Below are positions 1 to 64,000 of a DNA stretch of 64,000 nucleotides, piece by piece (the first letter of the stretch is position 1; each line of letters starts with the position of its first letter). Origin of the DNA: Parabacteroides sp. FAFU027 (GTDB lineage: Bacteria > Bacteroidota > Bacteroidia > Bacteroidales > UBA7332); contig NZ_JAKZKV010000001.1 of assembly GCF_022808675.1 (NCBI RefSeq), forward strand, positions 682,001-746,000, in the 5' to 3' direction. Under the pieces are notes generated by a model. The model saw only the letters and a list, made by a program, of their open reading frames with translations. It was not told the DNA's origin and did no database searches. The position numbers and the translations under genes are program-made.

Positions 1-64
1 CCAGTTCGTAAGCAATTTTCAAACGGTCGAGTATGCGGGCGGCATTGGTCTTCTGTATCTTCAT
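1..64 (-). CDS. ybaK: Cys-tRNA(Pro) deacylase YbaK, N-terminal fragment
   Basis: Only the first 21 codons lie in the window; the gene runs off the left edge. The translation starts MKIQKTNAARILDRLKIAYE, which matches the usual opening of the YbaK/EbsC family (KTNAARILD followed by a 'Y-E-L' strand). Members of this family hydrolyse cysteine mischarged onto tRNA-Pro in the cytosol. The gene starts 9 bases after the stop of the DUF695 gene on the same strand, so the two probably share a transcript. The identification rests on this short N-terminus only. Confidence 0.7.
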   Translation of the reverse strand, partial: MKIQKTNAARILDRLKIAYEL

Positions 65-73
65 GGTAAGAAA

Positions 74-526
74 TTAATCTTCATCGTCATCATCACCACC
101 CCAGCTTCTCATCTCTAGCATATCGAGATACTCTTCGCAGTCAGGGTCATTTTCCGTATAAATCTCAATTGGCAACAGGTCAAAGGAAGAGAGTGCCTCA
201 TTCAAGCGCTCTCCAAATACACGAACGGTGCGGCAGATAAAGACCCAGGTCTTCTGCCCACCTCCGGTATAGACGCCGGTCAGGATGGCCAGTTTGTCCT
301 TTTCCATGGATTTACGCAAAGCCTCTTCCACCTGCTCCATTTGTTCTGAAAGCTCCTCCGACGGCATTCCCTGTCCATCGCCTTCGTATTTCCAGTAAAT
401 CTCGGCTCGCTCTTTGAATTTTCCGGATTTCACAAAATCCATAATATCGTCACGGCCGGTCACGATGACCAGTTTGCCATTCTCATCTTCAGAGATAGCG
501 CTAAACCATTTGTCGGTAAGTTTCAT
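74..526 (-). CDS. DUF695-like cytosolic protein
   Basis: A 150-residue acidic protein without signal peptide or membrane segment. It opens with a W-F-S-A motif followed by 'GKLVIVTGRDDI', has a central 'AILTGVYTGGGQKTWVFIC' strand pair and ends in an Asp/Glu-rich tail (GGDDDDED). This pattern fits the DUF695 family, whose function is unknown. The gene is divergent from the nucleoside kinase and is followed after 9 bases by ybaK. A TAggTTTG element at 562-569 on the minus strand is a plausible promoter about 36 bases upstream. The family assignment comes from pattern memory and could be wrong. Confidence 0.6.
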   Translation of the reverse strand: MKLTDKWFSAISEDENGKLVIVTGRDDIMDFVKSGKFKERAEIYWKYEGDGQGMPSEELSEQMEQVEEALRKSMEKDKLAILTGVYTGGGQKTWVFICRTVRVFGERLNEALSSFDLLPIEIYTENDPDCEEYLDMLEMRSWGGDDDDED

Positions 527-561
527 ATAGGAGTAAATTATTGTTTGATTTAGAAAACCGA

Positions 562-569
562 CAAACCTA
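562..569 (-). promoter_or_regulatory. -7 promoter element for DUF695-ybaK
   Basis: Minus-strand TAggTTTG matches the Bacteroidota TAnnTTTG -7 consensus. It lies about 36 bases before the DUF695 start codon. No clear TTTG -33 box is visible, so the call rests on one element and its position. Confidence 0.4.
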
Positions 570-638
570 CGAAATTCTGAGGAAAACCGGCATGGAATTC
601 CCTAAATTCATTGCTTTGAGAAAAAAAAGAGGCGACTG

Positions 639-670
639 TTTGTTTTATTTACTCAAAACGGATATATTTC
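639..670 (+). promoter_or_regulatory. Promoter of the nucleoside kinase gene
   Basis: TTTG at 639-642, a 20-base spacer and TAtaTTTc at 663-670 resemble the Bacteroidota -33/-7 pair with one mismatch. Transcription would start near 677, leaving about 35 bases before the ATG at 712. This supports ATG 712 rather than the in-frame TTG at 541 as the start of the kinase. Confidence 0.45.
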
Positions 671-711
671 GGAGAATAACCTCTATTGTCTCACCAAAAA
701 CACGAACCACC

Positions 712-2370
712 ATGTACGATACCGTCAGAATATATTGCAAAAACACGAATGAGTTTCGTGATTTTCCCGTGGGAGTAACCCTGCTTGATATTTACAATGA
801 ACTGGAGGTTCAAACGCCTTACCTCGTCGTTAGTGCGAAGGTGAATAACCGGGTGGAAGGACTTCGTTTCCGTGTTTTCACCTCAAAAAATGTCGAATTC
901 ATAGATTTGACCAATTCATCGGGAATGCGCACGTATGTGCGTTCGCTGTGCTTTGTGCTTTATAAGGCGATGGCGGAAATTTTCCCGGGGTCAAAACTGC
1001 GGATTGAACACCCCATTTCCAAAGGCTATTTCTGTAAAATGGAACTGGGAGCGGATGTTTGTTCGGATAAAGTATCACGGATAAAAAGACGGATGCAGGA
1101 GATTATCGACGAAGACCTTCATTTCCACCGCAAAGAGGCGCAGACCGAAGAGGTCGTCCGTCTGTTTGAACTCAACGACATGATGGACAAGGCTGAATTG
1201 CTGGCTTCCACGGGGGAGGTTTATTCTTCATACTATCAGCTGGGCGAGCACATCAACTATTTCTATGGCAACCTGGTTCCATCGACCGGATACCTTTACC
1301 TGTTTGACCTGATTTGTTACGAGGACGGTGTGTTGCTTCGAATCCCCAACCGGGATAAACCGACGATTTTGGAGGATATTGTGCCTCAGAAAAAGATGCT
1401 CGATATATTTCACGAATACAACCGTTTCAATGAAATCCTCGGGTTCAGCGATGTGGCGACGTTGAATCAGGCCAGCAAAAGCGGGGAAGCGACCGACATT
1501 ATCAAGGTTTCGGAGGCGCTTCACGAAAAGAAAATCTCCCACATTGCCGATGAGATTGCCGCTAAAAGCTCCAAGATCATCCTGATTGCAGGCCCTTCTT
1601 CGTCCGGAAAAACGACCTTTACCAAACGACTGAGCATCGAGCTGATGACCAATTTGCTCAAGCCGGTCTCCATTTCCCTGGATAACTATTTTATCGAACG
1701 GGACAAAACGCCGCTGGATGAACATGGGGAGCATGACTTTGAATCCCTCTATGCCCTGGACCTGGAGCTTTTCAATAAAGACCTGAATGATTTGCTCGAA
1801 GGAAAGGAAATCGCCATGCCAACGTTCAGTTTCGAACAGGGCAAACGTCAGTATAAAGGAAATAAACTGCGCCTGCATGAAAATAACATCCTGCTGATTG
1901 AAGGTATACACGGTCTGAATCCGGAATTGACCCCGCATATCCCCGATGAACTGAAGTACCGGATTTACGTTTCGGCGTTGACCACGATTTCGCTGGATGA
2001 CCATAACTGGATTCCCACAACGGATAACCGTCTGTTACGCCGCATCATCCGCGACTTCAAATACCGCAACTACTCTGCCCGTAACACCATTGCCCGCTGG
2101 CCGAGTGTTCGCCGGGGCGAAGAGAAGTGGATTTTCCCCTTTCAGGAAAATGCCGATGCGATGTTCAATTCGGCTCTGTTATTTGAGTTGGCCGTGCTGA
2201 AACGCTATGTGGAGCCGCTGCTGATGGCTGTGCCGCAAAACTGTGACGAATATTCCGAAGCCACTCGCCTGTTGCGTTTCCTTAGCTATTTCTATCCGAT
2301 TTACGACCGGGAAATTCCACCGACATCCCTTATCCGGGAGTTTCTGGGTGGAAGCAGTTTCCGGTATTGA
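712..2370 (+). CDS. Nucleoside (uridine-like) kinase with N-terminal TGS-like domain
   Basis: A 552-residue two-part protein. The N-terminal half begins TVRIYCKNTNEFRDFPVG, a TGS/ThrRS-like region found in Bacteroidota nucleoside kinases. The C-terminal half is a uridine kinase-type P-loop domain with GPSSSGKT at about residues 294-301 and the family ending IPPTSLIREFLGGSSF. It should phosphorylate a nucleoside in salvage; the substrate cannot be read from sequence. An in-frame TTG at 541 would add 57 residues, but these look non-conserved and a promoter-like pair sits at 639-670, so ATG 712 is preferred. An intrinsic terminator follows at once. Confidence 0.85.
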   Translation: MYDTVRIYCKNTNEFRDFPVGVTLLDIYNELEVQTPYLVVSAKVNNRVEGLRFRVFTSKNVEFIDLTNSSGMRTYVRSLCFVLYKAMAEIFPGSKLRIEHPISKGYFCKMELGADVCSDKVSRIKRRMQEIIDEDLHFHRKEAQTEEVVRLFELNDMMDKAELLASTGEVYSSYYQLGEHINYFYGNLVPSTGYLYLFDLICYEDGVLLRIPNRDKPTILEDIVPQKKMLDIFHEYNRFNEILGFSDVATLNQASKSGEATDIIKVSEALHEKKISHIADEIAAKSSKIILIAGPSSSGKTTFTKRLSIELMTNLLKPVSISLDNYFIERDKTPLDEHGEHDFESLYALDLELFNKDLNDLLEGKEIAMPTFSFEQGKRQYKGNKLRLHENNILLIEGIHGLNPELTPHIPDELKYRIYVSALTTISLDDHNWIPTTDNRLLRRIIRDFKYRNYSARNTIARWPSVRRGEEKWIFPFQENADAMFNSALLFELAVLKRYVEPLLMAVPQNCDEYSEATRLLRFLSYFYPIYDREIPPTSLIREFLGGSSFRY

Positions 2371-2386
2371 TACCAGACATATCCCT

Positions 2387-2426
2387 AAAGCCTGTCGGAG
2401 AAATGATCCGGCAGGCTTTCTTTTTC
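2387..2426 (+). terminator. Intrinsic terminator after nucleoside kinase
   Basis: AAAGCCTG (2387-2394) pairs with CAGGCTTT (2412-2419), extended inward by CGG/CCG after one mismatch, and is followed by a run of five T. It separates the kinase from rpoN. Confidence 0.7.
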
Positions 2427-2494
2427 AGGCAATCTCCACCTTCAGGGCTTCTGCTGTTTTATATTTTCAACTTTTATAAGCGTTGAAAATGTCG

Positions 2495-2503
2495 TACCTT
2501 TGC
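2495..2503 (+). promoter_or_regulatory. -7 promoter element of rpoN
   Basis: TAccTTTGC matches the Bacteroidota -7 consensus exactly, 36 bases before ATG 2539. It overlaps the TTG at 2500 that would open a longer ORF, so that upstream start is unlikely to be on the transcript. Confidence 0.55.
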
Positions 2504-2538
2504 ATCAATCATGCGCTGAGCCTGACTTTACCCGATTT

Positions 2539-3990
2539 ATGCAAAAACTTCAACTATCACAAAAACTTCAACAAAAGCTTACTCCGCAATTAATCCAACA
2601 GATTAAAATGCTGGAGCTAAACACCATGGAGCTGGAGGAGAAAATCCATCAGGAACTGGAGGAAAATCCGGCTTTAGAAGAGGGTGTTGATTTGGCTGAA
2701 GTTTCTGACACAGATGACTTTGGCAACGAAACTGATGATAACTGGTCGAATGAAGATTTCAGTCTGGGCGATTATATCAACGAAGACGAAATCCCTTCCT
2801 ACAAGCTAAATGAAAAGCAAAACCGCGAAGACCGCAGCGAAACTATCTTTGTAGGTGAGCGCGAGACTTTTCACGAGGGGCTTATCCGGCAACTCCACTT
2901 AAGAGAACTCTCCGAGCTACAAGAAAAAGTGGGTGAATACATCATTGGAAACATTGACCCGGACGGCTATCTGAGACGCGATTTGCGTGCCATCTCTGAC
3001 GATTTGCTGTTTCAGGTCGGCATAGATATATCCGACGAAGAGCTACGTCTGATTCTGGATATTATCCAGGACCTTGACCCGGCGGGTGTAGGTGCCCTGG
3101 ATTTACGGGAATGTCTTTTGCTTCAGTTGAAACGCAAGAAACAGGAACCGTCTATCGAACTTGCCATCCGCATTGTCACTGATTCGTTTGAGGAATTCTC
3201 CAAAAAGCATTTTGACAAAATAATCACCCTGTATAAAATCAGCGAAAAAGAGCTTAAAGCGGCCATTGCCGAAATTACCTCTTTGAATCCCAAACCCGGG
3301 AACTCTTCCGGAGAGGAAGGCGAAGCGATCGGAGTAAATCAGATCATCCCTGATTTTATCGTTGAAGCCATTGATGGAGAGCTTTCGATTTACCTGAATG
3401 ATAAAAATATTCCTGACCTTCGGGTAAGCCGCGGTTATTCGGATATGTTTCAGGATTTCATGGGTAATAAAGCAAACCAAACCAAGGATAAAAAAGCGGC
3501 GGTACAGTTCGTCAAGCAAAAACTTGATTCCGCCAAATGGTTTATTGATGCACTCAAGCAACGCCAGATGACGCTTTCTTCTACCTTTGAGGCCATCGTA
3601 GAGTTACAACGTGATTTTTTTCTTACGGGAGATGAAACCGACCTTCGGCCCATGATCTTGAAAGACGTGGCTGAAAAGGTAGGCCTGGACATCTCCACGA
3701 TTTCCCGGGTGAGCAGCAGCAAATATGTACAGACCAATTTCGGGGTTTACCCGCTGAAGTTTTTCTTTTCTGACAGTATGCAGACTGAATCGGGTGAAGA
3801 AGTTTCAACACGCGAAATCAAGAAGATCCTCAAGGATGCTATTGAGGCTGAAGATAAGCGCTCCCCGCTACCCGATGAAAAGTTGTGCGAAATCCTCAAC
3901 GAAAAAGGGTACATCATCGCCCGGCGCACAGTAGCTAAATACCGGGAGCAATTAGGCATGCCGGTAGCACGCTTACGTAAAGAAGTTTAA
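2539..3990 (+). CDS. rpoN: RNA polymerase sigma-54 factor RpoN
   Basis: A 483-residue sigma-54 factor. Region I is Gln/Leu-rich (MQKLQLSQKLQQKLTPQ) and contacts enhancer-binding activators. An acidic region II follows, then the core-binding domain. The DNA-binding part includes the helix-turn-helix stretch around 'DISTISRVSSSKY' and the RpoN box ARRTVAKYRE near residues 461-470, which reads the -24 promoter element. All diagnostic parts are present and in order. Sigma-54 needs an AAA+ activator; none is encoded in this window. rbfA follows after 45 bases, so co-transcription is likely. The start at 2539 is chosen over TTG 2500 because of the -7 element. Confidence 0.95.
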   Translation: MQKLQLSQKLQQKLTPQLIQQIKMLELNTMELEEKIHQELEENPALEEGVDLAEVSDTDDFGNETDDNWSNEDFSLGDYINEDEIPSYKLNEKQNREDRSETIFVGERETFHEGLIRQLHLRELSELQEKVGEYIIGNIDPDGYLRRDLRAISDDLLFQVGIDISDEELRLILDIIQDLDPAGVGALDLRECLLLQLKRKKQEPSIELAIRIVTDSFEEFSKKHFDKIITLYKISEKELKAAIAEITSLNPKPGNSSGEEGEAIGVNQIIPDFIVEAIDGELSIYLNDKNIPDLRVSRGYSDMFQDFMGNKANQTKDKKAAVQFVKQKLDSAKWFIDALKQRQMTLSSTFEAIVELQRDFFLTGDETDLRPMILKDVAEKVGLDISTISRVSSSKYVQTNFGVYPLKFFFSDSMQTESGEEVSTREIKKILKDAIEAEDKRSPLPDEKLCEILNEKGYIIARRTVAKYREQLGMPVARLRKEV

Positions 3991-4035
3991 TTAATATCAG
4001 CTCCTCTTTTTTCAGGAGCAAACCAGTTTATATAA

Positions 4036-4371
4036 ATGGAAACAACAAGACAAAGTAAAATCAATCGCCTGTTACAAAAAGAATTGAGCGATATATTCCT
4101 TCAACAAGCCCGTGCCATGCAAGGTATCCTGATTACCGTGAGCACCGTGCGCGTATCTCCTGACCTGGGAATTGCCAAAGTATATCTCAGCGTTTTCCCA
4201 TCGGCAAAAGGCCCGGAGCTGATTAAAGCTATTCAGGCTAATGTGAAGCAGATTCGTTTCGATTTGGGCAAACGTGTACGTCACCAGCTTCGCGTGATTC
4301 CTGAGTTGTCATTCTATATAGATGACTCGCTGGACTACATCGAGAATATCGACAACCTGCTTAAGAAATAA
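4036..4371 (+). CDS. rbfA: 30S ribosome-binding factor RbfA
   Basis: A 111-residue protein of the usual RbfA length. It starts with the family's 'RQSKINRLLQKELSDIF' helix, has the KH-like core with 'ITVSTVRVSPDLGIAKVYLSVF' and ends with the conserved 'VIPELSFYIDDSLDY'. RbfA helps 16S rRNA 5' end maturation and small-subunit assembly and matters most in the cold. It follows rpoN and precedes the LolC/E-like permease on the same strand, but a 195-bp inverted-repeat element lies before the permease and may uncouple it. Confidence 0.95.
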   Translation: METTRQSKINRLLQKELSDIFLQQARAMQGILITVSTVRVSPDLGIAKVYLSVFPSAKGPELIKAIQANVKQIRFDLGKRVRHQLRVIPELSFYIDDSLDYIENIDNLLKK

Positions 4372-4392
4372 AGCATTTTCCCATCCGGACTT

Positions 4393-4587
4393 AGAGCCTG
4401 TTTAAATTTTACCGAAACATCTTATAAAGCAGGCTTATCGTCTTTCTTTGCTCCTTTTTTAGTCTATTCCGTGCATATTTTTCACTTTTCGCCCTTGATT
4501 TAGCCCGCTAAATCTGCGGGAGAAAAGCAAAAAATCTACTTTGTAATAGCCCTAAAAAAGTCGAGCAATAAAATTAAAACAGGCTCT
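4393..4587. repeat. MITE-like element with 18-bp terminal inverted repeats
   Basis: The left end (4393-4410, agagcctgtttaaatttt) and right end (4570-4587) are inverted copies with a single mismatch. The 195-bp interior has no ORF of note and carries an internal hairpin with CCCGC/GCGGG arms. It fills most of the rbfA-permease gap. Structure suggests a non-autonomous, transposon-like or folded-RNA element; no target-site duplication was identified with confidence. Confidence 0.6.
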
Positions 4588-4639
4588 TAACCCACAAACT
4601 GGCAATTCATCCCCAGGATGACATAAAGAAAACTACACC

Positions 4640-5881
4640 ATGAGTCTTTCCGGTAAAATCGCATTTCGATATCTTTTTTCGAAAAAGTCCCACAGTGCCA
4701 TCAATGTCATTTCGATGGTATCGGTCAGTGGTGTAGCCATCGCTACAATGGCACTGGTCTGTACTTTATCGGTTTTCAATGGATTCCAGAATCTGGTTGC
4801 ATCTCTTTTTTGCTCCTTTGACCCCGAACTAAAGGTCTCTGTTGTTGAAGGAAAAACATTCAATGCAAATAATGAAAAAATCAATGCATTGAGAAAGATG
4901 CCCGAGATAGCTGTCTTCTCTGAGATTGTGGAAGACAACGCTTTAGTTCGCTACAAGGACCGTCAGGTAACTGCAACCCTGATGGGGGTTTCGGATAATT
5001 TCTCAAAGCTAACCCACATTGATAGTATCCTGTATGATGGGAAATTTGTATTGGCTGATAGCCTGGTGAGTTATGCGACCGTTGGCGCCGGATTATCCCT
5101 GTCGCTTGGAGTGGGGGCTAACTTTGTGGAGCCGCTTGAAATTTACGCTCCGAAAAGGGAAGGTAAAGTCAGCATGGCTAATCCGGCATCCGCATTTAAT
5201 ACAGACTACGCCTATGTCACTGCAATATTTAGTGTCAATCAGGCGAAATACGATGAGTCAACTATCATCGTTCCGATCAGTCTGGCCAGAAAGCTTTTCC
5301 AATATACCAATGAGGTAACCTCAATTGAGTTAAAACTGAAGCCAAACACAGATATTGACGATGTTAAGTCGAAAATAGCCAGGGCTCTGGGGCCTCAGTT
5401 TAAAGTTGCAGACCGGTACGAACAACAGGAAGAGGCTTTCAAAATGATGAAAATCGAAAAATGGATGACCTTCCTGATCCTTTGTTTCGTCCTGATGATT
5501 GCGACATTTAATATCATCGGTTCGCTGTCTATGCTGATTATCGAGAAGAAGGCTGATATTGCAACACTACGTAGCCTGGGTGCGGACAATCAGCTTATTT
5601 CACGGATCTTCTTATTTGAAGGGTGGATGATCTCCGCAATTGGAGCAATAGTCGGTATTGTACTAGGACTTCTTCTATGTGTCGCTCAGGAAAGTTTCGG
5701 ATTATTACGAATGGGAGGCAATATGGGAGCATTTGTAGTGGATACCTATCCGGTAAAAGTGGTCTGTACAGACCTGATGACCATATTAGGAGTGGTATTT
5801 ACGATTGGGTTCCTGTCTGCCTGGTATCCGGTAAAATCGCTGAAGAATAAATATCTGAGCGAAACCAGACAAAATAACTGA
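4640..5881 (+). CDS. LolC/LolE-type lipoprotein-release ABC permease
   Basis: A 413-residue FtsX-family permease with four membrane segments: one near residues 20-45, a large periplasmic MacB-PCD-like domain up to about 265, then segments near 275-300, 325-350 and 380-402. The cytoplasmic loop 'ADIATLRSLGAD' is the coupling-helix region typical of LolC/E. Such permeases work with a LolD-type ATPase to release lipoproteins from the inner membrane; no ATPase gene is adjacent. The assignment within the FtsX family is by overall pattern. The gene ends at a strong bidirectional terminator shared with the convergent acyltransferase gene. Confidence 0.85.
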   Translation: MSLSGKIAFRYLFSKKSHSAINVISMVSVSGVAIATMALVCTLSVFNGFQNLVASLFCSFDPELKVSVVEGKTFNANNEKINALRKMPEIAVFSEIVEDNALVRYKDRQVTATLMGVSDNFSKLTHIDSILYDGKFVLADSLVSYATVGAGLSLSLGVGANFVEPLEIYAPKREGKVSMANPASAFNTDYAYVTAIFSVNQAKYDESTIIVPISLARKLFQYTNEVTSIELKLKPNTDIDDVKSKIARALGPQFKVADRYEQQEEAFKMMKIEKWMTFLILCFVLMIATFNIIGSLSMLIIEKKADIATLRSLGADNQLISRIFLFEGWMISAIGAIVGIVLGLLLCVAQESFGLLRMGGNMGAFVVDTYPVKVVCTDLMTILGVVFTIGFLSAWYPVKSLKNKYLSETRQNN

Positions 5882-5882
5882 T

Positions 5883-5922
5883 AAAAAAGGGTGAGTGGAA
5901 AATTTTCCATTCACCCTTTTTT
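5883..5922. terminator. Bidirectional terminator between convergent genes
   Basis: Two 20-base arms (5883-5902 and 5903-5922) pair almost perfectly, with A6 on one side and T6 on the other, so it can act in both directions. The stop codon of the minus-strand acyltransferase (5911-5913) lies inside the right arm. Confidence 0.8.
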
Positions 5923-6741
5923 ACTCAGTGCATAAGTCCTGGCTTTCAGGAAAGCAGCCAGCTCCTCTACTTTTGCATATTGTTTCTGCTCTTCCCAGGA
6001 AATTGGATCACCGATTGTTACTTTTATTGTTTTCCCTCTTTTATTGAAAACTTCGTAAGGCATACGCATGCTTCGGAGTTGCCAGTTGACCCGGCCGAGA
6101 AAGTTAAAGAAGCAGGAGTTCTTTCCATGAAAGAAAATAGGTATAACCGGTGCCTTTGCCGCTTGAATAAGACGTATTACAGTTGGCTGCCAGTCACGAT
6201 CAGTAAGTTGAAACCAGTTGGGTTTATGAAAGTTGGAAACTGCTCCTGCCGGGAAAAAACCCATAGGATGCCCCTCTTTCATGTGCCGAATTGTTTCTTT
6301 AAGTTTTAGAGCATTATCATTAGAACCTGAACTTTTAGCCGTTGCAGGTTGAACACCGACAAAATTATCAGCCATGGTTCTGACATTCATCAGAATGGAG
6401 TTTACCATGAATTTATAATCAGGGCGACGTCTAACCATGATGTCGATCATAATAACACCGTCTAATCCACCATAAGGGTGGTTAGAAACAGTTATGAAAG
6501 TCCCCTCTGGTAAATTAGATAACTGTTCTTCATTTTCAATTTCATAAGATACTCCCACGTCTTTAAGTAAAGAAGCGGCAAACTCTGCCCCTCTCAAATG
6601 TATAGAGTTTTCATATACCCGGTTTACCCGATGTATTGACAACAACCTGACAAGACACCGTCCTAAACGTAACCCTTTTTTACCCCTTAACAGCGGTGAC
6701 ATTATTGCGAAATCTTTTTGGTCAAGAACTACCCTGCGCAT
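5911..6741 (-). CDS. Lysophospholipid acyltransferase-like protein (PlsC family)
   Basis: A 276-residue acyltransferase. The catalytic His and Asp are visible in 'SNHPYGGLDG' near residue 87, and 'GFFPAGAVS' near residue 160 is the substrate-binding block. The spacing HPYGGLD is that of the hemolysin/OlsA-like branch of PlsC proteins, which make ornithine-, glycine- or related amino lipids. There is no fused N-acyltransferase domain. Its start overlaps the upstream flippase-like gene stop by one base (TAATG), so the two are translationally coupled. Context with a CDP-alcohol phosphotransferase points to lipid assembly at the inner membrane. The actual acyl acceptor is unknown. Confidence 0.75.
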   Translation of the reverse strand: MRRVVLDQKDFAIMSPLLRGKKGLRLGRCLVRLLSIHRVNRVYENSIHLRGAEFAASLLKDVGVSYEIENEEQLSNLPEGTFITVSNHPYGGLDGVIMIDIMVRRRPDYKFMVNSILMNVRTMADNFVGVQPATAKSSGSNDNALKLKETIRHMKEGHPMGFFPAGAVSNFHKPNWFQLTDRDWQPTVIRLIQAAKAPVIPIFFHGKNSCFFNFLGRVNWQLRSMRMPYEVFNKRGKTIKVTIGDPISWEEQKQYAKVEELAAFLKARTYALSKKG

Positions 6742-7745
6742 TATTTCGAATTAATTTTCATAAGAACAACACCAATACCGATCCAGATCATTTCCCGGAT
6801 ACGTGTAACGAGACTTACATAAATACCCAAACCACCTACCGGGCCTACAAGAGGCGCTATTTTCATCAACTTTAAAGCTCCGGTATATCCGAACTCCCTT
6901 GGACCCAATTGCATTGGGAAAAAGAAAAGAATATTGGCCAGTAATGTTGTGAGAGCAACCATTACAAACGCTTGCATGTAGGTCACATCAATACCAATTG
7001 CATGAATGATGAAATAGACTTCAAGGCTATTCACCATTCTACCGAGGAATTCTAGGCCTAACGTATAATAAAACGTCTTCCTGCGGTTAAGGTACAGATC
7101 TGATATCTGAGTATCAATTTCAATCAACTCTGCCTCTTTTTTCTCATAAAAAGCTGCAGCCTTCTTTTTGAAAAACGGTTGTTTTTTGAGGAAAGCAAAA
7201 AACTTCAATAACAATCCTCTTTTATATCCTTTGAAAAACAGGAATGTCAGACCAACGAAGAAGATAAATATAACCGTTAGCACAATCGACAAATCGTGGG
7301 AAACGGTAATAAAGAATGCAATAACCAGGATAGAGGTCAACCAAAAGAAAAAGTGGGCCATCACATGCATCATGGTATAAAGCACCACTGAGGAAGTCGC
7401 TTTATGCCCTCCTACTATCTTCTGTAGTTCTAAAGCCCTATATGGCATCCCCCCCATCATACCGGCCGGAGTAGAATAATTAAGGGCAAAACCGGTAATA
7501 GTCAGTTGAAGAGACTTCAGATAAGAGACTTTGCCATTATGCTTTTCGTCGTTGATGATCAGATGAAACGCTTTGGCATTTATCAGATAGACCACCAGCC
7601 AGATACCGATAATCGGGAAAAACCACCACCCTGTTTTCAGGATATTCTCAACAATAGTATCAAAACCTATCTTCCATACAATTAACACAATGGCTACAAC
7701 AGCGATGAGAAAGAAGATATTCTTGGTGATTTTACCTTTTGTCAT
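6741..7745 (-). CDS. Flippase-like (YbhN/LPG-synthase TM-type) membrane protein
   Basis: A 334-residue polytopic protein with about eight hydrophobic segments, starting with 'IFFLIAVVAIVLIVWKIGF'. The loop 'NYSTPAGMMGGMPYRALELQ' is the conserved stretch of the UPF0104/lysylphosphatidylglycerol-synthase membrane region, a family tied to lipid flipping or polar-lipid transport. Its start overlaps the end of the CDP-alcohol phosphotransferase gene by 14 bases and its stop overlaps the acyltransferase start. This tight packing suggests it handles the product of the neighbouring enzymes. Substrate and direction of transport are inference. Confidence 0.75.
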   Translation of the reverse strand: MTKGKITKNIFFLIAVVAIVLIVWKIGFDTIVENILKTGWWFFPIIGIWLVVYLINAKAFHLIINDEKHNGKVSYLKSLQLTITGFALNYSTPAGMMGGMPYRALELQKIVGGHKATSSVVLYTMMHVMAHFFFWLTSILVIAFFITVSHDLSIVLTVIFIFFVGLTFLFFKGYKRGLLLKFFAFLKKQPFFKKKAAAFYEKKEAELIEIDTQISDLYLNRRKTFYYTLGLEFLGRMVNSLEVYFIIHAIGIDVTYMQAFVMVALTTLLANILFFFPMQLGPREFGYTGALKLMKIAPLVGPVGGLGIYVSLVTRIREMIWIGIGVVLMKINSK

Positions 7746-8667
7746 ATTTTCCGGCTAAAATGTTTTCATTAATAGTTTTACAAACTTGCTCATATCTCTT
7801 CAATCCGGTAAGTAAAGCCAGATTCAACGCCACAATCTCAAAAATAAAGTAGTACCATGGATGACCGATTAAAGTAAATCCGAATAAGAAAAGAGAACGA
7901 GTATTAAAAGATAACGAGTGCATCCAAAAGATGATTCCGGTTGATTCGGTACGAAAACCGCTTTTTAATTCTTCTGAAATGTTATTGTTGTATCTGGATG
8001 CGATAGTTTTTCGCATTTTCTGAATTTCGGGAGTAAGCTTTTCCTGTCCGCGGGTATAAAAGCGATAAAAGAATTTGAATAATTTTTCCCAGAAATCATT
8101 TTTCCAGGAAAGGGCAAGATATTTTTGTTGTAAAGTTTCGGCATCATCCAGTTCACTACCGGCTGTCCCCTTCAGGAAAAAGAGGTGGATATTCTTAAAA
8201 TAATCAGCGATAGCAGCCTGACGGGAATGAGAATAACCAGAGAAAATAGCTAATGCAAAGATATATACCGGAGCTCCTTCATTCATGGTACGCAAACATA
8301 TCGCGATATAAATAGTTGCAAACCAAAGATCACCGGCAAATCCATCAAGAATTCTACCGATTTTCGATTTAATCCCAGTAAGTCGGGCCAATTGGCCATC
8401 AACACAGTCGAGTGTATTAGCTAAAATCAGGAGAAGGATACCCGTAATATTTGTCCAGATATCATCAAAGTAAAAGCGGGTACCAGCGGCAATCCCAACA
8501 AAAATGGACAAAACGGTGACCATATTGGGTGTTGCCGGAGTATGACGAAGTAATAGAGCGATCTGAAAAGCGACCGGACGATAAAAGTAACGGTCAAGGA
8601 AATTCTCAATTTCCAGAGATTTTAGAGAGGATTCGAGTGTTATTTTTTCAGTTGAATTTTGAGCCAT
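7732..8667 (-). CDS. CDP-alcohol phosphatidyltransferase family protein
   Basis: A 311-residue membrane enzyme. The signature is seen as 'DCVDGQLARLTGIKSKIG' followed by 'RILDGFAGD'. This keeps D-x2-D-G-x2-A-R-x8-G-x3-D, but the last Asp is one residue later than in the textbook motif. The family joins a CDP-activated alcohol or lipid to a second alcohol with release of CMP, making phospholipid or polymer head groups. It begins a three-gene overlapping operon with the flippase-like and acyltransferase genes, driven by a TAccTTTG element at 8707-8714. The nearby cytidylyltransferase could supply the CDP-alcohol. No inositol-phosphate synthase is present, so the head group is not obvious. Confidence 0.85.
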   Translation of the reverse strand: MAQNSTEKITLESSLKSLEIENFLDRYFYRPVAFQIALLLRHTPATPNMVTVLSIFVGIAAGTRFYFDDIWTNITGILLLILANTLDCVDGQLARLTGIKSKIGRILDGFAGDLWFATIYIAICLRTMNEGAPVYIFALAIFSGYSHSRQAAIADYFKNIHLFFLKGTAGSELDDAETLQQKYLALSWKNDFWEKLFKFFYRFYTRGQEKLTPEIQKMRKTIASRYNNNISEELKSGFRTESTGIIFWMHSLSFNTRSLFLFGFTLIGHPWYYFIFEIVALNLALLTGLKRYEQVCKTINENILAGKYDKR

Positions 8668-8706
8668 TGTGGTTGTAATGTTTAGACATAGTCTTCATAA
8701 TGGCCG

Positions 8707-8714
8707 CAAAGGTA
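8707..8714 (-). promoter_or_regulatory. -7 promoter element of the CDP-alcohol transferase operon
   Basis: Minus-strand TAccTTTG followed by C matches the -7 consensus and lies about 40 bases before the start at 8667. It shows that the three lipid genes can be transcribed apart from the SDR gene just upstream. Confidence 0.55.
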
Positions 8715-8749
8715 GTCAAATTAAGCTATTTTTCGATTCCTCAGATATG

Positions 8750-9484
8750 TTATTTGTACGAATAGGCACCGTCCACAGTGATAATTTCGCCGTTGATGTA
8801 TTTATTTTCAACCAACATCAGGTAGACATCAGTTAATTCTTCCGGTTCGCAAAAACGCCCCAAAGCAATCTTGGCATTAATATTAGCCTTGATTTTTGCG
8901 GGTTTCGTCTTCTGCCACTCTGTATCCACAAAACCGGGTGCCACAGCATTTACACGAATCCCTTTTGGAGCTAGGAATTTGACCAGGTTCTTTACCAATG
9001 CGTGAACGGTCGATTTGGTGACTCCATAGACAAGTGACACCGAATGGGGATGAATTCCCATCAATGATCCGGTGAAGACAACGGATGCACCGGGTTGCAT
9101 TTGATCATATAATTTTTGAAGAAGGAAGACTGGGAAATGAACATTAGCATCAAAGACACGTTTCCACTCTTCCGGATTGATTTGATGAAAGTCAGTTCGG
9201 TCAGTCAGTCCGGCATTGAAAATCACAGAACCAATAGAAAGGCCATTATCAGATATATAATTACAAATAAGATCAATTGATGCCAAATCTGAAATATCAG
9301 CCTGAAGGATATAAACCCGACTTGAAGGGAAAGCACTTGCGAGTTCATCCTTAACTTCGTTTGCACGCTGAATATCGGATCCATAGGTCAATAAAACATC
9401 AAAGCCCTCACCCAACAATCGCTGAGCAACGGCTTTGCCTATTCCTTTTGTCCCACCTGTTATTAAAGCGGTTTGTTGATTCAT
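8750..9484 (-). CDS. Short-chain dehydrogenase/reductase (FabG-like)
   Basis: A 244-residue Rossmann enzyme. The cofactor motif TGGTKGIG is at residues 8-15, 'NAG' follows in the middle, and the catalytic Ser plus Y-G-V-T-K lie near residues 143-160. The C-terminus 'GEIITVDGAYSYK' matches FabG-type SDRs. It should oxidise or reduce a hydroxyl/keto group with NAD(P)H. The start lies 6 bases after the cytidylyltransferase stop, so the two form a pair. Together they resemble, in logic only, the reductase-cytidylyltransferase pairs that make CDP-alditols. A general role in fatty-acid metabolism is the alternative. Confidence 0.85.
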   Translation of the reverse strand: MNQQTALITGGTKGIGKAVAQRLLGEGFDVLLTYGSDIQRANEVKDELASAFPSSRVYILQADISDLASIDLICNYISDNGLSIGSVIFNAGLTDRTDFHQINPEEWKRVFDANVHFPVFLLQKLYDQMQPGASVVFTGSLMGIHPHSVSLVYGVTKSTVHALVKNLVKFLAPKGIRVNAVAPGFVDTEWQKTKPAKIKANINAKIALGRFCEPEELTDVYLMLVENKYINGEIITVDGAYSYK

Positions 9485-9490
9485 TATCTC

Positions 9491-9949
9491 TTATTCTTCT
9501 TTGGGAATTATCGGTTTTGCTTCACGCTCAACGCGCAGACTCTGGTTATAGCTTTCGTAAATTGACTTTTTCAGGCTGGTAGAAGAAATACCGTTGCCAT
9601 ATGGGAAATAAAAAACATCCACACCTAAATCCTGCAGATAGTCGTATTTACCATACCAGTCATCCCCTACCACAAAAACATCAATGTGTAGTTTCTTCAC
9701 AATCTCAGTGTGATCAAGGCTGTGCTGAGGTATAACAATATCGGGGCCTTTAAGTGCTTCAACAATTTGTAAACGCTCTGTAAAAGGAATAGCCGGTTTG
9801 GCCTTATATGAACAAACCAGCTCATCTGTACTGACACCAACAATCAATAAATCGCCCAAACCACGAGCGTAATTGATCATTTTCAGGTGATTGATATGGA
9901 ACATATCAAACGTTCCGGATGTATAAACTACGGTTTTTCCTTTAAACAT
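9491..9949 (-). CDS. Glycerol-phosphate/alditol-type cytidylyltransferase
   Basis: A 152-residue nucleotidyltransferase of the TagD type. The signature 'GTFDMFHINHL' is the family's HxGH motif with Asn in place of Gly, and 'GISSTSLKK' near residue 130 is the ISSTxxK nucleotide-binding loop. These enzymes couple CTP (or ATP) to a phospho-alcohol. The longer reading from TTG 9991 is rejected because a TActTTTG promoter element at 9989-9996 overlaps it; ATG 9949 gives a normal N-terminus (MFKGKTVVYTSGTFD). The gene leads the SDR gene and stands upstream of the CDP-alcohol transferase operon. The exact substrate is unknown. Confidence 0.85.
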   Translation of the reverse strand: MFKGKTVVYTSGTFDMFHINHLKMINYARGLGDLLIVGVSTDELVCSYKAKPAIPFTERLQIVEALKGPDIVIPQHSLDHTEIVKKLHIDVFVVGDDWYGKYDYLQDLGVDVFYFPYGNGISSTSLKKSIYESYNQSLRVEREAKPIIPKEE

Positions 9950-9988
9950 ATTGTAAGCTTTCCGGCATTCTGCCTCTAAAATTTTCCG

Positions 9989-9996
9989 CAAAAGTA
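9989..9996 (-). promoter_or_regulatory. -7 promoter element of the cytidylyltransferase-SDR pair
   Basis: Minus-strand TActTTTG plus C, about 40 bases before ATG 9949. It decides the start codon of the cytidylyltransferase, since a start at 9991 would precede transcription. Confidence 0.5.
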
Positions 9997-10066
9997 ATCA
10001 TTAAATCCAAAGATTGTCCGAAAATGGATATTCTGTCCGTCTATAGCACTCTGAATTTGGGAAGTA

Positions 10067-11140
10067 TTAACGTGTAGCGGCTACATGAATGTTGATTATC
10101 GAATTGGACGGATCATTGGATATAACACTTACCAATTCATTCACACCACTTTTGGCTTTACCCGGAATAAGAGCAATCTGCAACTGAATAGATTTCCCCG
10201 GAGCAACACTGACACGGTCAGCCCTTACCTGTAACAGGCTGGAATTAGCTTTTATTTTACGGATATGAAGCGTGCTTTTTCCTGCATTTTTCAAAGTAAT
10301 AACTTCTGTCTTTTTGTCGCTAAGATTAATTTTGCCAAAATTTACGTTTGTAGAACTGGCTTCAATGCGGGGCGCATTTTCACGTTGCTGAGGAGTTAAA
10401 ACGGAAAAATCTTCCACGATATTAGCCGAAACTGTAATCTTGCGATCACTGGCGATTTTTGACTCATTATTCTGGAGAATAAAAATATCATCAAGACGAG
10501 TTCCCCAATCTTTCACAGCACCTTTGTAGGTTACAACGATTTCTCCTTTTCCTGAAGCCGGAACAACAGCAGGAGAAGCAACTACAGTCAAATGTGACGG
10601 AACACGGCTAAAATGCAAAGACAGCGGGTTTTTCCCGCTGTTGTAAATTGCAATTTTGTCAGTTTTGGTTCCGGTTTTCTGAATGTCATAAAACGAAAGG
10701 TTTATTTTACCAAGCTTCAAGTCACCAAAAGATACCGGATATTGGTCTTCGATACTTGCTGTTTTGGGTAAAACGTTTCCTTTGATGTTCAGTATGACAG
10801 TACCTTCTTTTGTGTTGCAATACACTGTGATGGTTTTGCTAAACTGTCCGGGACGGCCTTTGGCTGCATAAGTTGCTTTTACAAATCCCGTTTTGCCCGG
10901 AGCAATTGGCTCTTTACTCCAATCAGGAGTAGTACAACCACACGATGCCTGCACTCGACTGATTACCAATGGGGCATCACCTTTGTTGGTAAAAATGAAC
11001 TCACAGGTTACACTCCCGTCATCTTCCTTGATGGTTCCAAAATCATGCGATTTGTCTTTGAAATCAATCACTGGCCCACTCTGAGCGAAAGCTGAAATTG
11101 CAGCTAACATAACTAGTGCTGCGAAAAACACTTTTTTCAT
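10067..11140 (-). CDS. Secreted DUF1573 protein with Ig-like repeats
   Basis: A 357-residue protein with a Sec signal peptide (MKKVFFAALVMLAAISAFAQ). The first repeat, 'DFGTIKEDDGSVTCEFIFTNKGDAPL' in part, followed by 'ASCGCTTPDW', is the hallmark of DUF1573. Two further ASPM/HYDIN-like Ig modules follow, one with 'VNFGKINLSDKKTEV' near residue 265. Such proteins are common in Bacteroidota and are exported; function is unknown. It has its own TAcaTTTG promoter element at 11191-11198 and so need not depend on the large macroglobulin gene upstream. Confidence 0.85.
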   Translation of the reverse strand: MKKVFFAALVMLAAISAFAQSGPVIDFKDKSHDFGTIKEDDGSVTCEFIFTNKGDAPLVISRVQASCGCTTPDWSKEPIAPGKTGFVKATYAAKGRPGQFSKTITVYCNTKEGTVILNIKGNVLPKTASIEDQYPVSFGDLKLGKINLSFYDIQKTGTKTDKIAIYNSGKNPLSLHFSRVPSHLTVVASPAVVPASGKGEIVVTYKGAVKDWGTRLDDIFILQNNESKIASDRKITVSANIVEDFSVLTPQQRENAPRIEASSTNVNFGKINLSDKKTEVITLKNAGKSTLHIRKIKANSSLLQVRADRVSVAPGKSIQLQIALIPGKAKSGVNELVSVISNDPSNSIINIHVAATR

Positions 11141-11190
11141 AACTCCACTTTTTTATTTAGATGAATAAATCATGATACAGAATATCCCTG

Positions 11191-11198
11191 CAAATGTA
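11191..11198 (-). promoter_or_regulatory. -7 promoter element of the DUF1573 gene
   Basis: Minus-strand TAcaTTTG plus C lies about 50 bases before the start codon, in the 95-base gap after the macroglobulin gene. No strong -33 box is seen. Confidence 0.45.
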
Positions 11199-11235
11199 TT
11201 AAAATAAGGGTAAATGCGAATCCCTTACAGCCTTT

Positions 11236-14200
11236 TTATGGCTTAACAGACAAAGATTCTCCGACAGAATGCGCAACAAACTCCGGTGCATATAAGCATT
11301 GTAATGATGCAACGCCTGCGGTATAGCTCCCGGCCCGGTTGACCCACAATGAGTACTCAATCACATAAGTTCCCTTATTAAGTTGTGGGAAAAAGAACTG
11401 GGTGGAAGCGTCCTTTGTTTCCTGATAATAGCAAACGGCATCTTTCCAACGGCATCCCGAAAGTTGTTCCACCGGCTCAAGGCAAGCTGCCCGATTATCT
11501 TTTAAATGAACAAAATCCAGATCCCGATCTGATTTTAGAACCAGTCTTACGATAACCTTATCGCCTACTCTAAGAGGCATTTCCGGTGTAACCGGCTGTG
11601 ATTGCTTCTGATTACCAGTTAGGGCCTCACGATACAATGTTTTGGAAACGGATAAAGCACCTTTTTGAGCCTTGATTTTATCCATATCTTCAAAATATTG
11701 CCGATAAATGGCTCCCCAGGTTATCCCCGGACTTGTCTTGGTGAAAACGATTTCCCGATTCGATTTATTGAAATCCGAAACAGGAATTTCCGCCTTGTAT
11801 TCAAACGTTGGAGAATCGTCATTTGTTTTCAGAACAACATTATCCCCGACTTTTACTGAAACTTTACCGGTTGCAGCGAGTAACTCGCTGTCTCTCTTGA
11901 GTAAAGCATACACGGCATCGACGGTTTCAGGCAACGAATTCCATTGTTCAGTCTGTTTTTGCTTCAATAGCCATATTTGCATTTTCTTCAAAATTGGAGC
12001 TTCTGTTCCCATCAACTCAAAGGCATCCATAATTTGGGTATGAACGGTTATTGCTGTTCGCCCCCATCGGTGGTCAGGTGTCAAAGAAGGGAAATAGTAC
12101 CCAAACTCCGGTGATTCGCTGCCGAATTCTTTGATGGATTTTAGAATATTTGTCGCCACTGACTGATTTTGCAGACGCTTCATCAGGATTAAGGTCAGTG
12201 CTTTTTCCTGTAATGACTTTTCAACCCAATGTTGCTCTGCCAGTGTCTGATAGAATTGATAAGCTTCTTTTTCCTTAGCACTCATTTCTATATTGGGAAA
12301 TGCGGCACGCAAAACCAACGTCTGTAAATCTGACAGAGACAGCACTGCAGTCTGGGACCAATTTGAATTGTACTTCTTCAAATCCTCATAAGTTTTGAGC
12401 AAGTCGGCATCCAGATAGTGGACTGCCTTTTCAAGTATTGGTTTAATTTCCGGATTATTTTCTGTTGCGCCCAACGATGAAAGTTTCGAAAGACTGGATA
12501 GTACAAAGCGAGTCAGATAAGCACTTCCAGCCATTTGCGGATACCAGGAAAAAGAACCATCATTGTTTTGTAATTGTGTAATTCGGGTCAGCGCCTTATC
12601 TGTAAGTGTTTTTGACCGGTTGGAATTAAGCAGTTCGCTTAATCTCTGTTTGTGTTGCGTTTCCCCTACAGCCTGATTGACCCACGGAGTTTCCTGTATC
12701 AGGACGGATTTCAGCTCTTCATTTTTCTCCAGTTTGGAACGGAAGGCTTCCTGCGCATTTGTTGACAACGATGCGGTCTTGAAGTAATTCTGTATGCCCG
12801 GATTTGAGGCTACAATGTGTGTTGCCAATGAATTGGCATACAAAGCCGTTACCCAGGAAACGAGGTCTTCAGAGGTCGGTTCTGCCACTACGGGTAAAGC
12901 ATGAACAGCATACCAGGCCGGATTGGAAACCAACTCAAGAGTAATCCGGTAATCGGTCTGTGAAGGTGAACCTTGGGGTAATGAAATCTTTTTATCTCCC
13001 GTCCATCCGAGATTCAAAGGAACTGCTTCCGTGACTAACTGACGTTTGGTCAGTACTGGTAGAATCTGTTCTTCACCATCGCTAAACTGACCGGATTCGG
13101 CTATAAAACGACACCCCAATAATTCAGCGTCAGAAGGAATATCCAGATTCCATGCGACCGATGTATTACCGTCAGTCGGAAGCTGATAAGGCAGAGGATT
13201 CAGGCTGATATTAGTCAGAATCTTTCCCGTAAACGGATTGAAAATCTCGACTTTGGCAATTCCGGAAATAGCCTTATCGGAGAGATTTGAGATTTTGGCA
13301 GTCAACACCACTTTATCACCCTGACGCACGAAGCGCGGCATATAGGATTCAATCATTAAATCTTTCCTGACGGAAATGGTATCCAACAGCTGATAAGTCC
13401 GCATATCCTTAGTGTGGGCCCTTCCGATAAATTTCCAATCTGAAAGATTATCCGGTACAGTAAAGCTGACCACAGCATCTCCGTCTTTGTTCGTTTTGAG
13501 CTGCGGATAGAAGAAGGCTGTTTCTCCAAAGTTTTTGCGAATTGTAACAGGTTTCTGGTTTTGTTCGAGTGTTATTTTTTTTGTGGAAATTTGCTGCACT
13601 CCGGTTATTGCCACTTTTGTTTCATTAAGCACCATAAATGGTTCAGAAATATCATCTGTCCCTTTGTCAAAATTGACAGCACCAACGGCCGCCTTTGCCT
13701 CCATTACCCCCGCCCTTAATGACCTGTTTCTGTAGGAATTGATATCCAGATTTAATCGGTCAAAGTCAAATTCGCGGGATTTGTACTGTTTCCCGTCAAA
13801 ATTCAGCCAACCGGTTTCATTATTAAATCCTCTTCCTTCGGAATACCAGGGACTCAACGCATGAGTTGTAAACGTAGGAAGATTAAACACCGGATTAAAA
13901 GGTCTGATTTGGTCTAATGACAGGTCATACATCTCCGCCAGCACTTCTGCTTTTAAGGGATAATCCTCCCGGTCACGAACAGTTAGTTTCCACTCTTCCT
14001 TTTGTCCGGGTGTGGTTTTATCGCGGAAAGAGCTCCAACGCATAGAGATTTTACGATCGGGTTCGGCCTGTTTCACATCGACGGATTCATGGAAGAAATG
14101 CCCGTTCTTGAAATAACTGAATTGCACGGTAATGGATTTCCCATAGCTTGAAAGATACTGCACAACTACCCTTCTTACATTGTTGTTGAGTTTCAACCGT

Positions 14201-17013
14201 TTCCGGTCAACCAATGATTTATTGTCATAGACTTCAAAAAGAACGTCGGCATCTGCCGATGAACCGAACAGCATCACGGCTCCTTCGCCAACACGACATT
14301 CGGTGACGGATTTGTACAACCAGACGTAAGCCGTCTTTGGCATCTCCTTTTCATAAAAATGGAAAAGGGTAAAGCGACGTTCTTCCTTGATTATTCGTCC
14401 TTGTTCGTCCTTTGTTTCGGCAACAATCAGATATTCACCGGAAGTCAATGCATTCCAACGGTCGGTATTAATCGGTTTATTGGCTTCAAATTCGGCTTCC
14501 AGTCGTGGTTTCTTTTCGCGCACCAACTTCTGATTGTCATCTATTTCCTGCAAAGTCTGATTTTCATACCGGTAAAGCCGGTAGCTGCCTTTTGCTGTAA
14601 CCGGCATTCCACTGAGATTATTCGCCCGAATGATTATTTTAGGCAAATGCTCCCGATCCACATCCTGCGGCATTTCAAAATCAAGTGCCATTGAAACATT
14701 GCCAACCGGAACAGACAGGTCTGCTTGCTGTGTTTCTCCGGTTTTATCCGTCAATGAGGCTTCAACATTGAAATTGTAAGCCAGCCAGGGATAAGCAGAG
14801 CTATTAGGATCTTTTTCTGCCTGAAAAGAAATCGTAAACTGGCCGTTCGCATCCGTTTTAGCAGTTCCCGTAGCGATTATTTTTTCGATCCGGCTTCCCC
14901 AGCGGCAGAACCAGTGCATCCTTCGGGTTACCTTATATTTCACGACCTGGCCGTCCATCTTCACGCCGGAGAAGGTTTGTGCATTTCCCTTGACGGTAAT
15001 GTTATCTCCAAACTGGTACGTTTTGTCTGACTGCTTCAACTCAATTTTGAACTTCGGCAGTTTGTATTCTGCTACGGAGAAGGAGTAATTTGCATTAGCC
15101 GTAGATATAGAAAACTCCCCGTTTAGGGTTTGTTTGGGTAAAATAAAACTGCCGGCAAATGAGCCAAATTCATTTGAAACCAGTTCTTTTTTATCTATTT
15201 CCCTACCATTCGCATCTTTGAGTAAAACGGTTACTGCCCTTTGCTCGATGGCCTCCGTCCCACGCTCCAACGAACTCCGGTAAACATATCCTTTGAAATA
15301 AACCGTCTGTCCGGGACGGTAAACGATGCGGTCTGTGAATAGTTGCTCGATGTCAGCACCCGTTGCCGTTGTCAAGGGTTCACCGGAATAGGGTAAATAG
15401 GAAATGGGGGAATAAACATCATCGCCATCCACGACCTGATAGGCGTTGGCTGATTTTGATTTATCCACAGTAAAAAGTCCGTGCGCCTGTGTTTTACCTC
15501 TTCCGACTTCCGCAAATTGGTCGGGATAATTCCTTTTGTATAGAATTACTGTGGTGTTGGTCAAAGGGTCGCCACTTTTAAAATCAGCAGCCAGCACCTC
15601 TACAACACCTCCGGCAGACCGGCTAACTGCAGCTATTTTACTTACACTGAAATGTTCAGACCCGTTGTTTTTGACCTCTTTGCCCGATACAGCTGAACTT
15701 TCTAACCGGTAATTACCGATTTGAGAAACAGAAATTTCCACTACGGTATCTTTTTCCAGATATGGTTTCGGATTGGAGAGTGATAGTTTTTGTTCCAATA
15801 CCATTTTCTCCGGATATTTACTCTTTGTCTGGATGATTTCCGCCATCATTGGAGCATCCACCCGATAAATGCGGAAGGAAAGCTGGTCAAGATTCCGGTA
15901 GTGGATTTTGACTTTAGCCTTTTGACCGGGATAAAGCTGCGACGGCATGGAAAAATGGGCGAACGGTAACAGAATCTGTTCTTTCAGGGATTGAATCTGT
16001 CCGATTCGGTCGTAATTGGGATAAAGACGAATCGCCTCATTGCAAATCTGAAGCACCTTTTCATAATTGCGGATTTTAGTAGAGTTGTCTGGTTCAACCT
16101 CTGAATTATCTTCATTCAGGGGAATAATATCATTGTCATTTTCAAGATAAAATTCAGCCAAAGCAAGGTCAACCTCCACCGAAATTGGCGAATTCCTATA
16201 TTTCTTTTGCAATGCTAATAATGCTTGTTCGTACTGGTTATCTGAAACTTCGCGGCCTTTGCAGAATGATAATCGCTGCAATTCAGCCATCAGGTAGGCA
16301 TCCCCGTTTCCTTTTTGGGTATTTATGTTCTTCAAATCATTCAAAGCCGAAATTGCAATTGACCGGTATTCATCGAAGTCATTTTCCTGTAGCAACTCCA
16401 CTGCCCGGTAAACGAGTAAATCGTACATGGAAGGACGTAACCGCGGAGAATCTTTGCCTTTATCCAATACCAGAGCGTATTTCTCAGTCGGAACAGTAGA
16501 GAGGGTCGATTGATTTTGCAAAGATTGTTTGATGTGGCTGACTATGACATCGATATACCGGGCAGAAGTCCAGGAAGACATATCATCAGAATTATCGGAA
16601 GCAATAGCAGTCCGTTGTCTGATGACCCACCACTCACGCCGGTAACTCTGGTGATAAAGTTCAGCCAGAGCGGAGTGAAGAAGACTTTTAAAAACTGGTT
16701 CCTGATTTTCCTCCAACATTCCTTCCATTTCCCTAAACAGATATTTCACACTATCCGGGGCAATCGTTTGTTGTAGCCCGGCTATCAGGACCAACGACTT
16801 CAATATGGCCGGACCGTTTTTATCAGACTTTGCCTGAGCTAAAACAGCCCGGCTTTCTTTTAATGCACTCTTAGGCAACCCCTCTTTTTGCGCTTTTTCG
16901 ATTTTGGTCCAATAAGGTTGGTATTTGTCATTTACCGAAGAGTTCTGCGCATTCAGGGCGAAAATGCCACAGAGAATCATTGTCCAAAATAAAAGTTTTG
17001 TTTTCATATTCAT
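11236..17013 (-). CDS. Alpha-2-macroglobulin family protein, thioester-less
   Basis: A 1925-residue secreted protein with an N-terminal signal peptide ending near 'FALNAQ'. Macroglobulin-type modules are recognisable, including the MG2 motif 'DRIVYRPGQTVYFKGYVYR' and the A2M block with 'FFYPQLKTNKDGDAVVSFTV' and 'LSDWKFIGRAHTKDM'. The position where thioester-bearing members have C-x-E-Q reads 'PTSEDLVSWVT' near residue 1370, so no thioester can form. Bacterial macroglobulins act as periplasmic or surface protease traps or envelope-repair partners; YfaS-type members also lack the thioester. No penicillin-binding protein gene is adjacent. The start may be ATG 17013 or the ATG two codons later. 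Confidence 0.9.
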   Translation of the reverse strand: MNMKTKLLFWTMILCGIFALNAQNSSVNDKYQPYWTKIEKAQKEGLPKSALKESRAVLAQAKSDKNGPAILKSLVLIAGLQQTIAPDSVKYLFREMEGMLEENQEPVFKSLLHSALAELYHQSYRREWWVIRQRTAIASDNSDDMSSWTSARYIDVIVSHIKQSLQNQSTLSTVPTEKYALVLDKGKDSPRLRPSMYDLLVYRAVELLQENDFDEYRSIAISALNDLKNINTQKGNGDAYLMAELQRLSFCKGREVSDNQYEQALLALQKKYRNSPISVEVDLALAEFYLENDNDIIPLNEDNSEVEPDNSTKIRNYEKVLQICNEAIRLYPNYDRIGQIQSLKEQILLPFAHFSMPSQLYPGQKAKVKIHYRNLDQLSFRIYRVDAPMMAEIIQTKSKYPEKMVLEQKLSLSNPKPYLEKDTVVEISVSQIGNYRLESSAVSGKEVKNNGSEHFSVSKIAAVSRSAGGVVEVLAADFKSGDPLTNTTVILYKRNYPDQFAEVGRGKTQAHGLFTVDKSKSANAYQVVDGDDVYSPISYLPYSGEPLTTATGADIEQLFTDRIVYRPGQTVYFKGYVYRSSLERGTEAIEQRAVTVLLKDANGREIDKKELVSNEFGSFAGSFILPKQTLNGEFSISTANANYSFSVAEYKLPKFKIELKQSDKTYQFGDNITVKGNAQTFSGVKMDGQVVKYKVTRRMHWFCRWGSRIEKIIATGTAKTDANGQFTISFQAEKDPNSSAYPWLAYNFNVEASLTDKTGETQQADLSVPVGNVSMALDFEMPQDVDREHLPKIIIRANNLSGMPVTAKGSYRLYRYENQTLQEIDDNQKLVREKKPRLEAEFEANKPINTDRWNALTSGEYLIVAETKDEQGRIIKEERRFTLFHFYEKEMPKTAYVWLYKSVTECRVGEGAVMLFGSSADADVLFEVYDNKSLVDRKRLKLNNNVRRVVVQYLSSYGKSITVQFSYFKNGHFFHESVDVKQAEPDRKISMRWSSFRDKTTPGQKEEWKLTVRDREDYPLKAEVLAEMYDLSLDQIRPFNPVFNLPTFTTHALSPWYSEGRGFNNETGWLNFDGKQYKSREFDFDRLNLDINSYRNRSLRAGVMEAKAAVGAVNFDKGTDDISEPFMVLNETKVAITGVQQISTKKITLEQNQKPVTIRKNFGETAFFYPQLKTNKDGDAVVSFTVPDNLSDWKFIGRAHTKDMRTYQLLDTISVRKDLMIESYMPRFVRQGDKVVLTAKISNLSDKAISGIAKVEIFNPFTGKILTNISLNPLPYQLPTDGNTSVAWNLDIPSDAELLGCRFIAESGQFSDGEEQILPVLTKRQLVTEAVPLNLGWTGDKKISLPQGSPSQTDYRITLELVSNPAWYAVHALPVVAEPTSEDLVSWVTALYANSLATHIVASNPGIQNYFKTASLSTNAQEAFRSKLEKNEELKSVLIQETPWVNQAVGETQHKQRLSELLNSNRSKTLTDKALTRITQLQNNDGSFSWYPQMAGSAYLTRFVLSSLSKLSSLGATENNPEIKPILEKAVHYLDADLLKTYEDLKKYNSNWSQTAVLSLSDLQTLVLRAAFPNIEMSAKEKEAYQFYQTLAEQHWVEKSLQEKALTLILMKRLQNQSVATNILKSIKEFGSESPEFGYYFPSLTPDHRWGRTAITVHTQIMDAFELMGTEAPILKKMQIWLLKQKQTEQWNSLPETVDAVYALLKRDSELLAATGKVSVKVGDNVVLKTNDDSPTFEYKAEIPVSDFNKSNREIVFTKTSPGITWGAIYRQYFEDMDKIKAQKGALSVSKTLYREALTGNQKQSQPVTPEMPLRVGDKVIVRLVLKSDRDLDFVHLKDNRAACLEPVEQLSGCRWKDAVCYYQETKDASTQFFFPQLNKGTYVIEYSLWVNRAGSYTAGVASLQCLYAPEFVAHSVGESLSVKP

Positions 17014-17108
17014 GTAGGATTTATATCACGGCTTCTGTTTTTCTAACGGAAATATACTCAAAACATTCTTCTCCATGAGCAAAATAAGGTCTTATAAATT
17101 AACCTTAG

Positions 17109-17139
17109 TTTGCAGTGTACTGATTTATAACTACCTTTG
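17109..17139 (+). promoter_or_regulatory. Consensus promoter of the acetate transporter gene
   Basis: TTTG at 17109-17112, a 19-base spacer and TAccTTTG at 17132-17139 followed by C. This is a textbook Bacteroidota -33/-7 promoter, about 30 bases before ATG 17170. Confidence 0.8.
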
Positions 17140-17169
17140 CGCCCGCAAATTATAAACTAAAATCTTTTT

Positions 17170-17772
17170 ATGCACGAACAAGGCAAGTACATTAGAATTG
17201 AAGTGGCCGACCCCACCCCGCTGGGATTGACCGGCCTTGCTATGGTTACCCTGGTAGCCGCATCTCAAAAACTGGGCTGGACTGAAGGCCTTTCCATGGT
17301 GATTCCATGGGCTATCTTCCTGGGTGGTTTCGCTCAGTTGATGGCATGTGTTTATGACTTTAAACACAACAACCTTTTTGGTTCTACCGCTTTTGGTATC
17401 TACGGATTTTTCTGGTTGTCAGTCGGAACCGCATGGTTGATTAAACTGGGCGTTTTCGGAGCTGCTCTGGCACAAACTGTAGATGTTCACCAACTCGGTT
17501 TTGCATTTCTGGGTTACCTGATTATCTCACTCTTTATTACGGTGGCTTCGTTCCGCACAAATAAAGTACTGATTGCAATCATGGTACTGATTGATGTGCT
17601 TTTCCTTGGCCTGATGATGAGCTCTTTCGAAATGGGCGAAATCTGGCACACCATCGCTGCATGGTCAGAGTTGTTTATCTCTCTGTTAGGCTTCTACGGA
17701 GCCGGAGCTAACCTGCTCAACAAATTCTACGGTCGCGTAATGCTTCCTGTAGGTTCTCCAATCATGAAATAA
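17170..17772 (+). CDS. satP: Acetate uptake transporter, GPR1/FUN34/YaaH family
   Basis: A 200-residue protein with six membrane segments. The N-terminal 'ADPTPLGLTGLAMVTL' is the family signature (NPAPLGLxGF in E. coli SatP). The family moves acetate and succinate across the inner membrane, usually with protons. It has its own consensus promoter and a terminator, so it is a single-gene unit. The gene symbol is by family homology; substrate range in this organism is inference. Confidence 0.85.
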   Translation: MHEQGKYIRIEVADPTPLGLTGLAMVTLVAASQKLGWTEGLSMVIPWAIFLGGFAQLMACVYDFKHNNLFGSTAFGIYGFFWLSVGTAWLIKLGVFGAALAQTVDVHQLGFAFLGYLIISLFITVASFRTNKVLIAIMVLIDVLFLGLMMSSFEMGEIWHTIAAWSELFISLLGFYGAGANLLNKFYGRVMLPVGSPIMK

Positions 17773-17822
17773 TTTAGTGGTAAACGAAGCTCATTCGTAC
17801 ACCTCTAAAAAACAATTAATCC

Positions 17823-17860
17823 GGTGATTTTGTGCGCTTCACAAATCACCAGATTTTTTT
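17823..17860 (+). terminator. Intrinsic terminator of the acetate transporter
   Basis: GGTGATTTTGTG pairs with CACAAATCACC (one bulged base) and is followed by seven T. It is about 50 bases after the stop codon. Confidence 0.75.
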
Positions 17861-17876
17861 GTTTCCCACTGACTCT

Positions 17877-17909
17877 AACTTTTCCAAAGTTTTGAACTTT
17901 GGAAAAGTT
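17877..17909. repeat. Dispersed palindrome, AACTTTTCCAAAGTT family, copy 1
   Basis: Two perfect 15-base arms (17877-17891 and 17895-17909) with a 3-base loop. Related copies stand at 21052-21082 and, truncated, at 50814-50833. All are intergenic. Confidence 0.7.
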
Positions 17910-17981
17910 TAACCATCACCGCCGTTAGTAAAAAGTTTTCGCTATCTTGCATTCCGTTAAACCACCAGACAATTATGCCTT

Positions 17982-19001
17982 ATGAAAAATGTCATTCTAT
18001 CGTTAACCGTCGCATCCCTCCTTCTTTTCACCGGATGCGGAAACAAATCTGAATCTTCAGCTAAAGAAAATTCAACAAAGAAATCCTTGTCAAAAGAAGT
18101 TGCCAAAGAGACAACCAATTTGGACACAGTCGCATACAACAAAAAACTACAGGCACTGGTCAACGGTGACACGACCGGCAGATGGCCTGTGAAGCCTCAA
18201 CCTTATCCGCAAAACGGAGCGATTCTACCCTTCCACCGTATCATTGCCTATTACGGGAATCTTTTCTCTAAGCGAATGGGGGTTTTGGGTGAATATCCTC
18301 CGAAAGAGCTTTGGGTGAAGCTTCATGCCGAGATGAAAGCGTGGCAAAAGGCCGACCCGACGACACCGGTGATTCCGGCCATTCACTACATCGCGGTAGT
18401 GGCGCAGGGCAGTCCGGGCAAAGATGGAATGTACCGTTACCGGATGCCGGATAAGCAGATTGATTCGGCGCTGACCATTGCAAAAATGGGAAATGCCATC
18501 GTCTTCCTGGATGTACAGGTGGCACTGAGTAACCTGAAAGCAGAAGTGCCGTTACTTGAAAAATATCTGAAAATGCCAAATGTACATCTGGCCATCGACC
18601 CTGAATTTTCCATGAAGGAAGGACACCGCCCAGGTACGAAAATCGGTTGGTTTGATGCTGAGGATGTGAATTATTGCTCCAATTATCTGGCCAAACTGGT
18701 CAAGGATAATCACCTGAGCACCAAAATCCTGATTGTACACCGTTTTACCCAGGGCATGGTGAAGAACTACAAGAACATCAAACTTCACCCCGAAGTACAG
18801 ATTGTGATGAACATGGACGGTTGGGGCGCTCCTTACCTGAAACACGACAGTTACGAGGCATACATCCACCACCAGCCGGTACAGTTTACAGGATTCAAAC
18901 TGTTTTACAAAAACGACCTCAAGAATCCTCCTCACCACATGCTCACCCCCGAAGAGGTGTTGAAGGAAAAACCAAGACCCATTTACATTCAATATCAATA
19001 A
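17982..19001 (+). CDS. Lipoprotein of unknown function, possible TIM-barrel fold
   Basis: A 339-residue protein with a lipoprotein signal (LLLFTGCGNK, Cys at residue 19). After a Lys/Ser/Glu-rich linker the globular part starts near residue 68 with 'GAILPFHRIIAYYGN'. Alternating strand-like and helix-like stretches end in motifs such as 'FLDVQV', 'HLAIDPEFSM' and 'ILIVHRF', which recall the strand ends of a TIM barrel with acidic residues at the rim. That could mean a glycosidase-like fold, but I do not recognise a named family. It is flanked by a terminator and a hairpin array and appears monocistronic. Confidence 0.7.
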   Translation: MKNVILSLTVASLLLFTGCGNKSESSAKENSTKKSLSKEVAKETTNLDTVAYNKKLQALVNGDTTGRWPVKPQPYPQNGAILPFHRIIAYYGNLFSKRMGVLGEYPPKELWVKLHAEMKAWQKADPTTPVIPAIHYIAVVAQGSPGKDGMYRYRMPDKQIDSALTIAKMGNAIVFLDVQVALSNLKAEVPLLEKYLKMPNVHLAIDPEFSMKEGHRPGTKIGWFDAEDVNYCSNYLAKLVKDNHLSTKILIVHRFTQGMVKNYKNIKLHPEVQIVMNMDGWGAPYLKHDSYEAYIHHQPVQFTGFKLFYKNDLKNPPHHMLTPEEVLKEKPRPIYIQYQ

Positions 19002-19007
19002 AACAAG

Positions 19008-19045
19008 GAAAGCCGGTTCATCGTGAGCCGGCTTTCTTGTTTTAT
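19008..19045 (+). terminator. Intrinsic terminator after the lipoprotein gene
   Basis: GAAAGCCGGTTCA (19008-19020) pairs with TGAGCCGGCTTTC (19024-19036) with one mismatch and a 3-base loop, followed by a T-rich stretch. Confidence 0.7.
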
Positions 19046-19070
19046 ATGGTAAAATATTTGCCTGAAAATC

Positions 19071-19345
19071 TTGCAGCGTCCGTTCCCACTCCGGGAAAAC
19101 CTGCTCAATTTTGCAGCGCATCGTCCCGCTTCGGGAACATTCGCTGCAATTTTGCGACAGTCCGTCCCGCATCGGGAACATCTCCTGCAACTTTGCAGCG
19201 CCCGTTCCCATTCCGGGAAAGTTTGTTGCAATTTTGCAGCGGTCATTCTCGCATAGAAATTATCTCCTGCAGATTTGCAGCAACTGATTTCACAGTGAAA
19301 TTATCTCTCCAAGTTTCGATTTCCGGCAAATTTGCATCGGGCAAA
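19071..19345. repeat. Tandem array, 41-bp hairpin unit (family A)
   Basis: TTGCAG or a close variant occurs at 19071, 19111, 19152, 19193, 19234 and 19275, i.e. steps of 40, 41, 41, 41 and 41. A decayed copy follows to about 19345. Between the TTGCAG blocks each unit has an inverted repeat: TTCCC/GGGAA at 19083-19097, TCCCG/CGGGA at 19124-19136 and 19165-19177, TTCCC/GGGAA at 19205-19219, a weak one in the fifth unit, and ATTTCAC/GTGAAAT at 19287-19301. The arms change sequence but keep pairing. The array fills the gap between two convergent genes. A second array of this family is at 40340-40475. Confidence 0.8.
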
Positions 19346-19352
19346 AACCCAC

Positions 19353-20981
19353 CTATTCCCCCTTCTGAAATGACCGGCTGTAACGCAATCCCATCGCATC
19401 GTAATGCGGTAAAAGGAGATTCAACCGATTCAGAAAAGCGTTGTAGTCTTTATTTACCTGAGAAGACCAGGCCGTTTCGGCAATAGCGGCAGCCCGGGGG
19501 AAAGCCATGTATTCGGCATAGGCCTCGGTAGCGATGTATTCCGTCCAGAGATTTCCCTGCACCCCGAGGATATGAGCCGCTTCATCGGGTTTGAGCGATG
19601 CGGGCGTGGGGTCGAAGTCATATGTCTTTGACAAAGGAGTGAAACCGCCGATAGCCAGCGGTTCGTCCGCCTGTTTTCCCTGATAATGGTCGAGGTAAAC
19701 GCTTTGCAGCGGAGTCATAATCACATCGTGATGCTGGCGTGCAGCTGCGATACCGCCATCCGTTCCCCGCCACGACATCACGGTGGCATTCGGCGCCAGA
19801 CCCCCTTCCAGTATCTCGTCCCAACCGATGATTCGTTTCCCTTTCGTTTGCAGGAAATCCTCCATGCGACGGATAAAGTAGCTTTGCAGTTCGTGCCCGT
19901 CCTTCAATCCCTCCTTTTTGATGCGTTCCTGACAGGCAAAGCAGCGCAACCAACGCAACTTGGGCGCCTCATCTCCCCCGATGTGGATATACGGAGCAGG
20001 GAACAAATCCGCCACTTCGCTCAATACATCTTGTAAAAACAGAAACGTCTCTTCACGCGAACAATAAATATCCTTCCGGATACCCCAATCGCCGACCAAT
20101 TCAAACGGGCCTCCGCTGCACGAAAGATTCGGGTAAGCCGCCAAAGCCGCCTCGGCGTGACCGGGCATCTCAATTTCAGGAATGATGGTCACGAAACGCT
20201 TTTGCGCATACGCGATGACATCGCGTATCTCCTCCTGCGTGTAATAGCCGCCGTAGTGCGTCATGTCCCAGCGGCGCGGTTTGTCGCTGTAGTGGCCAAT
20301 CAGGGTGCGGTCACGAAAGGCGCTCACCGCCGTCAGTTTCGGGTATTTCTTTATCTCGATGCGCCATCCCTGGTCATCGGTCAGGTGCCAGTGGAAACGG
20401 TTCATCTTGTGGTAAGCCAGGTAGTCGATGTATTTTTTGACAAATGAAACGGGGAAAAAGTGGCGGCAGACATCCAGCATCAGTCCGCGGTAAGGGTAGC
20501 GCGGGTAATCCTCAATCTCCATGCAAGGCACTGACCACTTGACACCGGAAGATAACGAATCTTTGTCAATAGCTGCCGGAAGCAGTTGGCGAAGGCTCTG
20601 CATCGCGTAGAAAATCCCCGCCGGAGTGGCTGCCGCAACTTCGATACGGTGTGGAGTAACATTCAGTTTATAGCCCTCTTTATGCGTAATGGCCGGACTC
20701 AGCGAGCAGACGATTACCTGTGCGCCTTTCGCATTTGAAGTTACGTTAAGTTGAATTCCGGCACTGCGCTCGAAACGTTCGGAGAGAATGGCGATTGCAT
20801 TTCGCATCTCCGGATTGTCGGTGGTGAGGCAGATTTCTGTTTTGGGTGAAAAGGTAAATGTCCCTTTTTCCACTTTGCAATGCACGGGGACAGGAATCAG
20901 GTCCACCCTAGCTTTCTTTTCCGATGCCATCATATTCAGGGTAAATAAGAGTGCGGCCAGGATTGCGGTTATTTTTTTCAT
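19353..20981 (-). CDS. Beta-N-acetylhexosaminidase, GH20
   Basis: A 542-residue exported GH20 enzyme. The signal peptide is MKKITAILAALLFTLNMMAS. A GH20b-like N-terminal domain is followed by the barrel starting near 'YPYRGLMLDVCRHFFP'. The catalytic Asp-Glu pair is seen in 'HIGGDEAPK' near residue 333, and 'WGTD'-like and 'WTEY' segments line the rest of the pocket. It removes terminal beta-linked GlcNAc or GalNAc from glycans in the periplasm or at the surface. The ORF could extend upstream to 21005, but ATG 20981 gives a clean signal peptide. No other glycan genes are adjacent. Confidence 0.95.
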   Translation of the reverse strand: MKKITAILAALLFTLNMMASEKKARVDLIPVPVHCKVEKGTFTFSPKTEICLTTDNPEMRNAIAILSERFERSAGIQLNVTSNAKGAQVIVCSLSPAITHKEGYKLNVTPHRIEVAAATPAGIFYAMQSLRQLLPAAIDKDSLSSGVKWSVPCMEIEDYPRYPYRGLMLDVCRHFFPVSFVKKYIDYLAYHKMNRFHWHLTDDQGWRIEIKKYPKLTAVSAFRDRTLIGHYSDKPRRWDMTHYGGYYTQEEIRDVIAYAQKRFVTIIPEIEMPGHAEAALAAYPNLSCSGGPFELVGDWGIRKDIYCSREETFLFLQDVLSEVADLFPAPYIHIGGDEAPKLRWLRCFACQERIKKEGLKDGHELQSYFIRRMEDFLQTKGKRIIGWDEILEGGLAPNATVMSWRGTDGGIAAARQHHDVIMTPLQSVYLDHYQGKQADEPLAIGGFTPLSKTYDFDPTPASLKPDEAAHILGVQGNLWTEYIATEAYAEYMAFPRAAAIAETAWSSQVNKDYNAFLNRLNLLLPHYDAMGLRYSRSFQKGE

Positions 20982-21051
20982 TGGATATAAATATGAATTG
21001 AACAAGATATGGTCAAAAAAAAAATTGGTAATGGGTGAAGTTTTACTATCG

Positions 21052-21082
21052 AACTTTTCTAAAGCTTGAACCTTTGGAAAAG
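21052..21082. repeat. Dispersed palindrome, AACTTTTCCAAAGTT family, copy 2
   Basis: Imperfect copy of the palindrome at 17877-17909: left arm AACTTTTCTAAAG, right arm CCTTTGGAAAAG. It lies in the gap between the GH20 start and the end of the small lipoprotein gene. Confidence 0.55.
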
Positions 21083-21095
21083 ATAATTCATTGAA

Positions 21096-21605
21096 TTATT
21101 CTCCCCATAAATGATAAATTGTCATTTCTTGTCTGCTTTTACTGAATAGTATAAATCCTGTTTTTTCAATCGACTCATCTGTTCCCGGCTCAACTAGAAG
21201 CCACCCAGTTCGAAAGCTATATAAGTCAAAATCAGAATAAATATATCGAGGTAGTTTGTCATTTATTTGATTATCAGCATTGTTTGATTTATTGTAATTA
21301 AATGGGAAAATAGCTTTTCCTAAGAAACTCCAGCTATTAGGCAGTTTAGTATTATAACTACAACTATCAATCAATATCCACCCATTATCTTTAGCATAAT
21401 TAAAAATATCACTTTTTTCAAATGCTTCGTTACCCTTTATTTTCCAATGAATTATCCTATATCCACCCCAAGGACCTTGATTATTAAGTTCCTTAACTAT
21501 AAAATCTTTTTTATAGTTCAACCAAAAAGCAGCAGGAGATATTTTAGTGCATGAAATAATTCCAATTGAGATAATTATTAGCAATATTACTTCTTTTATC
21601 CGCAT
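21096..21605 (-). CDS. Small AT-rich lipoprotein of unknown function
   Basis: A 169-residue protein with a lipoprotein signal (LLIIISIGIISC, Cys at residue 19). The mature part is rich in Trp and aromatic residues (for example 'GPWGGYRIIHWKIKG') and has no motif that I recognise. It is clearly more AT-rich than its neighbours and uses many A/T-ending codons, which suggests recent acquisition. It lies 28 bases from the end of the AraC regulator gene, on the same strand and downstream of it. Confidence 0.65.
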   Translation of the reverse strand: MRIKEVILLIIISIGIISCTKISPAAFWLNYKKDFIVKELNNQGPWGGYRIIHWKIKGNEAFEKSDIFNYAKDNGWILIDSCSYNTKLPNSWSFLGKAIFPFNYNKSNNADNQINDKLPRYIYSDFDLYSFRTGWLLVEPGTDESIEKTGFILFSKSRQEMTIYHLWGE

Positions 21606-21632
21606 AAATAATTTGAATTAGAATATTATTAC

Positions 21633-22637
21633 TCACTCTCCCATCAGCTCCTTTCGGAACTCCTTCGGCGTTTTCCCGATACGCTTTTGCAGAAAACGGG
21701 TAAAGGAGCTTTGCACTTCGAAGCCGAGACGGTCGGCAACTTCAACAATAGGAATTTGCGGCTGTTTCAGCAATAACTTGGCCGACTCGAAACGTATCAG
21801 GTCGAGCTGCTCCTGAAACGAAGTCTCCTCTTTTTTCAGATAAAACTGCAATGTGCGCGGGGAGAGATTCATCAGCGACGCTATCAGGTTGAGTGACGGA
21901 GCCGTACTCTTCATTTGCTCAAAGATATGTTGCTTGGTATGCTCGGTCCAGACGTTACGCCGGTTTTTTATGCGCTGGATGTAGCTTTCGTACATCTGCA
22001 AGGCATCGGGATTGGCCGTCGGAATTTTCCATTCGAGCATTTCCAGTGGCAAAACAATACAAAGATACTCTGCCCCGAATATAATCGGACAGTCGAAATA
22101 CTCCTCCAGCAAGTCGCGCTCGCCCTCTTTGGGATAGGGAGTATATATCTTCACCGGCTTCACGATGCGCCCCAGAAATTCACGACGGTTCCGTATGTTA
22201 AACCCGATGTTGTGCTCCGTCATTTGCCGGGCCGCCATCGGATAATTCTCCAACCAATCTTCATGAATGCAGGTAATGTGGTAGATACCGTCCTCTTTTA
22301 TCTGAAAATCATAATAGTTGAGCGTATCAATCAGGTCGATGTGCTTTTTCATGTTTTCCAACGCTTCGGCGTAGGTGTTACAGCTTTGGTAAATCTGCCC
22401 CAGTACGCCCAACGTGGAAAAAGGCGATTCGAACCCAATCTTTAGTCCGATGCGATGGTCGTTTAGCTTTGCGACCGTTTTCTCCAGGAATTCACCCAAT
22501 TGCACAGGCGAAACCACCACATCGGTCTTATAGAGGTCATCCGGAGTAAGATTGACCTCCGTGAGCAGGTCATCAAAGTCAACGCCCCGGGATTCGAGGC
22601 TGAAAAGTATATTGCGAAGGGCTATTCCGTGAATCAT
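21633..22637 (-). CDS. AraC-family transcriptional regulator (arabinose-bd/OruR type)
   Basis: A 334-residue regulator. Residues 1-200 resemble the 'Arabinose_bd' ligand domain (for example 'LGLKIG'-like 'IGLKIGFESPFSTLGVLGQ'). The C-terminal 100 residues hold two helix-turn-helix units, seen as 'SLNLIASLMNLSPRTLQFYL' and 'VEVADRLGFEVQSSFTRFLQ', ending 'GKTPKEFRKEL'. It is divergent from the TolC-HlyD-permease operon and probably controls it, as is usual for this arrangement. The shared intergenic region holds a terminal-inverted-repeat element, a -7 element and a leader stem-loop. The inducing ligand is unknown. Confidence 0.88.
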   Translation of the reverse strand: MIHGIALRNILFSLESRGVDFDDLLTEVNLTPDDLYKTDVVVSPVQLGEFLEKTVAKLNDHRIGLKIGFESPFSTLGVLGQIYQSCNTYAEALENMKKHIDLIDTLNYYDFQIKEDGIYHITCIHEDWLENYPMAARQMTEHNIGFNIRNRREFLGRIVKPVKIYTPYPKEGERDLLEEYFDCPIIFGAEYLCIVLPLEMLEWKIPTANPDALQMYESYIQRIKNRRNVWTEHTKQHIFEQMKSTAPSLNLIASLMNLSPRTLQFYLKKEETSFQEQLDLIRFESAKLLLKQPQIPIVEVADRLGFEVQSSFTRFLQKRIGKTPKEFRKELMGE

Positions 22638-22658
22638 ATTTGTAATTGTTGTGACCAG

Positions 22659-22775
22659 GCTACGAATGGACGAATGAGATGTTTCTTCCCTTTTTTCAGT
22701 CTTGAAAAAAGATTCGGGAGTATTCGCTTGAAATATCAGAGTTTAACTCCGGTTTTTATTCGTGAATTCGTGGCT
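22659..22775. repeat. Terminal-inverted-repeat element, AGCCACGAAT family, copy 1
   Basis: Ends at 22659-22677 and 22757-22775 are inverted versions of AGCCACGAATnnACGAATA with about four mismatches. The 117-bp element lies between the AraC gene and the efflux operon. A better-preserved relative of 131 bp is at 50771-50901. Confidence 0.55.
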
Positions 22776-22846
22776 AAAATAAAAAGGCTTGCGCGATTGG
22801 ATAAAAGTAATTCATTTTGGGGAAAATGCAAACCTTAAAGTGAGAG

Positions 22847-22854
22847 TAATTTTG
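22847..22854 (+). promoter_or_regulatory. -7 promoter element of the efflux operon
   Basis: TAatTTTG followed by C, about 117 bases before the tolC-like start. No -33 TTTG stands at the usual distance, which fits a promoter that needs the AraC activator. This is inference from position. Confidence 0.45.
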
Positions 22855-22891
22855 CCCCCGAATTCATATAAATAAGATATCAGTGAATAAG

Positions 22892-22930
22892 CACGCATTG
22901 ACTCCACTCGGGAGAGCCTGTCAATGCGTG
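22892..22930 (+). promoter_or_regulatory. Leader stem-loop before the efflux operon
   Basis: CACGCATTGAC (22892-22902) and GTCAATGCGTG (22920-22930) form a perfect 11-bp stem around a 17-base loop. It lies downstream of the -7 element and about 40 bases before the first start codon, so it would be in the mRNA leader. It lacks a T-run and is not a terminator. It could be an mRNA stability or translation element, or a DNA operator. Confidence 0.6.
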
Positions 22931-22970
22931 TAAGTTCCATCGAATTTTGAAATTAAAATATTATCTGAAA

Positions 22971-24491
22971 ATGAAAATAGGCGTATTCGGAATCGTTGTT
23001 GTATGCAGTGTGGTAACTGCACAGGCACAGCAAAAATTCACCCTCGAAGATTGCCGCCGCATGGCCATCGACAACAACAAGGAACTCAAAATCTCTCAGG
23101 AGAAAATCACCGAAGAGCATAGCAAAAAGAAAGCGGCATTTACCAAATACCTGCCCGATGTCTCCTTTACCGGAACTTACCTGCGCAACAGCAAAAACAT
23201 CTCCCTGCTGAGTGAAGATGCTTACCTGCCGGTGGGAACGGTGATGTCTGACGGTTCATTCGGCTTTCGGGCGGACCAGGTCAACAATTCCTGGACAATG
23301 GTAAACGGAAGTGCTGTTCCTCTGGACAAAAACGGCAATCCATTCAATCCCAAGACCAATCCCGAAAAAATCCTCTGGAAAGATTACGCCATCATCCCCA
23401 AAGAGGCTTTCGAGATGGACATGAAGAATGTCTTCGCCGGTATCCTGACCGTGACGCAGCCTATCTATATGGGCGGTAAAATCAAGGCTTACAACGAAAT
23501 CACCAAATTTGCAGAGGAGCTGGCCAAAACCAAACACAACACCAACCGGCAGGACATCATCCTGAAAACGGACGAAAACTACTGGCAGGTGGTTTCATTG
23601 GCCAACAAGAAAAAACTGGCGGAAGGTTATGTGAAACTCCTTCAGAAACTGGATGCCGATGTGCAGACCTCTATCGCTACCGGCGTAGCTACCAAGGCGG
23701 ACGGACTGACCGTGAAGGTGAAACTGAATGAAGCGGAAACCGTTTTATCCAAAGTCGAAAACGGGTTGAGCCTGAGCCGGATGTCCTTGTGCCAATTGTG
23801 TGGAATTTCCCTTCAATCCGAATTTATCCTGAATGATGAAAATACCCCTACTGAACCGGAAATGGTTATCGCTTCGGGTGATGCAAACCGGGCATTTACC
23901 AATCGACCGGAACTTAAATCACTGGATTTAGCCACCAAAATATACAAGAAAAAAGAGTCACTGGTAATTGCCGACCTGTTGCCGCAAGTTGCAATGACCG
24001 GAAGCTATATCTTGTCGAATCCCAACAGCTACAACGGTTACGAAACCAAATTCGGTGGAATGTGGAATGTGGGCGTGGCAGTGCATGTCCCGATATTCCA
24101 CTGGGGCGAAAACTTTCACAACCTGAAAGCCGCCAAAAGCGAAACCCGTGTAGCCCAACTCCAGTTGGATGAGGTAAAGGAGAAAATCGAATTGCAGGTC
24201 AATCAGGCGGTGTACAAATCCAACGAAGCCTCTAAGCGCCTCATCGCTGCGAAAAAGAATATGGAGAAAGCGGAAGAGAATCTGCGTTATGCAACATTAG
24301 GATTCAACGAAGGAGTAATCCCCGCTTCCAATGTACTCGAAGCTCAGACTGCCTGGCTTTCGGCAAACTCCGAAAAGATAGATGCGGAGATTGACGTAAG
24401 GCTTTGCAAGGTGTATCTGGCAAAAGCGTTAGGGGAAAACTTAGACCTCCCCAACCCCTCCAAAGGAGGGGCTTCTGGTTCCGGCAAATAA
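22971..24491 (+). CDS. TolC-family outer-membrane efflux protein
   Basis: A 506-residue exported protein with signal peptide ending 'VVTAQAQ'. 'FTLEDCRRMAIDNNKELK' is the N-terminal signature of the family, and a second half-repeat is seen around 'IELQVNQAVYKSNEASKRL'. It forms the outer-membrane channel of the HlyD/permease exporter encoded downstream. ATG 22971 is preferred to TTG 22947 because it begins directly before the signal peptide. The last dozen codons (ending PSKGGASGSGK) are made of a dispersed C/G-rich repeat that has become coding, so the original C-terminus has probably been altered. Confidence 0.9.
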   Translation: MKIGVFGIVVVCSVVTAQAQQKFTLEDCRRMAIDNNKELKISQEKITEEHSKKKAAFTKYLPDVSFTGTYLRNSKNISLLSEDAYLPVGTVMSDGSFGFRADQVNNSWTMVNGSAVPLDKNGNPFNPKTNPEKILWKDYAIIPKEAFEMDMKNVFAGILTVTQPIYMGGKIKAYNEITKFAEELAKTKHNTNRQDIILKTDENYWQVVSLANKKKLAEGYVKLLQKLDADVQTSIATGVATKADGLTVKVKLNEAETVLSKVENGLSLSRMSLCQLCGISLQSEFILNDENTPTEPEMVIASGDANRAFTNRPELKSLDLATKIYKKKESLVIADLLPQVAMTGSYILSNPNSYNGYETKFGGMWNVGVAVHVPIFHWGENFHNLKAAKSETRVAQLQLDEVKEKIELQVNQAVYKSNEASKRLIAAKKNMEKAEENLRYATLGFNEGVIPASNVLEAQTAWLSANSEKIDAEIDVRLCKVYLAKALGENLDLPNPSKGGASGSGK

Positions 24492-24551
24492 ATGATAACT
24501 CAATAAATTATTAATCGGCCATCAAGTCCCCCTTCGGGGGATTTAGGGGGT
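24447..24551. repeat. Inverted pair of C/G-rich dispersed repeats
   Basis: A segment beginning AGACCTCCCCAACCCC at 24447 and a segment ending GGATTTAGGGGGTCT near 24553 are the same repeat in opposite orientation. The left copy overlaps the 3' end of the tolC-like gene. This type of CCCTTCGGGGG repeat is common between Bacteroidota genes. Here it lies in the TolC-HlyD junction and could fold in the mRNA. Confidence 0.6.
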
Positions 24552-24565
24552 CTATCACTACAAAC

Positions 24566-25546
24566 ATGAAAAAGAACAGACTTTTCTGGGTATTTCTGAT
24601 TCTGCTGGCTGGAATCATAGCCGCAATCGTTATCGGATTTTTATGCCTGAAACCTCAACAGGAGGTGATTCAGGGACAGGTAGAAGCAACCGAAGTACGC
24701 ATTTCGGGTAAAGTGCCCGGACGCATTCAGGCTTTTCGCTTTGCCGAAGGAGAAAAAGTATCCAAGGGAGATACGCTGGTTATCCTTGATTCTCCCGAAG
24801 TACTGGCCAAACTGACTCAGGCAGAGGCGGCTGAAAATGCGGCACAAGCGCAAAATATGAAGGCCATCAAAGGTGCCCGTCAGGAACAGATTACCGGTGC
24901 TTATGAACTGTGGCAAAAAGCCATTGCAGGCCGTGAGATTGCCCATAAATCGTTTGACCGCGTGCAAACCTTGTTTGACAAAGGCGTGGTAGCGGCACAG
25001 AAACGCGATGAAGCCGAGGCTAATTACAAAGCCTCCGTCGCCACCGAAAAAGCCGCTAAATCTCAATACGACATGGCCAGAAACGGAGCGGAACGTGAAG
25101 ATAAGCTGGCTGCCGCAGCACTGGTTGACCGTGCGAAAGGTGCAGTGCAGGAAGTCCGGTCTTACCTGAAAGAAACGGCCCTTACCTCTCCGGTTGATGC
25201 TGAAGTTTCGGAGCTTTACCCGAAAGTGGGAGAACTGGTCGGTACCGGAGCACCCATCATGAACCTGGTGGACCTAAACGATAGCTGGGTGGTATTCAAC
25301 GTGCGCGAAGACCAGTTGAAAGAGCTGAAGATGGGTGCAACCTTCAAGGCTAAAGTTCCGGCATTGGACAATAAAGAGATTACGCTGAAAGTAACTTTCC
25401 TCAAGGATATGGGTAGCTACGCGGCCTGGAAATCAACCAAAGTAACCGGACAGTTTGATGCGAAAACCTTCGAGGTGCGTGCCCGTCCGGTGGAGAAAGT
25501 GGCTGATTTACGTCCTGGAATGTCGGTGCTGCTGGTTAGGGATTGA
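24566..25546 (+). CDS. HlyD-family periplasmic adaptor protein
   Basis: A 326-residue membrane-fusion protein of the EmrA/YbhG type. A membrane anchor (about residues 6-27) precedes the lipoyl/barrel-sandwich halves 'VRISGKVPGRIQAF' and 'LTSPVDAEVSELYPKVGELV', with a coiled-coil hairpin between them and a beta-barrel after. It links the inner-membrane permeases to the TolC channel. Both flanking gaps are filled with repeats, yet gene order and orientation mark one operon. Confidence 0.92.
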   Translation: MKKNRLFWVFLILLAGIIAAIVIGFLCLKPQQEVIQGQVEATEVRISGKVPGRIQAFRFAEGEKVSKGDTLVILDSPEVLAKLTQAEAAENAAQAQNMKAIKGARQEQITGAYELWQKAIAGREIAHKSFDRVQTLFDKGVVAAQKRDEAEANYKASVATEKAAKSQYDMARNGAEREDKLAAAALVDRAKGAVQEVRSYLKETALTSPVDAEVSELYPKVGELVGTGAPIMNLVDLNDSWVVFNVREDQLKELKMGATFKAKVPALDNKEITLKVTFLKDMGSYAAWKSTKVTGQFDAKTFEVRARPVEKVADLRPGMSVLLVRD

Positions 25547-25645
25547 GGGAATGAAGGAATGAGGGAGTGATAATTAGCAAATTGGGAAATTAGTAAATGA
25601 GCTAATTGTTTCTGCATATTTCAATGGTAAATTGTAAATGATTAA
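25547..25645. repeat. Short AT-rich repeat tract in the HlyD-permease gap
   Basis: The 99-base gap is made of imperfect short repeats: GAGGGAATGAAGGAATGAGG first, then AATTGGGAAATTAGTAAATG-like and GGTAAATTGTAAATG-like units. Similar low-complexity filler is frequent between Bacteroidota genes. The permease start codon lies at the end of the tract. No other function is visible. Confidence 0.5.
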
Positions 25646-26815
25646 ATGGTAAATAATATAGGTCTTCTCCCCGTTATCCGTCGGGAAATACGGCGACTCG
25701 TATCGCATCCGATTTACGTCTTTACGATGGTGATTGCGCCGTTGTTTTGCTACTTCCTGTTTACTTCGCTCATGAAGAACGGATTGCCGACCAATCTGCC
25801 CGTGGCGGTGGTTGATTTGGACGGGACATCAACATCGAGGAACGTCATTCGCCAGCTGGATGTTTTTTCCCAAAGTCAGGTGGTGATGGAATTGGCTCAG
25901 TTTACAGAAGCCCGTTCGGCCATGCAGGAGGGAAAGGTCTATGCCGTGTTTGTCATTCCGCGCCATTTCACCCGCGATTTGGTGAATGGAGAGCAACCGA
26001 AGATTTCATTTTACACCAATAATACCTTTTTCATTGCTTCGTCTTTGGTTTTCAAAGATATGAAGACCGTATCGGTATTGGTGTCGGGAGCAGCAAATCG
26101 CAAAACGCGTCTGGCCAAAGGTCAGGAGATGCGGCAGATTATGGCGCAGCTGCAACCCATTGTGGTGGATTCGCATCCGTTGAGTAATCCGTGGATGAAC
26201 TATTCCATTTACCTCAATAATATCTTATTGCCTGGAGTGTTACAATTGCTGGTTTTGTTGCTGACCGTTTATTCAATAGGGATAGAAATCAAGCAAAAAA
26301 CGACGCTGCACTGGCTGCATACCGGCGGGGATTCGATGACGGTTTCCATTATCGGTAAACTGTTGCCACATACGGTCATCTTTACGTTGGTGGGTGTATT
26401 CTTTCAGGTGTTGCTTTACAAATACCTGCATTTCCCATTGATGAGCGGTGTCTGGCCAATGGTGCTGGCGCTCTTGTTACTTGTCATGGCATCGCAGGCA
26501 CTGGGAGTATTCTTTATCTCGCTGCTGCCGGTGTTGCGGTTGGGATTGAGTGCGGCGAGTCTGATTGGGGTGATTTCCGTTTCGATGTCGGGATTTTCCT
26601 TCCCCGTTTTTGCCATGGCCAAACCGTTACAGGTACTCAGTCATATTTTCCCGTTGCGCCACTACTTCCTCATCTATGTGGACCAGGCGCTGAACGGCAT
26701 TAGTATGTACTACTCACGGGTAGATTATCTGGTATTGGTCGGATTCATGTTGTTGCCGTTGCCTTTTTTACCCAAACTCAAACATGCTTTGAAATATAAG
26801 GAGTATAAAATGTAG
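25646..26815 (+). CDS. ABC-2 type transporter permease (first of two)
   Basis: A 389-residue protein of the YhhJ/YbhR class: one N-terminal membrane segment (about residues 22-42), a long periplasmic domain containing 'VAVVDLDGTSTSRNVIRQLD', and five more membrane segments in the C-terminal half. Together with the second permease it should form the inner-membrane part of an exporter for drugs or lipids. There is no nucleotide-binding subunit in the operon. It is separated from the second permease by a 21-bp tandem array. Confidence 0.88.
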   Translation: MVNNIGLLPVIRREIRRLVSHPIYVFTMVIAPLFCYFLFTSLMKNGLPTNLPVAVVDLDGTSTSRNVIRQLDVFSQSQVVMELAQFTEARSAMQEGKVYAVFVIPRHFTRDLVNGEQPKISFYTNNTFFIASSLVFKDMKTVSVLVSGAANRKTRLAKGQEMRQIMAQLQPIVVDSHPLSNPWMNYSIYLNNILLPGVLQLLVLLLTVYSIGIEIKQKTTLHWLHTGGDSMTVSIIGKLLPHTVIFTLVGVFFQVLLYKYLHFPLMSGVWPMVLALLLLVMASQALGVFFISLLPVLRLGLSAASLIGVISVSMSGFSFPVFAMAKPLQVLSHIFPLRHYFLIYVDQALNGISMYYSRVDYLVLVGFMLLPLPFLPKLKHALKYKEYKM

Positions 26816-26848
26816 TATTCCCAGACATAAGAAATCAGACAAGTGATA

Positions 26849-27100
26849 AAAACGCGAGGGGGTCGCTCGGAAATGCAAGGGAGTCACGTAGAAATGCCCC
26901 GTCGGCATGCAGAAATGTGAGAGAGGCGTGCAGAAATGCATCAGCGGCACCCGGAAATGCGAGGGAGTCACGCAGAAATGCCCCGTCGGCATGCAGAAAT
27001 GCGAGAGAGGCACGCAGAAATGCTCCGTCGGCATGCAGAAATGCGAGGGAGGCGTGCAGAAATGCATCAGCGGCACGCAGAAATGTGAGGGAGACTGACT
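26849..27100. repeat. Tandem array of twelve 21-bp units (family B)
   Basis: GAAATG recurs exactly every 21 bp from 26870 to 27080 (eleven units, no indel), with a decayed unit before. Each unit is GAAATGC + a 7-base core + a GCATGCA-like block. Cores fall into three classes: purine-rich (GAGGGAG/GAGAGAG), CCCGTCG-like and ATCAGCG. Their order is A B A C A B A B A C A, so the true period is a 42-bp dimer. The array lies between the two permease genes. Open frames through it exist on both strands because 21 is a multiple of three; I do not take them as genes. Confidence 0.85.
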
Positions 27101-27170
27101 CCCTGCCATTTTTCAGTGCCGCTACCAAAGTCCTGACTCTTTTATCTCATGGTCTTTAATCTAAAAAAAT

Positions 27171-28418
27171 ATGACCGAAACAAAACTATACCGCTTTCTG
27201 CGGACCGTGATTGCCGACATCTTCTCTGTCTGGTTTAAGGAGCTGAAAAGTGTCTTTTCCGATGCAGGGGTAATCATATTCTTTTTGGTGGTTCCCTTCG
27301 GATACCCGCTGCTCTATTCCTACATGTACAATAACGAAATGGTACGTGAGGTTCCCATGGTGGTAGTGGATCAGAATCGCTCCTCTATGAGCCGGGACTT
27401 CATCCGCCGTATTGACGGAACCCCTGATGTACATGTCGTTTCCCGCTGTACGGAAGTGAGTGAAGGACAGGAACTGATGCACCGTCGTCAGGCGTATGGT
27501 ATCCTGCTTATTCCCGAAGATTTCAGCCGGAACATTGCCCGGGGAGAACAATCGACCGTCTCGCTCTACAGCGACATGAGCAGTATGCTCTTTTACAAAG
27601 CGATGCTCACGGCCTCTACCGATGTTTCGATGAAGATGGGTAAAGAAATACAGGTACGCAATCTGGGTAACGTTACCCAAACCCAGGGCGACCGTATCAC
27701 TACACCTGCCGGATACGATTGGGTGCCGATGTTTAACCCGCAAGTGGGATTTGGTTCGGCTATGGTGCCGGCTATTCTGATATTGATTATCCAGCAGACA
27801 CTTTTACTGGGTGTGGGTATGCTCACCGGAACCAGCCGCAATCATGCAAACCGTACCTTCCCGCTCGAATTCGGACATCATCATTTCATCGGGAGCCTGC
27901 GTATTGTAACGGGAAAAGCGCTGTGCTATTTCATGATCTATGCACCGGTGTGTGCGTGGGTACTACGTGGCGTGCCTTCTATCTTCGACTTCCCGATGGT
28001 GGGGCATCCGGGACAGATTATGCTCTTTCTGCTGCCATACCTGTTGTCGGCTATCTTCTTTGCCATCACACTGGCAGGGGTGATTCGTGACCGGGAAACG
28101 CCAATGCTGATTTTTGTCTTTACCTCCGTTCCTCTGCTCTTTCTGGCGGGGGTATCGTGGCCGCAGGCGGCAATTCCGGTTGGATGGAAATGGTTTTCCT
28201 ATCTCTTCCCTTCTACTTTTGGAATTCAGGGTTTCTTGAAACTAAGTACAATGGGGGCTGACCTTCATCAAATCCGTTTCGAATACATTGCCCTATGGGT
28301 CCAAACTTTTGTCTTCTTCACCACAGCGTGCATCTCGTATCACTTTGTGATTACGGGTAATAAACTGAAAAGGCTCCGTGCCATGCGCATGCTGAAAAGG
28401 ATTAATCTAATCCGATAA
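27171..28418 (+). CDS. ABC-2 type transporter permease (second of two)
   Basis: A 415-residue paralogue of the preceding permease: N-terminal membrane segment near 'GVIIFFLVVPFGYPLLYSYM', periplasmic domain with 'VVVDQNRSSMSRDFIRRIDG', then five membrane segments ending in a basic tail. The shared motif 'VxVxDxxxxSxSRxxIRxxD' shows common descent with the first permease, so they probably form a heterodimer. It is the last gene of the efflux operon. Confidence 0.88.
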   Translation: MTETKLYRFLRTVIADIFSVWFKELKSVFSDAGVIIFFLVVPFGYPLLYSYMYNNEMVREVPMVVVDQNRSSMSRDFIRRIDGTPDVHVVSRCTEVSEGQELMHRRQAYGILLIPEDFSRNIARGEQSTVSLYSDMSSMLFYKAMLTASTDVSMKMGKEIQVRNLGNVTQTQGDRITTPAGYDWVPMFNPQVGFGSAMVPAILILIIQQTLLLGVGMLTGTSRNHANRTFPLEFGHHHFIGSLRIVTGKALCYFMIYAPVCAWVLRGVPSIFDFPMVGHPGQIMLFLLPYLLSAIFFAITLAGVIRDRETPMLIFVFTSVPLLFLAGVSWPQAAIPVGWKWFSYLFPSTFGIQGFLKLSTMGADLHQIRFEYIALWVQTFVFFTTACISYHFVITGNKLKRLRAMRMLKRINLIR

Positions 28419-28487
28419 AAGACTTTTGAAAGTGACTATATTTAGTTTCTTGATTAATGCACGCCGGTCTGCGAAAGTGGGTCGGCG

Positions 28488-29132
28488 TTATTTTTTGGGA
28501 GGTAAGGTAAAACGGATGGGAAGGGTGTATTTTACAGGAACTGCTTTCCCGCCTTGTTTTCCCGGAATCCATTTGGGCATTATTGAAATAAGACGAACTG
28601 CTTCAGCATCGAGTCGTGGATTAATGCCCCGCACGACATTAATATCTGAAATTGCACCATCTTTGTTTATCACAAATGTACATATGACCATCCCTTCTAC
28701 TTTATTCATCTTGTCTAATGGTGGGTAAAATGGTGGATAGATAAGTTTTTTATCAATAAATTGATTCATTGCATCTCGGCCTCCAGGAAACTCGGGCATT
28801 TGATCAACTATAATATATGGCCCATTATTGTCATCTGTATTTTCTACACGAGCTAGACCTGCAATTGAATAACAAGCAAAAACGTGTGAGCCATCATTTT
28901 CTTCTGAATCATTATCGCTTCGTCTTTCTTTTGCTGAATCTGACTTTTGTTTATCCAACGCTTTTTCTGGATTCTTTCCTGTCTTTACATTACAAGCGGT
29001 TACACCCACAATCAACGCACCCACCATCAACTTGGGACGTACAAACATACTCCACCCTCCCGACTTATCAGCCAAATAAGAGAAGAGACGAAACAACAGA
29101 TGAAAGGTATGGAACTGGATTTTTCTGGACAT
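28488..29132 (-). CDS. TonB C-terminal domain lipoprotein-like membrane protein
   Basis: A 214-residue protein. The N-terminus has one hydrophobic segment, 'KLMVGALIVGVTACNVK', that could be a membrane anchor or a lipoprotein signal with Cys in 'VTACN'. The C-terminal 100 residues are a TonB-like domain: 'MPEFPGGRDAMNQFIDKKLIYP' region, then 'VICTFVINKDGAISDINVVRG' and 'DAEAVRLISIMPKWIPGKQGG'. It starts 3 bases after the stop of its two-domain paralogue and shares its N-terminal segment. TonB domains pass proton-motive energy to outer-membrane receptors; without ExbBD nearby the role is uncertain. Confidence 0.8.
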   Translation of the reverse strand: MSRKIQFHTFHLLFRLFSYLADKSGGWSMFVRPKLMVGALIVGVTACNVKTGKNPEKALDKQKSDSAKERRSDNDSEENDGSHVFACYSIAGLARVENTDDNNGPYIIVDQMPEFPGGRDAMNQFIDKKLIYPPFYPPLDKMNKVEGMVICTFVINKDGAISDINVVRGINPRLDAEAVRLISIMPKWIPGKQGGKAVPVKYTLPIRFTLPPKK

Positions 29133-29135
29133 GGG

Positions 29136-30134
29136 TTATTTCTTTTTATGGGGTGGTGTAAAACGGATGGGAAGGGTATATTTTACCGGAACTGCTTTGC
29201 CTCCTTGCATTCCGGGTTTCCATTTAGGAAAAGTCTTTATAATTCGTACTGCTTCTTCATCAAGTAATGGATCTAGCCCCCTTACAATCTTAATATCTGA
29301 AATTACTCCTTCTTTACTTACAAGGAACTCACAGAGGACTGTTCCTTTTATATTTGAATCAAGCAGTTCTTTTGGATAAATAATATGCTCATGAATATAA
29401 TCCATCATTGCTTCATTTCCTTTTGGAAATTCTGGCATACTTTCAAAGATTAATATTGGCTCTGGAATATCGTTATTATCGGAGATAGTTGAATCTTTTT
29501 TATATATAACAGTATCAGATAGAACGACAGAATTCTTTTGAGTCTTGGAGTTTGTCGGTGTTGAAGATTTATACGTCTCCTTTGGAATTGTAAATCGGAT
29601 AGGTAATGTGAAACGAAGTGGAGAAATATCTTTACTGTCTTTATTCCATTTCCATCTTGGAAAAGATTTAATTACCCTTACAGCCTCTTCATTAAGCAAT
29701 GGATGGACGCCTTTAATGATTTGTACGTCTGAGATTAAACCACTTTTGTCAACGAAAAAATTGTTGATAACCAACCCTTCTATTTTCTTTTCAATAGCTT
29801 CTTTTGGGTATACCATGTTTTTTGAAAGGAACATCATCATACTATCTATTCCACCGGGATATTCAGGCATGTCTACCATATAACAAGTAGGCATAATTTC
29901 TTCCTTTATCATTCCCGAATCCGGAACTACAGTCTGTGCCGGAGGTGTTTTTTCATCTTCATAAGGCTTTTGCGCAACCGCTTTTTCCGGTAAAACCAAT
30001 CCCAACGAAAGAATAATTGAACCCACCATCAGCTTCGGACGTACAAACAGTGCAGCGCCATTCGTGCGGTCGGCAAAATAGGTCAACAGGCGAAAGGTAA
30101 AACAGAGGAAATGGTATTTGGATGAAGGTGTCAT
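29136..30134 (-). CDS. Membrane protein with two TonB C-terminal domains
   Basis: A 332-residue protein with a hydrophobic segment near residues 32-52 (LMVGSIILSLGLVLPEKAV) and two tandem TonB-like domains: about residues 85-185 ('MPEYPGGIDSMMMFLSKNMVYP' region) and 228-332 ('MPEFPKGNEAMMDYIHEHIIYP' region). The second domain is almost the same as the single domain of the next gene, ending 'GGKAVPVKYTLPIRFT' in both. The pair arose by duplication. Related proteins often carry an M56/BlaR1-like peptidase part before the TonB domain; here only a short membrane stretch remains. A TAtcTTTG promoter element is at 30158-30165. Confidence 0.8.
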   Translation of the reverse strand: MTPSSKYHFLCFTFRLLTYFADRTNGAALFVRPKLMVGSIILSLGLVLPEKAVAQKPYEDEKTPPAQTVVPDSGMIKEEIMPTCYMVDMPEYPGGIDSMMMFLSKNMVYPKEAIEKKIEGLVINNFFVDKSGLISDVQIIKGVHPLLNEEAVRVIKSFPRWKWNKDSKDISPLRFTLPIRFTIPKETYKSSTPTNSKTQKNSVVLSDTVIYKKDSTISDNNDIPEPILIFESMPEFPKGNEAMMDYIHEHIIYPKELLDSNIKGTVLCEFLVSKEGVISDIKIVRGLDPLLDEEAVRIIKTFPKWKPGMQGGKAVPVKYTLPIRFTPPHKKK

Positions 30135-30157
30135 ATAAATTCTATTTTTGAAGAAAT

Positions 30158-30165
30158 CAAAGATA
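30158..30165 (-). promoter_or_regulatory. -7 promoter element of the TonB-domain gene pair
   Basis: Minus-strand TAtcTTTG, about 24 bases before the start at 30134. The -33 region is not clearly matched. Confidence 0.45.
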
Positions 30166-30221
30166 GTTAAATAACGATTAAAGGCTATATATCAGTATCT
30201 AAATTGTAGTTATTCTACGAC

Positions 30222-30368
30222 AGCCGGTAGAAAAACTACGAGAGCCAGTAGTAGCTTCACGACAGCTGGTAGAAGAACCACGAGAGGTGGTAGTAGCTTC
30301 ACGAGAGCCGGTAGAAGAACCACGAGAGCCGGTAGTAGCGTTACGAGAGCCGGTAGAAGCACCACCAT
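30222..30368. repeat. Tandem array of seven 21-bp units (family C)
   Basis: Seven units of exactly 21 bp start at 30222, 30243, 30264, 30285, 30306, 30327 and 30348. Odd units read close to AGCCGGTAGAAGAACCACGAG in parts; even units carry GTAGTAGCTTCAC in the middle, so the real period is a 42-bp dimer. The array ends 2 bases from the sbcC stop codon. It shares the 21/42 period, but not the sequence, with family B. Confidence 0.85.
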
Positions 30369-30370
30369 TC

Positions 30371-33300
30371 TCATACAATCTCCACCGCACTCACGCCGTT
30401 GCTGCGCTTCTTCACCACGATTTGAGTAGGAATACGTTCTTTGAGGCTGTCCACGTGCGAGATGATGCCGATCATCTTGCCTTGTGACTGAAGGGTTTCG
30501 AGGGTGGCAATCACCGTCTCCAGGGTATTGGCATCAAGCGTTCCGAAACCTTCGTCGATAAAGAGCGACCCGATGCGGACATTGCGGCTGGCGATGTCGG
30601 AAAGGCCGAGCGCCAATGCCAGGCTGATGAGGAACTTCTCACCCCCGCTGGAGGTCTCCACGTAACGCATTTCGTCGGTCTGGTCGTGGTCGATGAGGAC
30701 AAATTGCAGCTCCTCACCCGCTTTATATTTGTCGCCCATATAGAGCGAATAGCGGTTGTTGAGTTTGGATAAATGGTGGTTAGCCAATCGAATGAGGTGC
30801 TTCAGGGTCAACCGCTGGATGTAGGTGTTGAACGAATCCTTTGAACCGCCCAACCGAGAGTAGAGGCTTTCCCATTTCCTGACTACCTTTTCTTGTGCAT
30901 TGATTTTCTCCACTACCTCCTGATTTCGTAGCTGAATCTCACCGTCCTTGCGGAAACGCTCTGTGATTTCGCCCAACTGCTTTTGCATCGCACCGCGATC
31001 AGCTTCGCACTGCTGTTTTTGTGCCAATGCCTCTTCGGCAGACTGTTCGAAGTTTTTATTTTGCAAGTGAGAATCCGACTCCGACTGTCGCTGCTTTTCG
31101 AGGGTAATGAGTTCCAATGCGGTATCGTCAAGCTGCTTTTTAAGCACATCAAGTTGTCGCTTCCGCTCATCGGAGAGCAAGGCCTCCTCCACCGCTGCCC
31201 GGGTGAGAAACGGCGTATCGGAGAGCTGTGCAGCCAGTTGCTGCTGCAAGGTATCGTAATTCTCTTTTTGTGTCAATGAATCCTTCGAAAGCGTCTCCAG
31301 TTCGGTGCGGGTAGCAAGCAGTTTTTCCTGAATCACACTCCGTTGGTCAGTGGCCGACTTCAACTGTTGCTGCGCCAATTGCACTTGTCGGGTCAACTCC
31401 TCCCGCTGCTTTTCCACCGACAGTTCTTTCGGTAAAATGGAGATCCGCTGCTGCTCCTTTTCGGTAAATTGAACTGTCAACTCATCGTATTGCTTTTGCA
31501 ATTGTTGCAGGGCGGTCTCTTTTTCGGCAGCCAGTTCACCCTGTGATTTCAGTTCGGCAGCCAGTGTATGGATGTCCGTCAAAAGCTTATTTTGCAACGT
31601 GGACTGTTCCTTATATTGACTAATGCGTTTTTGCAGACTGGCAATAAACGACTCGGTCTCTTCCACCTGCGGCAATGCGAATCCGTATTTGTCAATACTT
31701 TCCGTCAATTGATTGACCACGATTGCCAACTCCGACTGCAATCGCTCCGCCTCTTTCTGGTCAGTTTCCAGTTGTTGCTTCAACGCCGATTGCTTTCCCC
31801 GAAGCTCCGTCCCGTTATTGGTGATATCGGCAAATTCATTGGAGAGTGTCTGAATGTCGGACTGTAACTTTTCCCGCTCCTTCTGTAGCTGTTGCGCTCC
31901 GGCAATCTGCCCCTCCAGGGTCTGCAATGCCTGATTAGCCTCAACCAATCCGGCAGCCAGAGTTTCTTTATCGGTGATTGCAAAGGAAACATTTCCGGCC
32001 TGAAAATCGGCTTCCAATTGCGCCTGTTGTGCGGCCAGTTGTGCTGATTGCGTTGTGCCTGACTCGATACGAGCCTGCACGGCTGCGACATTTGCCGAAA
32101 TGGCATTCAGTTCGTTTTGCCGCTTTTCGACCAAAGCTTTTTCCTCCGCGACTTGCTTCTGCGTGGCAGTTAGCTCCAACCCGGCGTACTGCTTCACATA
32201 AGGGTGAACGGTGGAACCACAAAGGGCGCAAGGCTCTCCTTCCACCAGCTTTTTCCGTTCCTCTTCGTAGCTTTTGATGCGTGATTCTAGCTCCAGAATC
32301 TGCTCCGACTTCTGCATCAATGCTTTGGCATTTCCCAACGCCTCTTGCTGTCTCTTTTGTTGCGATTGAAGCGTTTTCTGATTTTCCATTTGCACCTTCA
32401 ATCCTTCATCCAGCTCTTTTTTCTGCTGAGATAAACTCAGAAAAGAAGCCGATATCTGCTGCAAACGGCCAAACAAGGCCTGCTTAGCCACCCATTCATC
32501 CTTCTGCTTCAGGTATTGTTCCAACGGATGCTTTTCGAGCGTTTCGGCCAGCGACTTTTCCTTCGTTTGCGATTCTGCTAATTGCGTCTTCCTGGTCGAA
32601 TATTCTGCCAGAAGTTTCGCGATTTGCTCATCGACCGATTGCAGCAGCTTGCCGTTTTCCTCCAGACGGGAAACGGTTTTCACCTGTTGCATGGCCAGTT
32701 GTGAACGGATGCTGAAGTGCTTCACCCATTCTGCCAGCGAAGTTTCGATTTCGGGTAAATCCTTTTCTGATTGCAAAAAAGCCTCTACCTCTTTCAGTTG
32801 AGCCTGATATTGGGTAAATACCGACTGTTTGGTGGAAATATTCTTCTGCAAGAGGTCTAATGCTTGAGCGTCCGCCTTCTTCGCATCACCGGTTCGGGTG
32901 ATTTGCTCCCCGATGCTACGAAGTTCAGTATCGAGTTGCGTCACTTTATCCAGTTGCGGTTGCCAGTTGCGGAAATGCTCTTCGGCGGTCTGATGGGCCG
33001 ATTGCTTTTGCTGCAATTCTCCGTCAGCATTCTTCAACTGCACGGATTGTTCCTCCTGTTGCTGCAAAAGTTGTCTGTTCCGCTCCTGCTTCCGTTGCAA
33101 CTCGGTTTCGGTGCGTTGCAGTTCTGTAATCAACGGTTTGAAAGGTTCCGCCTTTTGATGGGTTTCAAGGGCCAGCAATTCCGGCTGTAGCTGTTCACTT
33201 CGGGTAGTGAGTTCCACCTGGCGGGCGGCAAGTTGTTGCTTCCGGGCCGTTAATTTTTCCTCCGCTTCGTACCAGGCGACCATCCGGTTGGCTTCTTGCC

Positions 33301-34030
33301 ATAAAGTATCCGACGCTTTTACTTCGTCATTTAGAAGGACCTGACGACTCGTCAATTCTGTTCGTTGCTCCTCTGTCAGCAGGTCTGCATTATTGATTTT
33401 GGATTTGATGGCATCGAGGGAGCTGCTTTCCGCGTTGATACGGCTGCGTACCGCCTCCCCGATTTTCTTATAAATCTCCTGTCCGGTGATTTGCTCCAGC
33501 AAAGCCCCTTTTTCCGATTGTTTGGCTGACAGGAAAGCGGCAAACTCGCCCTGTGCCAGCATCACCGAGCGGAGAAACTGCTTGTAGTTGAGCTGGGTAA
33601 TCTCTTCGATTTTCTGCTCCTTCTCGCTCTTCTTCTCGGCGATGATGGTTCCGTCTGTCAGGTTCTTGAGCTGGACGGTTTCAATCGGCTTCGTGAGGCG
33701 GACACCCCCCTTGCGGGTCAGTCGAATGGACCAAAACGCTTCGTATTTCGCATCGTTGGTCTCGAATGTTACCCGTGTAAAGGCGTCTTCTGCTCCGCGG
33801 CTCACCACATCTACTAATCCGGTCGCAGCCTGCGACTGGTTGAATCGCGGCACATCGTGATAGAGTGCGATGGTAATGGCATCGAGTATGGTGGTCTTTC
33901 CCGCACCCGTCGGTCCGGTAATCCCGAAGAGGCCGACACCGCGGAATTTTTCGCCCTCGAAGTCAATCTCCACGGGGGATGCTGACTTCAGCGAATTGAT
34001 ATTTTGTAATTCTATGCGAATGATTTTCAT
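30371..34030 (-). CDS. sbcC: Exonuclease SbcCD subunit C
   Basis: A 1219-residue SMC-like ATPase. Walker A 'GPTGAGKTT' is at residues 38-46. Two long Gln/Glu-rich coiled-coil arms flank the zinc hook CALC at about residues 601-604. The C-terminal lobe carries the signature 'SSGGEKFLISLALALGLSD', Walker B 'SLFIDEGFGTLD' and the switch His in 'GIISHVDSL'. With SbcD it cuts hairpins and processes DNA ends. sbcD lies directly upstream, 100 bases away, with a perfect palindrome in the gap. The stop codon abuts tandem array C. Confidence 0.95.
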   Translation of the reverse strand: MKIIRIELQNINSLKSASPVEIDFEGEKFRGVGLFGITGPTGAGKTTILDAITIALYHDVPRFNQSQAATGLVDVVSRGAEDAFTRVTFETNDAKYEAFWSIRLTRKGGVRLTKPIETVQLKNLTDGTIIAEKKSEKEQKIEEITQLNYKQFLRSVMLAQGEFAAFLSAKQSEKGALLEQITGQEIYKKIGEAVRSRINAESSSLDAIKSKINNADLLTEEQRTELTSRQVLLNDEVKASDTLWQEANRMVAWYEAEEKLTARKQQLAARQVELTTRSEQLQPELLALETHQKAEPFKPLITELQRTETELQRKQERNRQLLQQQEEQSVQLKNADGELQQKQSAHQTAEEHFRNWQPQLDKVTQLDTELRSIGEQITRTGDAKKADAQALDLLQKNISTKQSVFTQYQAQLKEVEAFLQSEKDLPEIETSLAEWVKHFSIRSQLAMQQVKTVSRLEENGKLLQSVDEQIAKLLAEYSTRKTQLAESQTKEKSLAETLEKHPLEQYLKQKDEWVAKQALFGRLQQISASFLSLSQQKKELDEGLKVQMENQKTLQSQQKRQQEALGNAKALMQKSEQILELESRIKSYEEERKKLVEGEPCALCGSTVHPYVKQYAGLELTATQKQVAEEKALVEKRQNELNAISANVAAVQARIESGTTQSAQLAAQQAQLEADFQAGNVSFAITDKETLAAGLVEANQALQTLEGQIAGAQQLQKEREKLQSDIQTLSNEFADITNNGTELRGKQSALKQQLETDQKEAERLQSELAIVVNQLTESIDKYGFALPQVEETESFIASLQKRISQYKEQSTLQNKLLTDIHTLAAELKSQGELAAEKETALQQLQKQYDELTVQFTEKEQQRISILPKELSVEKQREELTRQVQLAQQQLKSATDQRSVIQEKLLATRTELETLSKDSLTQKENYDTLQQQLAAQLSDTPFLTRAAVEEALLSDERKRQLDVLKKQLDDTALELITLEKQRQSESDSHLQNKNFEQSAEEALAQKQQCEADRGAMQKQLGEITERFRKDGEIQLRNQEVVEKINAQEKVVRKWESLYSRLGGSKDSFNTYIQRLTLKHLIRLANHHLSKLNNRYSLYMGDKYKAGEELQFVLIDHDQTDEMRYVETSSGGEKFLISLALALGLSDIASRNVRIGSLFIDEGFGTLDANTLETVIATLETLQSQGKMIGIISHVDSLKERIPTQIVVKKRSNGVSAVEIV

Positions 34031-34049
34031 TGGAATTGTTTCTTTTACA

Positions 34050-34080
34050 AACCTAACAGGTTTTCAAAACCTGTTAGGTT
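34050..34080. repeat. Dispersed palindrome, CCTAACAGGTTTT family, copy 1
   Basis: A perfect palindrome with 15-base arms and a single-base centre, in the sbcD-sbcC gap. Further copies are at 40503-40528 and 55786-55812. This repeat type is frequent between Bacteroidota genes. In RNA it would form a tight hairpin but it has no T-run, so it is not a typical terminator. Confidence 0.75.
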
Positions 34081-34130
34081 TTGGGTTATTCTGACGCGAT
34101 TCATCGCATCCGAAAACAAATACAAACACC

Positions 34131-35339
34131 TCACTGCCCCTGTACCAATTGCAATATCTCGTGAAAGGCATCCACGATTTCGGGGTTTTGTTCCAAATCG
34201 AAATCTTCCTCTTTACATTTCAGACGGAAAACTTCCACCGGATCCAGGTCATTGATATCCAGTTCCTGTTCGGCATATTGCCCTGCCCCATTGACCTCTT
34301 TCGTCTGGCTATAAGTTACCCGAAGCACCTCAACATTCAGCGGTTCAGCCACTTTGTTGATTTCAGTATAACTGAGAATTGCATCAGGTTTTCTTTCCAA
34401 TATCACCTCTACCCAGGGAGTGAGGGCATGCTCTTGCTGTGCGATCAGTTGCAATTTCGCCACGCATTCGTCATACGTTCCCCGGATGCGGTTGATGTGA
34501 CGAAAAGCCGGAACCACAACGGGACTAATCTCTTTTATCTGAGCATCTTTTGTCTCGATAAGCAATACCTGTTTTTCCTGATTCACCTCGCTAAAGCTCA
34601 ACGTCAGTGGCGAACCCGAATAGCGGATATGCTCCTTCCCTCCTACCTTTTGTGCTCGGTGCAAATGTCCCAACGCCATGTAGTCGAAGGTTTCGGGAAA
34701 ATCCTCTGCTCCGATATCGCCCAGATTACCAACATAGATGCTCTGCTCGCTGTCCGATACCTTTCCGCCAATGGCAAAGAGGTGTCCCATCGCGATAGTC
34801 AATGCTTTTTCCGGTTTATTCTCCTCGCAGATACGTGCCACGTCGTGGTAATGCCGCATAAGGGCCAGTTTGTAGCGCTCCGTAATCTGATCGAAGCTCT
34901 CTCCCGCCACAGCCCGACGAATATCCTGGTCACGCAGGAAAGGAACGGCAGCGACCTGAAGCTTTTCACCGTTGCACTCCACAGTAAACACCTCATCGCA
35001 CAATTCTTCAGTCGCCTTTCCCACCACTTGTACGGACAGTGCATGCAGCAACTCCTTCGGAGCATCGAGCGTACCCGGAGCATCGTGGTTTCCTCCGGTG
35101 ATAAACACGGAATGACAATTCGTCTGACGCAGATTCACCAGAAAGTCATAGTAAAGCTTCAGGCTTTGGGCCGAGGGCGCTCCCGTATCGAATACATCCC
35201 CCGCCAAAAGCAGCACATCAATCTGATTTTGTAAAATATAGTCTGACAGCCAGTGTAAAAAGAGCGAATGCTCCTCGTATTGGGAGTGTTCATGTAGCCG
35301 GTGGCCGAGGTGCCAGTCGGAAGTATGGAGTATTTTCAT
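34131..35339 (-). CDS. sbcD: Exonuclease SbcCD subunit D
   Basis: A 402-residue Mre11-type metallophosphoesterase. Metal-binding motifs appear in order: 'TSDWHLGH' (residues 6-13), 'LLAGDVFDTG' (about 44-53), 'GGNHDAPG' (about 80), 'MGHLF' and 'ALGHLHRAQ'. The C-terminal part fits the SbcD capping domain. It is the nuclease partner of SbcC, encoded next on the same strand. It is the first gene of the pair; no clear promoter element was seen upstream. Confidence 0.95.
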   Translation of the reverse strand: MKILHTSDWHLGHRLHEHSQYEEHSLFLHWLSDYILQNQIDVLLLAGDVFDTGAPSAQSLKLYYDFLVNLRQTNCHSVFITGGNHDAPGTLDAPKELLHALSVQVVGKATEELCDEVFTVECNGEKLQVAAVPFLRDQDIRRAVAGESFDQITERYKLALMRHYHDVARICEENKPEKALTIAMGHLFAIGGKVSDSEQSIYVGNLGDIGAEDFPETFDYMALGHLHRAQKVGGKEHIRYSGSPLTLSFSEVNQEKQVLLIETKDAQIKEISPVVVPAFRHINRIRGTYDECVAKLQLIAQQEHALTPWVEVILERKPDAILSYTEINKVAEPLNVEVLRVTYSQTKEVNGAGQYAEQELDINDLDPVEVFRLKCKEEDFDLEQNPEIVDAFHEILQLVQGQ

Positions 35340-35444
35340 TATAGGATCAAATGAGGAGAATTTTTTTTGAGAAGAACAAAATTACGGTTTTCGGATGCAA
35401 CAACAAATTAATTTACCGGAGAAAATGTCTTTACTTTTACCATG

Positions 35445-35479
35445 AAAAAAGCGGCTTCAGCCTATCGCTGAAACCGCTT
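35445..35479 (-). terminator. Intrinsic terminator of the rhlE-cold shock operon
   Basis: On the minus strand GCGG-TTTCAGC pairs with GCTGAA-CCGC (35451-35477, one mismatch) and is followed by six T. It ends the transcript about 60 bases after the cold-shock protein stop codon. Confidence 0.75.
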
Positions 35480-35537
35480 CAATGAGTATTTATAACTCCG
35501 GATAAAACCGGAACTCTATTCTGTTATAAAAGAATGA

Positions 35538-35972
35538 TTATTTGGTCAACTCAATTCTGACCGCATTCATTCCTTTCTGGCCACGCTCCAGTTCAAACGA
35601 CACCATATTGCCTTCAGCAATCGTATCGGGAGCATTGTTGATGTGAAAGAAATATTTCTCCGTACTACCCAGGTCCTTGATAAAGCCATACCCTTTAGCT
35701 GAGTTATAATGCTCTACGCGACCTTTCAGTATAGGATCTTCTACGTCTTCTTTTTTAGGAGTGGAAACTGCGATGGATTCCAGATCCACTTTGCTTTTTT
35801 TGGTGGGATCCGGTGGAGTGTCGGTAATCATACCATTTTCATCCACATAGGCAATCATATCGTCAAACGATTTGCTACCACTGACTTTGCGCTCCTCTTT
35901 GCGCTTCTGTTTTTCCAGTTTCTTAGACTGTTTCTTCTTTTCTAACTCTTTCTTATTAAATGAAATCGCCAT
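35538..35972 (-). CDS. Cold-shock domain protein with basic N-terminal extension
   Basis: A 144-residue protein. The last 65 residues are a cold-shock domain with RNP1-like 'SAKGYGFIKD' and RNP2-like 'KYFFHI'. The first 35 residues are strongly Lys-rich (KKELEKKKQSKKLEKQKRKE) and an acidic linker joins the two parts. It binds RNA, and the extension may add contacts to RNA or ribosomes. It starts 33 bases after the RhlE helicase stop, so chaperone and helicase are co-expressed, a sensible pair for cold or RNA-structure stress. This layout is longer than the classic 70-residue CspA. Confidence 0.88.
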   Translation of the reverse strand: MAISFNKKELEKKKQSKKLEKQKRKEERKVSGSKSFDDMIAYVDENGMITDTPPDPTKKSKVDLESIAVSTPKKEDVEDPILKGRVEHYNSAKGYGFIKDLGSTEKYFFHINNAPDTIAEGNMVSFELERGQKGMNAVRIELTK

Positions 35973-36005
35973 TTATTTAGTATTTGTTTTTTATTGTTTC
36001 TTATC

Positions 36006-37127
36006 TTATGCTGGAACCGACAGAGTATTCAGCTTCTTACCCGTCAGCTTTTGAATCTCCCTGACCATCGCCTTTTCTTCCGGAGAACAAAACGTAAGAG
36101 CCGTTCCGTTATTCCCGGCCCGTCCGGTGCGGCCGATGCGGTGAACATACGTCTCAGCCATATCCGGCAAATCGTAGTTGATTACCAGCTCCAGATTGGC
36201 GATATCAATACCGCGGGCAGCAATGTCCGTAGCGATGATTACGCGGGTTTTACCCGACTTGAAGTTGGTAAGGGCTCTCTGACGGGCATTCTGGGCCTTG
36301 TTACCGTGAATTGCTTCACAGCCTATTCCTTTTTTATTCAGGATTCGGGCCAGTTTGTCCGCACCGTGTTTAGTACGGGAAAAGACCAGTACCGATTTAT
36401 CTTTTTGCTGATTCAGCAGCGTAATCAACAAGTCGCTTTTTTGCGGTTTCTCTACAAAATAGAGATGCTGATCCACAGTCTCCGCAGCCGATGATACGGG
36501 AGCGACTTCTACCCTTGCCGGATTCTGCAACATCGATTTTGACAGGCTGGCAATGGCATTCGGCATCGTTGCCGAGAAGAAGAGCGTTTGCTTCTGCTTG
36601 GGCAACATCGGGAGTATGCGTTTGATATCGTGGATAAATCCCATGTCGAGCATACGGTCGGCCTCGTCGAGGACAAAATGGCAAATATTCGCCAGACTGA
36701 TGTGCTTCTGGGCTATCAGGTCGAGCAATCGTCCCGGAGTAGCTACCAGGATGTCTGTACCCTGCTTAATCTTATCCACCTGCGGGCGTTGGTTCACCCC
36801 GCCGAAAATCACTGTATTGCGCAGATTCGTATATTTGGCATAATCAGTAAAACATTCGTCAATCTGAATCGCCAATTCACGTGTCGGAGTAAGAATCAAA
36901 GCCTTAATCTCCCGCTTTCTTTCCGATTTTGACTGGCAAAGCTGTTGGATAATGGGAATGGCAAAAGCTGCTGTTTTCCCCGTACCCGTCTGTGCGATAC
37001 CTAATAAATCGCGGCCGGCAAGAGCGACCGGGATTGCCTGCCCCTGAATGGGAGTCGGCTTATCGTATTTTTTGTTCGTCAGTGCCTTCAATATCGGCTC
37101 TGATATTTGTAATTCTTTAAATGTCAT
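36006..37127 (-). CDS. rhlE: DEAD-box RNA helicase, RhlE-like
   Basis: A 373-residue helicase with all family motifs: Q motif region 'KYDKPTPIQGQAIP', I 'AQTGTGKT' (about 44-51), Ia 'PTRELA', II 'DEAD' in 'VLDEADRMLDMGF', III 'SAT', V 'ATDIAARGID' and VI 'HRIGRTGRAG'. The C-terminal tail is very short, as in compact RhlE-like enzymes. It unwinds RNA in ribosome assembly or decay. Its nearest promoter element is at 37506-37513, which predicts a leader of about 370 bases. The cold-shock protein gene follows in the same transcript. Confidence 0.92.
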   Translation of the reverse strand: MTFKELQISEPILKALTNKKYDKPTPIQGQAIPVALAGRDLLGIAQTGTGKTAAFAIPIIQQLCQSKSERKREIKALILTPTRELAIQIDECFTDYAKYTNLRNTVIFGGVNQRPQVDKIKQGTDILVATPGRLLDLIAQKHISLANICHFVLDEADRMLDMGFIHDIKRILPMLPKQKQTLFFSATMPNAIASLSKSMLQNPARVEVAPVSSAAETVDQHLYFVEKPQKSDLLITLLNQQKDKSVLVFSRTKHGADKLARILNKKGIGCEAIHGNKAQNARQRALTNFKSGKTRVIIATDIAARGIDIANLELVINYDLPDMAETYVHRIGRTGRAGNNGTALTFCSPEEKAMVREIQKLTGKKLNTLSVPA

Positions 37128-37505
37128 AATTTGTTCAGCTGCATCACTGCGGCCATCTTTTGATAATTAATTGAAATAAAATGCTGGAATGTCGGGATTA
37201 AATTGTTCAATCGGGAATCTGTTCCGGAACCAACAGAGGGTAAAAGCACGCAAAAGCCAATGAAGATTCTGATCTCCATTGCATCCTGGCTAATTTGCTG
37301 CCAATATACTTTTCCCCAAAGAAAACGATTTAATCATATTCGTAAAAGTGTGTCACGACCATTGTTTTCACACTTTCGCGACCGGGTTATCCAAACAAGG
37401 AAGCTGATTTTGAGGTCGATTTTTAACGATGAGAAGTTCCGCCGACAAGGGCGAATCAAAGCATTGCAGAGAATGATTTCAATATTAACTTGATTGTCGA
37501 GAGTA
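37128..37505 (-). other. Predicted long 5' leader of rhlE
   Basis: This 378-base stretch has no gene that I support. The only -7-like element before rhlE is at its far end. An ORF reading across it on the plus strand (37203-37493) has no family features. If transcribed, the stretch would be an unusually long leader, as is known for cold-regulated RNA-chaperone and helicase genes. Confidence 0.4.
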
Positions 37506-37513
37506 CAAAGATA
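37506..37513 (-). promoter_or_regulatory. -7 promoter element upstream of rhlE
   Basis: Minus-strand TAtcTTTG. An approximate -33 match (TTTCTG) lies about 20 bases upstream. It is the only consensus element found in the 630-base gap before rhlE. Confidence 0.45.
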
Positions 37514-37577
37514 CGATATTTATCTGAGATTCAGAAACTCTCTGATTTTTAGTGTAAAAACACGATATAATGAGAAT

Positions 37578-37596
37578 CAGCGGTTAAAAACCGCTG
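37578..37596. repeat. Short perfect hairpin CAGCGGTT/AACCGCTG
   Basis: Two 8-base arms around AAA, in the rhlE-ilvC gap, just upstream of the rhlE -7 element on that strand. No T-run, so a terminator role is unclear. Confidence 0.4.
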
Positions 37597-37665
37597 CACC
37601 CGTAAGGTTCTGCTGAAAATGAAAGTTTATCTATCCCCAACTCATTCTCTTTATTCCGTTCAAAT

Positions 37666-37698
37666 AAAAAAGGTGCTCCATCATTGATAGAACACCTT
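37666..37698 (-). terminator. Intrinsic terminator of ilvC
   Basis: On the minus strand AAGGTG pairs with CACCTT (37670-37675 with 37693-37698), extended inward by three short paired blocks with 1x1 mismatches, and six T follow. It lies about 60 bases after the ilvC stop. Confidence 0.65.
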
Positions 37699-37759
37699 CT
37701 TATTATTTATAGAATCCTTTAAACTGATGCTTAAAAGAATTGAGTTTAAAATCAGCGGA

Positions 37760-39238
37760 TTAACCTACGATTTTTTTCATTGCAGTCATCGCCTGACGAA
37801 GTTCAGCACCAACGATTTCGATTGGGTGGAAACGGATCTCTTCGTTTACAGCGATCAAAGCCTGGTTGTCAACGCCGTTACCTTTACCTTCAGCAAAAGC
37901 TTTACCGATTACGTTAGTATCGATTTTCTTCATGAAGTCAGTCAACAACGGTTTGCAAGCGTGGTCAAACAAGTAACATCCGTACTCAGCAGTATCAGAG
38001 ATAACACGGTTCATTTCGTACAATTTTTTACGAGCGATAGTGTTAGCGATCAGCGGAGTTTCGTGCAATGACTCGTAGTATGCAGACTCTTCTTTGATAC
38101 CTGCTTCAGTCATGGTTTCGAATGCCAATTCTACACCGGCTTTCACCATAGCTACCATCAATACACCGTTATCGAAGTACTCTTGTTCAGAGATTTCTAC
38201 GTCACCGGCAGGAGTTTTCTCAAAGTTGGTTTCGCCTGTAGCTTTTCTCCAGGTCAACAGGTTGATATCATCGTTAGCCCAGTCTTTCATCATAGTAGAT
38301 GAGAATTCGCCAGACATGATGTCATCCATGTGTTTCCAGAACAAAGGACGCATGATAGATTTCAATTCTTCAGCCAAACCGAATGCTTTGATTTTAGCAG
38401 GGTTTGAAAGACGGTCCATCATGTTGGTGATACCACCGTGTTTCAACGCTTCAGTGATCGTTTCCCATCCGTACTGGATAAGTTTAGATGCGTAACCAGC
38501 GTCGATACCTTTTTCGATCATTTTGTCAAAGCAAAGGATAGAACCTGTCTGCAACATACCGCAAAGGATAGTTTGCTCACCCATAAGGTCAGATTTTACC
38601 TCAGCAACGAAAGAAGAGTGAAGACATCCCGCACGGTCACCACCGGTAGCTACAGCATACGCTTTTGCATAAGCCCATCCTTTACCCTCAGGGTCGTTTT
38701 CAGGGTGAACAGCCAACAATGTAGGTACACCGAATCCGCGAACATACTCAGCACGAACCTCAGAACCCGGACATTTTGGAGCTACCATGATAACGGTAAT
38801 ATCTTTACGGATTTGCTTTCCTTCTTCTACGATGTTGAAACCGTGAGAGTAAGAAAGAGCAGCACCTTGTTGCATCAATGGCATAACTGCATCAATAACT
38901 GCAGAGTGTTGTTTATCTGGAGTCAGGTTGATTACGAGGTCAGCAGTTGGGATCAATTGCTCGTAAGTGCCTACAGTGAATCCGTTTTCAGTAGCGTTAA
39001 CGTAAGAAGCTCTTTTTGCATCAATAGCCTCCTGACGCAATGCGTAAGAGATATCCAGACCAGAATCGCGCATGTTCAAACCCTGGTTCAAACCCTGAGC
39101 GCCACAACCTACGATAACGATTTTTTTACCTTTCAGCGCGTTAACGCCGTCAGCGAATTCGCTTTTGTCCATGAATTCGCAAACTCCCAATTGATTCAAT
39201 TGCTCTCTCAAAGGAAGCGTGTTGAAGTAATTAGCCAT
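37760..39238 (-). CDS. ilvC: Ketol-acid reductoisomerase, class II
   Basis: A 492-residue enzyme of the long (class II, E. coli-like) type with a duplicated C-terminal knotted domain. The Rossmann motif '[15 protein letters not shown]' near residue 40 binds NADPH, and acidic metal ligands are in '[16 protein letters not shown]' and the later 'EIRFHPIE' region. It catalyses the second step of valine/isoleucine/leucine synthesis. In related genomes ilvC often closes the ilvDBN-thioesterase operon; here it stands alone 15-20 kb away on the opposite strand, with its own terminator. Nothing like the ilvD leader peptide is visible upstream of it. Confidence 0.97.
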
Positions 39239-39373
39239 GTTGTTTTTTATTATTTAAGTGAATGATAATCTGTATTCTTGACGGTAAAAGCATCACCGTA
39301 AGGATTGCAGGAATTTTTCCGGATGCAAAGGAAATCAATATTTATTACATACGCGTGTAAAAAGGCATGTTAT

Positions 39374-40261
39374 TTAGGTACTTTTCATGGATTCGCTCCG
39401 AAAGCGCAGCGGGGTCATACCTGTCATTTTCTTGAAAAACTTGGTAAAATAGGACTGGTCCACGAAATTGAGCTGATTGGCAATTTCCGAAACACCGAGG
39501 TTTGTATGCACCAAAAGGCGCTTTATTTCAAGCAGTTGTTTTTGCTGTAGAATATCATTGCTGGTTTTACCCGTCAGTTGCTTCACGGTTTGCGTGAGGT
39601 GGTTAGGCGTGATGGCCAGCATTGAGGCGTATTCGTTGACCGAATAGTTATTTTGGTAGTTTTCTTCGACCAACTGGAAAAAGCGTTTGACCAGCAAATG
39701 GCCTTTTCCTTTGACCAGCATCTGCTCATCCACTTTGTAGAGTGAAGCGGCATACACCAGTATCAGATCCAGCAACGAGCGCAGCAATTCTTCCGAATAC
39801 TCAGCCTTGCCCACTTCGCTAACCGCCTGTATGAACAGCTTTTCCAGAAATGTAGTCTCCTGCTCGTTTTCCAGATGCAATGGAGGGTTGGTCTGCTGGA
39901 CGGTAAAGAAGAAGGGAAACTCCAGCAAGCGATTCTGGTTGCTTTGGTTGATGAGGTAAAAATCAGATGTAAATAGGAAAATGTAGCCTTCAATGTCTTT
40001 GCTCAGCTCCAGTTTGTGCGCCTGCCCCGGCGACATGAAAAAGATGCAGGGCGGTTGTACCTGGTACTGTTTATCATCGATCACATGTACTCCCGAACCC
40101 TTATAGAGATAGAGCACCTCGAAAAAATCATGCCGGTGCGGATATTCCACCGCAAAGTGACGATTGGCATCAAACACCTCTACCTGAAAGGCACGGCTGC
40201 CCAACTCGCTCTTGCTGAAGTTGCGCAACGAATAGACGGGAAGTGTTGTGCTGGTTTTCAA
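39374..40261 (-). CDS. AraC-family regulator with N-terminal cupin domain
   Basis: A regulator of 296 residues in this reading. The N-terminal half is a cupin-like sensor: 'VEYPHRHDFFEVLYLYKG' holds the His-rich motif and 'HVIDDKQYQVQPPCIFFMSPGQ' follows. The C-terminal 100 residues are two helix-turn-helix units ('VNEYASMLAITPNHLTQTVK' and 'VSEIANQLNFVDQSYFTKFF'). I choose the TTG at 40261 because a TAtcTTTG promoter element at 40287-40294 lies inside the longer reading; the alternative is ATG 40315. It is adjacent to ilvC but no link can be shown. Hairpin array D lies directly upstream. Confidence 0.8.
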   Translation of the reverse strand: MKTSTTLPVYSLRNFSKSELGSRAFQVEVFDANRHFAVEYPHRHDFFEVLYLYKGSGVHVIDDKQYQVQPPCIFFMSPGQAHKLELSKDIEGYIFLFTSDFYLINQSNQNRLLEFPFFFTVQQTNPPLHLENEQETTFLEKLFIQAVSEVGKAEYSEELLRSLLDLILVYAASLYKVDEQMLVKGKGHLLVKRFFQLVEENYQNNYSVNEYASMLAITPNHLTQTVKQLTGKTSNDILQQKQLLEIKRLLVHTNLGVSEIANQLNFVDQSYFTKFFKKMTGMTPLRFRSESMKST

Positions 40262-40286
40262 TTTTCGGGATATATTTTCATGACCA

Positions 40287-40294
40287 CAAAGATA
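40287..40294 (-). promoter_or_regulatory. -7 promoter element of the AraC/cupin regulator
   Basis: Minus-strand TAtcTTTG about 26 bases before TTG 40261. It argues against starting the regulator at ATG 40315. Confidence 0.4.
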
Positions 40295-40339
40295 ATGAAA
40301 AAAATGCGGGGTCATTTTGCAATACTTCGTGGTAAAACC

Positions 40340-40475
40340 GGTCGTTTCACAGCGAGAACGAGTGCCACGATTTTGCAGGAGATAATTTCCAGGCAAGAAT
40401 GCCCCTGCAAATTGCAGCGAATAATTTCACGATGAAATTATCTGTCGCGGTTTTGCAGGAACTCAGAACTTCGTG
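40340..40475. repeat. Short hairpin array, family A type (array D)
   Basis: TTGCAG occurs at 40373, 40412 and 40453 (steps of 39 and 41), the same word and period as the array at 19071-19345. The middle unit holds a perfect 9-bp stem ATAATTTCA/TGAAATTAT at 40421-40441 with a 3-base loop, like the last unit of family A. It fills the region upstream of the AraC/cupin regulator. Confidence 0.7.
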
Positions 40476-40502
40476 AAATTGGGCGTGTCTCAAAAGGTCA
40501 AG

Positions 40503-40528
40503 CCTAACAGGTTTTTAAAACCTGTTGT
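40503..40528. repeat. Dispersed palindrome, CCTAACAGGTTTT family, copy 2
   Basis: A palindrome with 10 perfectly paired bases per arm (40506-40526) and a decayed outer right end. Same family as 34050-34080 and 55786-55812. Confidence 0.65.
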
Positions 40529-40596
40529 TATGACTTGAAGCGGCTAGGTACTGATCGGATGATTCCAAGTCATCTGATCAGTCGTATCCCACCACA

Positions 40597-41406
40597 TCAC
40601 TTCACGGCAAAGATCCGTGTCACGGCACCATATTTCGCATCATGAGGTTTACCGTCGACACCCACATCTCCATAATGCAGTGTCACCGACACCACCAGAG
40701 AATCATTTTCGCTCAGCTTCCCTCCTGCCTGTTCCGCCACACTCAACACAACTTCCTGACCCGGAATGACACCTTTGGCCGGAATCCACTCCGACTCATA
40801 GTATGCACTGATACCGTGACACAGCTCATTGACTGGCATCGCTTTTTCCCGCTCTGCATTATACTGCATATCCGAAATGATGGCAAACCGGATTTCATAC
40901 CGCATCCAGCTCTTTCCGGGGAAGTTATACAGGTGATTCTCACCATGCGTTTCCGGGATGCGTATGCGTGCAGTGAGATGCTCCCGATCCACCACTACCT
41001 CCGGCAATTTTTTGACCACGTTATTGAAGCTTTGGTTCTTACCAAAGTCAAAGCCATCCAGCATCTCCCGGTTTTGGGATAAACAAATCCCCCGCACTCC
41101 CCGGTCATGATGTTCATCTTTTTTGAGCATCTGCATCATCAGTGCATTCAACTTACCGGAACTGCTGTAGTCCGAGCTATACGTATTAATCTGAAGATTA
41201 TCCCGAATCACCCTGCCCATCGCGCTACAGGTGGAAAACTCAGTATTGTTCTCACGGATACGGATACAACTATCCGAATTCTTAATCATTTTTTTAGTCG
41301 GTCCGCCTTTCCTCCGGACAACAATCTCATCGACACCATGCATTTTATACATGGACAAATCTTCCAGTTTGCCCGTAATATTCAAAAGTCCTTTCAGTTT
41401 GGCCAT
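40597..41406 (-). CDS. Bacteroidota-specific protein of unknown function
   Basis: A 269-residue protein without signal peptide or membrane segment. It opens MAKLKGLLNITGKLEDLSMY, then 'VVRRKGGPTKKMIKNS', an opening that I associate with a family of uncharacterised Bacteroidota proteins. The C-terminal half has beta-rich segments and two or three possible ligand or strand motifs, but no catalytic signature. About 130 bases upstream begins an 11-bp phased repeat (41535-41641) that could be its control region. Function unknown. Confidence 0.65.
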   Translation of the reverse strand: MAKLKGLLNITGKLEDLSMYKMHGVDEIVVRRKGGPTKKMIKNSDSCIRIRENNTEFSTCSAMGRVIRDNLQINTYSSDYSSSGKLNALMMQMLKKDEHHDRGVRGICLSQNREMLDGFDFGKNQSFNNVVKKLPEVVVDREHLTARIRIPETHGENHLYNFPGKSWMRYEIRFAIISDMQYNAEREKAMPVNELCHGISAYYESEWIPAKGVIPGQEVVLSVAEQAGGKLSENDSLVVSVTLHYGDVGVDGKPHDAKYGAVTRIFAVK

Positions 41407-41534
41407 AATATATCGTTTTTTTTTATGTGATTAATTAGTCTGCACCTACCCTGCCCTTCTTATGCAACCGGTGGTATAGGGGATAGCTAAGGCTATGTAA
41501 GGAGTATAACAAAGATACAATAATTGGGGACTAA

Positions 41535-41641
41535 AAAGGGATATCACAGGGATATTACACTATTTATTTCTGTTATATCCCTGTCTTATCCCTGTTATAT
41601 GGCTGGTTTATCCCTGTTTTATGGAGCCTTTAGGTACGCTT
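41535..41641. promoter_or_regulatory. 11-bp phased TATCCCTGT repeat array
   Basis: TATCCCTGT starts at 41576, 41587 and 41609, with decayed copies in register at 41598, 41620 and 41631, so the step is 11 bp throughout. On the left two inverted copies (AGGGATA preceded by AA or AC) start at 41535 and 41546, again 11 bp apart. The whole has rough dyad symmetry around 41565. The spacing of one helical turn places every copy on the same DNA face, as for cooperative protein binding. It lies between the unknown gene at 40597-41406 and the repeat-rich accessory region. Confidence 0.7.
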
Positions 41642-41932
41642 AGGGTAAGAAGTAGGTAGGGAGGAATATTGAATTTGGAATACAATCATATTTTGTATAG
41701 TTAGATGCTTTGATATAATAACGATAGCCCATAGGTCTTTGCTGAACAGGAGAGCAAAACCCCTTATGCTAAAATGTGCAAGATGCCGGATAAATGAATC
41801 ATTCCAAAAGACAATAGCTTATTCCGTTTTTTGTTTATATTTGCTAATCTGAATTTTCTTTCTGAATTAACCAAAATGAAAGTCAGGAAGCAATTAAGCA
41901 CCAACAAACCGTCAAGGAGTTTGACCAAATCA
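41642..41932. other. Intergenic stretch without supported gene
   Basis: AT-rich sequence between the phased array and repeat element copy 1. An ORF on the minus strand (41764-42066) runs into the repeat element and has no protein-like features. I see no promoter or RNA that I can support. Confidence 0.4.
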
Positions 41933-42149
41933 CCCTCGTTCGCGCGAGTTTGCAAGGTAACTTCTGGCGCGGGTTTAGCGAAAGCGTAACCCGTGCCCAA
42001 AACAAAGACAGCTTGTAGCTGTCGTAAATTAATGATAAGTAGTGGACTGGTATTATTGAAAAACATAGACGGAGTAAATATTGCAGCTTACCTGACTATA
42101 CCGCAGCTACAAGCTGCTCGAGTTAGGCTTTACTAAACGCGCTAGAGGG
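41933..42149. repeat. Hairpin-rich element, copy 1 (217 bp)
   Basis: Starts CCCTCGTTCGCGCGAG and ends CGCGCTAGAGGG, so the ends are roughly inverted. Inside are a GCGCGGGTT.../...AACCCGTGC stem with GAAA loop, a perfect hairpin GACAGCT-tgt-AGCTGTC (42007-42023) and its mirror GCAGCT-aca-AGCTGC (42103-42117). The first 190 bases are nearly the same as copy 2 at 43122-43352. It has no coding capacity. GTTAGGC near the right end resembles an integron core site, but only in this copy. Confidence 0.8.
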
Positions 42150-42302
42150 AAATACGGTAGAATTATACTATTCAGAAAGATTAATGGGAAATGGATTGAT
42201 TGCATTTGTATTTATGCTTGGGTATCCTGAAAGAATAATAATCAACTACCGTAAATAACCTTCTAAACAGATATTACAATCAGACACAAATTGGATAAAA
42301 CT

Positions 42303-43109
42303 ATGATTCGACTACTATCCCCACTGACACTTTTACTAGGACTTCTTGCTTTTGGTCCTGTAGCATATTCATCTACAAAAATCATTTTTAAATACAGCAA
42401 AGGACATAATTCCTGGAACAACCCAGGAATCTACGGAAATAGTGAGCAGATTGAATATACACAAACGAATGATAATAACTTTAGATTAACGCGTTTCTTT
42501 AGAGTTGCATGTTCTGCTGGCAAAAACGGCAGGACATTCACAAAAGACACAACCGAGTTTTCCACTAAAAAACATGCTATGCCAAATAAACATTACGTTA
42601 AAAACTGGCTTATTCAACTGAACACTCATAAAGAGAACTATAATGACGCATTTGTAAAACCATTATTGACAAAGCCTGATAAAAAAACAATTGCCTATGT
42701 GGCAAAATCAATAGATCAGGAACTTTTCTTTGACAAAGACTTCAAAAAAGAACGGAAAACCATAACTAAGAAAATCCAAACCTTTTACAGGCTCGATTCA
42801 TTTCTGATTCAAACAAAACCCAATATTGAAAACTCGTTTGTAGTTACTGATGTCTGGCATAATCTTAGAATAGAAGTGATTAATAACAATGACTCAACAA
42901 TATACCAAAGTCAATTTTGGGATCCATTCGGACAACCTATCTCACGATATGAACACTATAAATATAGAAACGAAATAAATATCATCAATCTTGAAGCAAA
43001 TATCTTTGCACGAGCTTTTCTTCCTAAAGGATCACTTACATTCAAAATACTTGACATCAACAACGTAAAACAAGAATACATCAAATGGTGCTTAAAAAAA
43101 TATTTTTAG
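42303..43109 (+). CDS. Secreted protein of unknown function, accessory
   Basis: A 268-residue protein with a Sec signal peptide (LLSPLTLLLGLLAFGPVAYS). The mature part is Lys/Asn-rich with no motif I know; strand-like stretches such as 'VTDVWHNLRIEVINNNDST' suggest a beta-rich fold. ATG 42303 is chosen over TTG 42291 because it leads straight into the signal. The gene is AT-rich and is bracketed by two copies of the hairpin-rich element, which makes recent acquisition likely. Confidence 0.65.
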   Translation: MIRLLSPLTLLLGLLAFGPVAYSSTKIIFKYSKGHNSWNNPGIYGNSEQIEYTQTNDNNFRLTRFFRVACSAGKNGRTFTKDTTEFSTKKHAMPNKHYVKNWLIQLNTHKENYNDAFVKPLLTKPDKKTIAYVAKSIDQELFFDKDFKKERKTITKKIQTFYRLDSFLIQTKPNIENSFVVTDVWHNLRIEVINNNDSTIYQSQFWDPFGQPISRYEHYKYRNEINIINLEANIFARAFLPKGSLTFKILDINNVKQEYIKWCLKKYF

Positions 43110-43121
43110 AGTCATAATCTT

Positions 43122-43352
43122 CCCTCGTTCGCGCGAGTTTACAGGGTAACTTCTGGCGCGGGTTTAGCGAAAGCGTAACCCGTGCCCAAAACAAAGACAG
43201 CTTGTAGCTGTCGTAAATTAATTATAAGTAGTGGACTGGTATTATTGAAAAACATAGACGGAGTAAATATTGCAGCTTACCTGACAATACCGCAGCTACA
43301 AGCTGCTCGAATTTCCAGCACGAGGTAGGCTGCGCTAAACCTCGCTAGAGGG
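43122..43352. repeat. Hairpin-rich element, copy 2 (231 bp)
   Basis: Begins 12 bases after the stop of the secreted-protein gene. It repeats copy 1 with only a handful of substitutions over the first 190 bases, then differs at the right end, which closes with CTCGCTAGAGGG. Same orientation as copy 1. The perfect hairpins are conserved. Confidence 0.8.
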
Positions 43353-43427
43353 GGATTAACCTGGATACTCAAATACCATAAATCAACTATTGGCAACACA
43401 CATAAAAACAAACACAATCAAACACTT

Positions 43428-44216
43428 ATGACTGAAACTAAATTATCTATTTCTGATTCTATGAAATCGGGCTTCCAACTATGGAAAAAGCACCTTCAAA
43501 AAATAATGGTTGTTGGGCTGATTGTTTATTTTCCTACTCAAATTTGTATTGAATTAATATCAGTCCTTTTCGAGAAGGTATTCTCCATTGAAGAAAACTT
43601 AAATAACCTAAGTCTGATAAACAATACGTACGATATGATAAGGTATTTAATCGGCTCTGTTGCTTTGCTCGGTATTTTAAATTTTATCACAAACAGACTG
43701 GAAAAAGAAGATGACGAAGAACAAAGTATTAAAGACATTATATTACATGGGCTAAGAAAATGGCCAACTTTTATAGGTGTCGGATTTATTGCTGGAATAA
43801 AAATCTTAAGTTATGCTCTTTTATTAATCGTTCCTGGAATATATAAATCTGTTCGTTTATCATTTATTGATTGTGAAGTTGCAACAAACGATGACAAAAC
43901 GATTGATTCATGTGATGCTAGTGAAAAATTGGTAGATAATCATTGGTGGAGAGTATTTGGCTTCTCATCCTTAATGTTTTTGCTTCAAGTATTATTGGAG
44001 CTTCTGTTTGTAATACCATTATTTTTGAATTCAGAATCCAATATTATGTCCTTGCTTCTTGGTGTAACAACCAAGTTATTAGAAACCTATTTCATTGTTG
44101 TTAGAGCAAACTATTATTTCAGACTAAAAAGACAAAAAGATCACGATAATATCACGACTGAAATCAAGGATGATTTTAATGAAACGCAACAAGGAACAGC
44201 TATGACGACTATATAA
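43428..44216 (+). CDS. Polytopic membrane protein of unknown function, accessory
   Basis: A 262-residue protein with about five or six membrane segments, for example 'IMVVGLIVYFPTQICIELI', 'MIRYLIGSVALLGILNFIT' and 'LSYALLLIVPGIYKSVRLSF'. The last one, with 'VPGIY...R..F', resembles the DUF975/YciC-like or GPDPase membrane-domain group seen in many bacteria. The C-terminus is polar. It is AT-rich and lies between hairpin-rich element copies 2 and 3. Function unknown. Confidence 0.65.
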   Translation: MTETKLSISDSMKSGFQLWKKHLQKIMVVGLIVYFPTQICIELISVLFEKVFSIEENLNNLSLINNTYDMIRYLIGSVALLGILNFITNRLEKEDDEEQSIKDIILHGLRKWPTFIGVGFIAGIKILSYALLLIVPGIYKSVRLSFIDCEVATNDDKTIDSCDASEKLVDNHWWRVFGFSSLMFLLQVLLELLFVIPLFLNSESNIMSLLLGVTTKLLETYFIVVRANYYFRLKRQKDHDNITTEIKDDFNETQQGTAMTTI

Positions 44217-44235
44217 AGAAAAAAACGACAGCCTG

Positions 44236-44274
44236 CCCTCGTTCGCGCGAGTTTGAATTGTAACTTTTGGTGCA
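44236..44274. repeat. Hairpin-rich element, truncated copy 3
   Basis: Carries only the left end of the element: CCCTCGTTCGCGCGAGTTT followed by a GTAACTTTTGG-like block. It begins 20 bases after the membrane-protein gene, the same relative place as copy 2 after its gene. Confidence 0.65.
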
Positions 44275-44359
44275 AGACGAATAAACGAAGAAAAACGAAT
44301 GACCGCGAACTCATTTCAACTGACCTTTTATAACCTTAGAAATAACCAATCTAATCACT

Positions 44360-46822
44360 ATGAGAACCAGAACATTAAGAAACAAATCAAACCACCGCAA
44401 TGCATCAAACAGGAATGCATTTCTTGCATTTATTTTGTGTGCTGCATCAATTATGATTTCATTGCGAACGAATGCACAAGACAGCACATTGAAAGTCCAT
44501 TACACTTTCGAAAAAGGAACCTACGCAGATAGTGTTACAGACAATTCCGGGAATGGATGCAATGGTGCATTGAAAAATGGTGCAACAGTAAGGAAAATAG
44601 GCCGTTTCAATATTCTGGATTTGGGGTCGGCAAACGGATACCTTGATATGGGGAAGAAGACGGGGACTATCATCAAATCCTTAAGTGATTTCTCTATTGC
44701 TCTAAATGTGTATGTGGATCAGGCTACGGATCTTAGTGCTTATGGTAATTTTATCTGGACATTTGCCAAATCCGATGATATGGCAAATACAGCTAATGGA
44801 AATATGTTTTTCTCTGCCAAAGAGACACGCTATGCCATTTCTCCAAACAATTGGTTAAGTGAAACAACGCTCACTTTATATAGTCCTTTGACTCAGGGAG
44901 CTTGGCAACATATCGCTTATACTCAATCAGGAAATACCGGAACGATCTATATCAATGGAATAGCATATTTATCAGGAACCATCCAGACTAAACCTTCAAC
45001 TTTGGGGGCCACCACAAGCAACTATTTAGGAAAATCCTGTTATGCAAGTGATGTGTATCTGCAGAAATCCATGCTGAATGACTTCCAACTTTATAGCCGG
45101 GCACTTACCGCTAAAGAAGTTGTCAGTTTGGCTTCCCAAAAAGCAGGATTAGACAGCGCCCTGGTGATTCAACAAATTGAGGATGCAAAATCCAACTTAA
45201 TATTGAGCGGATTAGATTCTGTCAAATCTAATCTAACCTTACCCACCTCAGGACAAAGCGGTGTGGTCATAACCTGGAGTTCGGACAATGTGAATGTCAT
45301 TTCAAAAACAGGAGTAGTTACCCGTCCTGCATCGGGAGCATCAATTGCAACAGTAAAACTGACGGCAACACTTTCAAAAAACGGATTTACTGCAACAAAA
45401 GAATTTATTGCATATGTCATTCCTTTCCTGTCCGATCGTTTAAGTGTAAAACAAGATTCTGCTAATCTGATCCTCTATGGAACCCTGAATGCTCTTAAAC
45501 AAAACCTGATCCTTCCGGTGAAAGGTTTTGAGGGGTCAACCATCACATGGAGCTCCAACAAACCCGACACCTTATCAAATACGGGCTCTATTCTGAATTA
45601 TTCTGCTAAAAATACCGGAAAGACTAAAGTAATACTGACCGCTACCCTATCGAAAGGAAGTGAATCAATCACCAAAACCTTCGAAGTATATATTGTCGAA
45701 GCAGATACTTACGCCGGGTATCTGTTTGTCTATTTTACAAATGGCTCAGAAGCCATCCATTTTGCCCTGAGCGATGATGGATATAATTATAAGGCATTAA
45801 ACAAAAACAATCCTGTGCTTAGTTCGTCTGCCATCAGTTCGTCGGGAGGAGTGCGCGATCCACACATTTTTCGAGGAGAAGACGGCAACTATTATATGGT
45901 AGCCACAGATATGGTCTCGGCATTGGGATGGGATTCAAACCGGGCTATGGTACTTCTGAAGTCATCCAATCTAACCGATTGGAAATCAAGCGTGGTTAAT
46001 ATCCCGAACACTTACCCTGAGTATAGTTCAGCCACTCAGGTTTGGGCTCCTCAAACGATCTATGATCCGACTGTAGGAAAATACATGATCTATTATGCTA
46101 TGCGTCTTGGGACCAACACTCAAAAAATATATTACGCGTATGCCAACTCTGACTTTACCAAATTAGAAGCAAGTCCTAAGGTATTGTACGAAAAACCCAA
46201 CACCGGAATTATTGACCCGGACATCATCCTCAAAGACGGAATCTATCATTTGTTTTTCAAAAATGAAATTAATGCATCGGGGCTGCAAAAGGCAATATCA
46301 AGCAACCTGACCGGAGGATATGCGATTGATAATAACGCTAATTTGGTTCAGGGTTTTGAAGGATCGTGTGTATTTAAACAATTCGATTCCAATACCTATA
46401 TCATGATGATAAATGGTTATGTCACCTCAACCAGTACTGATTTGGAGAATTTTTACGCTATTACCAAAACAGCATCCTATGATTTTTACCCTGTTCATGG
46501 AACGGTCATGCCGATTACAGTTGCAGAAAAACAAGCATTGAATGCTAAATGGGGAACTACCGGCATAGAATCAATCTCTGAAAAGAATGTTTTGGCTGTC
46601 TATCCCAATCCGGTAAAGGACATTCTTCACCTATCTATCAATGAAAACAACACGGAAATCACAGCAACAATTTACAATTTAACCGGAAAGGAACTGATTT
46701 CTAAAACAATCCAGGCCAATAAGGCACAAATTGACGTGTCCGGGTTGCCTTCCGGTATATATGTGATTTGTTGCAAAACGAAAGACAGAGTTTTGGGCTT
46801 TTCAAAGTTTATTGTATTGTAA
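44360..46822 (+). CDS. GH43-like glycoside hydrolase with LamG, Ig-like and T9SS domains
   Basis: An 820-residue exported protein. After a long signal region (ending near 'RTNAQDS', residue 40) comes a LamG/concanavalin-like domain (about 45-255), then two atrophied bacterial Ig domains (about 270-350 and 360-445; 'TITWSSNKPDTLS' is typical). A five-blade propeller of the GH43 type follows: 'GVRDPHIFRGEDGNYYMVAT' holds the base Asp and 'IIDPDIILKDGIYHLFF' another conserved Asp. The last 75 residues, 'AVYPNPVKDILHLS' to 'GFSKFIVL', are a type IX secretion sorting domain. It probably acts on arabinan or a related plant polymer at the cell surface. Confidence 0.85.
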   Translation: MRTRTLRNKSNHRNASNRNAFLAFILCAASIMISLRTNAQDSTLKVHYTFEKGTYADSVTDNSGNGCNGALKNGATVRKIGRFNILDLGSANGYLDMGKKTGTIIKSLSDFSIALNVYVDQATDLSAYGNFIWTFAKSDDMANTANGNMFFSAKETRYAISPNNWLSETTLTLYSPLTQGAWQHIAYTQSGNTGTIYINGIAYLSGTIQTKPSTLGATTSNYLGKSCYASDVYLQKSMLNDFQLYSRALTAKEVVSLASQKAGLDSALVIQQIEDAKSNLILSGLDSVKSNLTLPTSGQSGVVITWSSDNVNVISKTGVVTRPASGASIATVKLTATLSKNGFTATKEFIAYVIPFLSDRLSVKQDSANLILYGTLNALKQNLILPVKGFEGSTITWSSNKPDTLSNTGSILNYSAKNTGKTKVILTATLSKGSESITKTFEVYIVEADTYAGYLFVYFTNGSEAIHFALSDDGYNYKALNKNNPVLSSSAISSSGGVRDPHIFRGEDGNYYMVATDMVSALGWDSNRAMVLLKSSNLTDWKSSVVNIPNTYPEYSSATQVWAPQTIYDPTVGKYMIYYAMRLGTNTQKIYYAYANSDFTKLEASPKVLYEKPNTGIIDPDIILKDGIYHLFFKNEINASGLQKAISSNLTGGYAIDNNANLVQGFEGSCVFKQFDSNTYIMMINGYVTSTSTDLENFYAITKTASYDFYPVHGTVMPITVAEKQALNAKWGTTGIESISEKNVLAVYPNPVKDILHLSINENNTEITATIYNLTGKELISKTIQANKAQIDVSGLPSGIYVICCKTKDRVLGFSKFIVL

Positions 46823-47312
46823 ACGCCTCTCTGGCGTGAGTTGTAATGATGCACGTATCCCAGAGGTCTTAATTGAACGCAAAGAAAGACATCATTGAAT
46901 ATAAACACTTTGCACCTTAGTAACTTTGTGTTTAGTTTGACTTTTGGGATATCCCTCAGTAGTTGAGCGAAGCGTCTCGCTTCGTTCAAACTAAAAGCAA
47001 AGCTCCCGCTTTGCCAATAATCGGGAAGCAGGAGTTATATATTTTGATAAGACCAGAGGCTTTGTCCATTTAAGGTAAAGCTGGAGGCTTTGATTTTATA
47101 ACGACGAAGCCAGAGGCTGTCGCCGAACGGCCTACTACGGTGTTGTTATTGTTGATTGGGTTATTTACAGACTGCGGGCAACCTGAGAAATATGGCCTTT
47201 AACGACTTAGCTGATTATTGTGATGTAGAACTTTATGATGGTTGGGATGTAGAGAAATTGACTTAAGCTCACATTGATCGTATAATAGAGGTATAAAAAA
47301 AGAAAGAAAAAC
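46823..47312. repeat. Repeat-filled gap after the GH43 gene
   Basis: No gene is supported in these 490 bases. Visible are: a loose inverted pair of CGCAAAGAAAG and CTTTGCACCTTAG-type words (about 46877-46935); a hairpin GAGCGAAGCG/CGCTTCG near 46963-46985; GCAAAGC-tccc-GCTTTGC near 46997-47014; and three CCAGAGGCT-like words at 47053, 47080 and 47110. The block 46975-47019 recurs in decayed form at 47717-47763. Confidence 0.5.
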
Positions 47313-47663
47313 TTGAAGACAAATATTCCCCTCATAAAAAAATATCTCAGTGGTAAACCCTGGCAATATAGGCTAAAACTAGCAGACAGAGATATTTCGT
47401 CAAATTGGAGTAAATGGATATTAAACCCATCAGGTGAATATATTGAAACTGAAAACAGTGAGCCTGTCTTGATTTCAGAAATTGAGTGGATTGAAATAAA
47501 TCCCATTGAAAATAAAAAGATTGGCAGATTAGTCCCGGATAAAACAATCAACCATTCCTCTGAAATTTGTCAAATGTTGGACAACTTGAACATAGAATAT
47601 TGCGTTGATAATGGAATAGTAAAAATACCTACAAACAGGCTTCAATTTACGATTGAGAGTTAG
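47313..47663 (+). CDS. Small unknown protein, DUF6678-like
   Basis: A 116-residue cytosolic protein. The 'RDISSNWSKWILNPSGEYIETENSEP' region, cut short here, followed by 'ISEIEWIEINP' resembles the DUF6678 family, which I recall as small proteins of unknown role; some such families are immunity proteins. No ATG is available: the first codon in frame after the upstream stop that can start is TTG 47313. The gene is AT-rich and lies among repeats, so it may be a remnant of a longer locus. Confidence 0.45.
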   Translation: MKTNIPLIKKYLSGKPWQYRLKLADRDISSNWSKWILNPSGEYIETENSEPVLISEIEWIEINPIENKKIGRLVPDKTINHSSEICQMLDNLNIEYCVDNGIVKIPTNRLQFTIES

Positions 47664-47716
47664 GTACTAAACCGGTGGATTTGCCACTATGGATTGTAAG
47701 CAAAAGTTTAAGCATG

Positions 47717-47763
47717 CACCTCGCTTCGATCAAGCTAAAAGGAAAGCACCAGTTTTGTCAATA
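47717..47763. repeat. Decayed copy of the repeat at 46975-47019
   Basis: CCTCGCTTCGATCAAGCTAA and what follows matches the earlier block (CTCGCTTCGTTCAAACTAAA) at most positions over about 47 bases, in the same orientation. The two copies bracket the DUF6678-like gene. Confidence 0.5.
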
Positions 47764-47837
47764 TTTGAAGTTGCAGAAACTTTTCAGTTCATAGATAACC
47801 TGGCTACATTTACGTAAACATCAAATACAGCAGAATT

Positions 47838-48707
47838 ATGGTACCAACAATCCAAAAAGAAAAAGCTGAAATGTTCCTCAAATTTCATCTTGACGAAGAA
47901 ATTTTGGTTCTGTTAAACTCATGGGACGCCGGAAGTTCAAAGTTAATAGAAGCTTGTGGCTACAAGGCAATCGCTACAACCAGTATGGGAATAGCCGCTT
48001 CATTAGGTTACCCCGACTGCCAGATCATACAATTATCGGAAATGCTTCAGGTTATAACGGGAATCGTAAATGCGGTACAGGTTCCGGTATCAGTAGATAT
48101 TGAAGCCGGATACGGAAATAATCTGGATGAGATCATTGAGTCGGTTAAGAAAATCATTGCCACCGGTATAGTAGGGATAAACATCGAAGACAGCATCGAG
48201 TTAAGTCCTGTCCTAGTGGACGAAATGGAATTTTGTGAGCGGATATCGGCCATTCGCGCATTATCGGATTCACTGGGCTTTCATTTAGTAATCAATGCAA
48301 GAACTGACTCTTTTTATACTTCGTCAGGTTCGACACAGGAAAAACTGGCAGAATCCATAAGGCGTGGTAATAAATACCGGGAAGCAGGTGCCGACTGCAT
48401 ATTTGTACAGCCAGTATGGGAAAAAGAAATAATCCGAACACTGGTTAAGGAAATCAATGCGCCAATCAATATTCTATCAAACCCGACAATCGGGGCTGAG
48501 TTACCGCCTTCTGTACGTGAACTTCAGGATTTGGGTGTTGCCCGTTTAAGCATGGGGTCTGGTTTGATGAAAGCGACTTTGGCTTTAATCAAAAAAGTGG
48601 CTGACGAACTCTCCGAAAAAGGAACATACACCATTTTATCAGATACAATGACACCACGTACCGAAGCTGCATTAGCCTATAAAATGGCAATTGGGTTAAA
48701 CAAGTAA
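47838..48707 (+). CDS. Isocitrate lyase/PEP mutase superfamily protein
   Basis: A 289-residue TIM-barrel enzyme. Key features are 'LLNSWDAGSSKLIEACGYKAI' in part near residue 27, the metal-binding 'SVDIEAGYGN' near residue 85, 'GINIEDS' near 113 and 'INARTDSFY' near 150. The family includes PEP mutase, 2-methylisocitrate lyase and oxaloacetate hydrolases. The usual lyase Cys motif (KKCGH) is not seen, so the reaction is uncertain; many such single-gene homologues are carboxylate hydrolases or lyases of unknown substrate. No phosphonate genes are nearby. Confidence 0.8.
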   Translation: MVPTIQKEKAEMFLKFHLDEEILVLLNSWDAGSSKLIEACGYKAIATTSMGIAASLGYPDCQIIQLSEMLQVITGIVNAVQVPVSVDIEAGYGNNLDEIIESVKKIIATGIVGINIEDSIELSPVLVDEMEFCERISAIRALSDSLGFHLVINARTDSFYTSSGSTQEKLAESIRRGNKYREAGADCIFVQPVWEKEIIRTLVKEINAPINILSNPTIGAELPPSVRELQDLGVARLSMGSGLMKATLALIKKVADELSEKGTYTILSDTMTPRTEAALAYKMAIGLNK

Positions 48708-48717
48708 TGAACATTGA

Positions 48718-48737
48718 CCTCCAGCTAAAGCTGGAGG
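48718..48737. repeat. Perfect hairpin CCTCCAGCT/AGCTGGAGG
   Basis: Nine-base arms with a 2-base centre, 11 bases after the PEP mutase-like gene. No T-run follows. Related GCTGGAGGCTTT words occur at 47080-47091, so it is likely part of a repeat family rather than a true terminator. Confidence 0.5.
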
Positions 48738-49108
48738 CAATTCAAAGGTCCGGAGGATTTTAACACTGACAGCGTCATTGTAAATAAAAATCCAACAGAT
48801 ATGGAGTTTTAGGATGAGTCTCCCCCCTTGCCTGTTTTCTTCCAATCAATACCCGCCTTATAACTCAGTGCTGAGTACCAGACAGAGAATATATCATTCG
48901 AAATAAAGGGGATGGGTCTGGCGTTTTTGCTTCTTACTTCATACAACCGAAGAATCGATATTGAATTTTGAAAGCATCTATAACAAGAAATATTACAACA
49001 TCCCGTTTAAGAGAGATATGCTTTTTCCGGAATTCATTATCCGGTGACCACATAGTTTTACAGACAATGACCTGTTTGGGTTAAATCCCGAATCTACAAT
49101 TTACAGAA
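48738..49108. other. Intergenic stretch without supported gene
   Basis: A run of about 30 codons ending at 49056 reads like protein (for example YNKKYYNIPFKRDMLFPEF) but has no start and no recognised family, so it may be a gene remnant. Otherwise nothing is supported; no clear promoter for the signal peptidase gene was found. Confidence 0.3.
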
Positions 49109-50650
49109 ATGAACGAAGACAAACGAACAAAACATTTTCAACAACCGCTGAAACAATGGATTAAGTGCAGCGTGTGGAGTCTGATTTATATCCTATTTAT
49201 TGCCTGGGTTGGTAATTTCTGGTGGCTTTTGGGCTTGCCTGTAATTTTTGATGCCTTCATTACTCATTACATACCCTGGACTTGGTGGAAAAAATCGAAA
49301 AACAAGCATGTACGAACCATAATGGGGTGGTTTGATGCAATTGCATTTGCTTTGGTTGCTGTCTATTTTATCAATTCCTTTTTGTTTCAGAATTACCAGA
49401 TACCGAGCTCTTCGCTTGAGAAGTCTCTGTTGGTTGGGGATTTCCTGCTTGTCAGTAAGGCCAGTTACGGCCCACGTATACCCAATACCCCACTCTCCTT
49501 CCCATTGGCTCAGCACACCCTTCCGATACTCAATTGCAAATCGTTTATTGAAAATCCGCAATGGGACTACAAACGCCTGAAAGGGTTCGACAATATAAAA
49601 CGCAATGACATTGTGGTATTCAACTTTCCGACCGGAGATACGGTGGCTATAAACCGCCAGAATCCGGATTATTACACCAGTTGCTATGAAGAAGGGTTAG
49701 CTTTTATAAAAAACCAACTCCCCAACGTAACCCCAACAGCAGAACAATGTTTCCGGTATGGACGTGAGATAGTAAATGTAAATCCGGGAGTGTACGGAAA
49801 AATCGTTTACCGACCTGTTGACCGTCGTGAAAACTATGTCAAACGTTGTGTGGCAATTGCAGATGACTGGCTGACGATCAAAAACAATCAGGTGTATGTA
49901 AACAGCAAAAAACAGGAAAAGATTCCCGGAATACAGCTCAATTATTACATCCAGACAGATGGAACACCTCTGAATAACGAAACACTGGATAATCTTGGAG
50001 TTAGTGATGAAGACAGAATGATGCTGGATAATCCTCAAAATGTGAAACAGCTAAAAGCGCTAAATCTCAATCCGGGATTACCAGTATATCATTTTCCTTT
50101 AACACAGGATGGCTACCAGAAATTGCTTCATCAGAAAGGGGTAAAGCGACTGAAGGTTGAACCGGAAAACACTTCATGTCAGGCGCTGGTAGATCAAAAC
50201 CGGTCGATCGTAAAAAGAGACGGATTTACCCTGTCTGTAATCTGTCAAAATAGCGAGGTTTTCCCTCTGGGAATGAAGAAAACCTGGACAAGGGACAACT
50301 ACGGGCCTTTATGGATCCCTAAACGGGGTATGCGCTTAGTGCTGAACCGGTACAACCTTCCGATTTACGAACGAATCATCCGCGTATATGAGCACAATAA
50401 ACTGGAAGTGAAAAACGGCGTATTTTACATTAACGATAAAGCGACAACTACCTACCGCTTTAAAATGGATTACTACTGGATGATGGGAGACAATCGTCAT
50501 AATTCAGCCGATTCCCGTTACTGGGGTTTTGTTCCGGAAGATCATATCGTGGGCCGTCCGTTATTCGTATGGTTATCTCTAGACAAAGACAAAGGCTGGT
50601 TTAGTGGCAAGATTCGCTGGAACAGGTTTTTCAAAAGTGCGGAGAGATAA
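49109..50650 (+). CDS. lepB: Signal peptidase I, long Bacteroidota type
   Basis: A 513-residue inner-membrane protease, longer than the about 320-residue E. coli enzyme, as is usual in Bacteroidota. Two membrane segments precede the catalytic part. The nucleophile is the Ser in 'YQIPSSSLEKSLLVGD' near residue 100; the general base is the Lys in 'ENYVKRCVAIADDW' near residue 242; and box E is 'MMGDNRHNSADSRYWGFVPE' near residue 455. The insert between boxes accounts for the extra length. It removes Sec signal peptides from exported proteins such as those encoded here. Confidence 0.92.
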   Translation: MNEDKRTKHFQQPLKQWIKCSVWSLIYILFIAWVGNFWWLLGLPVIFDAFITHYIPWTWWKKSKNKHVRTIMGWFDAIAFALVAVYFINSFLFQNYQIPSSSLEKSLLVGDFLLVSKASYGPRIPNTPLSFPLAQHTLPILNCKSFIENPQWDYKRLKGFDNIKRNDIVVFNFPTGDTVAINRQNPDYYTSCYEEGLAFIKNQLPNVTPTAEQCFRYGREIVNVNPGVYGKIVYRPVDRRENYVKRCVAIADDWLTIKNNQVYVNSKKQEKIPGIQLNYYIQTDGTPLNNETLDNLGVSDEDRMMLDNPQNVKQLKALNLNPGLPVYHFPLTQDGYQKLLHQKGVKRLKVEPENTSCQALVDQNRSIVKRDGFTLSVICQNSEVFPLGMKKTWTRDNYGPLWIPKRGMRLVLNRYNLPIYERIIRVYEHNKLEVKNGVFYINDKATTTYRFKMDYYWMMGDNRHNSADSRYWGFVPEDHIVGRPLFVWLSLDKDKGWFSGKIRWNRFFKSAER

Positions 50651-50770
50651 ACTCCTTTCTCTATCCTACATACTTTTTTTCCGAAACAATGGACAGATAA
50701 AGTAATAAATATGGCTCTATAACGGTTTGTATGGATAGTATTATCTTAGTCTGGAACTACCTAATTGTTT

Positions 50771-50901
50771 AGCCACGAATCCACGAATAAGAAAGTATCT
50801 TTACTTTTCCAGTTTTGGAAAAGCATTTGTGATATTCGATATATATTTATTCAATATTTCAGCAAGTTAGCCTCTCTATATTCATTCGTGCATTCGTGGC
50901 T
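50771..50901. repeat. Terminal-inverted-repeat element, AGCCACGAAT family, copy 2
   Basis: The 18-base ends at 50771-50788 and 50884-50901 are inverted copies with one mismatch. The 131-bp element contains a truncated CTTTTCC/GGAAAAG palindrome at 50814-50833. Related to 22659-22775. Confidence 0.65.
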
Positions 50902-50945
50902 TACTATTTTGATTTATATCCTGTTTCACTGAATAATTACACGAA

Positions 50946-50970
50946 ACTTAGGAAAATATTTTTCCTAAGT
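50946..50970. repeat. Perfect hairpin ACTTAGGAAAA/TTTTCCTAAGT
   Basis: Eleven-base arms with a 3-base loop in the 428-base gap before the GNAT gene. A smaller CACTAT/ATAGTG dyad follows at about 50985-51001. No clear promoter was recognised between them and the GNAT start. Confidence 0.5.
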
Positions 50971-51078
50971 AATAGAGTTACCCACACTATTCGTTATAGT
51001 GCCATAAATATGGTCAACAAACGATCGTTTTCATAGTTTTCAAATAGAAAAAAACATATACTGACAAATAAACGAACT

Positions 51079-51363
51079 ATGGTAAAAATAGAACAGGAAG
51101 AAAATGGCAAAAAAGGTAGATTTGTCATTTACGAAAATGAACAGTTTGCAGGGGAAATGACCTATACATGGACAGATGATACAAAAATCAAAATAGACCA
51201 TACAGGTATCGGAGATGCCTTTGGTGGAAAAGGGTATGGTAAACAACTGGTAATGAAAGCGGTTGAATTTGCCAGGGAAAAAGGAATTAAAATCGTCCCG
51301 GTATGTCCGTTTGTCAAAGCGACTTTTGAGAGGGATGAAAACATCCGGGATGTGAGGGGGTAG
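51079..51363 (+). CDS. Small GNAT-like N-acetyltransferase (YjdJ type)
   Basis: A 94-residue protein of the short GNAT-like group. 'GDAFGGKGYGKQLVMKAVEFA' in part contains the acetyl-CoA pyrophosphate loop (Q/R-x2-G-x-G/A variant GGKGYG), and 'KIVPVCPFVKATFERDEN' is the typical C-terminal motif. Substrates of this group are mostly unknown. It follows a repeat-rich gap and precedes a gene remnant; it is probably monocistronic. Confidence 0.85.
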   Translation: MVKIEQEENGKKGRFVIYENEQFAGEMTYTWTDDTKIKIDHTGIGDAFGGKGYGKQLVMKAVEFAREKGIKIVPVCPFVKATFERDENIRDVRG

Positions 51364-51368
51364 ACTAA

Positions 51369-51521
51369 ATACTGCATCAGGTTAAAAACCCCGATGCTAC
51401 ATTATCGGTCATACCTACGGCATTTGCATACAAGCATCCCACCGACCACATCAATGTCAGTGTAACGAATGAAGTCACCACTAAATATCCTCAATCTTTC
51501 CTGCAAATTGACCGGGAGTAA
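51369..51521 (+). pseudogene. C-terminal remnant of an unidentified protein
   Basis: Directly after the GNAT gene a reading frame stays open for 50 codons and reads like a folded protein end: 'VIPTAFAYKHPTDHINVSV' in part, to 'QSFLQIDRE' and a TAA at 519-521. There is no start codon and the frame is closed at its 5' side by TAA at 51366-51368. This looks like a gene truncated by deletion. I could not name the family. Confidence 0.4.
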
Positions 51522-51613
51522 CGGAGAATCCCGTACTTTTGAAGGCTGAAAGTTATTTCAATCAAATGACTACCTACGTTATATCAGCTTAAACAAAAGT
51601 CTATCAAATATTT

Positions 51614-52477
51614 ATGCAAACAACCCGACTCACACCTGACACCAAACTACCGCTCACCTGTTCACGCACCGGAATCTGCTGCCACGGAAACAGAGTCTGG
51701 TTAAATCCGTGGGAACTGCTTTGTCTGGCAACGGAGAAAGGCATTTCTGTTCGGGAATTCCGGGATTTGCATTCCATTTTTGGCGGTATTCGTTTGCTGT
51801 TTAACGGTAAGAGTGATAATCAGAGCAGACAGGCATGCAATCAATACATTGAGAACTTTGGGTGCAGCGTTCATCCGGGACGTCCGTTGGCTTGCAGATT
51901 GTTTCCGATAGCCAGACAAATTCAAAACGGAGAGGTATGCTATATGTATCAGGGCAGTCAGTTCCCTTGCCTGGATAGCTGTCCGGAAGTGTTGGATTTG
52001 CCCCAATTAACCGTAGCGGAATACCTTGAAGGTCAGCAGACAGAACGATTTGAGCAGGCACAGGACGCCTATCTGGAGTTGATGCAAAGTCTGGCGGATA
52101 TTGCTTTTATGTTATTACTCGATACTGGTTTAGCTGCGTCTGGTGACCGCAAAACCCTGGCAGCCTGGAAACAAATGGGTAAAGAAGACCCCGACGCGTT
52201 GGTCACCCGTATCGGCAACGAGTGGATGGACGACCTGATGCTTCCTGAAATCCCTTACTCAAACGACCCGGTTTTGTTTTCACAACAACACAATGAGTTA
52301 TTGCAAGAAAAACTACAACTCGCTTGCGGCAACCTGAAAACTGAACAAGAGTTGCACGAAGCTTCCGTTTTGACCATGGCAATGGCCTTACATTTGGCTC
52401 GTAGCCTCGGAGCAAATCCACAACACCTGTCGGAGCATTGGATAAATATTGCCAAAGAGAACGGGGCTTTGAATTGA
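51614..52477 (+). CDS. YkgJ-family cysteine cluster protein
   Basis: A 287-residue protein. The conserved cysteines are seen as 'CSRTGICCHG' near residue 16, 'FGCSVHPGRPLACRLFP' near residue 86 and 'FPCLDSCPE' near residue 120. This pattern defines the YkgJ/Fli-type cysteine cluster family, thought to bind zinc or an iron-sulfur cluster. The C-terminal half is helical and not conserved. No function is established. It is convergent with the EamA transporter gene, with only 7 bases between the stop codons. Confidence 0.85.
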   Translation: MQTTRLTPDTKLPLTCSRTGICCHGNRVWLNPWELLCLATEKGISVREFRDLHSIFGGIRLLFNGKSDNQSRQACNQYIENFGCSVHPGRPLACRLFPIARQIQNGEVCYMYQGSQFPCLDSCPEVLDLPQLTVAEYLEGQQTERFEQAQDAYLELMQSLADIAFMLLLDTGLAASGDRKTLAAWKQMGKEDPDALVTRIGNEWMDDLMLPEIPYSNDPVLFSQQHNELLQEKLQLACGNLKTEQELHEASVLTMAMALHLARSLGANPQHLSEHWINIAKENGALN

Positions 52478-52484
52478 AGATCAA

Positions 52485-53363
52485 TTACATAAAAAACAGA
52501 CTCACCCCAATAATACTGATTATGGCCCCTACAATCTGCTGAATCTTAATCTTTTCATTAAACATGACAGAAGAAGGCCAGATAATAAATATCGGAACGA
52601 GAGCCATCAGTGTAGAGGCAATCCCCGTATTGGTATGCTGTATGGAAAAAAGCGCCAGTGCAACACCGACAAAAGGGCCAAAAACTGCGCCTACTGTTAC
52701 TGCCTGCATACCCGCTTTATCCCTGAATGCCCGAATAACATGAGACCAACGTTTCATCAGGGTAATCATCACGATAAAGCCAACTAAGCCAAACAAAGCT
52801 CTGATTTGTGTAGCAGCCAGAGCATCATACGTTCCGATACCCTTTTTACTCAGAATAATACCTCCGGATTGCCCAAGGGCTCCTCCCAAAGCAAACATCA
52901 GTCCTTTGAAAGGAATATTCAGTTTCATTTTCCGGTTGGAAATAGCGGTAACAATACCAGTCACACTGACCATAATGGCAGTAACCTCCAGGGCATTCAG
53001 CTTCTCCTCCAGAAAGAACCAGCCAATCATTGCTGTCAGCATGGGTGAAAAGCTCATTATCAACGCTGCCGTGCGCGAACCGACAATCATGTAGGACTTA
53101 AACAACAGTAAATCACCCAGATAAAATCCGATAAAACCGGATAAGCCCAACCAAAACCATTGATATCCGGTAGCATCTGAAGGAAAGAAAATCCCTTTGG
53201 TAAGCAAAGTGGTGATACCCAAAAACAAAATTGCAAAAAACAAGCGGATAAAATTGACAGGCAATGACCCTATTCTACTTCCTGCCTTTTCGAAAAACAA
53301 AGCGCTCAGTGTCCAGCAAACAGACACTCCCAGCCCGGCTATCTCTCCTATATGTGCTAACAT
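52485..53363 (-). CDS. EamA/DMT-family transporter
   Basis: A 292-residue protein with ten membrane segments in two EamA repeats (about residues 3-135 and 150-290). 'RTAALIMSFSPMLTAMIGWFFLEEKL' and 'GIASTLMALVPIFIIWPSSVMF', quoted in part, are the two repeat ends, with 'LEEKL' and 'FNEKI' typical of the family. It exports or imports a small metabolite that cannot be told from sequence. It has a TAccTTTG promoter element at 53381-53388, giving a very short leader. Confidence 0.9.
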   Translation of the reverse strand: MLAHIGEIAGLGVSVCWTLSALFFEKAGSRIGSLPVNFIRLFFAILFLGITTLLTKGIFFPSDATGYQWFWLGLSGFIGFYLGDLLLFKSYMIVGSRTAALIMSFSPMLTAMIGWFFLEEKLNALEVTAIMVSVTGIVTAISNRKMKLNIPFKGLMFALGGALGQSGGIILSKKGIGTYDALAATQIRALFGLVGFIVMITLMKRWSHVIRAFRDKAGMQAVTVGAVFGPFVGVALALFSIQHTNTGIASTLMALVPIFIIWPSSVMFNEKIKIQQIVGAIISIIGVSLFFM

Positions 53364-53380
53364 AATGATCTTTTTTTTTG

Positions 53381-53388
53381 CAAAGGTA
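53381..53388 (-). promoter_or_regulatory. -7 promoter element of the EamA gene
   Basis: Minus-strand TAccTTTG plus C, 18 bases before the start codon. TTGA at about the -33 position (53407-53410) is a partial match. Confidence 0.55.
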
Positions 53389-53547
53389 GAGCTATTCTAT
53401 CAGTTTTCAATCTTTGCAAACTTGAGTATCAATGATTACATTCTGGCTATAATACTGAATGAAACCTTCCATCATTTATAATATCAAACAAATACCACGC
53501 CCCAACTTTCAGTTTCGCAGAAATAACAACATTTTTCTAACAGAAAA

Positions 53548-53578
53548 TTTGGAAGAATAAATAGAATCGCTATATTTG
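53548..53578 (+). promoter_or_regulatory. Consensus promoter of the ilv leader and operon
   Basis: TTTG at 53548-53551, a 19-base spacer and TAtaTTTG at 53571-53578 plus C. It is a full match to the Bacteroidota promoter and stands 23 bases before the leader ORF. A second, weaker TAttTTTG element at 53750-53757 lies beyond the terminator and could give attenuator-free transcription. Confidence 0.75.
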
Positions 53579-53601
53579 CAAAATCAAAGAATCAAAGCAT
53601 A

Positions 53602-53664
53602 ATGATTTACAACTTACATATCGTCTCTGTTAATGTCGTTCTAGTGGTCTGGAAACGCAAATGA
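53602..53664 (+). CDS. ilvL: ilv operon leader peptide (attenuator)
   Basis: A 20-codon ORF, ATG 53602 to TGA 53662-53664. Its product holds six Val, two Leu and two Ile, so half of all residues are branched-chain amino acids, with the run V-V-L-V-V at codons 12-16. It lies just after a consensus promoter and just before a terminator hairpin, upstream of ilvD. This is the layout of a translation-sensing attenuator: slow translation at the Val/Leu codons under starvation would leave the antiterminator free to form. The symbol follows the enterobacterial name; sequence homology is not implied. Confidence 0.8.
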   Translation: MIYNLHIVSVNVVLVVWKRK

Positions 53665-53740
53665 GAAAGGTATGTAGTTAAAAGAACTATAAGCAGTTAT
53701 TGTCAAAGCCTTTCTCGTTGTCGGGAAAGGCTTTTTCAGT
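53663..53740 (+). terminator. Attenuator: antiterminator and terminator before ilvD
   Basis: Terminator: AAAGCCTTTC (53705-53714) pairs with GAAAGGCTTT (53725-53734), followed by a T-rich tract. Antiterminator: GAGAAAGG (53663-53670), overlapping the leader stop codon, is the exact complement of CCTTTCTC (53709-53716) inside the terminator's left arm. The two structures exclude each other. A ribosome at the leader stop would cover GAGAAAGG and favour termination; one stalled upstream would leave it free. Confidence 0.8.
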
Positions 53741-53908
53741 TTTAATCCGTATTTTTGCACGGCAAAAATGGCCGACTGTTAAAATAGTCATCCAACATAA
53801 CAGGATTTACATAGAAACATCGAAATTATACGTGGCAAACAGCTCTTTATCAATCGGGAACAACTCCCCAGAAAAAGATTCTGACCGCCGATTAAATTCA
53901 AACAAACA

Positions 53909-55741
53909 ATGAAAAATCAGTTACGCAGTTCGTTCAGCACACAAGGCCGCAGAATGGCCGGTGCACGCTCTCTCTGGAAAGCCAACGGGATGAAAAGTGA
54001 ACAATTAGGCAAACCTATCATCGCCATAGTCAACTCATTTACTCAGTTTGTACCGGGACACGTCCACCTTCACGAAATCGGACAAAAGGTGAAAGCCGAA
54101 ATCGAAAAACTGGGCTGCTTTGCTGCTGAATTCAACACCATCGCTATCGACGATGGAATCGCAATGGGACACGACGGTATGCTATATTCCCTCCCTTCAC
54201 GCGACCTGATTGCCGACAGCGTTGAATATATGGTTAATGCACACAAAGCCGATGCTATGGTGTGTATCTCCAACTGTGACAAGATCACTCCGGGTATGCT
54301 GATGGCTGCTATGCGCCTCAATATCCCTGCAGTTTTCGTATCAGGTGGTCCGATGGAAGCCGGAGAGCTCGACGGCAAACACCTTGACCTGATCGACGCC
54401 ATGGTACAGGCAGCTGACGACAGCGTTAGCGATGAACAAGTAGCTAAAGTAGAGGCTTCGGCCTGTCCTACCTGTGGTAGCTGTTCGGGAATGTTTACCG
54501 CCAACTCGATGAACTGCCTCAACGAAGCCATCGGTCTGGCCCTGCCGGGTAACGGTACTATCGTGGCTACTCACGCCAACCGTACCCAACTGTTTGTTGA
54601 CGCAGCCAAGCTGATCGTTGAAAACGCATACAAATATTACCGCGACGGAGACGACAGCGTATTGCCACGCTCTATCGCTACCCGTTCTGCCTTTATGAAT
54701 GCGATGGCACTCGATATTGCCATGGGTGGTTCTACCAACACGGTTCTTCACCTCCTTGCTATTGCCAACGAAGCGGAAGTTGATTTCAAAATGGCTGACA
54801 TTGACGCACTTTCACGCAAAACTCCTTGTTTGTGCAAAGTAGCTCCAAACTCGCAGAAGTACCACATTCAGGACGTTAACCGTGCCGGAGGTATCATGGC
54901 CATCATGTCGGAGTTGAACAAAATCGGATTGATTGACACAAATGTAAGTCGTGCTGACGGTCTGACATTGGGCGAAGCGATCGACAAATTTGACATCAAC
55001 AGCCCGAATGTTACCGAGGTTGCCATTGACAAATACAAAAGTGCCCCTGCTCACCGCTTCAATCTGGTGATGGGTTCACAAGATTCTAAATACAAAGAGC
55101 TGGATACTGACCGTGTAAACGGCTGTATCCGCAATTACGATAACGCTTATGTAAAAGACGGCGGTTTGGCTGTCCTTTTCGGAAACATCGCGCTCAACGG
55201 CTGTGTGGTTAAGACCGCCGGAGTAGATGAAAGCTGCTTCCTTTTCAAAGGAACGGCGAAAGTATTCACATCGCAGGATACAGCCTGTGATGGAATCCTG
55301 AGAGGAACAGTACAAGCCGGAGACGTCGTGGTGATCACTCACGAAGGGCCTAAAGGCGGCCCGGGTATGCAGGAGATGCTTTATCCGACCTCATACATCA
55401 AATCACGCCACCTCGGTAAAGAGTGTGCGTTGATTACCGACGGTCGCTTCTCCGGAGGTACTTCAGGTCTTTCTATCGGCCACATCTCTCCGGAAGCAGC
55501 TTCGGGCGGTAATATCGGCTTGGTTCAGACAGGCGATATCATCGAGATCAACATCCCGGCCCGTTCTATCAACCTGTTGGTCAGTGACGAGGAGTTAGCC
55601 GAAAGACGCAAAGCCGAAGAAGCACGAGGTAAAGATGCCTTTAAACCCAAAGACAGAAACCGCGTTGTTTCTAAAGCACTCCGCGCTTACGCCAGCATGG
55701 TAGCTTCGGCTGATATGGGTGCTGTAAGAATTGTGGAATAA
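53909..55741 (+). CDS. ilvD: Dihydroxy-acid dehydratase
   Basis: A 610-residue dehydratase of full length. Cluster-binding cysteines are visible in '[12 protein letters not shown]' near residue 124 and '[12 protein letters not shown]' near residue 190, and the C-terminal motifs '[11 protein letters not shown]' and '[11 protein letters not shown]' are intact. It converts the dihydroxy acids to 2-keto acids in Val/Ile/Leu synthesis. It is the first structural gene of the operon and follows the attenuator by about 170 bases. Confidence 0.97.
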
Positions 55742-55785
55742 AATTCTATCTTAAAGAATTCATAACTGAGAACATTCAGTTAAAA

Positions 55786-55812
55786 CCTAACAGGTTTTTA
55801 AAACCTGTTAGG
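55786..55812. repeat. Dispersed palindrome, CCTAACAGGTTTT family, copy 3
   Basis: Perfect 13-base arms around one T in the 132-base ilvD-ilvB gap. It could form a hairpin in the ilv mRNA but has no T-run. Same family as 34050-34080 and 40503-40528. Confidence 0.75.
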
Positions 55813-55873
55813 GCTACAATAACATCAAGTTTTAACTATTTTCCCAAACGATAAAATCAGAAAGGGATCTGCT

Positions 55874-57574
55874 ATGAGCAAAGAACTAATTTCAGGCGCG
55901 GAAGCATTAATGAGATCACTGATCCATGAAGGGGTTGATACCATCTTTGGATATCCCGGCGGTGCCATCATGCCGGTTTACGATGCTTTACACGACCATC
56001 AGGATAAAATCAAACACATTTTGGTTCGTCACGAACAAGGTGCAACCCATGCGGCACAAGGATATGCCCGCGTTAGTGGTAAAACAGGTGTCGCACTTGT
56101 TACTTCCGGTCCGGCAGCAACAAATGCCATTACCGGTATTGCCGATGCCATGATTGATAGCACACCTATGGTTGTCATCATCGGTCAGGTAGGAGCTGCA
56201 CTATTGGGAACAGACGCATTCCAGGAAACGGATGTAGTAAGTATTACCCAGCCTATTACCAAATGGAGCTACCAGGTACGCAATGCAGAAGATCTCCCCG
56301 GTGCAATTGCCCGTGCATTTTATATCGCACGAGAAGGCCGTCCGGGTCCTGTTGTGATTGACTTTGCTAAAAACGCTCAAATCGCAAAACTCGAATATAG
56401 CTATAAAAAATGCACCTTCATCCGCAGCTTCGTTCCGGTACCAGATGTGGAACCATGGTCCATTGAAGCTGCTGCTGCGTTGATCAACTCAGCAAAAAAA
56501 CCTTTTGCATTGATTGGCCAGGGGGTTATCCTTGCCAATGCTGAAAAAGAGTTGAATGCCTTCCTTGAAAAAGCAGACATTCCTGCGGGATGGACTTTGC
56601 TTGGTTCGTCTGCAATGCCGACTGAGCACCGTCTGAACAAAGGTATGCTGGGAATGCACGGAAACATCGGTCCAAACATAAAAACCAACGAATGCGATGT
56701 TTTGATCGCTATCGGTATGCGTTTTGACGACCGTGTAACGAGTGATTTGAACACTTATGCCAAACAGGCCCGTGTGATTCACTTCGACATTGACCCGGCT
56801 GAGATCAACAAGAATGTAAAAGCGGAAGTAGCTGTATTGGGTGATGCCAAACAAACATTGGAATTGGTTACCGAAAAACTGAATGCAGCTAAACATACCG
56901 AATGGATTGATTCATTCACCGAATACGAACAAACCGAACAAGAGAAAGTAATCGAACCGGAACTTAATCCGACAAGTCACGAAATCTCCATGGGTGAAGT
57001 AATCCGTAAAGTTTCGGAAGCCACCGAAAACAAAGCGGTATTGGTAACCGACGTAGGTCAGAACCAAATGATGGCTTCCCGTTATTTCAAATTTACCCAA
57101 TCCCGCAGCATGGTTACATCGGGCGGATTGGGCACGATGGGATTCGGACTTCCGGCTGCTATCGGGGCTAAAATCGGAGCACCAGACCGTACTGTTTGTC
57201 TCTTTACCGGTGACGGTGGTATGCAAATGACCATCCAGGAGCTGGGAACTATACTGCAGGAAGGTACAGGTGTGAAAATGATTATCCTGAATAATAACTT
57301 CCTAGGTATGGTACGCCAGTGGCAGGAACTCTTCTTCAATGACCGTTACTCGGAAACCCACATGAAGAATCCGGATTTCATCATGATTGCCCAAGCATAC
57401 GGGATCAAAGGTCGTTCGGTTTCTCAGCGTGAGGATCTTGATGGCGCCATTGCCGAGATGCTCAGCGATGACCAGCCCTATTTGCTTGAGGTGAAAGTTG
57501 AAACCAAAGGTATGGTTTATCCGATGATCCCTACCGGAGCATCTATTTCTAACATTTTACTGGGTGATAAATAA
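55874..57574 (+). CDS. ilvB: Acetolactate synthase, large subunit
   Basis: A 566-residue thiamine-diphosphate enzyme. The activating Glu is in 'LVRHEQGATHAAQGYAR' near residue 51, and the ThDP/Mg motif is 'GDGGMQMTIQELGTI' followed by 'NNNFLGMVRQWQE' near residue 480. It makes acetolactate or acetohydroxybutyrate, the first committed step. The regulatory subunit gene ilvN follows 46 bases later. A purine-rich AGAAAGGGAT stretch precedes the ATG. Confidence 0.97.
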   Translation: MSKELISGAEALMRSLIHEGVDTIFGYPGGAIMPVYDALHDHQDKIKHILVRHEQGATHAAQGYARVSGKTGVALVTSGPAATNAITGIADAMIDSTPMVVIIGQVGAALLGTDAFQETDVVSITQPITKWSYQVRNAEDLPGAIARAFYIAREGRPGPVVIDFAKNAQIAKLEYSYKKCTFIRSFVPVPDVEPWSIEAAAALINSAKKPFALIGQGVILANAEKELNAFLEKADIPAGWTLLGSSAMPTEHRLNKGMLGMHGNIGPNIKTNECDVLIAIGMRFDDRVTSDLNTYAKQARVIHFDIDPAEINKNVKAEVAVLGDAKQTLELVTEKLNAAKHTEWIDSFTEYEQTEQEKVIEPELNPTSHEISMGEVIRKVSEATENKAVLVTDVGQNQMMASRYFKFTQSRSMVTSGGLGTMGFGLPAAIGAKIGAPDRTVCLFTGDGGMQMTIQELGTILQEGTGVKMIILNNNFLGMVRQWQELFFNDRYSETHMKNPDFIMIAQAYGIKGRSVSQREDLDGAIAEMLSDDQPYLLEVKVETKGMVYPMIPTGASISNILLGDK

Positions 57575-57620
57575 TCCCACCAATAACGGTAACGTAGAAC
57601 ATTAAACTTTGCACCGAATT

Positions 57621-58151
57621 ATGGAACTATTTACTATCATCGTTTTTTCGGAAAACCAACCCGGACTCCTGAGCCAGGTTTCGAATATATTCACACGTCG
57701 TCAGATCAATATTGAAAGCCTGACCGTTTCTGCCTCTTCGATCGAGGGTATCCACAAATACACCATCACCGTTTTCTCAACCAAAGACATGGTGGATAAA
57801 GTGGTTAAGCAGATCGAAAAGCGCGTAGATGTGGTTAAAGCTTACTTCTATACTGATGAAGAGGTTATTTATCAGGAAATTGCACTCTACAAAGTGGCAA
57901 CCAACATCATCGTTGACCATGTAGAAGTGGAAAATCTGGTTCGTAAGTACAATGCCCGTTTTCTGGAAATCAACCGCGATTACGCCGTACTTGAACTTAC
58001 AGGACATACGGAAGATACCCAGTTATTCTTTGAAGAGCTGAAACAATACGGAGTAATGCAGTTTGTTCGTTCAGGACGGATTGCCATTACCAAGAGCTCA
58101 AAGGAGCTGCTGAGTAATTTCCTTGAAAAGAGGGCTGAAAAAGCAGACTAA
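57621..58151 (+). CDS. ilvN: Acetolactate synthase, small regulatory subunit
   Basis: A 176-residue subunit. The N-terminal ACT domain reads 'FTIIVFSENQPGLLSQVSNI' followed by 'RRQINIESLTVS'; the second half is the ALS_ss C-terminal domain with 'LEINRDYAVLELTGH'. It binds valine and tunes IlvB. ATG 57621 is chosen over TTG 57609 because the ACT domain begins directly there. Its stop overlaps the start of the thioesterase gene by one base, so the two are coupled. Confidence 0.93.
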   Translation: MELFTIIVFSENQPGLLSQVSNIFTRRQINIESLTVSASSIEGIHKYTITVFSTKDMVDKVVKQIEKRVDVVKAYFYTDEEVIYQEIALYKVATNIIVDHVEVENLVRKYNARFLEINRDYAVLELTGHTEDTQLFFEELKQYGVMQFVRSGRIAITKSSKELLSNFLEKRAEKAD

Positions 58152-58882
58152 TGAACCGGATAGGTAGTTACACCTTTAGTATAGAAGCGGGAGACGTCGA
58201 TATTTTTGGAAAATATCCGTTACCGGTACTCGTGCGAAAGATGCTTGACTGCGCCGGATACCATGCTGACGAACGAGGCTGGGGGCTCCGCCATTTAAAT
58301 GCAGGGAACTGTTCCTGGGTATTAGCCAGAGCTGCTATTGAGTTGGAGAGCTTTCCTGAAATCTATGACCATATTGTTATTCAGACCTGGGTTGAAGATT
58401 TGAATAAACATTTCTCTACCCGGAATTTCTGTTTTCAGAATCAAAAAGGTGAAATTTTAGGTTACGCACGCACTGTGTGGTCAATGATAGACCTGAACAC
58501 CCGAAAGGCTGCAGATCTAACAGCTGTAAGCGACATCAGCAATCACAAAGTTGACAAAGAGTGTCCAATCGATAAACCTGGCAAAATCGGGATTGTATCA
58601 AGCGAACCGGAATATTTTCATGATGTGAAATATTCAGATTTGGATTTCAACGGACATGTCAATACCTGCAAGTATGTGGAGCATATCATTAACCTGTTTT
58701 CATCAGACATTAAGCAAATCGGAGAACTAAACAGATTTGACATCACATTCATGTCGGAATCAAAACCCGGAGATAAGCTTCATTTTCACCGGGCAACAGC
58801 CTCCGATCACGAAACTCAGATCGAAATCACGGGACATAACTCCCGGTCAATTTGCAGAGCTAAAATTACATTTAAGAAATAA
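58151..58882 (+). CDS. Acyl-ACP thioesterase, FatA/FatB type
   Basis: A 243-residue double-hotdog enzyme. 'LLDCAGYHADERG'-like 'MLDCAGYHADERGWGLRHL' opens the first fold and 'SDLDFNGHVNTCKYVEHI' near residue 170 carries the Asn-His catalytic motif of the second. It releases fatty acids from acyl carrier protein. Its placement after ilvN is conserved in many Bacteroidota; the metabolic reason (for example branched-chain fatty acids) is inference. In related genomes ilvC often follows; here a terminator does. Confidence 0.9.
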   Translation: MNRIGSYTFSIEAGDVDIFGKYPLPVLVRKMLDCAGYHADERGWGLRHLNAGNCSWVLARAAIELESFPEIYDHIVIQTWVEDLNKHFSTRNFCFQNQKGEILGYARTVWSMIDLNTRKAADLTAVSDISNHKVDKECPIDKPGKIGIVSSEPEYFHDVKYSDLDFNGHVNTCKYVEHIINLFSSDIKQIGELNRFDITFMSESKPGDKLHFHRATASDHETQIEITGHNSRSICRAKITFKK

Positions 58883-58908
58883 AAGCCGGATTTAGTCCGG
58901 CTTTTTTA
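58882..58908 (+). terminator. Intrinsic terminator of the ilv operon
   Basis: AAAGCCGGA (58882-58890) pairs perfectly with TCCGGCTTT (58896-58904), with a T-run. It starts at the thioesterase stop codon. Confidence 0.85.
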
Positions 58909-58922
58909 TTCTCATTTACTGG

Positions 58923-58954
58923 TAAAAAAATACCCCCTGCAATCGCAGAAGGTA
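58923..58954 (-). terminator. Intrinsic terminator of the SPOR protein gene
   Basis: On the minus strand TACC pairs with GGTA and TGC with GCA in register (58931-58954), followed by seven T. It faces the ilv operon terminator. Confidence 0.55.
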
Positions 58955-58977
58955 CTCTGATATAATAAACTTAAAAT

Positions 58978-59958
58978 CTATTTCATACAATATAACCAAG
59001 CCTCTTTATACTCCTCCCGGTCATCCCTGATCTTGTTCAGATATTTCATGGCAGAATCCTTATCAGCAAATCCCTTCAGATAGGTACGCATCTTGCTTCC
59101 CATCTTTTTCACTCCAACATGAGGGACACCCAACTCTGAAAGCTGTTCTTTATGCCGGTTAGCTGCATGTTCGGTCTGGAAACTACCCAGCACGATAAAA
59201 TAGTGCAACTCTTCGACTACGGAATCCCTAGGTTCGACTGCTTGTTCTATCTTTTTCTCCACGACGACTGTATCCTTCATTATGACCGTATCTTTCTTGA
59301 CCGAAGGCGTTACAGGGGAATGTGGTTTCGAAAACTCCAACCGCGAAATCATACCTGCACAACTGATGTTTGAGCGTTGATCCTTTACCGGAGATGAAAA
59401 CACCCACAATATCATTATCGCCGCAGCAGAAGCCATAGCCCGAAGCATTTTGCGCTTACTGAAACGGATATGAATAATATCTCCCTCCTGCTCAGCAAAC
59501 GGTTTGCGCTCGGCTGGTTGTGGTTTTGCTTTTTGCTGAATCTGATCCAATGTTTTCAATTGCAGCGGAGCAAAACCCAAACATTCAAGGTCTGTGGAAA
59601 CATTATCTTTTGGTTCAAATAGCAAAGTTTGCTCTTCATCGAAAGAGAACTTTCCTATTTCCCCAAATTCAATACTCTTTTGATGAGATAATTCGGCATT
59701 GAAAATCCCGACCTCATTATTCAACAGACGCCGTGCTTCAGAATAGCTGATCCCCTGCGTTTGAGAAATTGATGAGATGAGAATCCCGTCATCATGCACC
59801 AAACCCGGATTAAAACAGATCTCCCGCGATGGAGGCAGAATGCTTGATTCTGTAATCAACGCATTATGCTGCTGTACCACAAAACCACCCCAGCCGGGAA
59901 CAATCACGCAATCATTCTCGGTTAACAGGTATTCAATATGTGATATCAGAAGCTTCAT
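58978..59958 (-). CDS. HU-domain and SPOR-domain envelope protein
   Basis: A 326-residue single-pass membrane protein. The first 130 residues match the CCDC81-like HU domains of Bacteroidota SPOR proteins ('ENDCVIVPGWGGFVVQQHNA' in part; 'GKFSFDEEQTLLFEP'). A membrane segment follows near residues 176-196 (AMASAAAIMILWVFSS). The last 75 residues are a SPOR domain ('YFIVLGSFQTEHAANRH', 'RTYLKGFADKDSAMKYL') that binds denuded peptidoglycan. It probably links the division or envelope machinery to DNA or other cytosolic partners. A promoter element and a 28-codon ORF lie just upstream. Confidence 0.88.
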   Translation of the reverse strand: MKLLISHIEYLLTENDCVIVPGWGGFVVQQHNALITESSILPPSREICFNPGLVHDDGILISSISQTQGISYSEARRLLNNEVGIFNAELSHQKSIEFGEIGKFSFDEEQTLLFEPKDNVSTDLECLGFAPLQLKTLDQIQQKAKPQPAERKPFAEQEGDIIHIRFSKRKMLRAMASAAAIMILWVFSSPVKDQRSNISCAGMISRLEFSKPHSPVTPSVKKDTVIMKDTVVVEKKIEQAVEPRDSVVEELHYFIVLGSFQTEHAANRHKEQLSELGVPHVGVKKMGSKMRTYLKGFADKDSAMKYLNKIRDDREEYKEAWLYCMK

Positions 59959-59967
59959 CCGAATAAT

Positions 59968-60054
59968 TTAATCTTTGAAACAGATGGGAAACTCTCGATA
60001 AATCCATTTGCTACGGCTAATAAACACCGAATTGCGGATCCACCTTCGTTTCAT
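59968..60054 (-). CDS. Possible 28-residue leader ORF before the SPOR gene
   Basis: ATG 60054 to TAA 59968-59970, ending 10 bases before the SPOR gene start. The product is very basic and aromatic (starts MKRRWIRNSVFISRSKWIY). It begins within a few bases of the predicted transcription start, so it would need leaderless or near-leaderless translation. It may be a real small protein, a translational leader or chance. Confidence 0.35.
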   Translation of the reverse strand: MKRRWIRNSVFISRSKWIYREFPICFKD

Positions 60055-60058
60055 AGTG

Positions 60059-60066
60059 CAAAGATA
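60059..60066 (-). promoter_or_regulatory. -7 promoter element of the SPOR gene
   Basis: Minus-strand TAtcTTTG plus C, about 100 bases before the SPOR start and directly before the 28-codon ORF. The -33 box is not clear. Confidence 0.45.
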
Positions 60067-60235
60067 ATTTTTATTCGCACTTTTCCGCTAATATACTAAA
60101 GAAAGTTAGCAACAAAAACGATGATTTGCAGCACATTTCGCTTTTGATTCTGACATATTGCACCTATCCGGTTCAAGATTCACCAGAAGAGAAGCTTTTT
60201 TCATTTAGCAAAGACATACGTGTAACTTAATTTTG

Positions 60236-60243
60236 TACTTTTG
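60236..60243 (+). promoter_or_regulatory. -7 promoter element of pheS
   Basis: TActTTTG plus C, 21 bases before ATG 60265. It overlaps the TTG at 60241, which therefore cannot be the start. Confidence 0.55.
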
Positions 60244-60264
60244 CACTCTGAATCAGAAAACACG

Positions 60265-61290
60265 ATGATTATGATTGACAAAATTAAATCGTTGCTCGAC
60301 GAAATATCCAACCTCACCGCTGCAAACCTTGACGAGGTAGAAGCGTTGCGTATCAAATACCTCAGTAAAAAGGGCGAAATCACCAGCCTGATGAATGATT
60401 TTCGAAATGTTCCGGCTGAACAAAAACGTGAAGTTGGACAGCTTATCAATCAACTGAAAGATAAGGCGCAGGAAAAAATCAATACGCTCAAAGAAGTATT
60501 GGAAAGCCAAAACCTGGGCAGCGTAGAAGAAGACCTGACCCGCACGGCCTATCCGATTGCATTAGGTACACGCCACCCGCTTTCTATCGTCAAAAACGAA
60601 ATTTGCGATATTTTTGCCCGTCTTGGATTTACCATTGCCGAAGGGCCTGAAATCGAAGATGACTGGCACGTATTTTCTTCACTCAACTTTGCCGAAGACC
60701 ACCCTGCACGTGATATGCAGGACACTTTTTTCATCCAGCGTAGTCCGGACGTGTTGCTTCGCACACACACCTCTTCTGTTCAGACTCGCGTCATGGAGAA
60801 AACCCAACCGCCTATCCGTATCATTTGCCCGGGACGCGTGTATCGCAACGAAGCGATTTCGTACCGTGCACACTGTTTCTTCCACCAGGTAGAAGCGCTG
60901 TATGTGGATAAAAACGTTTCATTTGCTGACCTGAAACAGGCTTTATTATACTTTGCAAAGGAGATGTTCGGAACCGAAACCAAAATTCGTCTCCGCCCGT
61001 CTTACTTCCCGTTTACAGAGCCATCGGCTGAAATGGATATCTCCTGTAACCTTTGCGGAGGAAAAGGCTGTCCATTCTGCAAACATACCGGATGGGTAGA
61101 AATCCTAGGTTGTGGCATGGTGGATCCGAACGTATTGGAAGCTTGCGGTATAGACAGCAAAGAATACACCGGATATGCCCTCGGTATGGGTATCGAACGT
61201 ATCACCAACCTGAAATACCAGGTAAAAGATCTCCGGATGTTCTCCGAAAATGATGTGCGGTTCCTGCGACAATTTGAATCCGCCTACTAA
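60265..61290 (+). CDS. pheS: Phenylalanine-tRNA ligase alpha subunit
   Basis: A 341-residue class II synthetase subunit. The N-terminal coiled coil is followed by the catalytic core: motif 1 region 'HPLSIVKNEICDIFARLGF', motif 2 'VYRNEAISYRAHCFFHQVE' and motif 3 'GYALGMGIERITNLKY'. A Cys cluster, 'CNLCGGKGCPFCKHTGW', sits between motifs, as in several bacterial PheS proteins. It charges tRNA-Phe together with PheT, whose gene is not in this window. Start ATG 60265 is chosen because of the -7 element; ATG 60271 is also possible. Confidence 0.95.
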   Translation: MIMIDKIKSLLDEISNLTAANLDEVEALRIKYLSKKGEITSLMNDFRNVPAEQKREVGQLINQLKDKAQEKINTLKEVLESQNLGSVEEDLTRTAYPIALGTRHPLSIVKNEICDIFARLGFTIAEGPEIEDDWHVFSSLNFAEDHPARDMQDTFFIQRSPDVLLRTHTSSVQTRVMEKTQPPIRIICPGRVYRNEAISYRAHCFFHQVEALYVDKNVSFADLKQALLYFAKEMFGTETKIRLRPSYFPFTEPSAEMDISCNLCGGKGCPFCKHTGWVEILGCGMVDPNVLEACGIDSKEYTGYALGMGIERITNLKYQVKDLRMFSENDVRFLRQFESAY

Positions 61291-61317
61291 GCTGAGGAAA
61301 TCAGAAACAAATAATAT

Positions 61318-61375
61318 AAAGAGTTGTGAGTTAACAGGGTAAATTTTATCTTTGCCGCTCACAACTCTTTTTACG
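61318..61375 (+). terminator. pheS terminator with the lgt promoter in its loop
   Basis: AAAGAGTTGTGAG (61318-61330) and CTCACAACTCTTT (61358-61370) are a perfect 13-bp inverted repeat followed by T's. The 27-base loop holds TAtcTTTG (61347-61354), with TTG at 61324-61326 as a -33 match. The -7 element is thus inside the terminator loop and the lgt transcript would start in or near the right arm. See findings. Confidence 0.65.
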
Positions 61376-61391
61376 TTAAACCAATACCACT

Positions 61392-62219
61392 ATGCTGAAT
61401 TATATTACCTGGACTGTAGATCCGGCCATTGTCAATATCCTGGGCCGTGAAATCCGTTGGTACGGACTGATGTTTGCCATTGGATTCTGGATCGGATACA
61501 AGATTGTAGAGAAAATGTTTAAGCAGGAAAATATCGACCTGAAATGGCTCGACAGCCTGTTTATCTATGTCATCGCCGGAACGGTGATAGGTGCCCGTTT
61601 GGGACATTGTCTCTTTTATGCCTGGGATTACTATTCGGCTAATCCGATCGAAATTTTCAAAATCTGGGAAGGCGGACTGGCCAGCCATGGAGGAGCAATC
61701 GGTATTATCATTGCCATTTGGATCTATTCAAAGAAGGTAACGCACCGGAGTATGCTCTTTACATTTGACCGTCTGGTTGTACCTGTAGCGTTAGTTGGTG
61801 CATTAATTCGTCTCGGCAACCTATTCAATCACGAAATTTATGGCCATGCAACCAATTTGCCCTGGGCATTCCGCTATGTGACCAATCTTCAGGCCTGGAG
61901 ACATGGGGCAGAACCAATTTTCTCCGATCCGTCACATCCGACTCAGATCTATGAAGCTGTGTGCTATATCCTTGTTTTTATCTTGTTGATGAACCTTTAT
62001 TTCAAAAAGAAGGCGTGGCAAAAAGAAGGGCTTATATTCGGCATCTTCCTGAATGGGATATTCCTAACCCGTTTCTTTATAGAATTTATCAAGAACGACC
62101 AGGAAGCATTTGAGGCTAATATGCTATTAAATATGGGCCAATTGTTGAGTCTGCCGTTTATAATTATTGGGTGTTATCTGATTTATAGAGCATTGACCAA
62201 GCCCAAAGCTATTATATAA
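61392..62219 (+). CDS. lgt: Prolipoprotein diacylglyceryl transferase
   Basis: A 275-residue, seven-segment membrane enzyme. 'IRWYGLMFAIGFWIGY' opens it, 'GARLGHCLFY' carries the conserved Arg-His region, 'IWEGGLASHGGAIG' is the signature, and 'ALIRLGNLFNHEIYG' holds the essential Arg and Asn. It transfers diacylglycerol from phosphatidylglycerol to the lipobox Cys, the first step in lipoprotein maturation. Several lipoproteins in this window depend on it. Its promoter is embedded in the pheS terminator. Confidence 0.95.
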   Translation: MLNYITWTVDPAIVNILGREIRWYGLMFAIGFWIGYKIVEKMFKQENIDLKWLDSLFIYVIAGTVIGARLGHCLFYAWDYYSANPIEIFKIWEGGLASHGGAIGIIIAIWIYSKKVTHRSMLFTFDRLVVPVALVGALIRLGNLFNHEIYGHATNLPWAFRYVTNLQAWRHGAEPIFSDPSHPTQIYEAVCYILVFILLMNLYFKKKAWQKEGLIFGIFLNGIFLTRFFIEFIKNDQEAFEANMLLNMGQLLSLPFIIIGCYLIYRALTKPKAII

Positions 62220-62237
62220 ATATCAGCTTAAAAATCG

Positions 62238-62279
62238 ACCAATAAAAAAAGGCATTTTTCAATGCCTTTTTTTATTGGT
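62238..62279. terminator. Bidirectional terminator after lgt
   Basis: A perfect 19-bp stem (62238-62256 with 62261-62279) and a 4-base loop, with seven A on one side and seven T on the other. It serves lgt and the convergent lipoprotein gene. Confidence 0.85.
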
Positions 62280-62297
62280 TATCATTTCCTGAATCAC

Positions 62298-62786
62298 TTA
62301 ATGATTCATGTATTCTTCATACGAGGTTGATCTGTGCCCTGCTAAAACATGAGTAACGCCATATGGAGTAGCATCGTCTTCAAACATTATTTCAAAATAG
62401 ATACTGTCATTGTTTATGACTTTTCCATTAGCGACTTTAATCCCGATGCCATATCCCGGAATTACAGATGTTGACAAACCTGTTTGAAATGTTTTGGAAG
62501 TCATATCCGCTTTTGCCTTGAATTTCATTGTCCAATAATTACCATATTGACTGGCACTTGCAACTCCGGTACCATAATCATCAATCCAAATTGAATCTTT
62601 CCCAAATGAAGAGTTATAGATCTTTATTTCAAACGGAGATCCACTGGCAACTCCATCTACATACTCTTTAAGCATCCAGTCTCCAGACAAAGGATATGCC
62701 CAGCTGTACTCTTTTTTATATTCCTGCTCACAAGAAAGAGCCAATAGCATGAACAATGTCAACAATAGATAATTTATTTTTTTCAT
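62298..62786 (-). CDS. Lipid-binding-like lipoprotein of a SusCD operon
   Basis: A 162-residue lipoprotein (signal 'LFMLLALSCEQ', Cys at residue 19). The mature part has the order 'LSGDWMLKEYVDG', 'YNSSFGKDSIWIDDYG' and 'FKAKADMTSKTF', which fits the 'Lipid_bd' putative-hydrolase family often found as the last gene of SusCD operons. It is 19 bases from the preceding gene, so it is co-transcribed. Ligand unknown. Confidence 0.75.
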   Translation of the reverse strand: MKKINYLLLTLFMLLALSCEQEYKKEYSWAYPLSGDWMLKEYVDGVASGSPFEIKIYNSSFGKDSIWIDDYGTGVASASQYGNYWTMKFKAKADMTSKTFQTGLSTSVIPGYGIGIKVANGKVINNDSIYFEIMFEDDATPYGVTHVLAGHRSTSYEEYMNH

Positions 62787-62805
62787 AAGACTATACTTTT
62801 TATTA

Positions 62806-63453
62806 TTATTGCTTGATGAAAGTACGTAAAGCCGTTCCGTAACCAGAATTTACACATACCCATTTAAACAGATTATTGGTTGCATCATAGACTCCATTTA
62901 TACAGGCAAATTCACCAACCTTAGTATCCTGAGATGGAGCATTCACTACAGTCGCTTTCGTCTGGAACATATAAACATAAATATCACTGACGTTTGTACC
63001 ATCCGAATTTTTGGCTCCTCCCGGATTATTATTGATATAAAGCCCCGGATAATTTGTCTTTGTCACACTCACCAACCCCAAAGCTCCAGCATTTCGCTTG
63101 TAAGTTCCTGAAATATCCATAGCGGCAGCTTCTGCTGTTATTACACCAACATAGCGTCTGGCTGTAGCCGTAAAGCCATCTTTATTTGTCGCAGTATATT
63201 TAATAGTATAAACGCCTGGGGTAGATGTGTTGACAGCGCCATCAATGACCACAGTGCTACTAATATCGGTATCGCCCTCTTTAGCGATTACGCCTGATTC
63301 TGTATAAGAGCCTCCTACAAGAATAGTCAACGCCTCATCGCCCTTCAACTCGACAGTCGGATAAGTAGTCATTGTTGAAACTCCTTCAGAGTCCTTATTG
63401 CAAGAAGCCATAATAGCTCCTAACAAACTTATGATCATAATTATTTTTTTCAT
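62806..63453 (-). CDS. Surface lipoprotein with Ig-like DUF5011 domain (BT_2262-like)
   Basis: A 215-residue lipoprotein (signal 'ISLLGAIMASCNKD', Cys near residue 18). Residues about 35-105 form an Ig-like DUF5011 domain with 'AKEGDTDISSTVVIDGAVNT' and 'TPGVYTIKYTATNKDGFTAT'. The C-terminal part resembles the BT_2262/DUF5012 region of SusCD-linked proteins. It probably sits at the cell surface beside the SusCD complex. Confidence 0.75.
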   Translation of the reverse strand: MKKIIMIISLLGAIMASCNKDSEGVSTMTTYPTVELKGDEALTILVGGSYTESGVIAKEGDTDISSTVVIDGAVNTSTPGVYTIKYTATNKDGFTATARRYVGVITAEAAAMDISGTYKRNAGALGLVSVTKTNYPGLYINNNPGGAKNSDGTNVSDIYVYMFQTKATVVNAPSQDTKVGEFACINGVYDATNNLFKWVCVNSGYGTALRTFIKQ

Positions 63454-63472
63454 ATCTAGTCAGTTTTAGAAG

Positions 63473-64000
63473 TTATAGTCCCCACCAGACTTTCTCTGTA
63501 AGAGGAACTCTATCAGGTGTATTTGCATTAGTCTTTCTCTCTGTTGCCGGAAAGAACAGACGTTTTGGTCTAGCATTGCCGGATAAAACAGAGGTTAATG
63601 ACGTACTAAAAAAGTCAGGGTAACCAGTCCTGTTAAAATCAAAGTAAGCTTCAATGGCTCTCAGGTTTGTTGCTGCAATCCATTTCTGTTCAATAATTGA
63701 CTTTATTCCATTATATGAATATGAAACAGTGTCCTCTGGAAGTCCATATCTACTCAATGATGCTTTAATGCCCTTCAGATAAGTCGCTTGGGCTTCTGCT
63801 GACGTTTTATATCTGGCCTGAGCTTCCGCAATCATAAACAAAACCTCTTCTTTAGTAAATAAATAAACCGGATCTATTTGTCCAATATTAGGTGTGGCGT
63901 AGTTATTAATCGTTCCCAATAAGGTTTTAGACTCACCTGTAGCAACACTGGCATAAATTGAACCCGTCACAGAAGCATTGAAAAATTTTTGAAGTCTTGG
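63473..64000 (-). CDS. SusD/RagB-family lipoprotein, C-terminal part
   Basis: Open from the right edge of the window to a stop at 63473, giving the last 175 residues. 'PRLQKFFNASV' at the edge, 'EEVLFMIAEAQARY', 'IIEQKWIAA' and 'AYFDFNRTGYPDFF' are marks of the SusD_2-type branch. These proteins bind a nutrient at the surface and hand it to a SusC channel. The GTG at 63970 is not a start; the frame continues upstream. The SusC gene should lie beyond the edge. Confidence 0.85.
   Translation of the reverse strand, partial: PRLQKFFNASVTGSIYASVATGESKTLLGTINNYATPNIGQIDPVYLFTKEEVLFMIAEAQARYKTSAEAQATYLKGIKASLSRYGLPEDTVSYSYNGIKSIIEQKWIAATNLRAIEAYFDFNRTGYPDFFSTSLTSVLSGNARPKRLFFPATERKTNANTPDRVPLTEKVWWGL

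Follow-up and report, generated by a model that had tools for sequence, protein, structure and literature searches.

The attenuators of Escherichia coli that control ilvGMEDA, ilvBN and the trp, his and leu operons share a leader peptide containing the regulated codons, a stop codon lying over segment 2 of the leader RNA, mutually exclusive 1:2, 2:3 and 3:4 hairpins, and a terminator before the first structural gene. Attenuation by a leader peptide is a known mechanism that has already been suggested for other Bacteroidota; Lopatovskaya et al. (2010) reportedly may have predicted attenuators in Bacteroidetes.

The ilvB-II motif of Corynebacterium, in the passages of PMC10272879 that describe it, consists of a conserved upstream ORF rich in branched-chain amino acids (BCAA), a terminator and an antiterminator; expression of a reporter fusion was high in minimal medium and low in rich medium, and a change of a single Val codon left the regulation undisrupted. 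On the basis of those passages, the motif resembles the leader described here in combining a BCAA-rich ORF, a terminator and an antiterminator before an ilv operon, and differs from it in belonging to Actinobacteria, in preceding ilvB and in its sequence and structure. For the Streptomyces coelicolor ilvBNC operon, replacing the possible control codons had no effect, according to the relevant passage of PMC1262725, and attenuator-like anatomy alone is therefore no proof. Within Bacteroidota, a section of PMC9723704 on Flavobacterium psychrophilum describes strong clues, found upstream of operons for amino-acid biosynthesis, to attenuation by leader peptides and names pheA and hisG among the conserved structured 5' elements; this section, on the same phylum as our locus, leaves the attenuated operons unnamed and gives neither a model nor a test. 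The 5' UTRs of B. thetaiotaomicron are described in part of PMC7366714 as containing short ORFs reminiscent of leader peptides. The Bacteroid-trp motif (Rfam RF01692) is entered as cis-regulatory in Bacteroidetes in the corresponding part of PMC2864571. It differs from the leader studied here, which its model does not match; the model is absent from the same genome and was found at E ≤ 0.001 in four of 31 relatives, two of them above the cut-off. From its name we take this motif to act by trp attenuation. Among the full-text literature matches listed, in which subscription papers are mostly uncovered, we found no description of attenuation by a leader before ilvD or leuA in Bacteroidota.

The window, i.e. 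the whole 64-kb stretch of DNA analysed, contains such a leader on its forward strand, before an ilvDBN operon; the elements noticed from the sequence alone were all confirmed at base level. The promoter that the sequence-only reading had placed ahead of the leader is of the Bacteroides type, TTTG-N19-TATATTTG (53548–53578; TTTG at 53548–53551, a 19-nt spacer and TATATTTG at 53571–53578), and transcription would begin at about 53585, some 17 nt 5' of the leader ATG. The ORF reads as that reading had given it, with 20 codons (53602–53664, peptide MIYNLHIVSVNVVLVVWKRK, stop codon TGA at 53662–53664), and 10 of its 20 residues are Ile, Leu or Val, six of these being Val. The last run of control codons, GTC GTT CTA GTG GTC, occupies 53635–53649.

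Segment 2, the left arm of the antiterminator (53663–53679), has the core GAGAAAGG (53663–53670), whose first base is the second base of the TGA. Its exact complement CCTTTCTC (segment 3, 53709–53716) lies in the left arm of the terminator, as previously noticed, and is common to the antiterminator (2:3) and the terminator (3:4). The predicted intrinsic terminator hairpin extends from 53705 to 53734. Its stem has 13 pairs, and the terminator piece has a z-score of −6.6 against shuffles; the T-tract begins at 53732 and is interrupted and short (TTTTTCAGTTTT). A scan of 53400–53950 for a terminator consensus gave one match where shuffles averaged 0.5, a result that is weak on its own. A third pairing, missing from the earlier description, joins segment 1 (53611–53627) to segment 2 on the ribosome-free leader and would act as an anti-antiterminator (1:2).

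The leader stop codon and the start of ilvD are 244 nt apart with the terminator in between, and the gap from the terminator to ilvD is 174 nt. Within this gap a second −7-like box, TATTTTTG (53750–53757), for which no TTTG is apparent by eye at the −33 position, is a possible attenuator-independent start. NCBIfam models identify the three genes behind the leader as the ilvDBN that had been proposed: ilvD (dihydroxy-acid dehydratase, 53909–55741, TIGR00110/NF009103), ilvB (acetolactate synthase large subunit, 55874–57574, TIGR00118) and ilvN (acetolactate synthase small subunit, 57609–58151, TIGR00119). An ORF of 243 aa adjoins the 3' end of ilvN on the same strand (58151–58882) and has no NCBIfam match at E ≤ 1e-10. 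A second copy of the leader in the genome was not counted as biological: contigs C1 and C7 share an identical stretch of at least 19 205 bases (G000:C7:71000–90204 and G000:C1:725796–745000, the region of the window), probably a duplication introduced by the assembly that would also raise copy counts artificially.

In architecture the locus is like the E. coli attenuators, in its peptide codons, stop-codon position, hairpins and terminator. It differs from them in its Bacteroides-type promoter, in the gene order ilvDBN and in the A-rich start of its leader, without GGAG, GAGG or AGGA; the leuA leaders, moreover, code for both Leu and Ile.

For the untranslated leader the computed folding energy is −46.4 kcal/mol (z = −4.9; none of 200 shuffles as good), and its minimum free energy structure comprises the hairpin between 53611–53627 and 53663–53679 and the terminator. 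The duplex of segment 2 with the left arm of the terminator has −17.3 kcal/mol, matched by one of 200 shuffles, and both tested RNA pieces that end before segment 4 adopt the antiterminator fold. Taking the ribosome footprint to be about 13 nt, a ribosome whose A site holds the last Val codon (53647) would leave the RNA free from 53660 onwards, and the computed probability of 2:3 is then 0.995–0.999 until segment 4 is transcribed. A ribosome at the stop codon, by the same computed geometry, covers segment 2, so that 3:4 is the only one of 2:3 and 3:4 that can form. At equilibrium the terminator is favoured in the full-length RNA in every state computed, with a probability of 0.999 even when segment 2 is free; read-through must therefore be kinetic and decided during transcription, as in classical attenuators. 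Immediately before segment 4 is transcribed, 2:3 outcompetes 1:2 on the ribosome-free RNA (0.97), and any protection by 1:2 is accordingly kinetic only.

Conservation was examined with an ilvD protein search of GTDB, from which the best 80 of at least 596 loci were taken and sorted by label (62 Bacteroidota, 18 others). Leaders were detected by scanning for terminators and for ORFs rich in I/L/V, and with a covariance model, R1. Of the 62 Bacteroidota-labelled loci, 41 have a leader with a terminator before ilvD, a tally that counts L018 and L056 by eye (one missed by R1, one at E 0.22) and places L017 (partial R1 match, E 0.048) among those without a leader. None was found in the 18 other-labelled loci, three of which (L060, L072, L077) carry less than 200 bases upstream; the best R1 matches there had E values of 0.13 and 0.71 and both lay away from ilvD. 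The 21 Bacteroidota-labelled loci without an element include eight of the 10 labelled Prevotella (L037, L043, L044, L049, L054, L061, L068, L070), and two of the leaderless loci, L039 and L061, present only about 200 bases upstream (195 for L061). A DNA similarity search with the window leader recovered only six of 99 genomes, its own included and two of them on the promoter side only, because the leader is too divergent between genomes.

Covariation was analysed in an alignment, A1, that combines the window locus with 37 of the 41 leader loci, leaving out the truncated locus L022 and the tandem loci L053, L062 and L066; a second alignment, A2, additionally excludes L018, L030, L056 and L065. 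For the terminator, 96.0 per cent of the cells of A1 are paired and 10 of 12 pairs have two-sided changes (0/500 shuffles). The antiterminator is paired in 84.0 per cent of cells with 19 two-sided cells, each reached in none of 500 shuffles, and its covariation is 0.211, against 0.128 when shuffled and at most 0.130 when slid; six of its pairs have two-sided changes, a number reached by 27 of 500 shuffles. Both arms have changed together in, for example, L045 (GAGAATGG/CCATTCTC) and L025 (GAAGAAAGG/CCTTTCTTC). RNAalifold applied to A1 found the terminator alone, 2:3 and 3:4 being mutually exclusive. Locus by locus, the 2:3 duplex is as good in at most 10 of 200 shuffles in 32 of 38 loci and in at most two of 200 in 24; the six that missed the former mark are L018, L023, L030, L036, L038 and L056. 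At L056:1628–1798, segment 2 (GGGAATCC) seems by eye to be paired with the terminator loop and not with its left arm. The 2:3 segment lies at −2 to +11 relative to the stop codon (median of 38 loci). The check on conservation in relatives that had been proposed came out in favour: 37 related loci retain the leader ORF and the pairing of GAGAAAGG with CCTTTCTC, and compensatory changes accompany them.

The 1:2 pairing is less evident in single loci, 17 of 38 reaching the 15/300 mark in a simple shuffle test. When arms were swapped between species, the sum for the own arms over the 38 loci was −531.5 against −379.7 (s.d. 16.9), a difference reached in none of 5000 permutations. The own arm came first in six of 38 loci, with a mean rank of 8.8 where 19.5 is expected, and the window's own pairing ranked fifth of 38; in this test the stretch was shifted by hand where the leader ORF extends past segment 2.

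The leader ORF carries a clear coding signal. In the 38 loci, I/L/V codons make up 53.4 per cent of the leader frame and 24.2 and 8.8 per cent of the other two frames, and T stands at codon position 2 in 57 per cent of the codons of the leader frame. The 38 leaders contain 179 Val, 127 Ile and 125 Leu codons. Codon choice, measured in 38 loci picked without the covariance model (codon usage from model matches being biased by the model), is skewed relative to ilvD of the same loci: the share of GTC is 0.45 against 0.16, that of CTA 0.26 against 0.02 and that of ATT 0.69 against 0.40. The leader exceeds ilvD for GTC + GTG in 33 of 37 loci and for ATT in 31 of 38. Upstream of the leader start the sequence is A-rich, and GGAG, GAGG and AGGA are absent between −20 and −4 in all 38 loci (for L080 and L085 the reference point was an internal TTG, four codons into the ORF, and L059 offers few upstream bases). 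Of 37 loci, 35 have the motif TAnnTTTG within 70 nt (at 26–56 nt) ahead of the leader start, compared with 191 of 7600 background windows (2.5%), and 34 of the 35 have TTG 15–26 nt further upstream.

Taken together, the identified elements with their conservation and covariation, the reading frame and a peptide composition matched to the operon support a classical ribosome-mediated transcription attenuator for branched-chain amino acids, a reading to which we assign a probability of roughly 0.87. When charged tRNA-Val, -Leu and -Ile are ample, the ribosome would reach the stop codon and mask segment 2, the terminator 3:4 would fold and transcription would end near 53740. When one of these charged tRNAs is scarce, the ribosome would stall in the codons up to 53649, blocking the pairing of segment 1 and leaving segment 2 free; 2:3 would then fold before segment 4 exists, and the polymerase would continue into ilvDBN. 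On an untranslated leader 1:2 would fold, with termination as the default. Translation of the leader, activity of the terminator and the response to charged tRNA are all inferred here from sequence. The most fitting signal is charged tRNA-Val/Ile/Leu, Ile being added because its codons are as frequent as those of Leu in the 38 leaders. The sequence elements of such a device are all found: a short ORF rich in end-product codons, a predicted intrinsic terminator between it and the first gene, an antiterminator that excludes the terminator and would be masked once a ribosome reached the stop codon (weak in six of 38 loci), and a 1:2 pairing freeing 3:4, weaker per locus (17 of 38) and kinetic only by folding. 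A second promoter at 53750 could possibly bypass the attenuator.

That box also enters the reading in which a small RNA or a small-protein gene gives a short transcript of its own that stops at the terminator, and ilvD is uncoupled from it on its own promoter, for example TATTTTTG. The position of the box 3' of the terminator and the 174-nt gap in the window favour this reading; the gap is, however, 17–55 nt in 31 of the 36 A1 loci with a terminator listed, which leaves scant room for an ilvD promoter, and a free small RNA needs neither a mutually exclusive 2:3 pairing nor codons matched to the operon. We consider it improbable. It is still less credible that the hairpins sense a protein or a small molecule, in the manner of a riboswitch, a T-box or a PyrR-like element, with the ORF incidental. 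All that speaks for this is a set of weak, chance-level Rfam matches (PyrR scores 24.5 bits, E 0.31, where the gathering score is 54), while the reading frame, the codon skew and the operon-matched residues appear selected and segment 2 is fixed at the stop codon. No Rfam family reached its gathering score in the window, T-box and other leader models included, and the nine matches at E ≤ 10 in 53500–53950, among which Bacteroid-trp does not figure, were all far below theirs.

The distance between stop codon and ilvD bears on a further possibility, that the leader chiefly boosts translation of ilvD through reinitiation instead of attenuating transcription. Part of PMC4833913 proposes reinitiation for leader genes close upstream, with a peak at 11–14 bp in Bacteroidetes, and states that attenuation usually requires a longer distance; with 244 nt and an intervening terminator in the window, we give this possibility almost no credence. 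If attenuation is the right reading, the ribosome must trail the polymerase closely in Bacteroidota, with ilvD leaders that have no Shine–Dalgarno-like sites. Since classical attenuation needs this proximity, transcription–translation coupling in Bacteroidota becomes testable with one reporter, and the locus offers a concrete, conserved and readily testable regulator of branched-chain amino acid synthesis in Bacteroidales.

The same device appears to recur widely across Bacteroidota, where such control has hardly been tested; its breadth within the phylum, its sensor variants and the missing Shine–Dalgarno-like sites are what make it noteworthy. With strict filters and E ≤ 0.001, R1 matched at least 182 of 393 genomes of the order. 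A non-random set of 110 loci was inspected (the 30 best, 20 second or tandem sites and 60 further from the top of the listing), representing 109 places since L096 is L134, and including the window. They comprise 82 leaders before ilvD, 24 before leuA, three before ilvB and one His leader, the last (L194) at a contig end; at L179 the element precedes ilvD and follows a gene that is ilvE-like by its first codons. Composition tracks the product of the operon, which supports the branched-chain reading proposed from the sequence: in script-picked leaders, among which L184 is doubtful, Val, Leu and Ile account for 20.7, 17.3 and 18.5 per cent before ilvD and for 2.3, 21.0 and 21.8 per cent before leuA, and the difference in Val was reached in none of 10 000 label permutations. 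The genome of the window carries a second attenuator of this kind (L120:1449–1532, on G000:C6), whose peptide MNTISLHFLLQNSIILPGKSGRRKVGM has Leu and Ile and one Val and which precedes leuA-leuC-leuD and a citramalate synthase-like gene. The best family for the latter is citramalate synthase, at 663 bits under a model cut-off of 950; should it be cimA, the operon would supply Leu and Ile, the same residues as the leader codons.

Relatives contribute additional sensor peptides. An ORF with at least four His lies within 400 nt upstream of hisG in 18 of 20 loci (L226–L245, two of those with the ORF being partial hisG matches) and in 285 of 4760 background windows; the genome of the window has one (L232, MYATTFHHGHHHFQQ). 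A search of the phylum with R1 matched 121 of 395 genomes, a figure that is not a leader count because six of the 26 loci inspected (L205, L211, L214, L216, L219, L223) have no leader and resemble ordinary gene-end terminators. The other 20 were assigned and precede ilvD, ilvE-like genes with ilvD behind them, an ilvN-like gene, six trpE-like genes and two genes for O-acetylhomoserine (OAH) sulfhydrylase. The ilv model thus matched Trp-rich leaders (NWLWWWH, TWYWSYWYQ, NWWWWN and others) at L209, L212, L213, L220, L221 and L222, before genes that we presume from their N-termini to be trpE-like.

The two OAH sulfhydrylase loci carry Met/Cys peptides, and a Met/Cys-rich peptide is recorded at L208; the gene downstream of L217 was tested with TIGR01326 (OAH sulfhydrylase). 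In a sample of 61 genomes, 13 of 14 loci scoring above the TIGR01326 cut-off have an upstream ORF with at least six Met/Cys (L251–L261, L263 and L264, for example MMQMCMMMCCCM), and L262 has five; L265 had no upstream sequence and L266 was left out. Among lower-scoring homologues (L267–L280) the proportion is one of 14, and in background windows 89 of 5320. The 2:3 duplex was as good in at most five of 200 shuffles in all 12 Met/Cys leaders tested, L253 being outside this set, and these 12 show the terminator as well. In one lineage of Bacteroidota the Met/Cys leaders thus form a candidate methionine/cysteine attenuator, for which the literature matches listed contain no precedent.

Our inclination, slightly on the favourable side, is that Bacteroidota possess a phylum-wide system of interchangeable leader-peptide attenuators, in which one cassette, GAGAANGG/CCNTTCTC, would be combined with varied sensor peptides: Val/Ile/Leu before ilvD and ilvE-ilvD, Leu/Ile before leuACD-cimA, Trp, and Met/Cys in one lineage, with His leaders before hisG alongside and sometimes two or more complete modules in series. 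Two complete leader and terminator units are seen before ilvD in L134, L135, L136, L155, L053, L062 and L066, and L204 has modules in series, perhaps three, before an ilvE-like gene. The two modules of L135 differ in their arm pairs, which are GAGAATG/CATTCTC and GAGAAAGG/CCTTTCTC.
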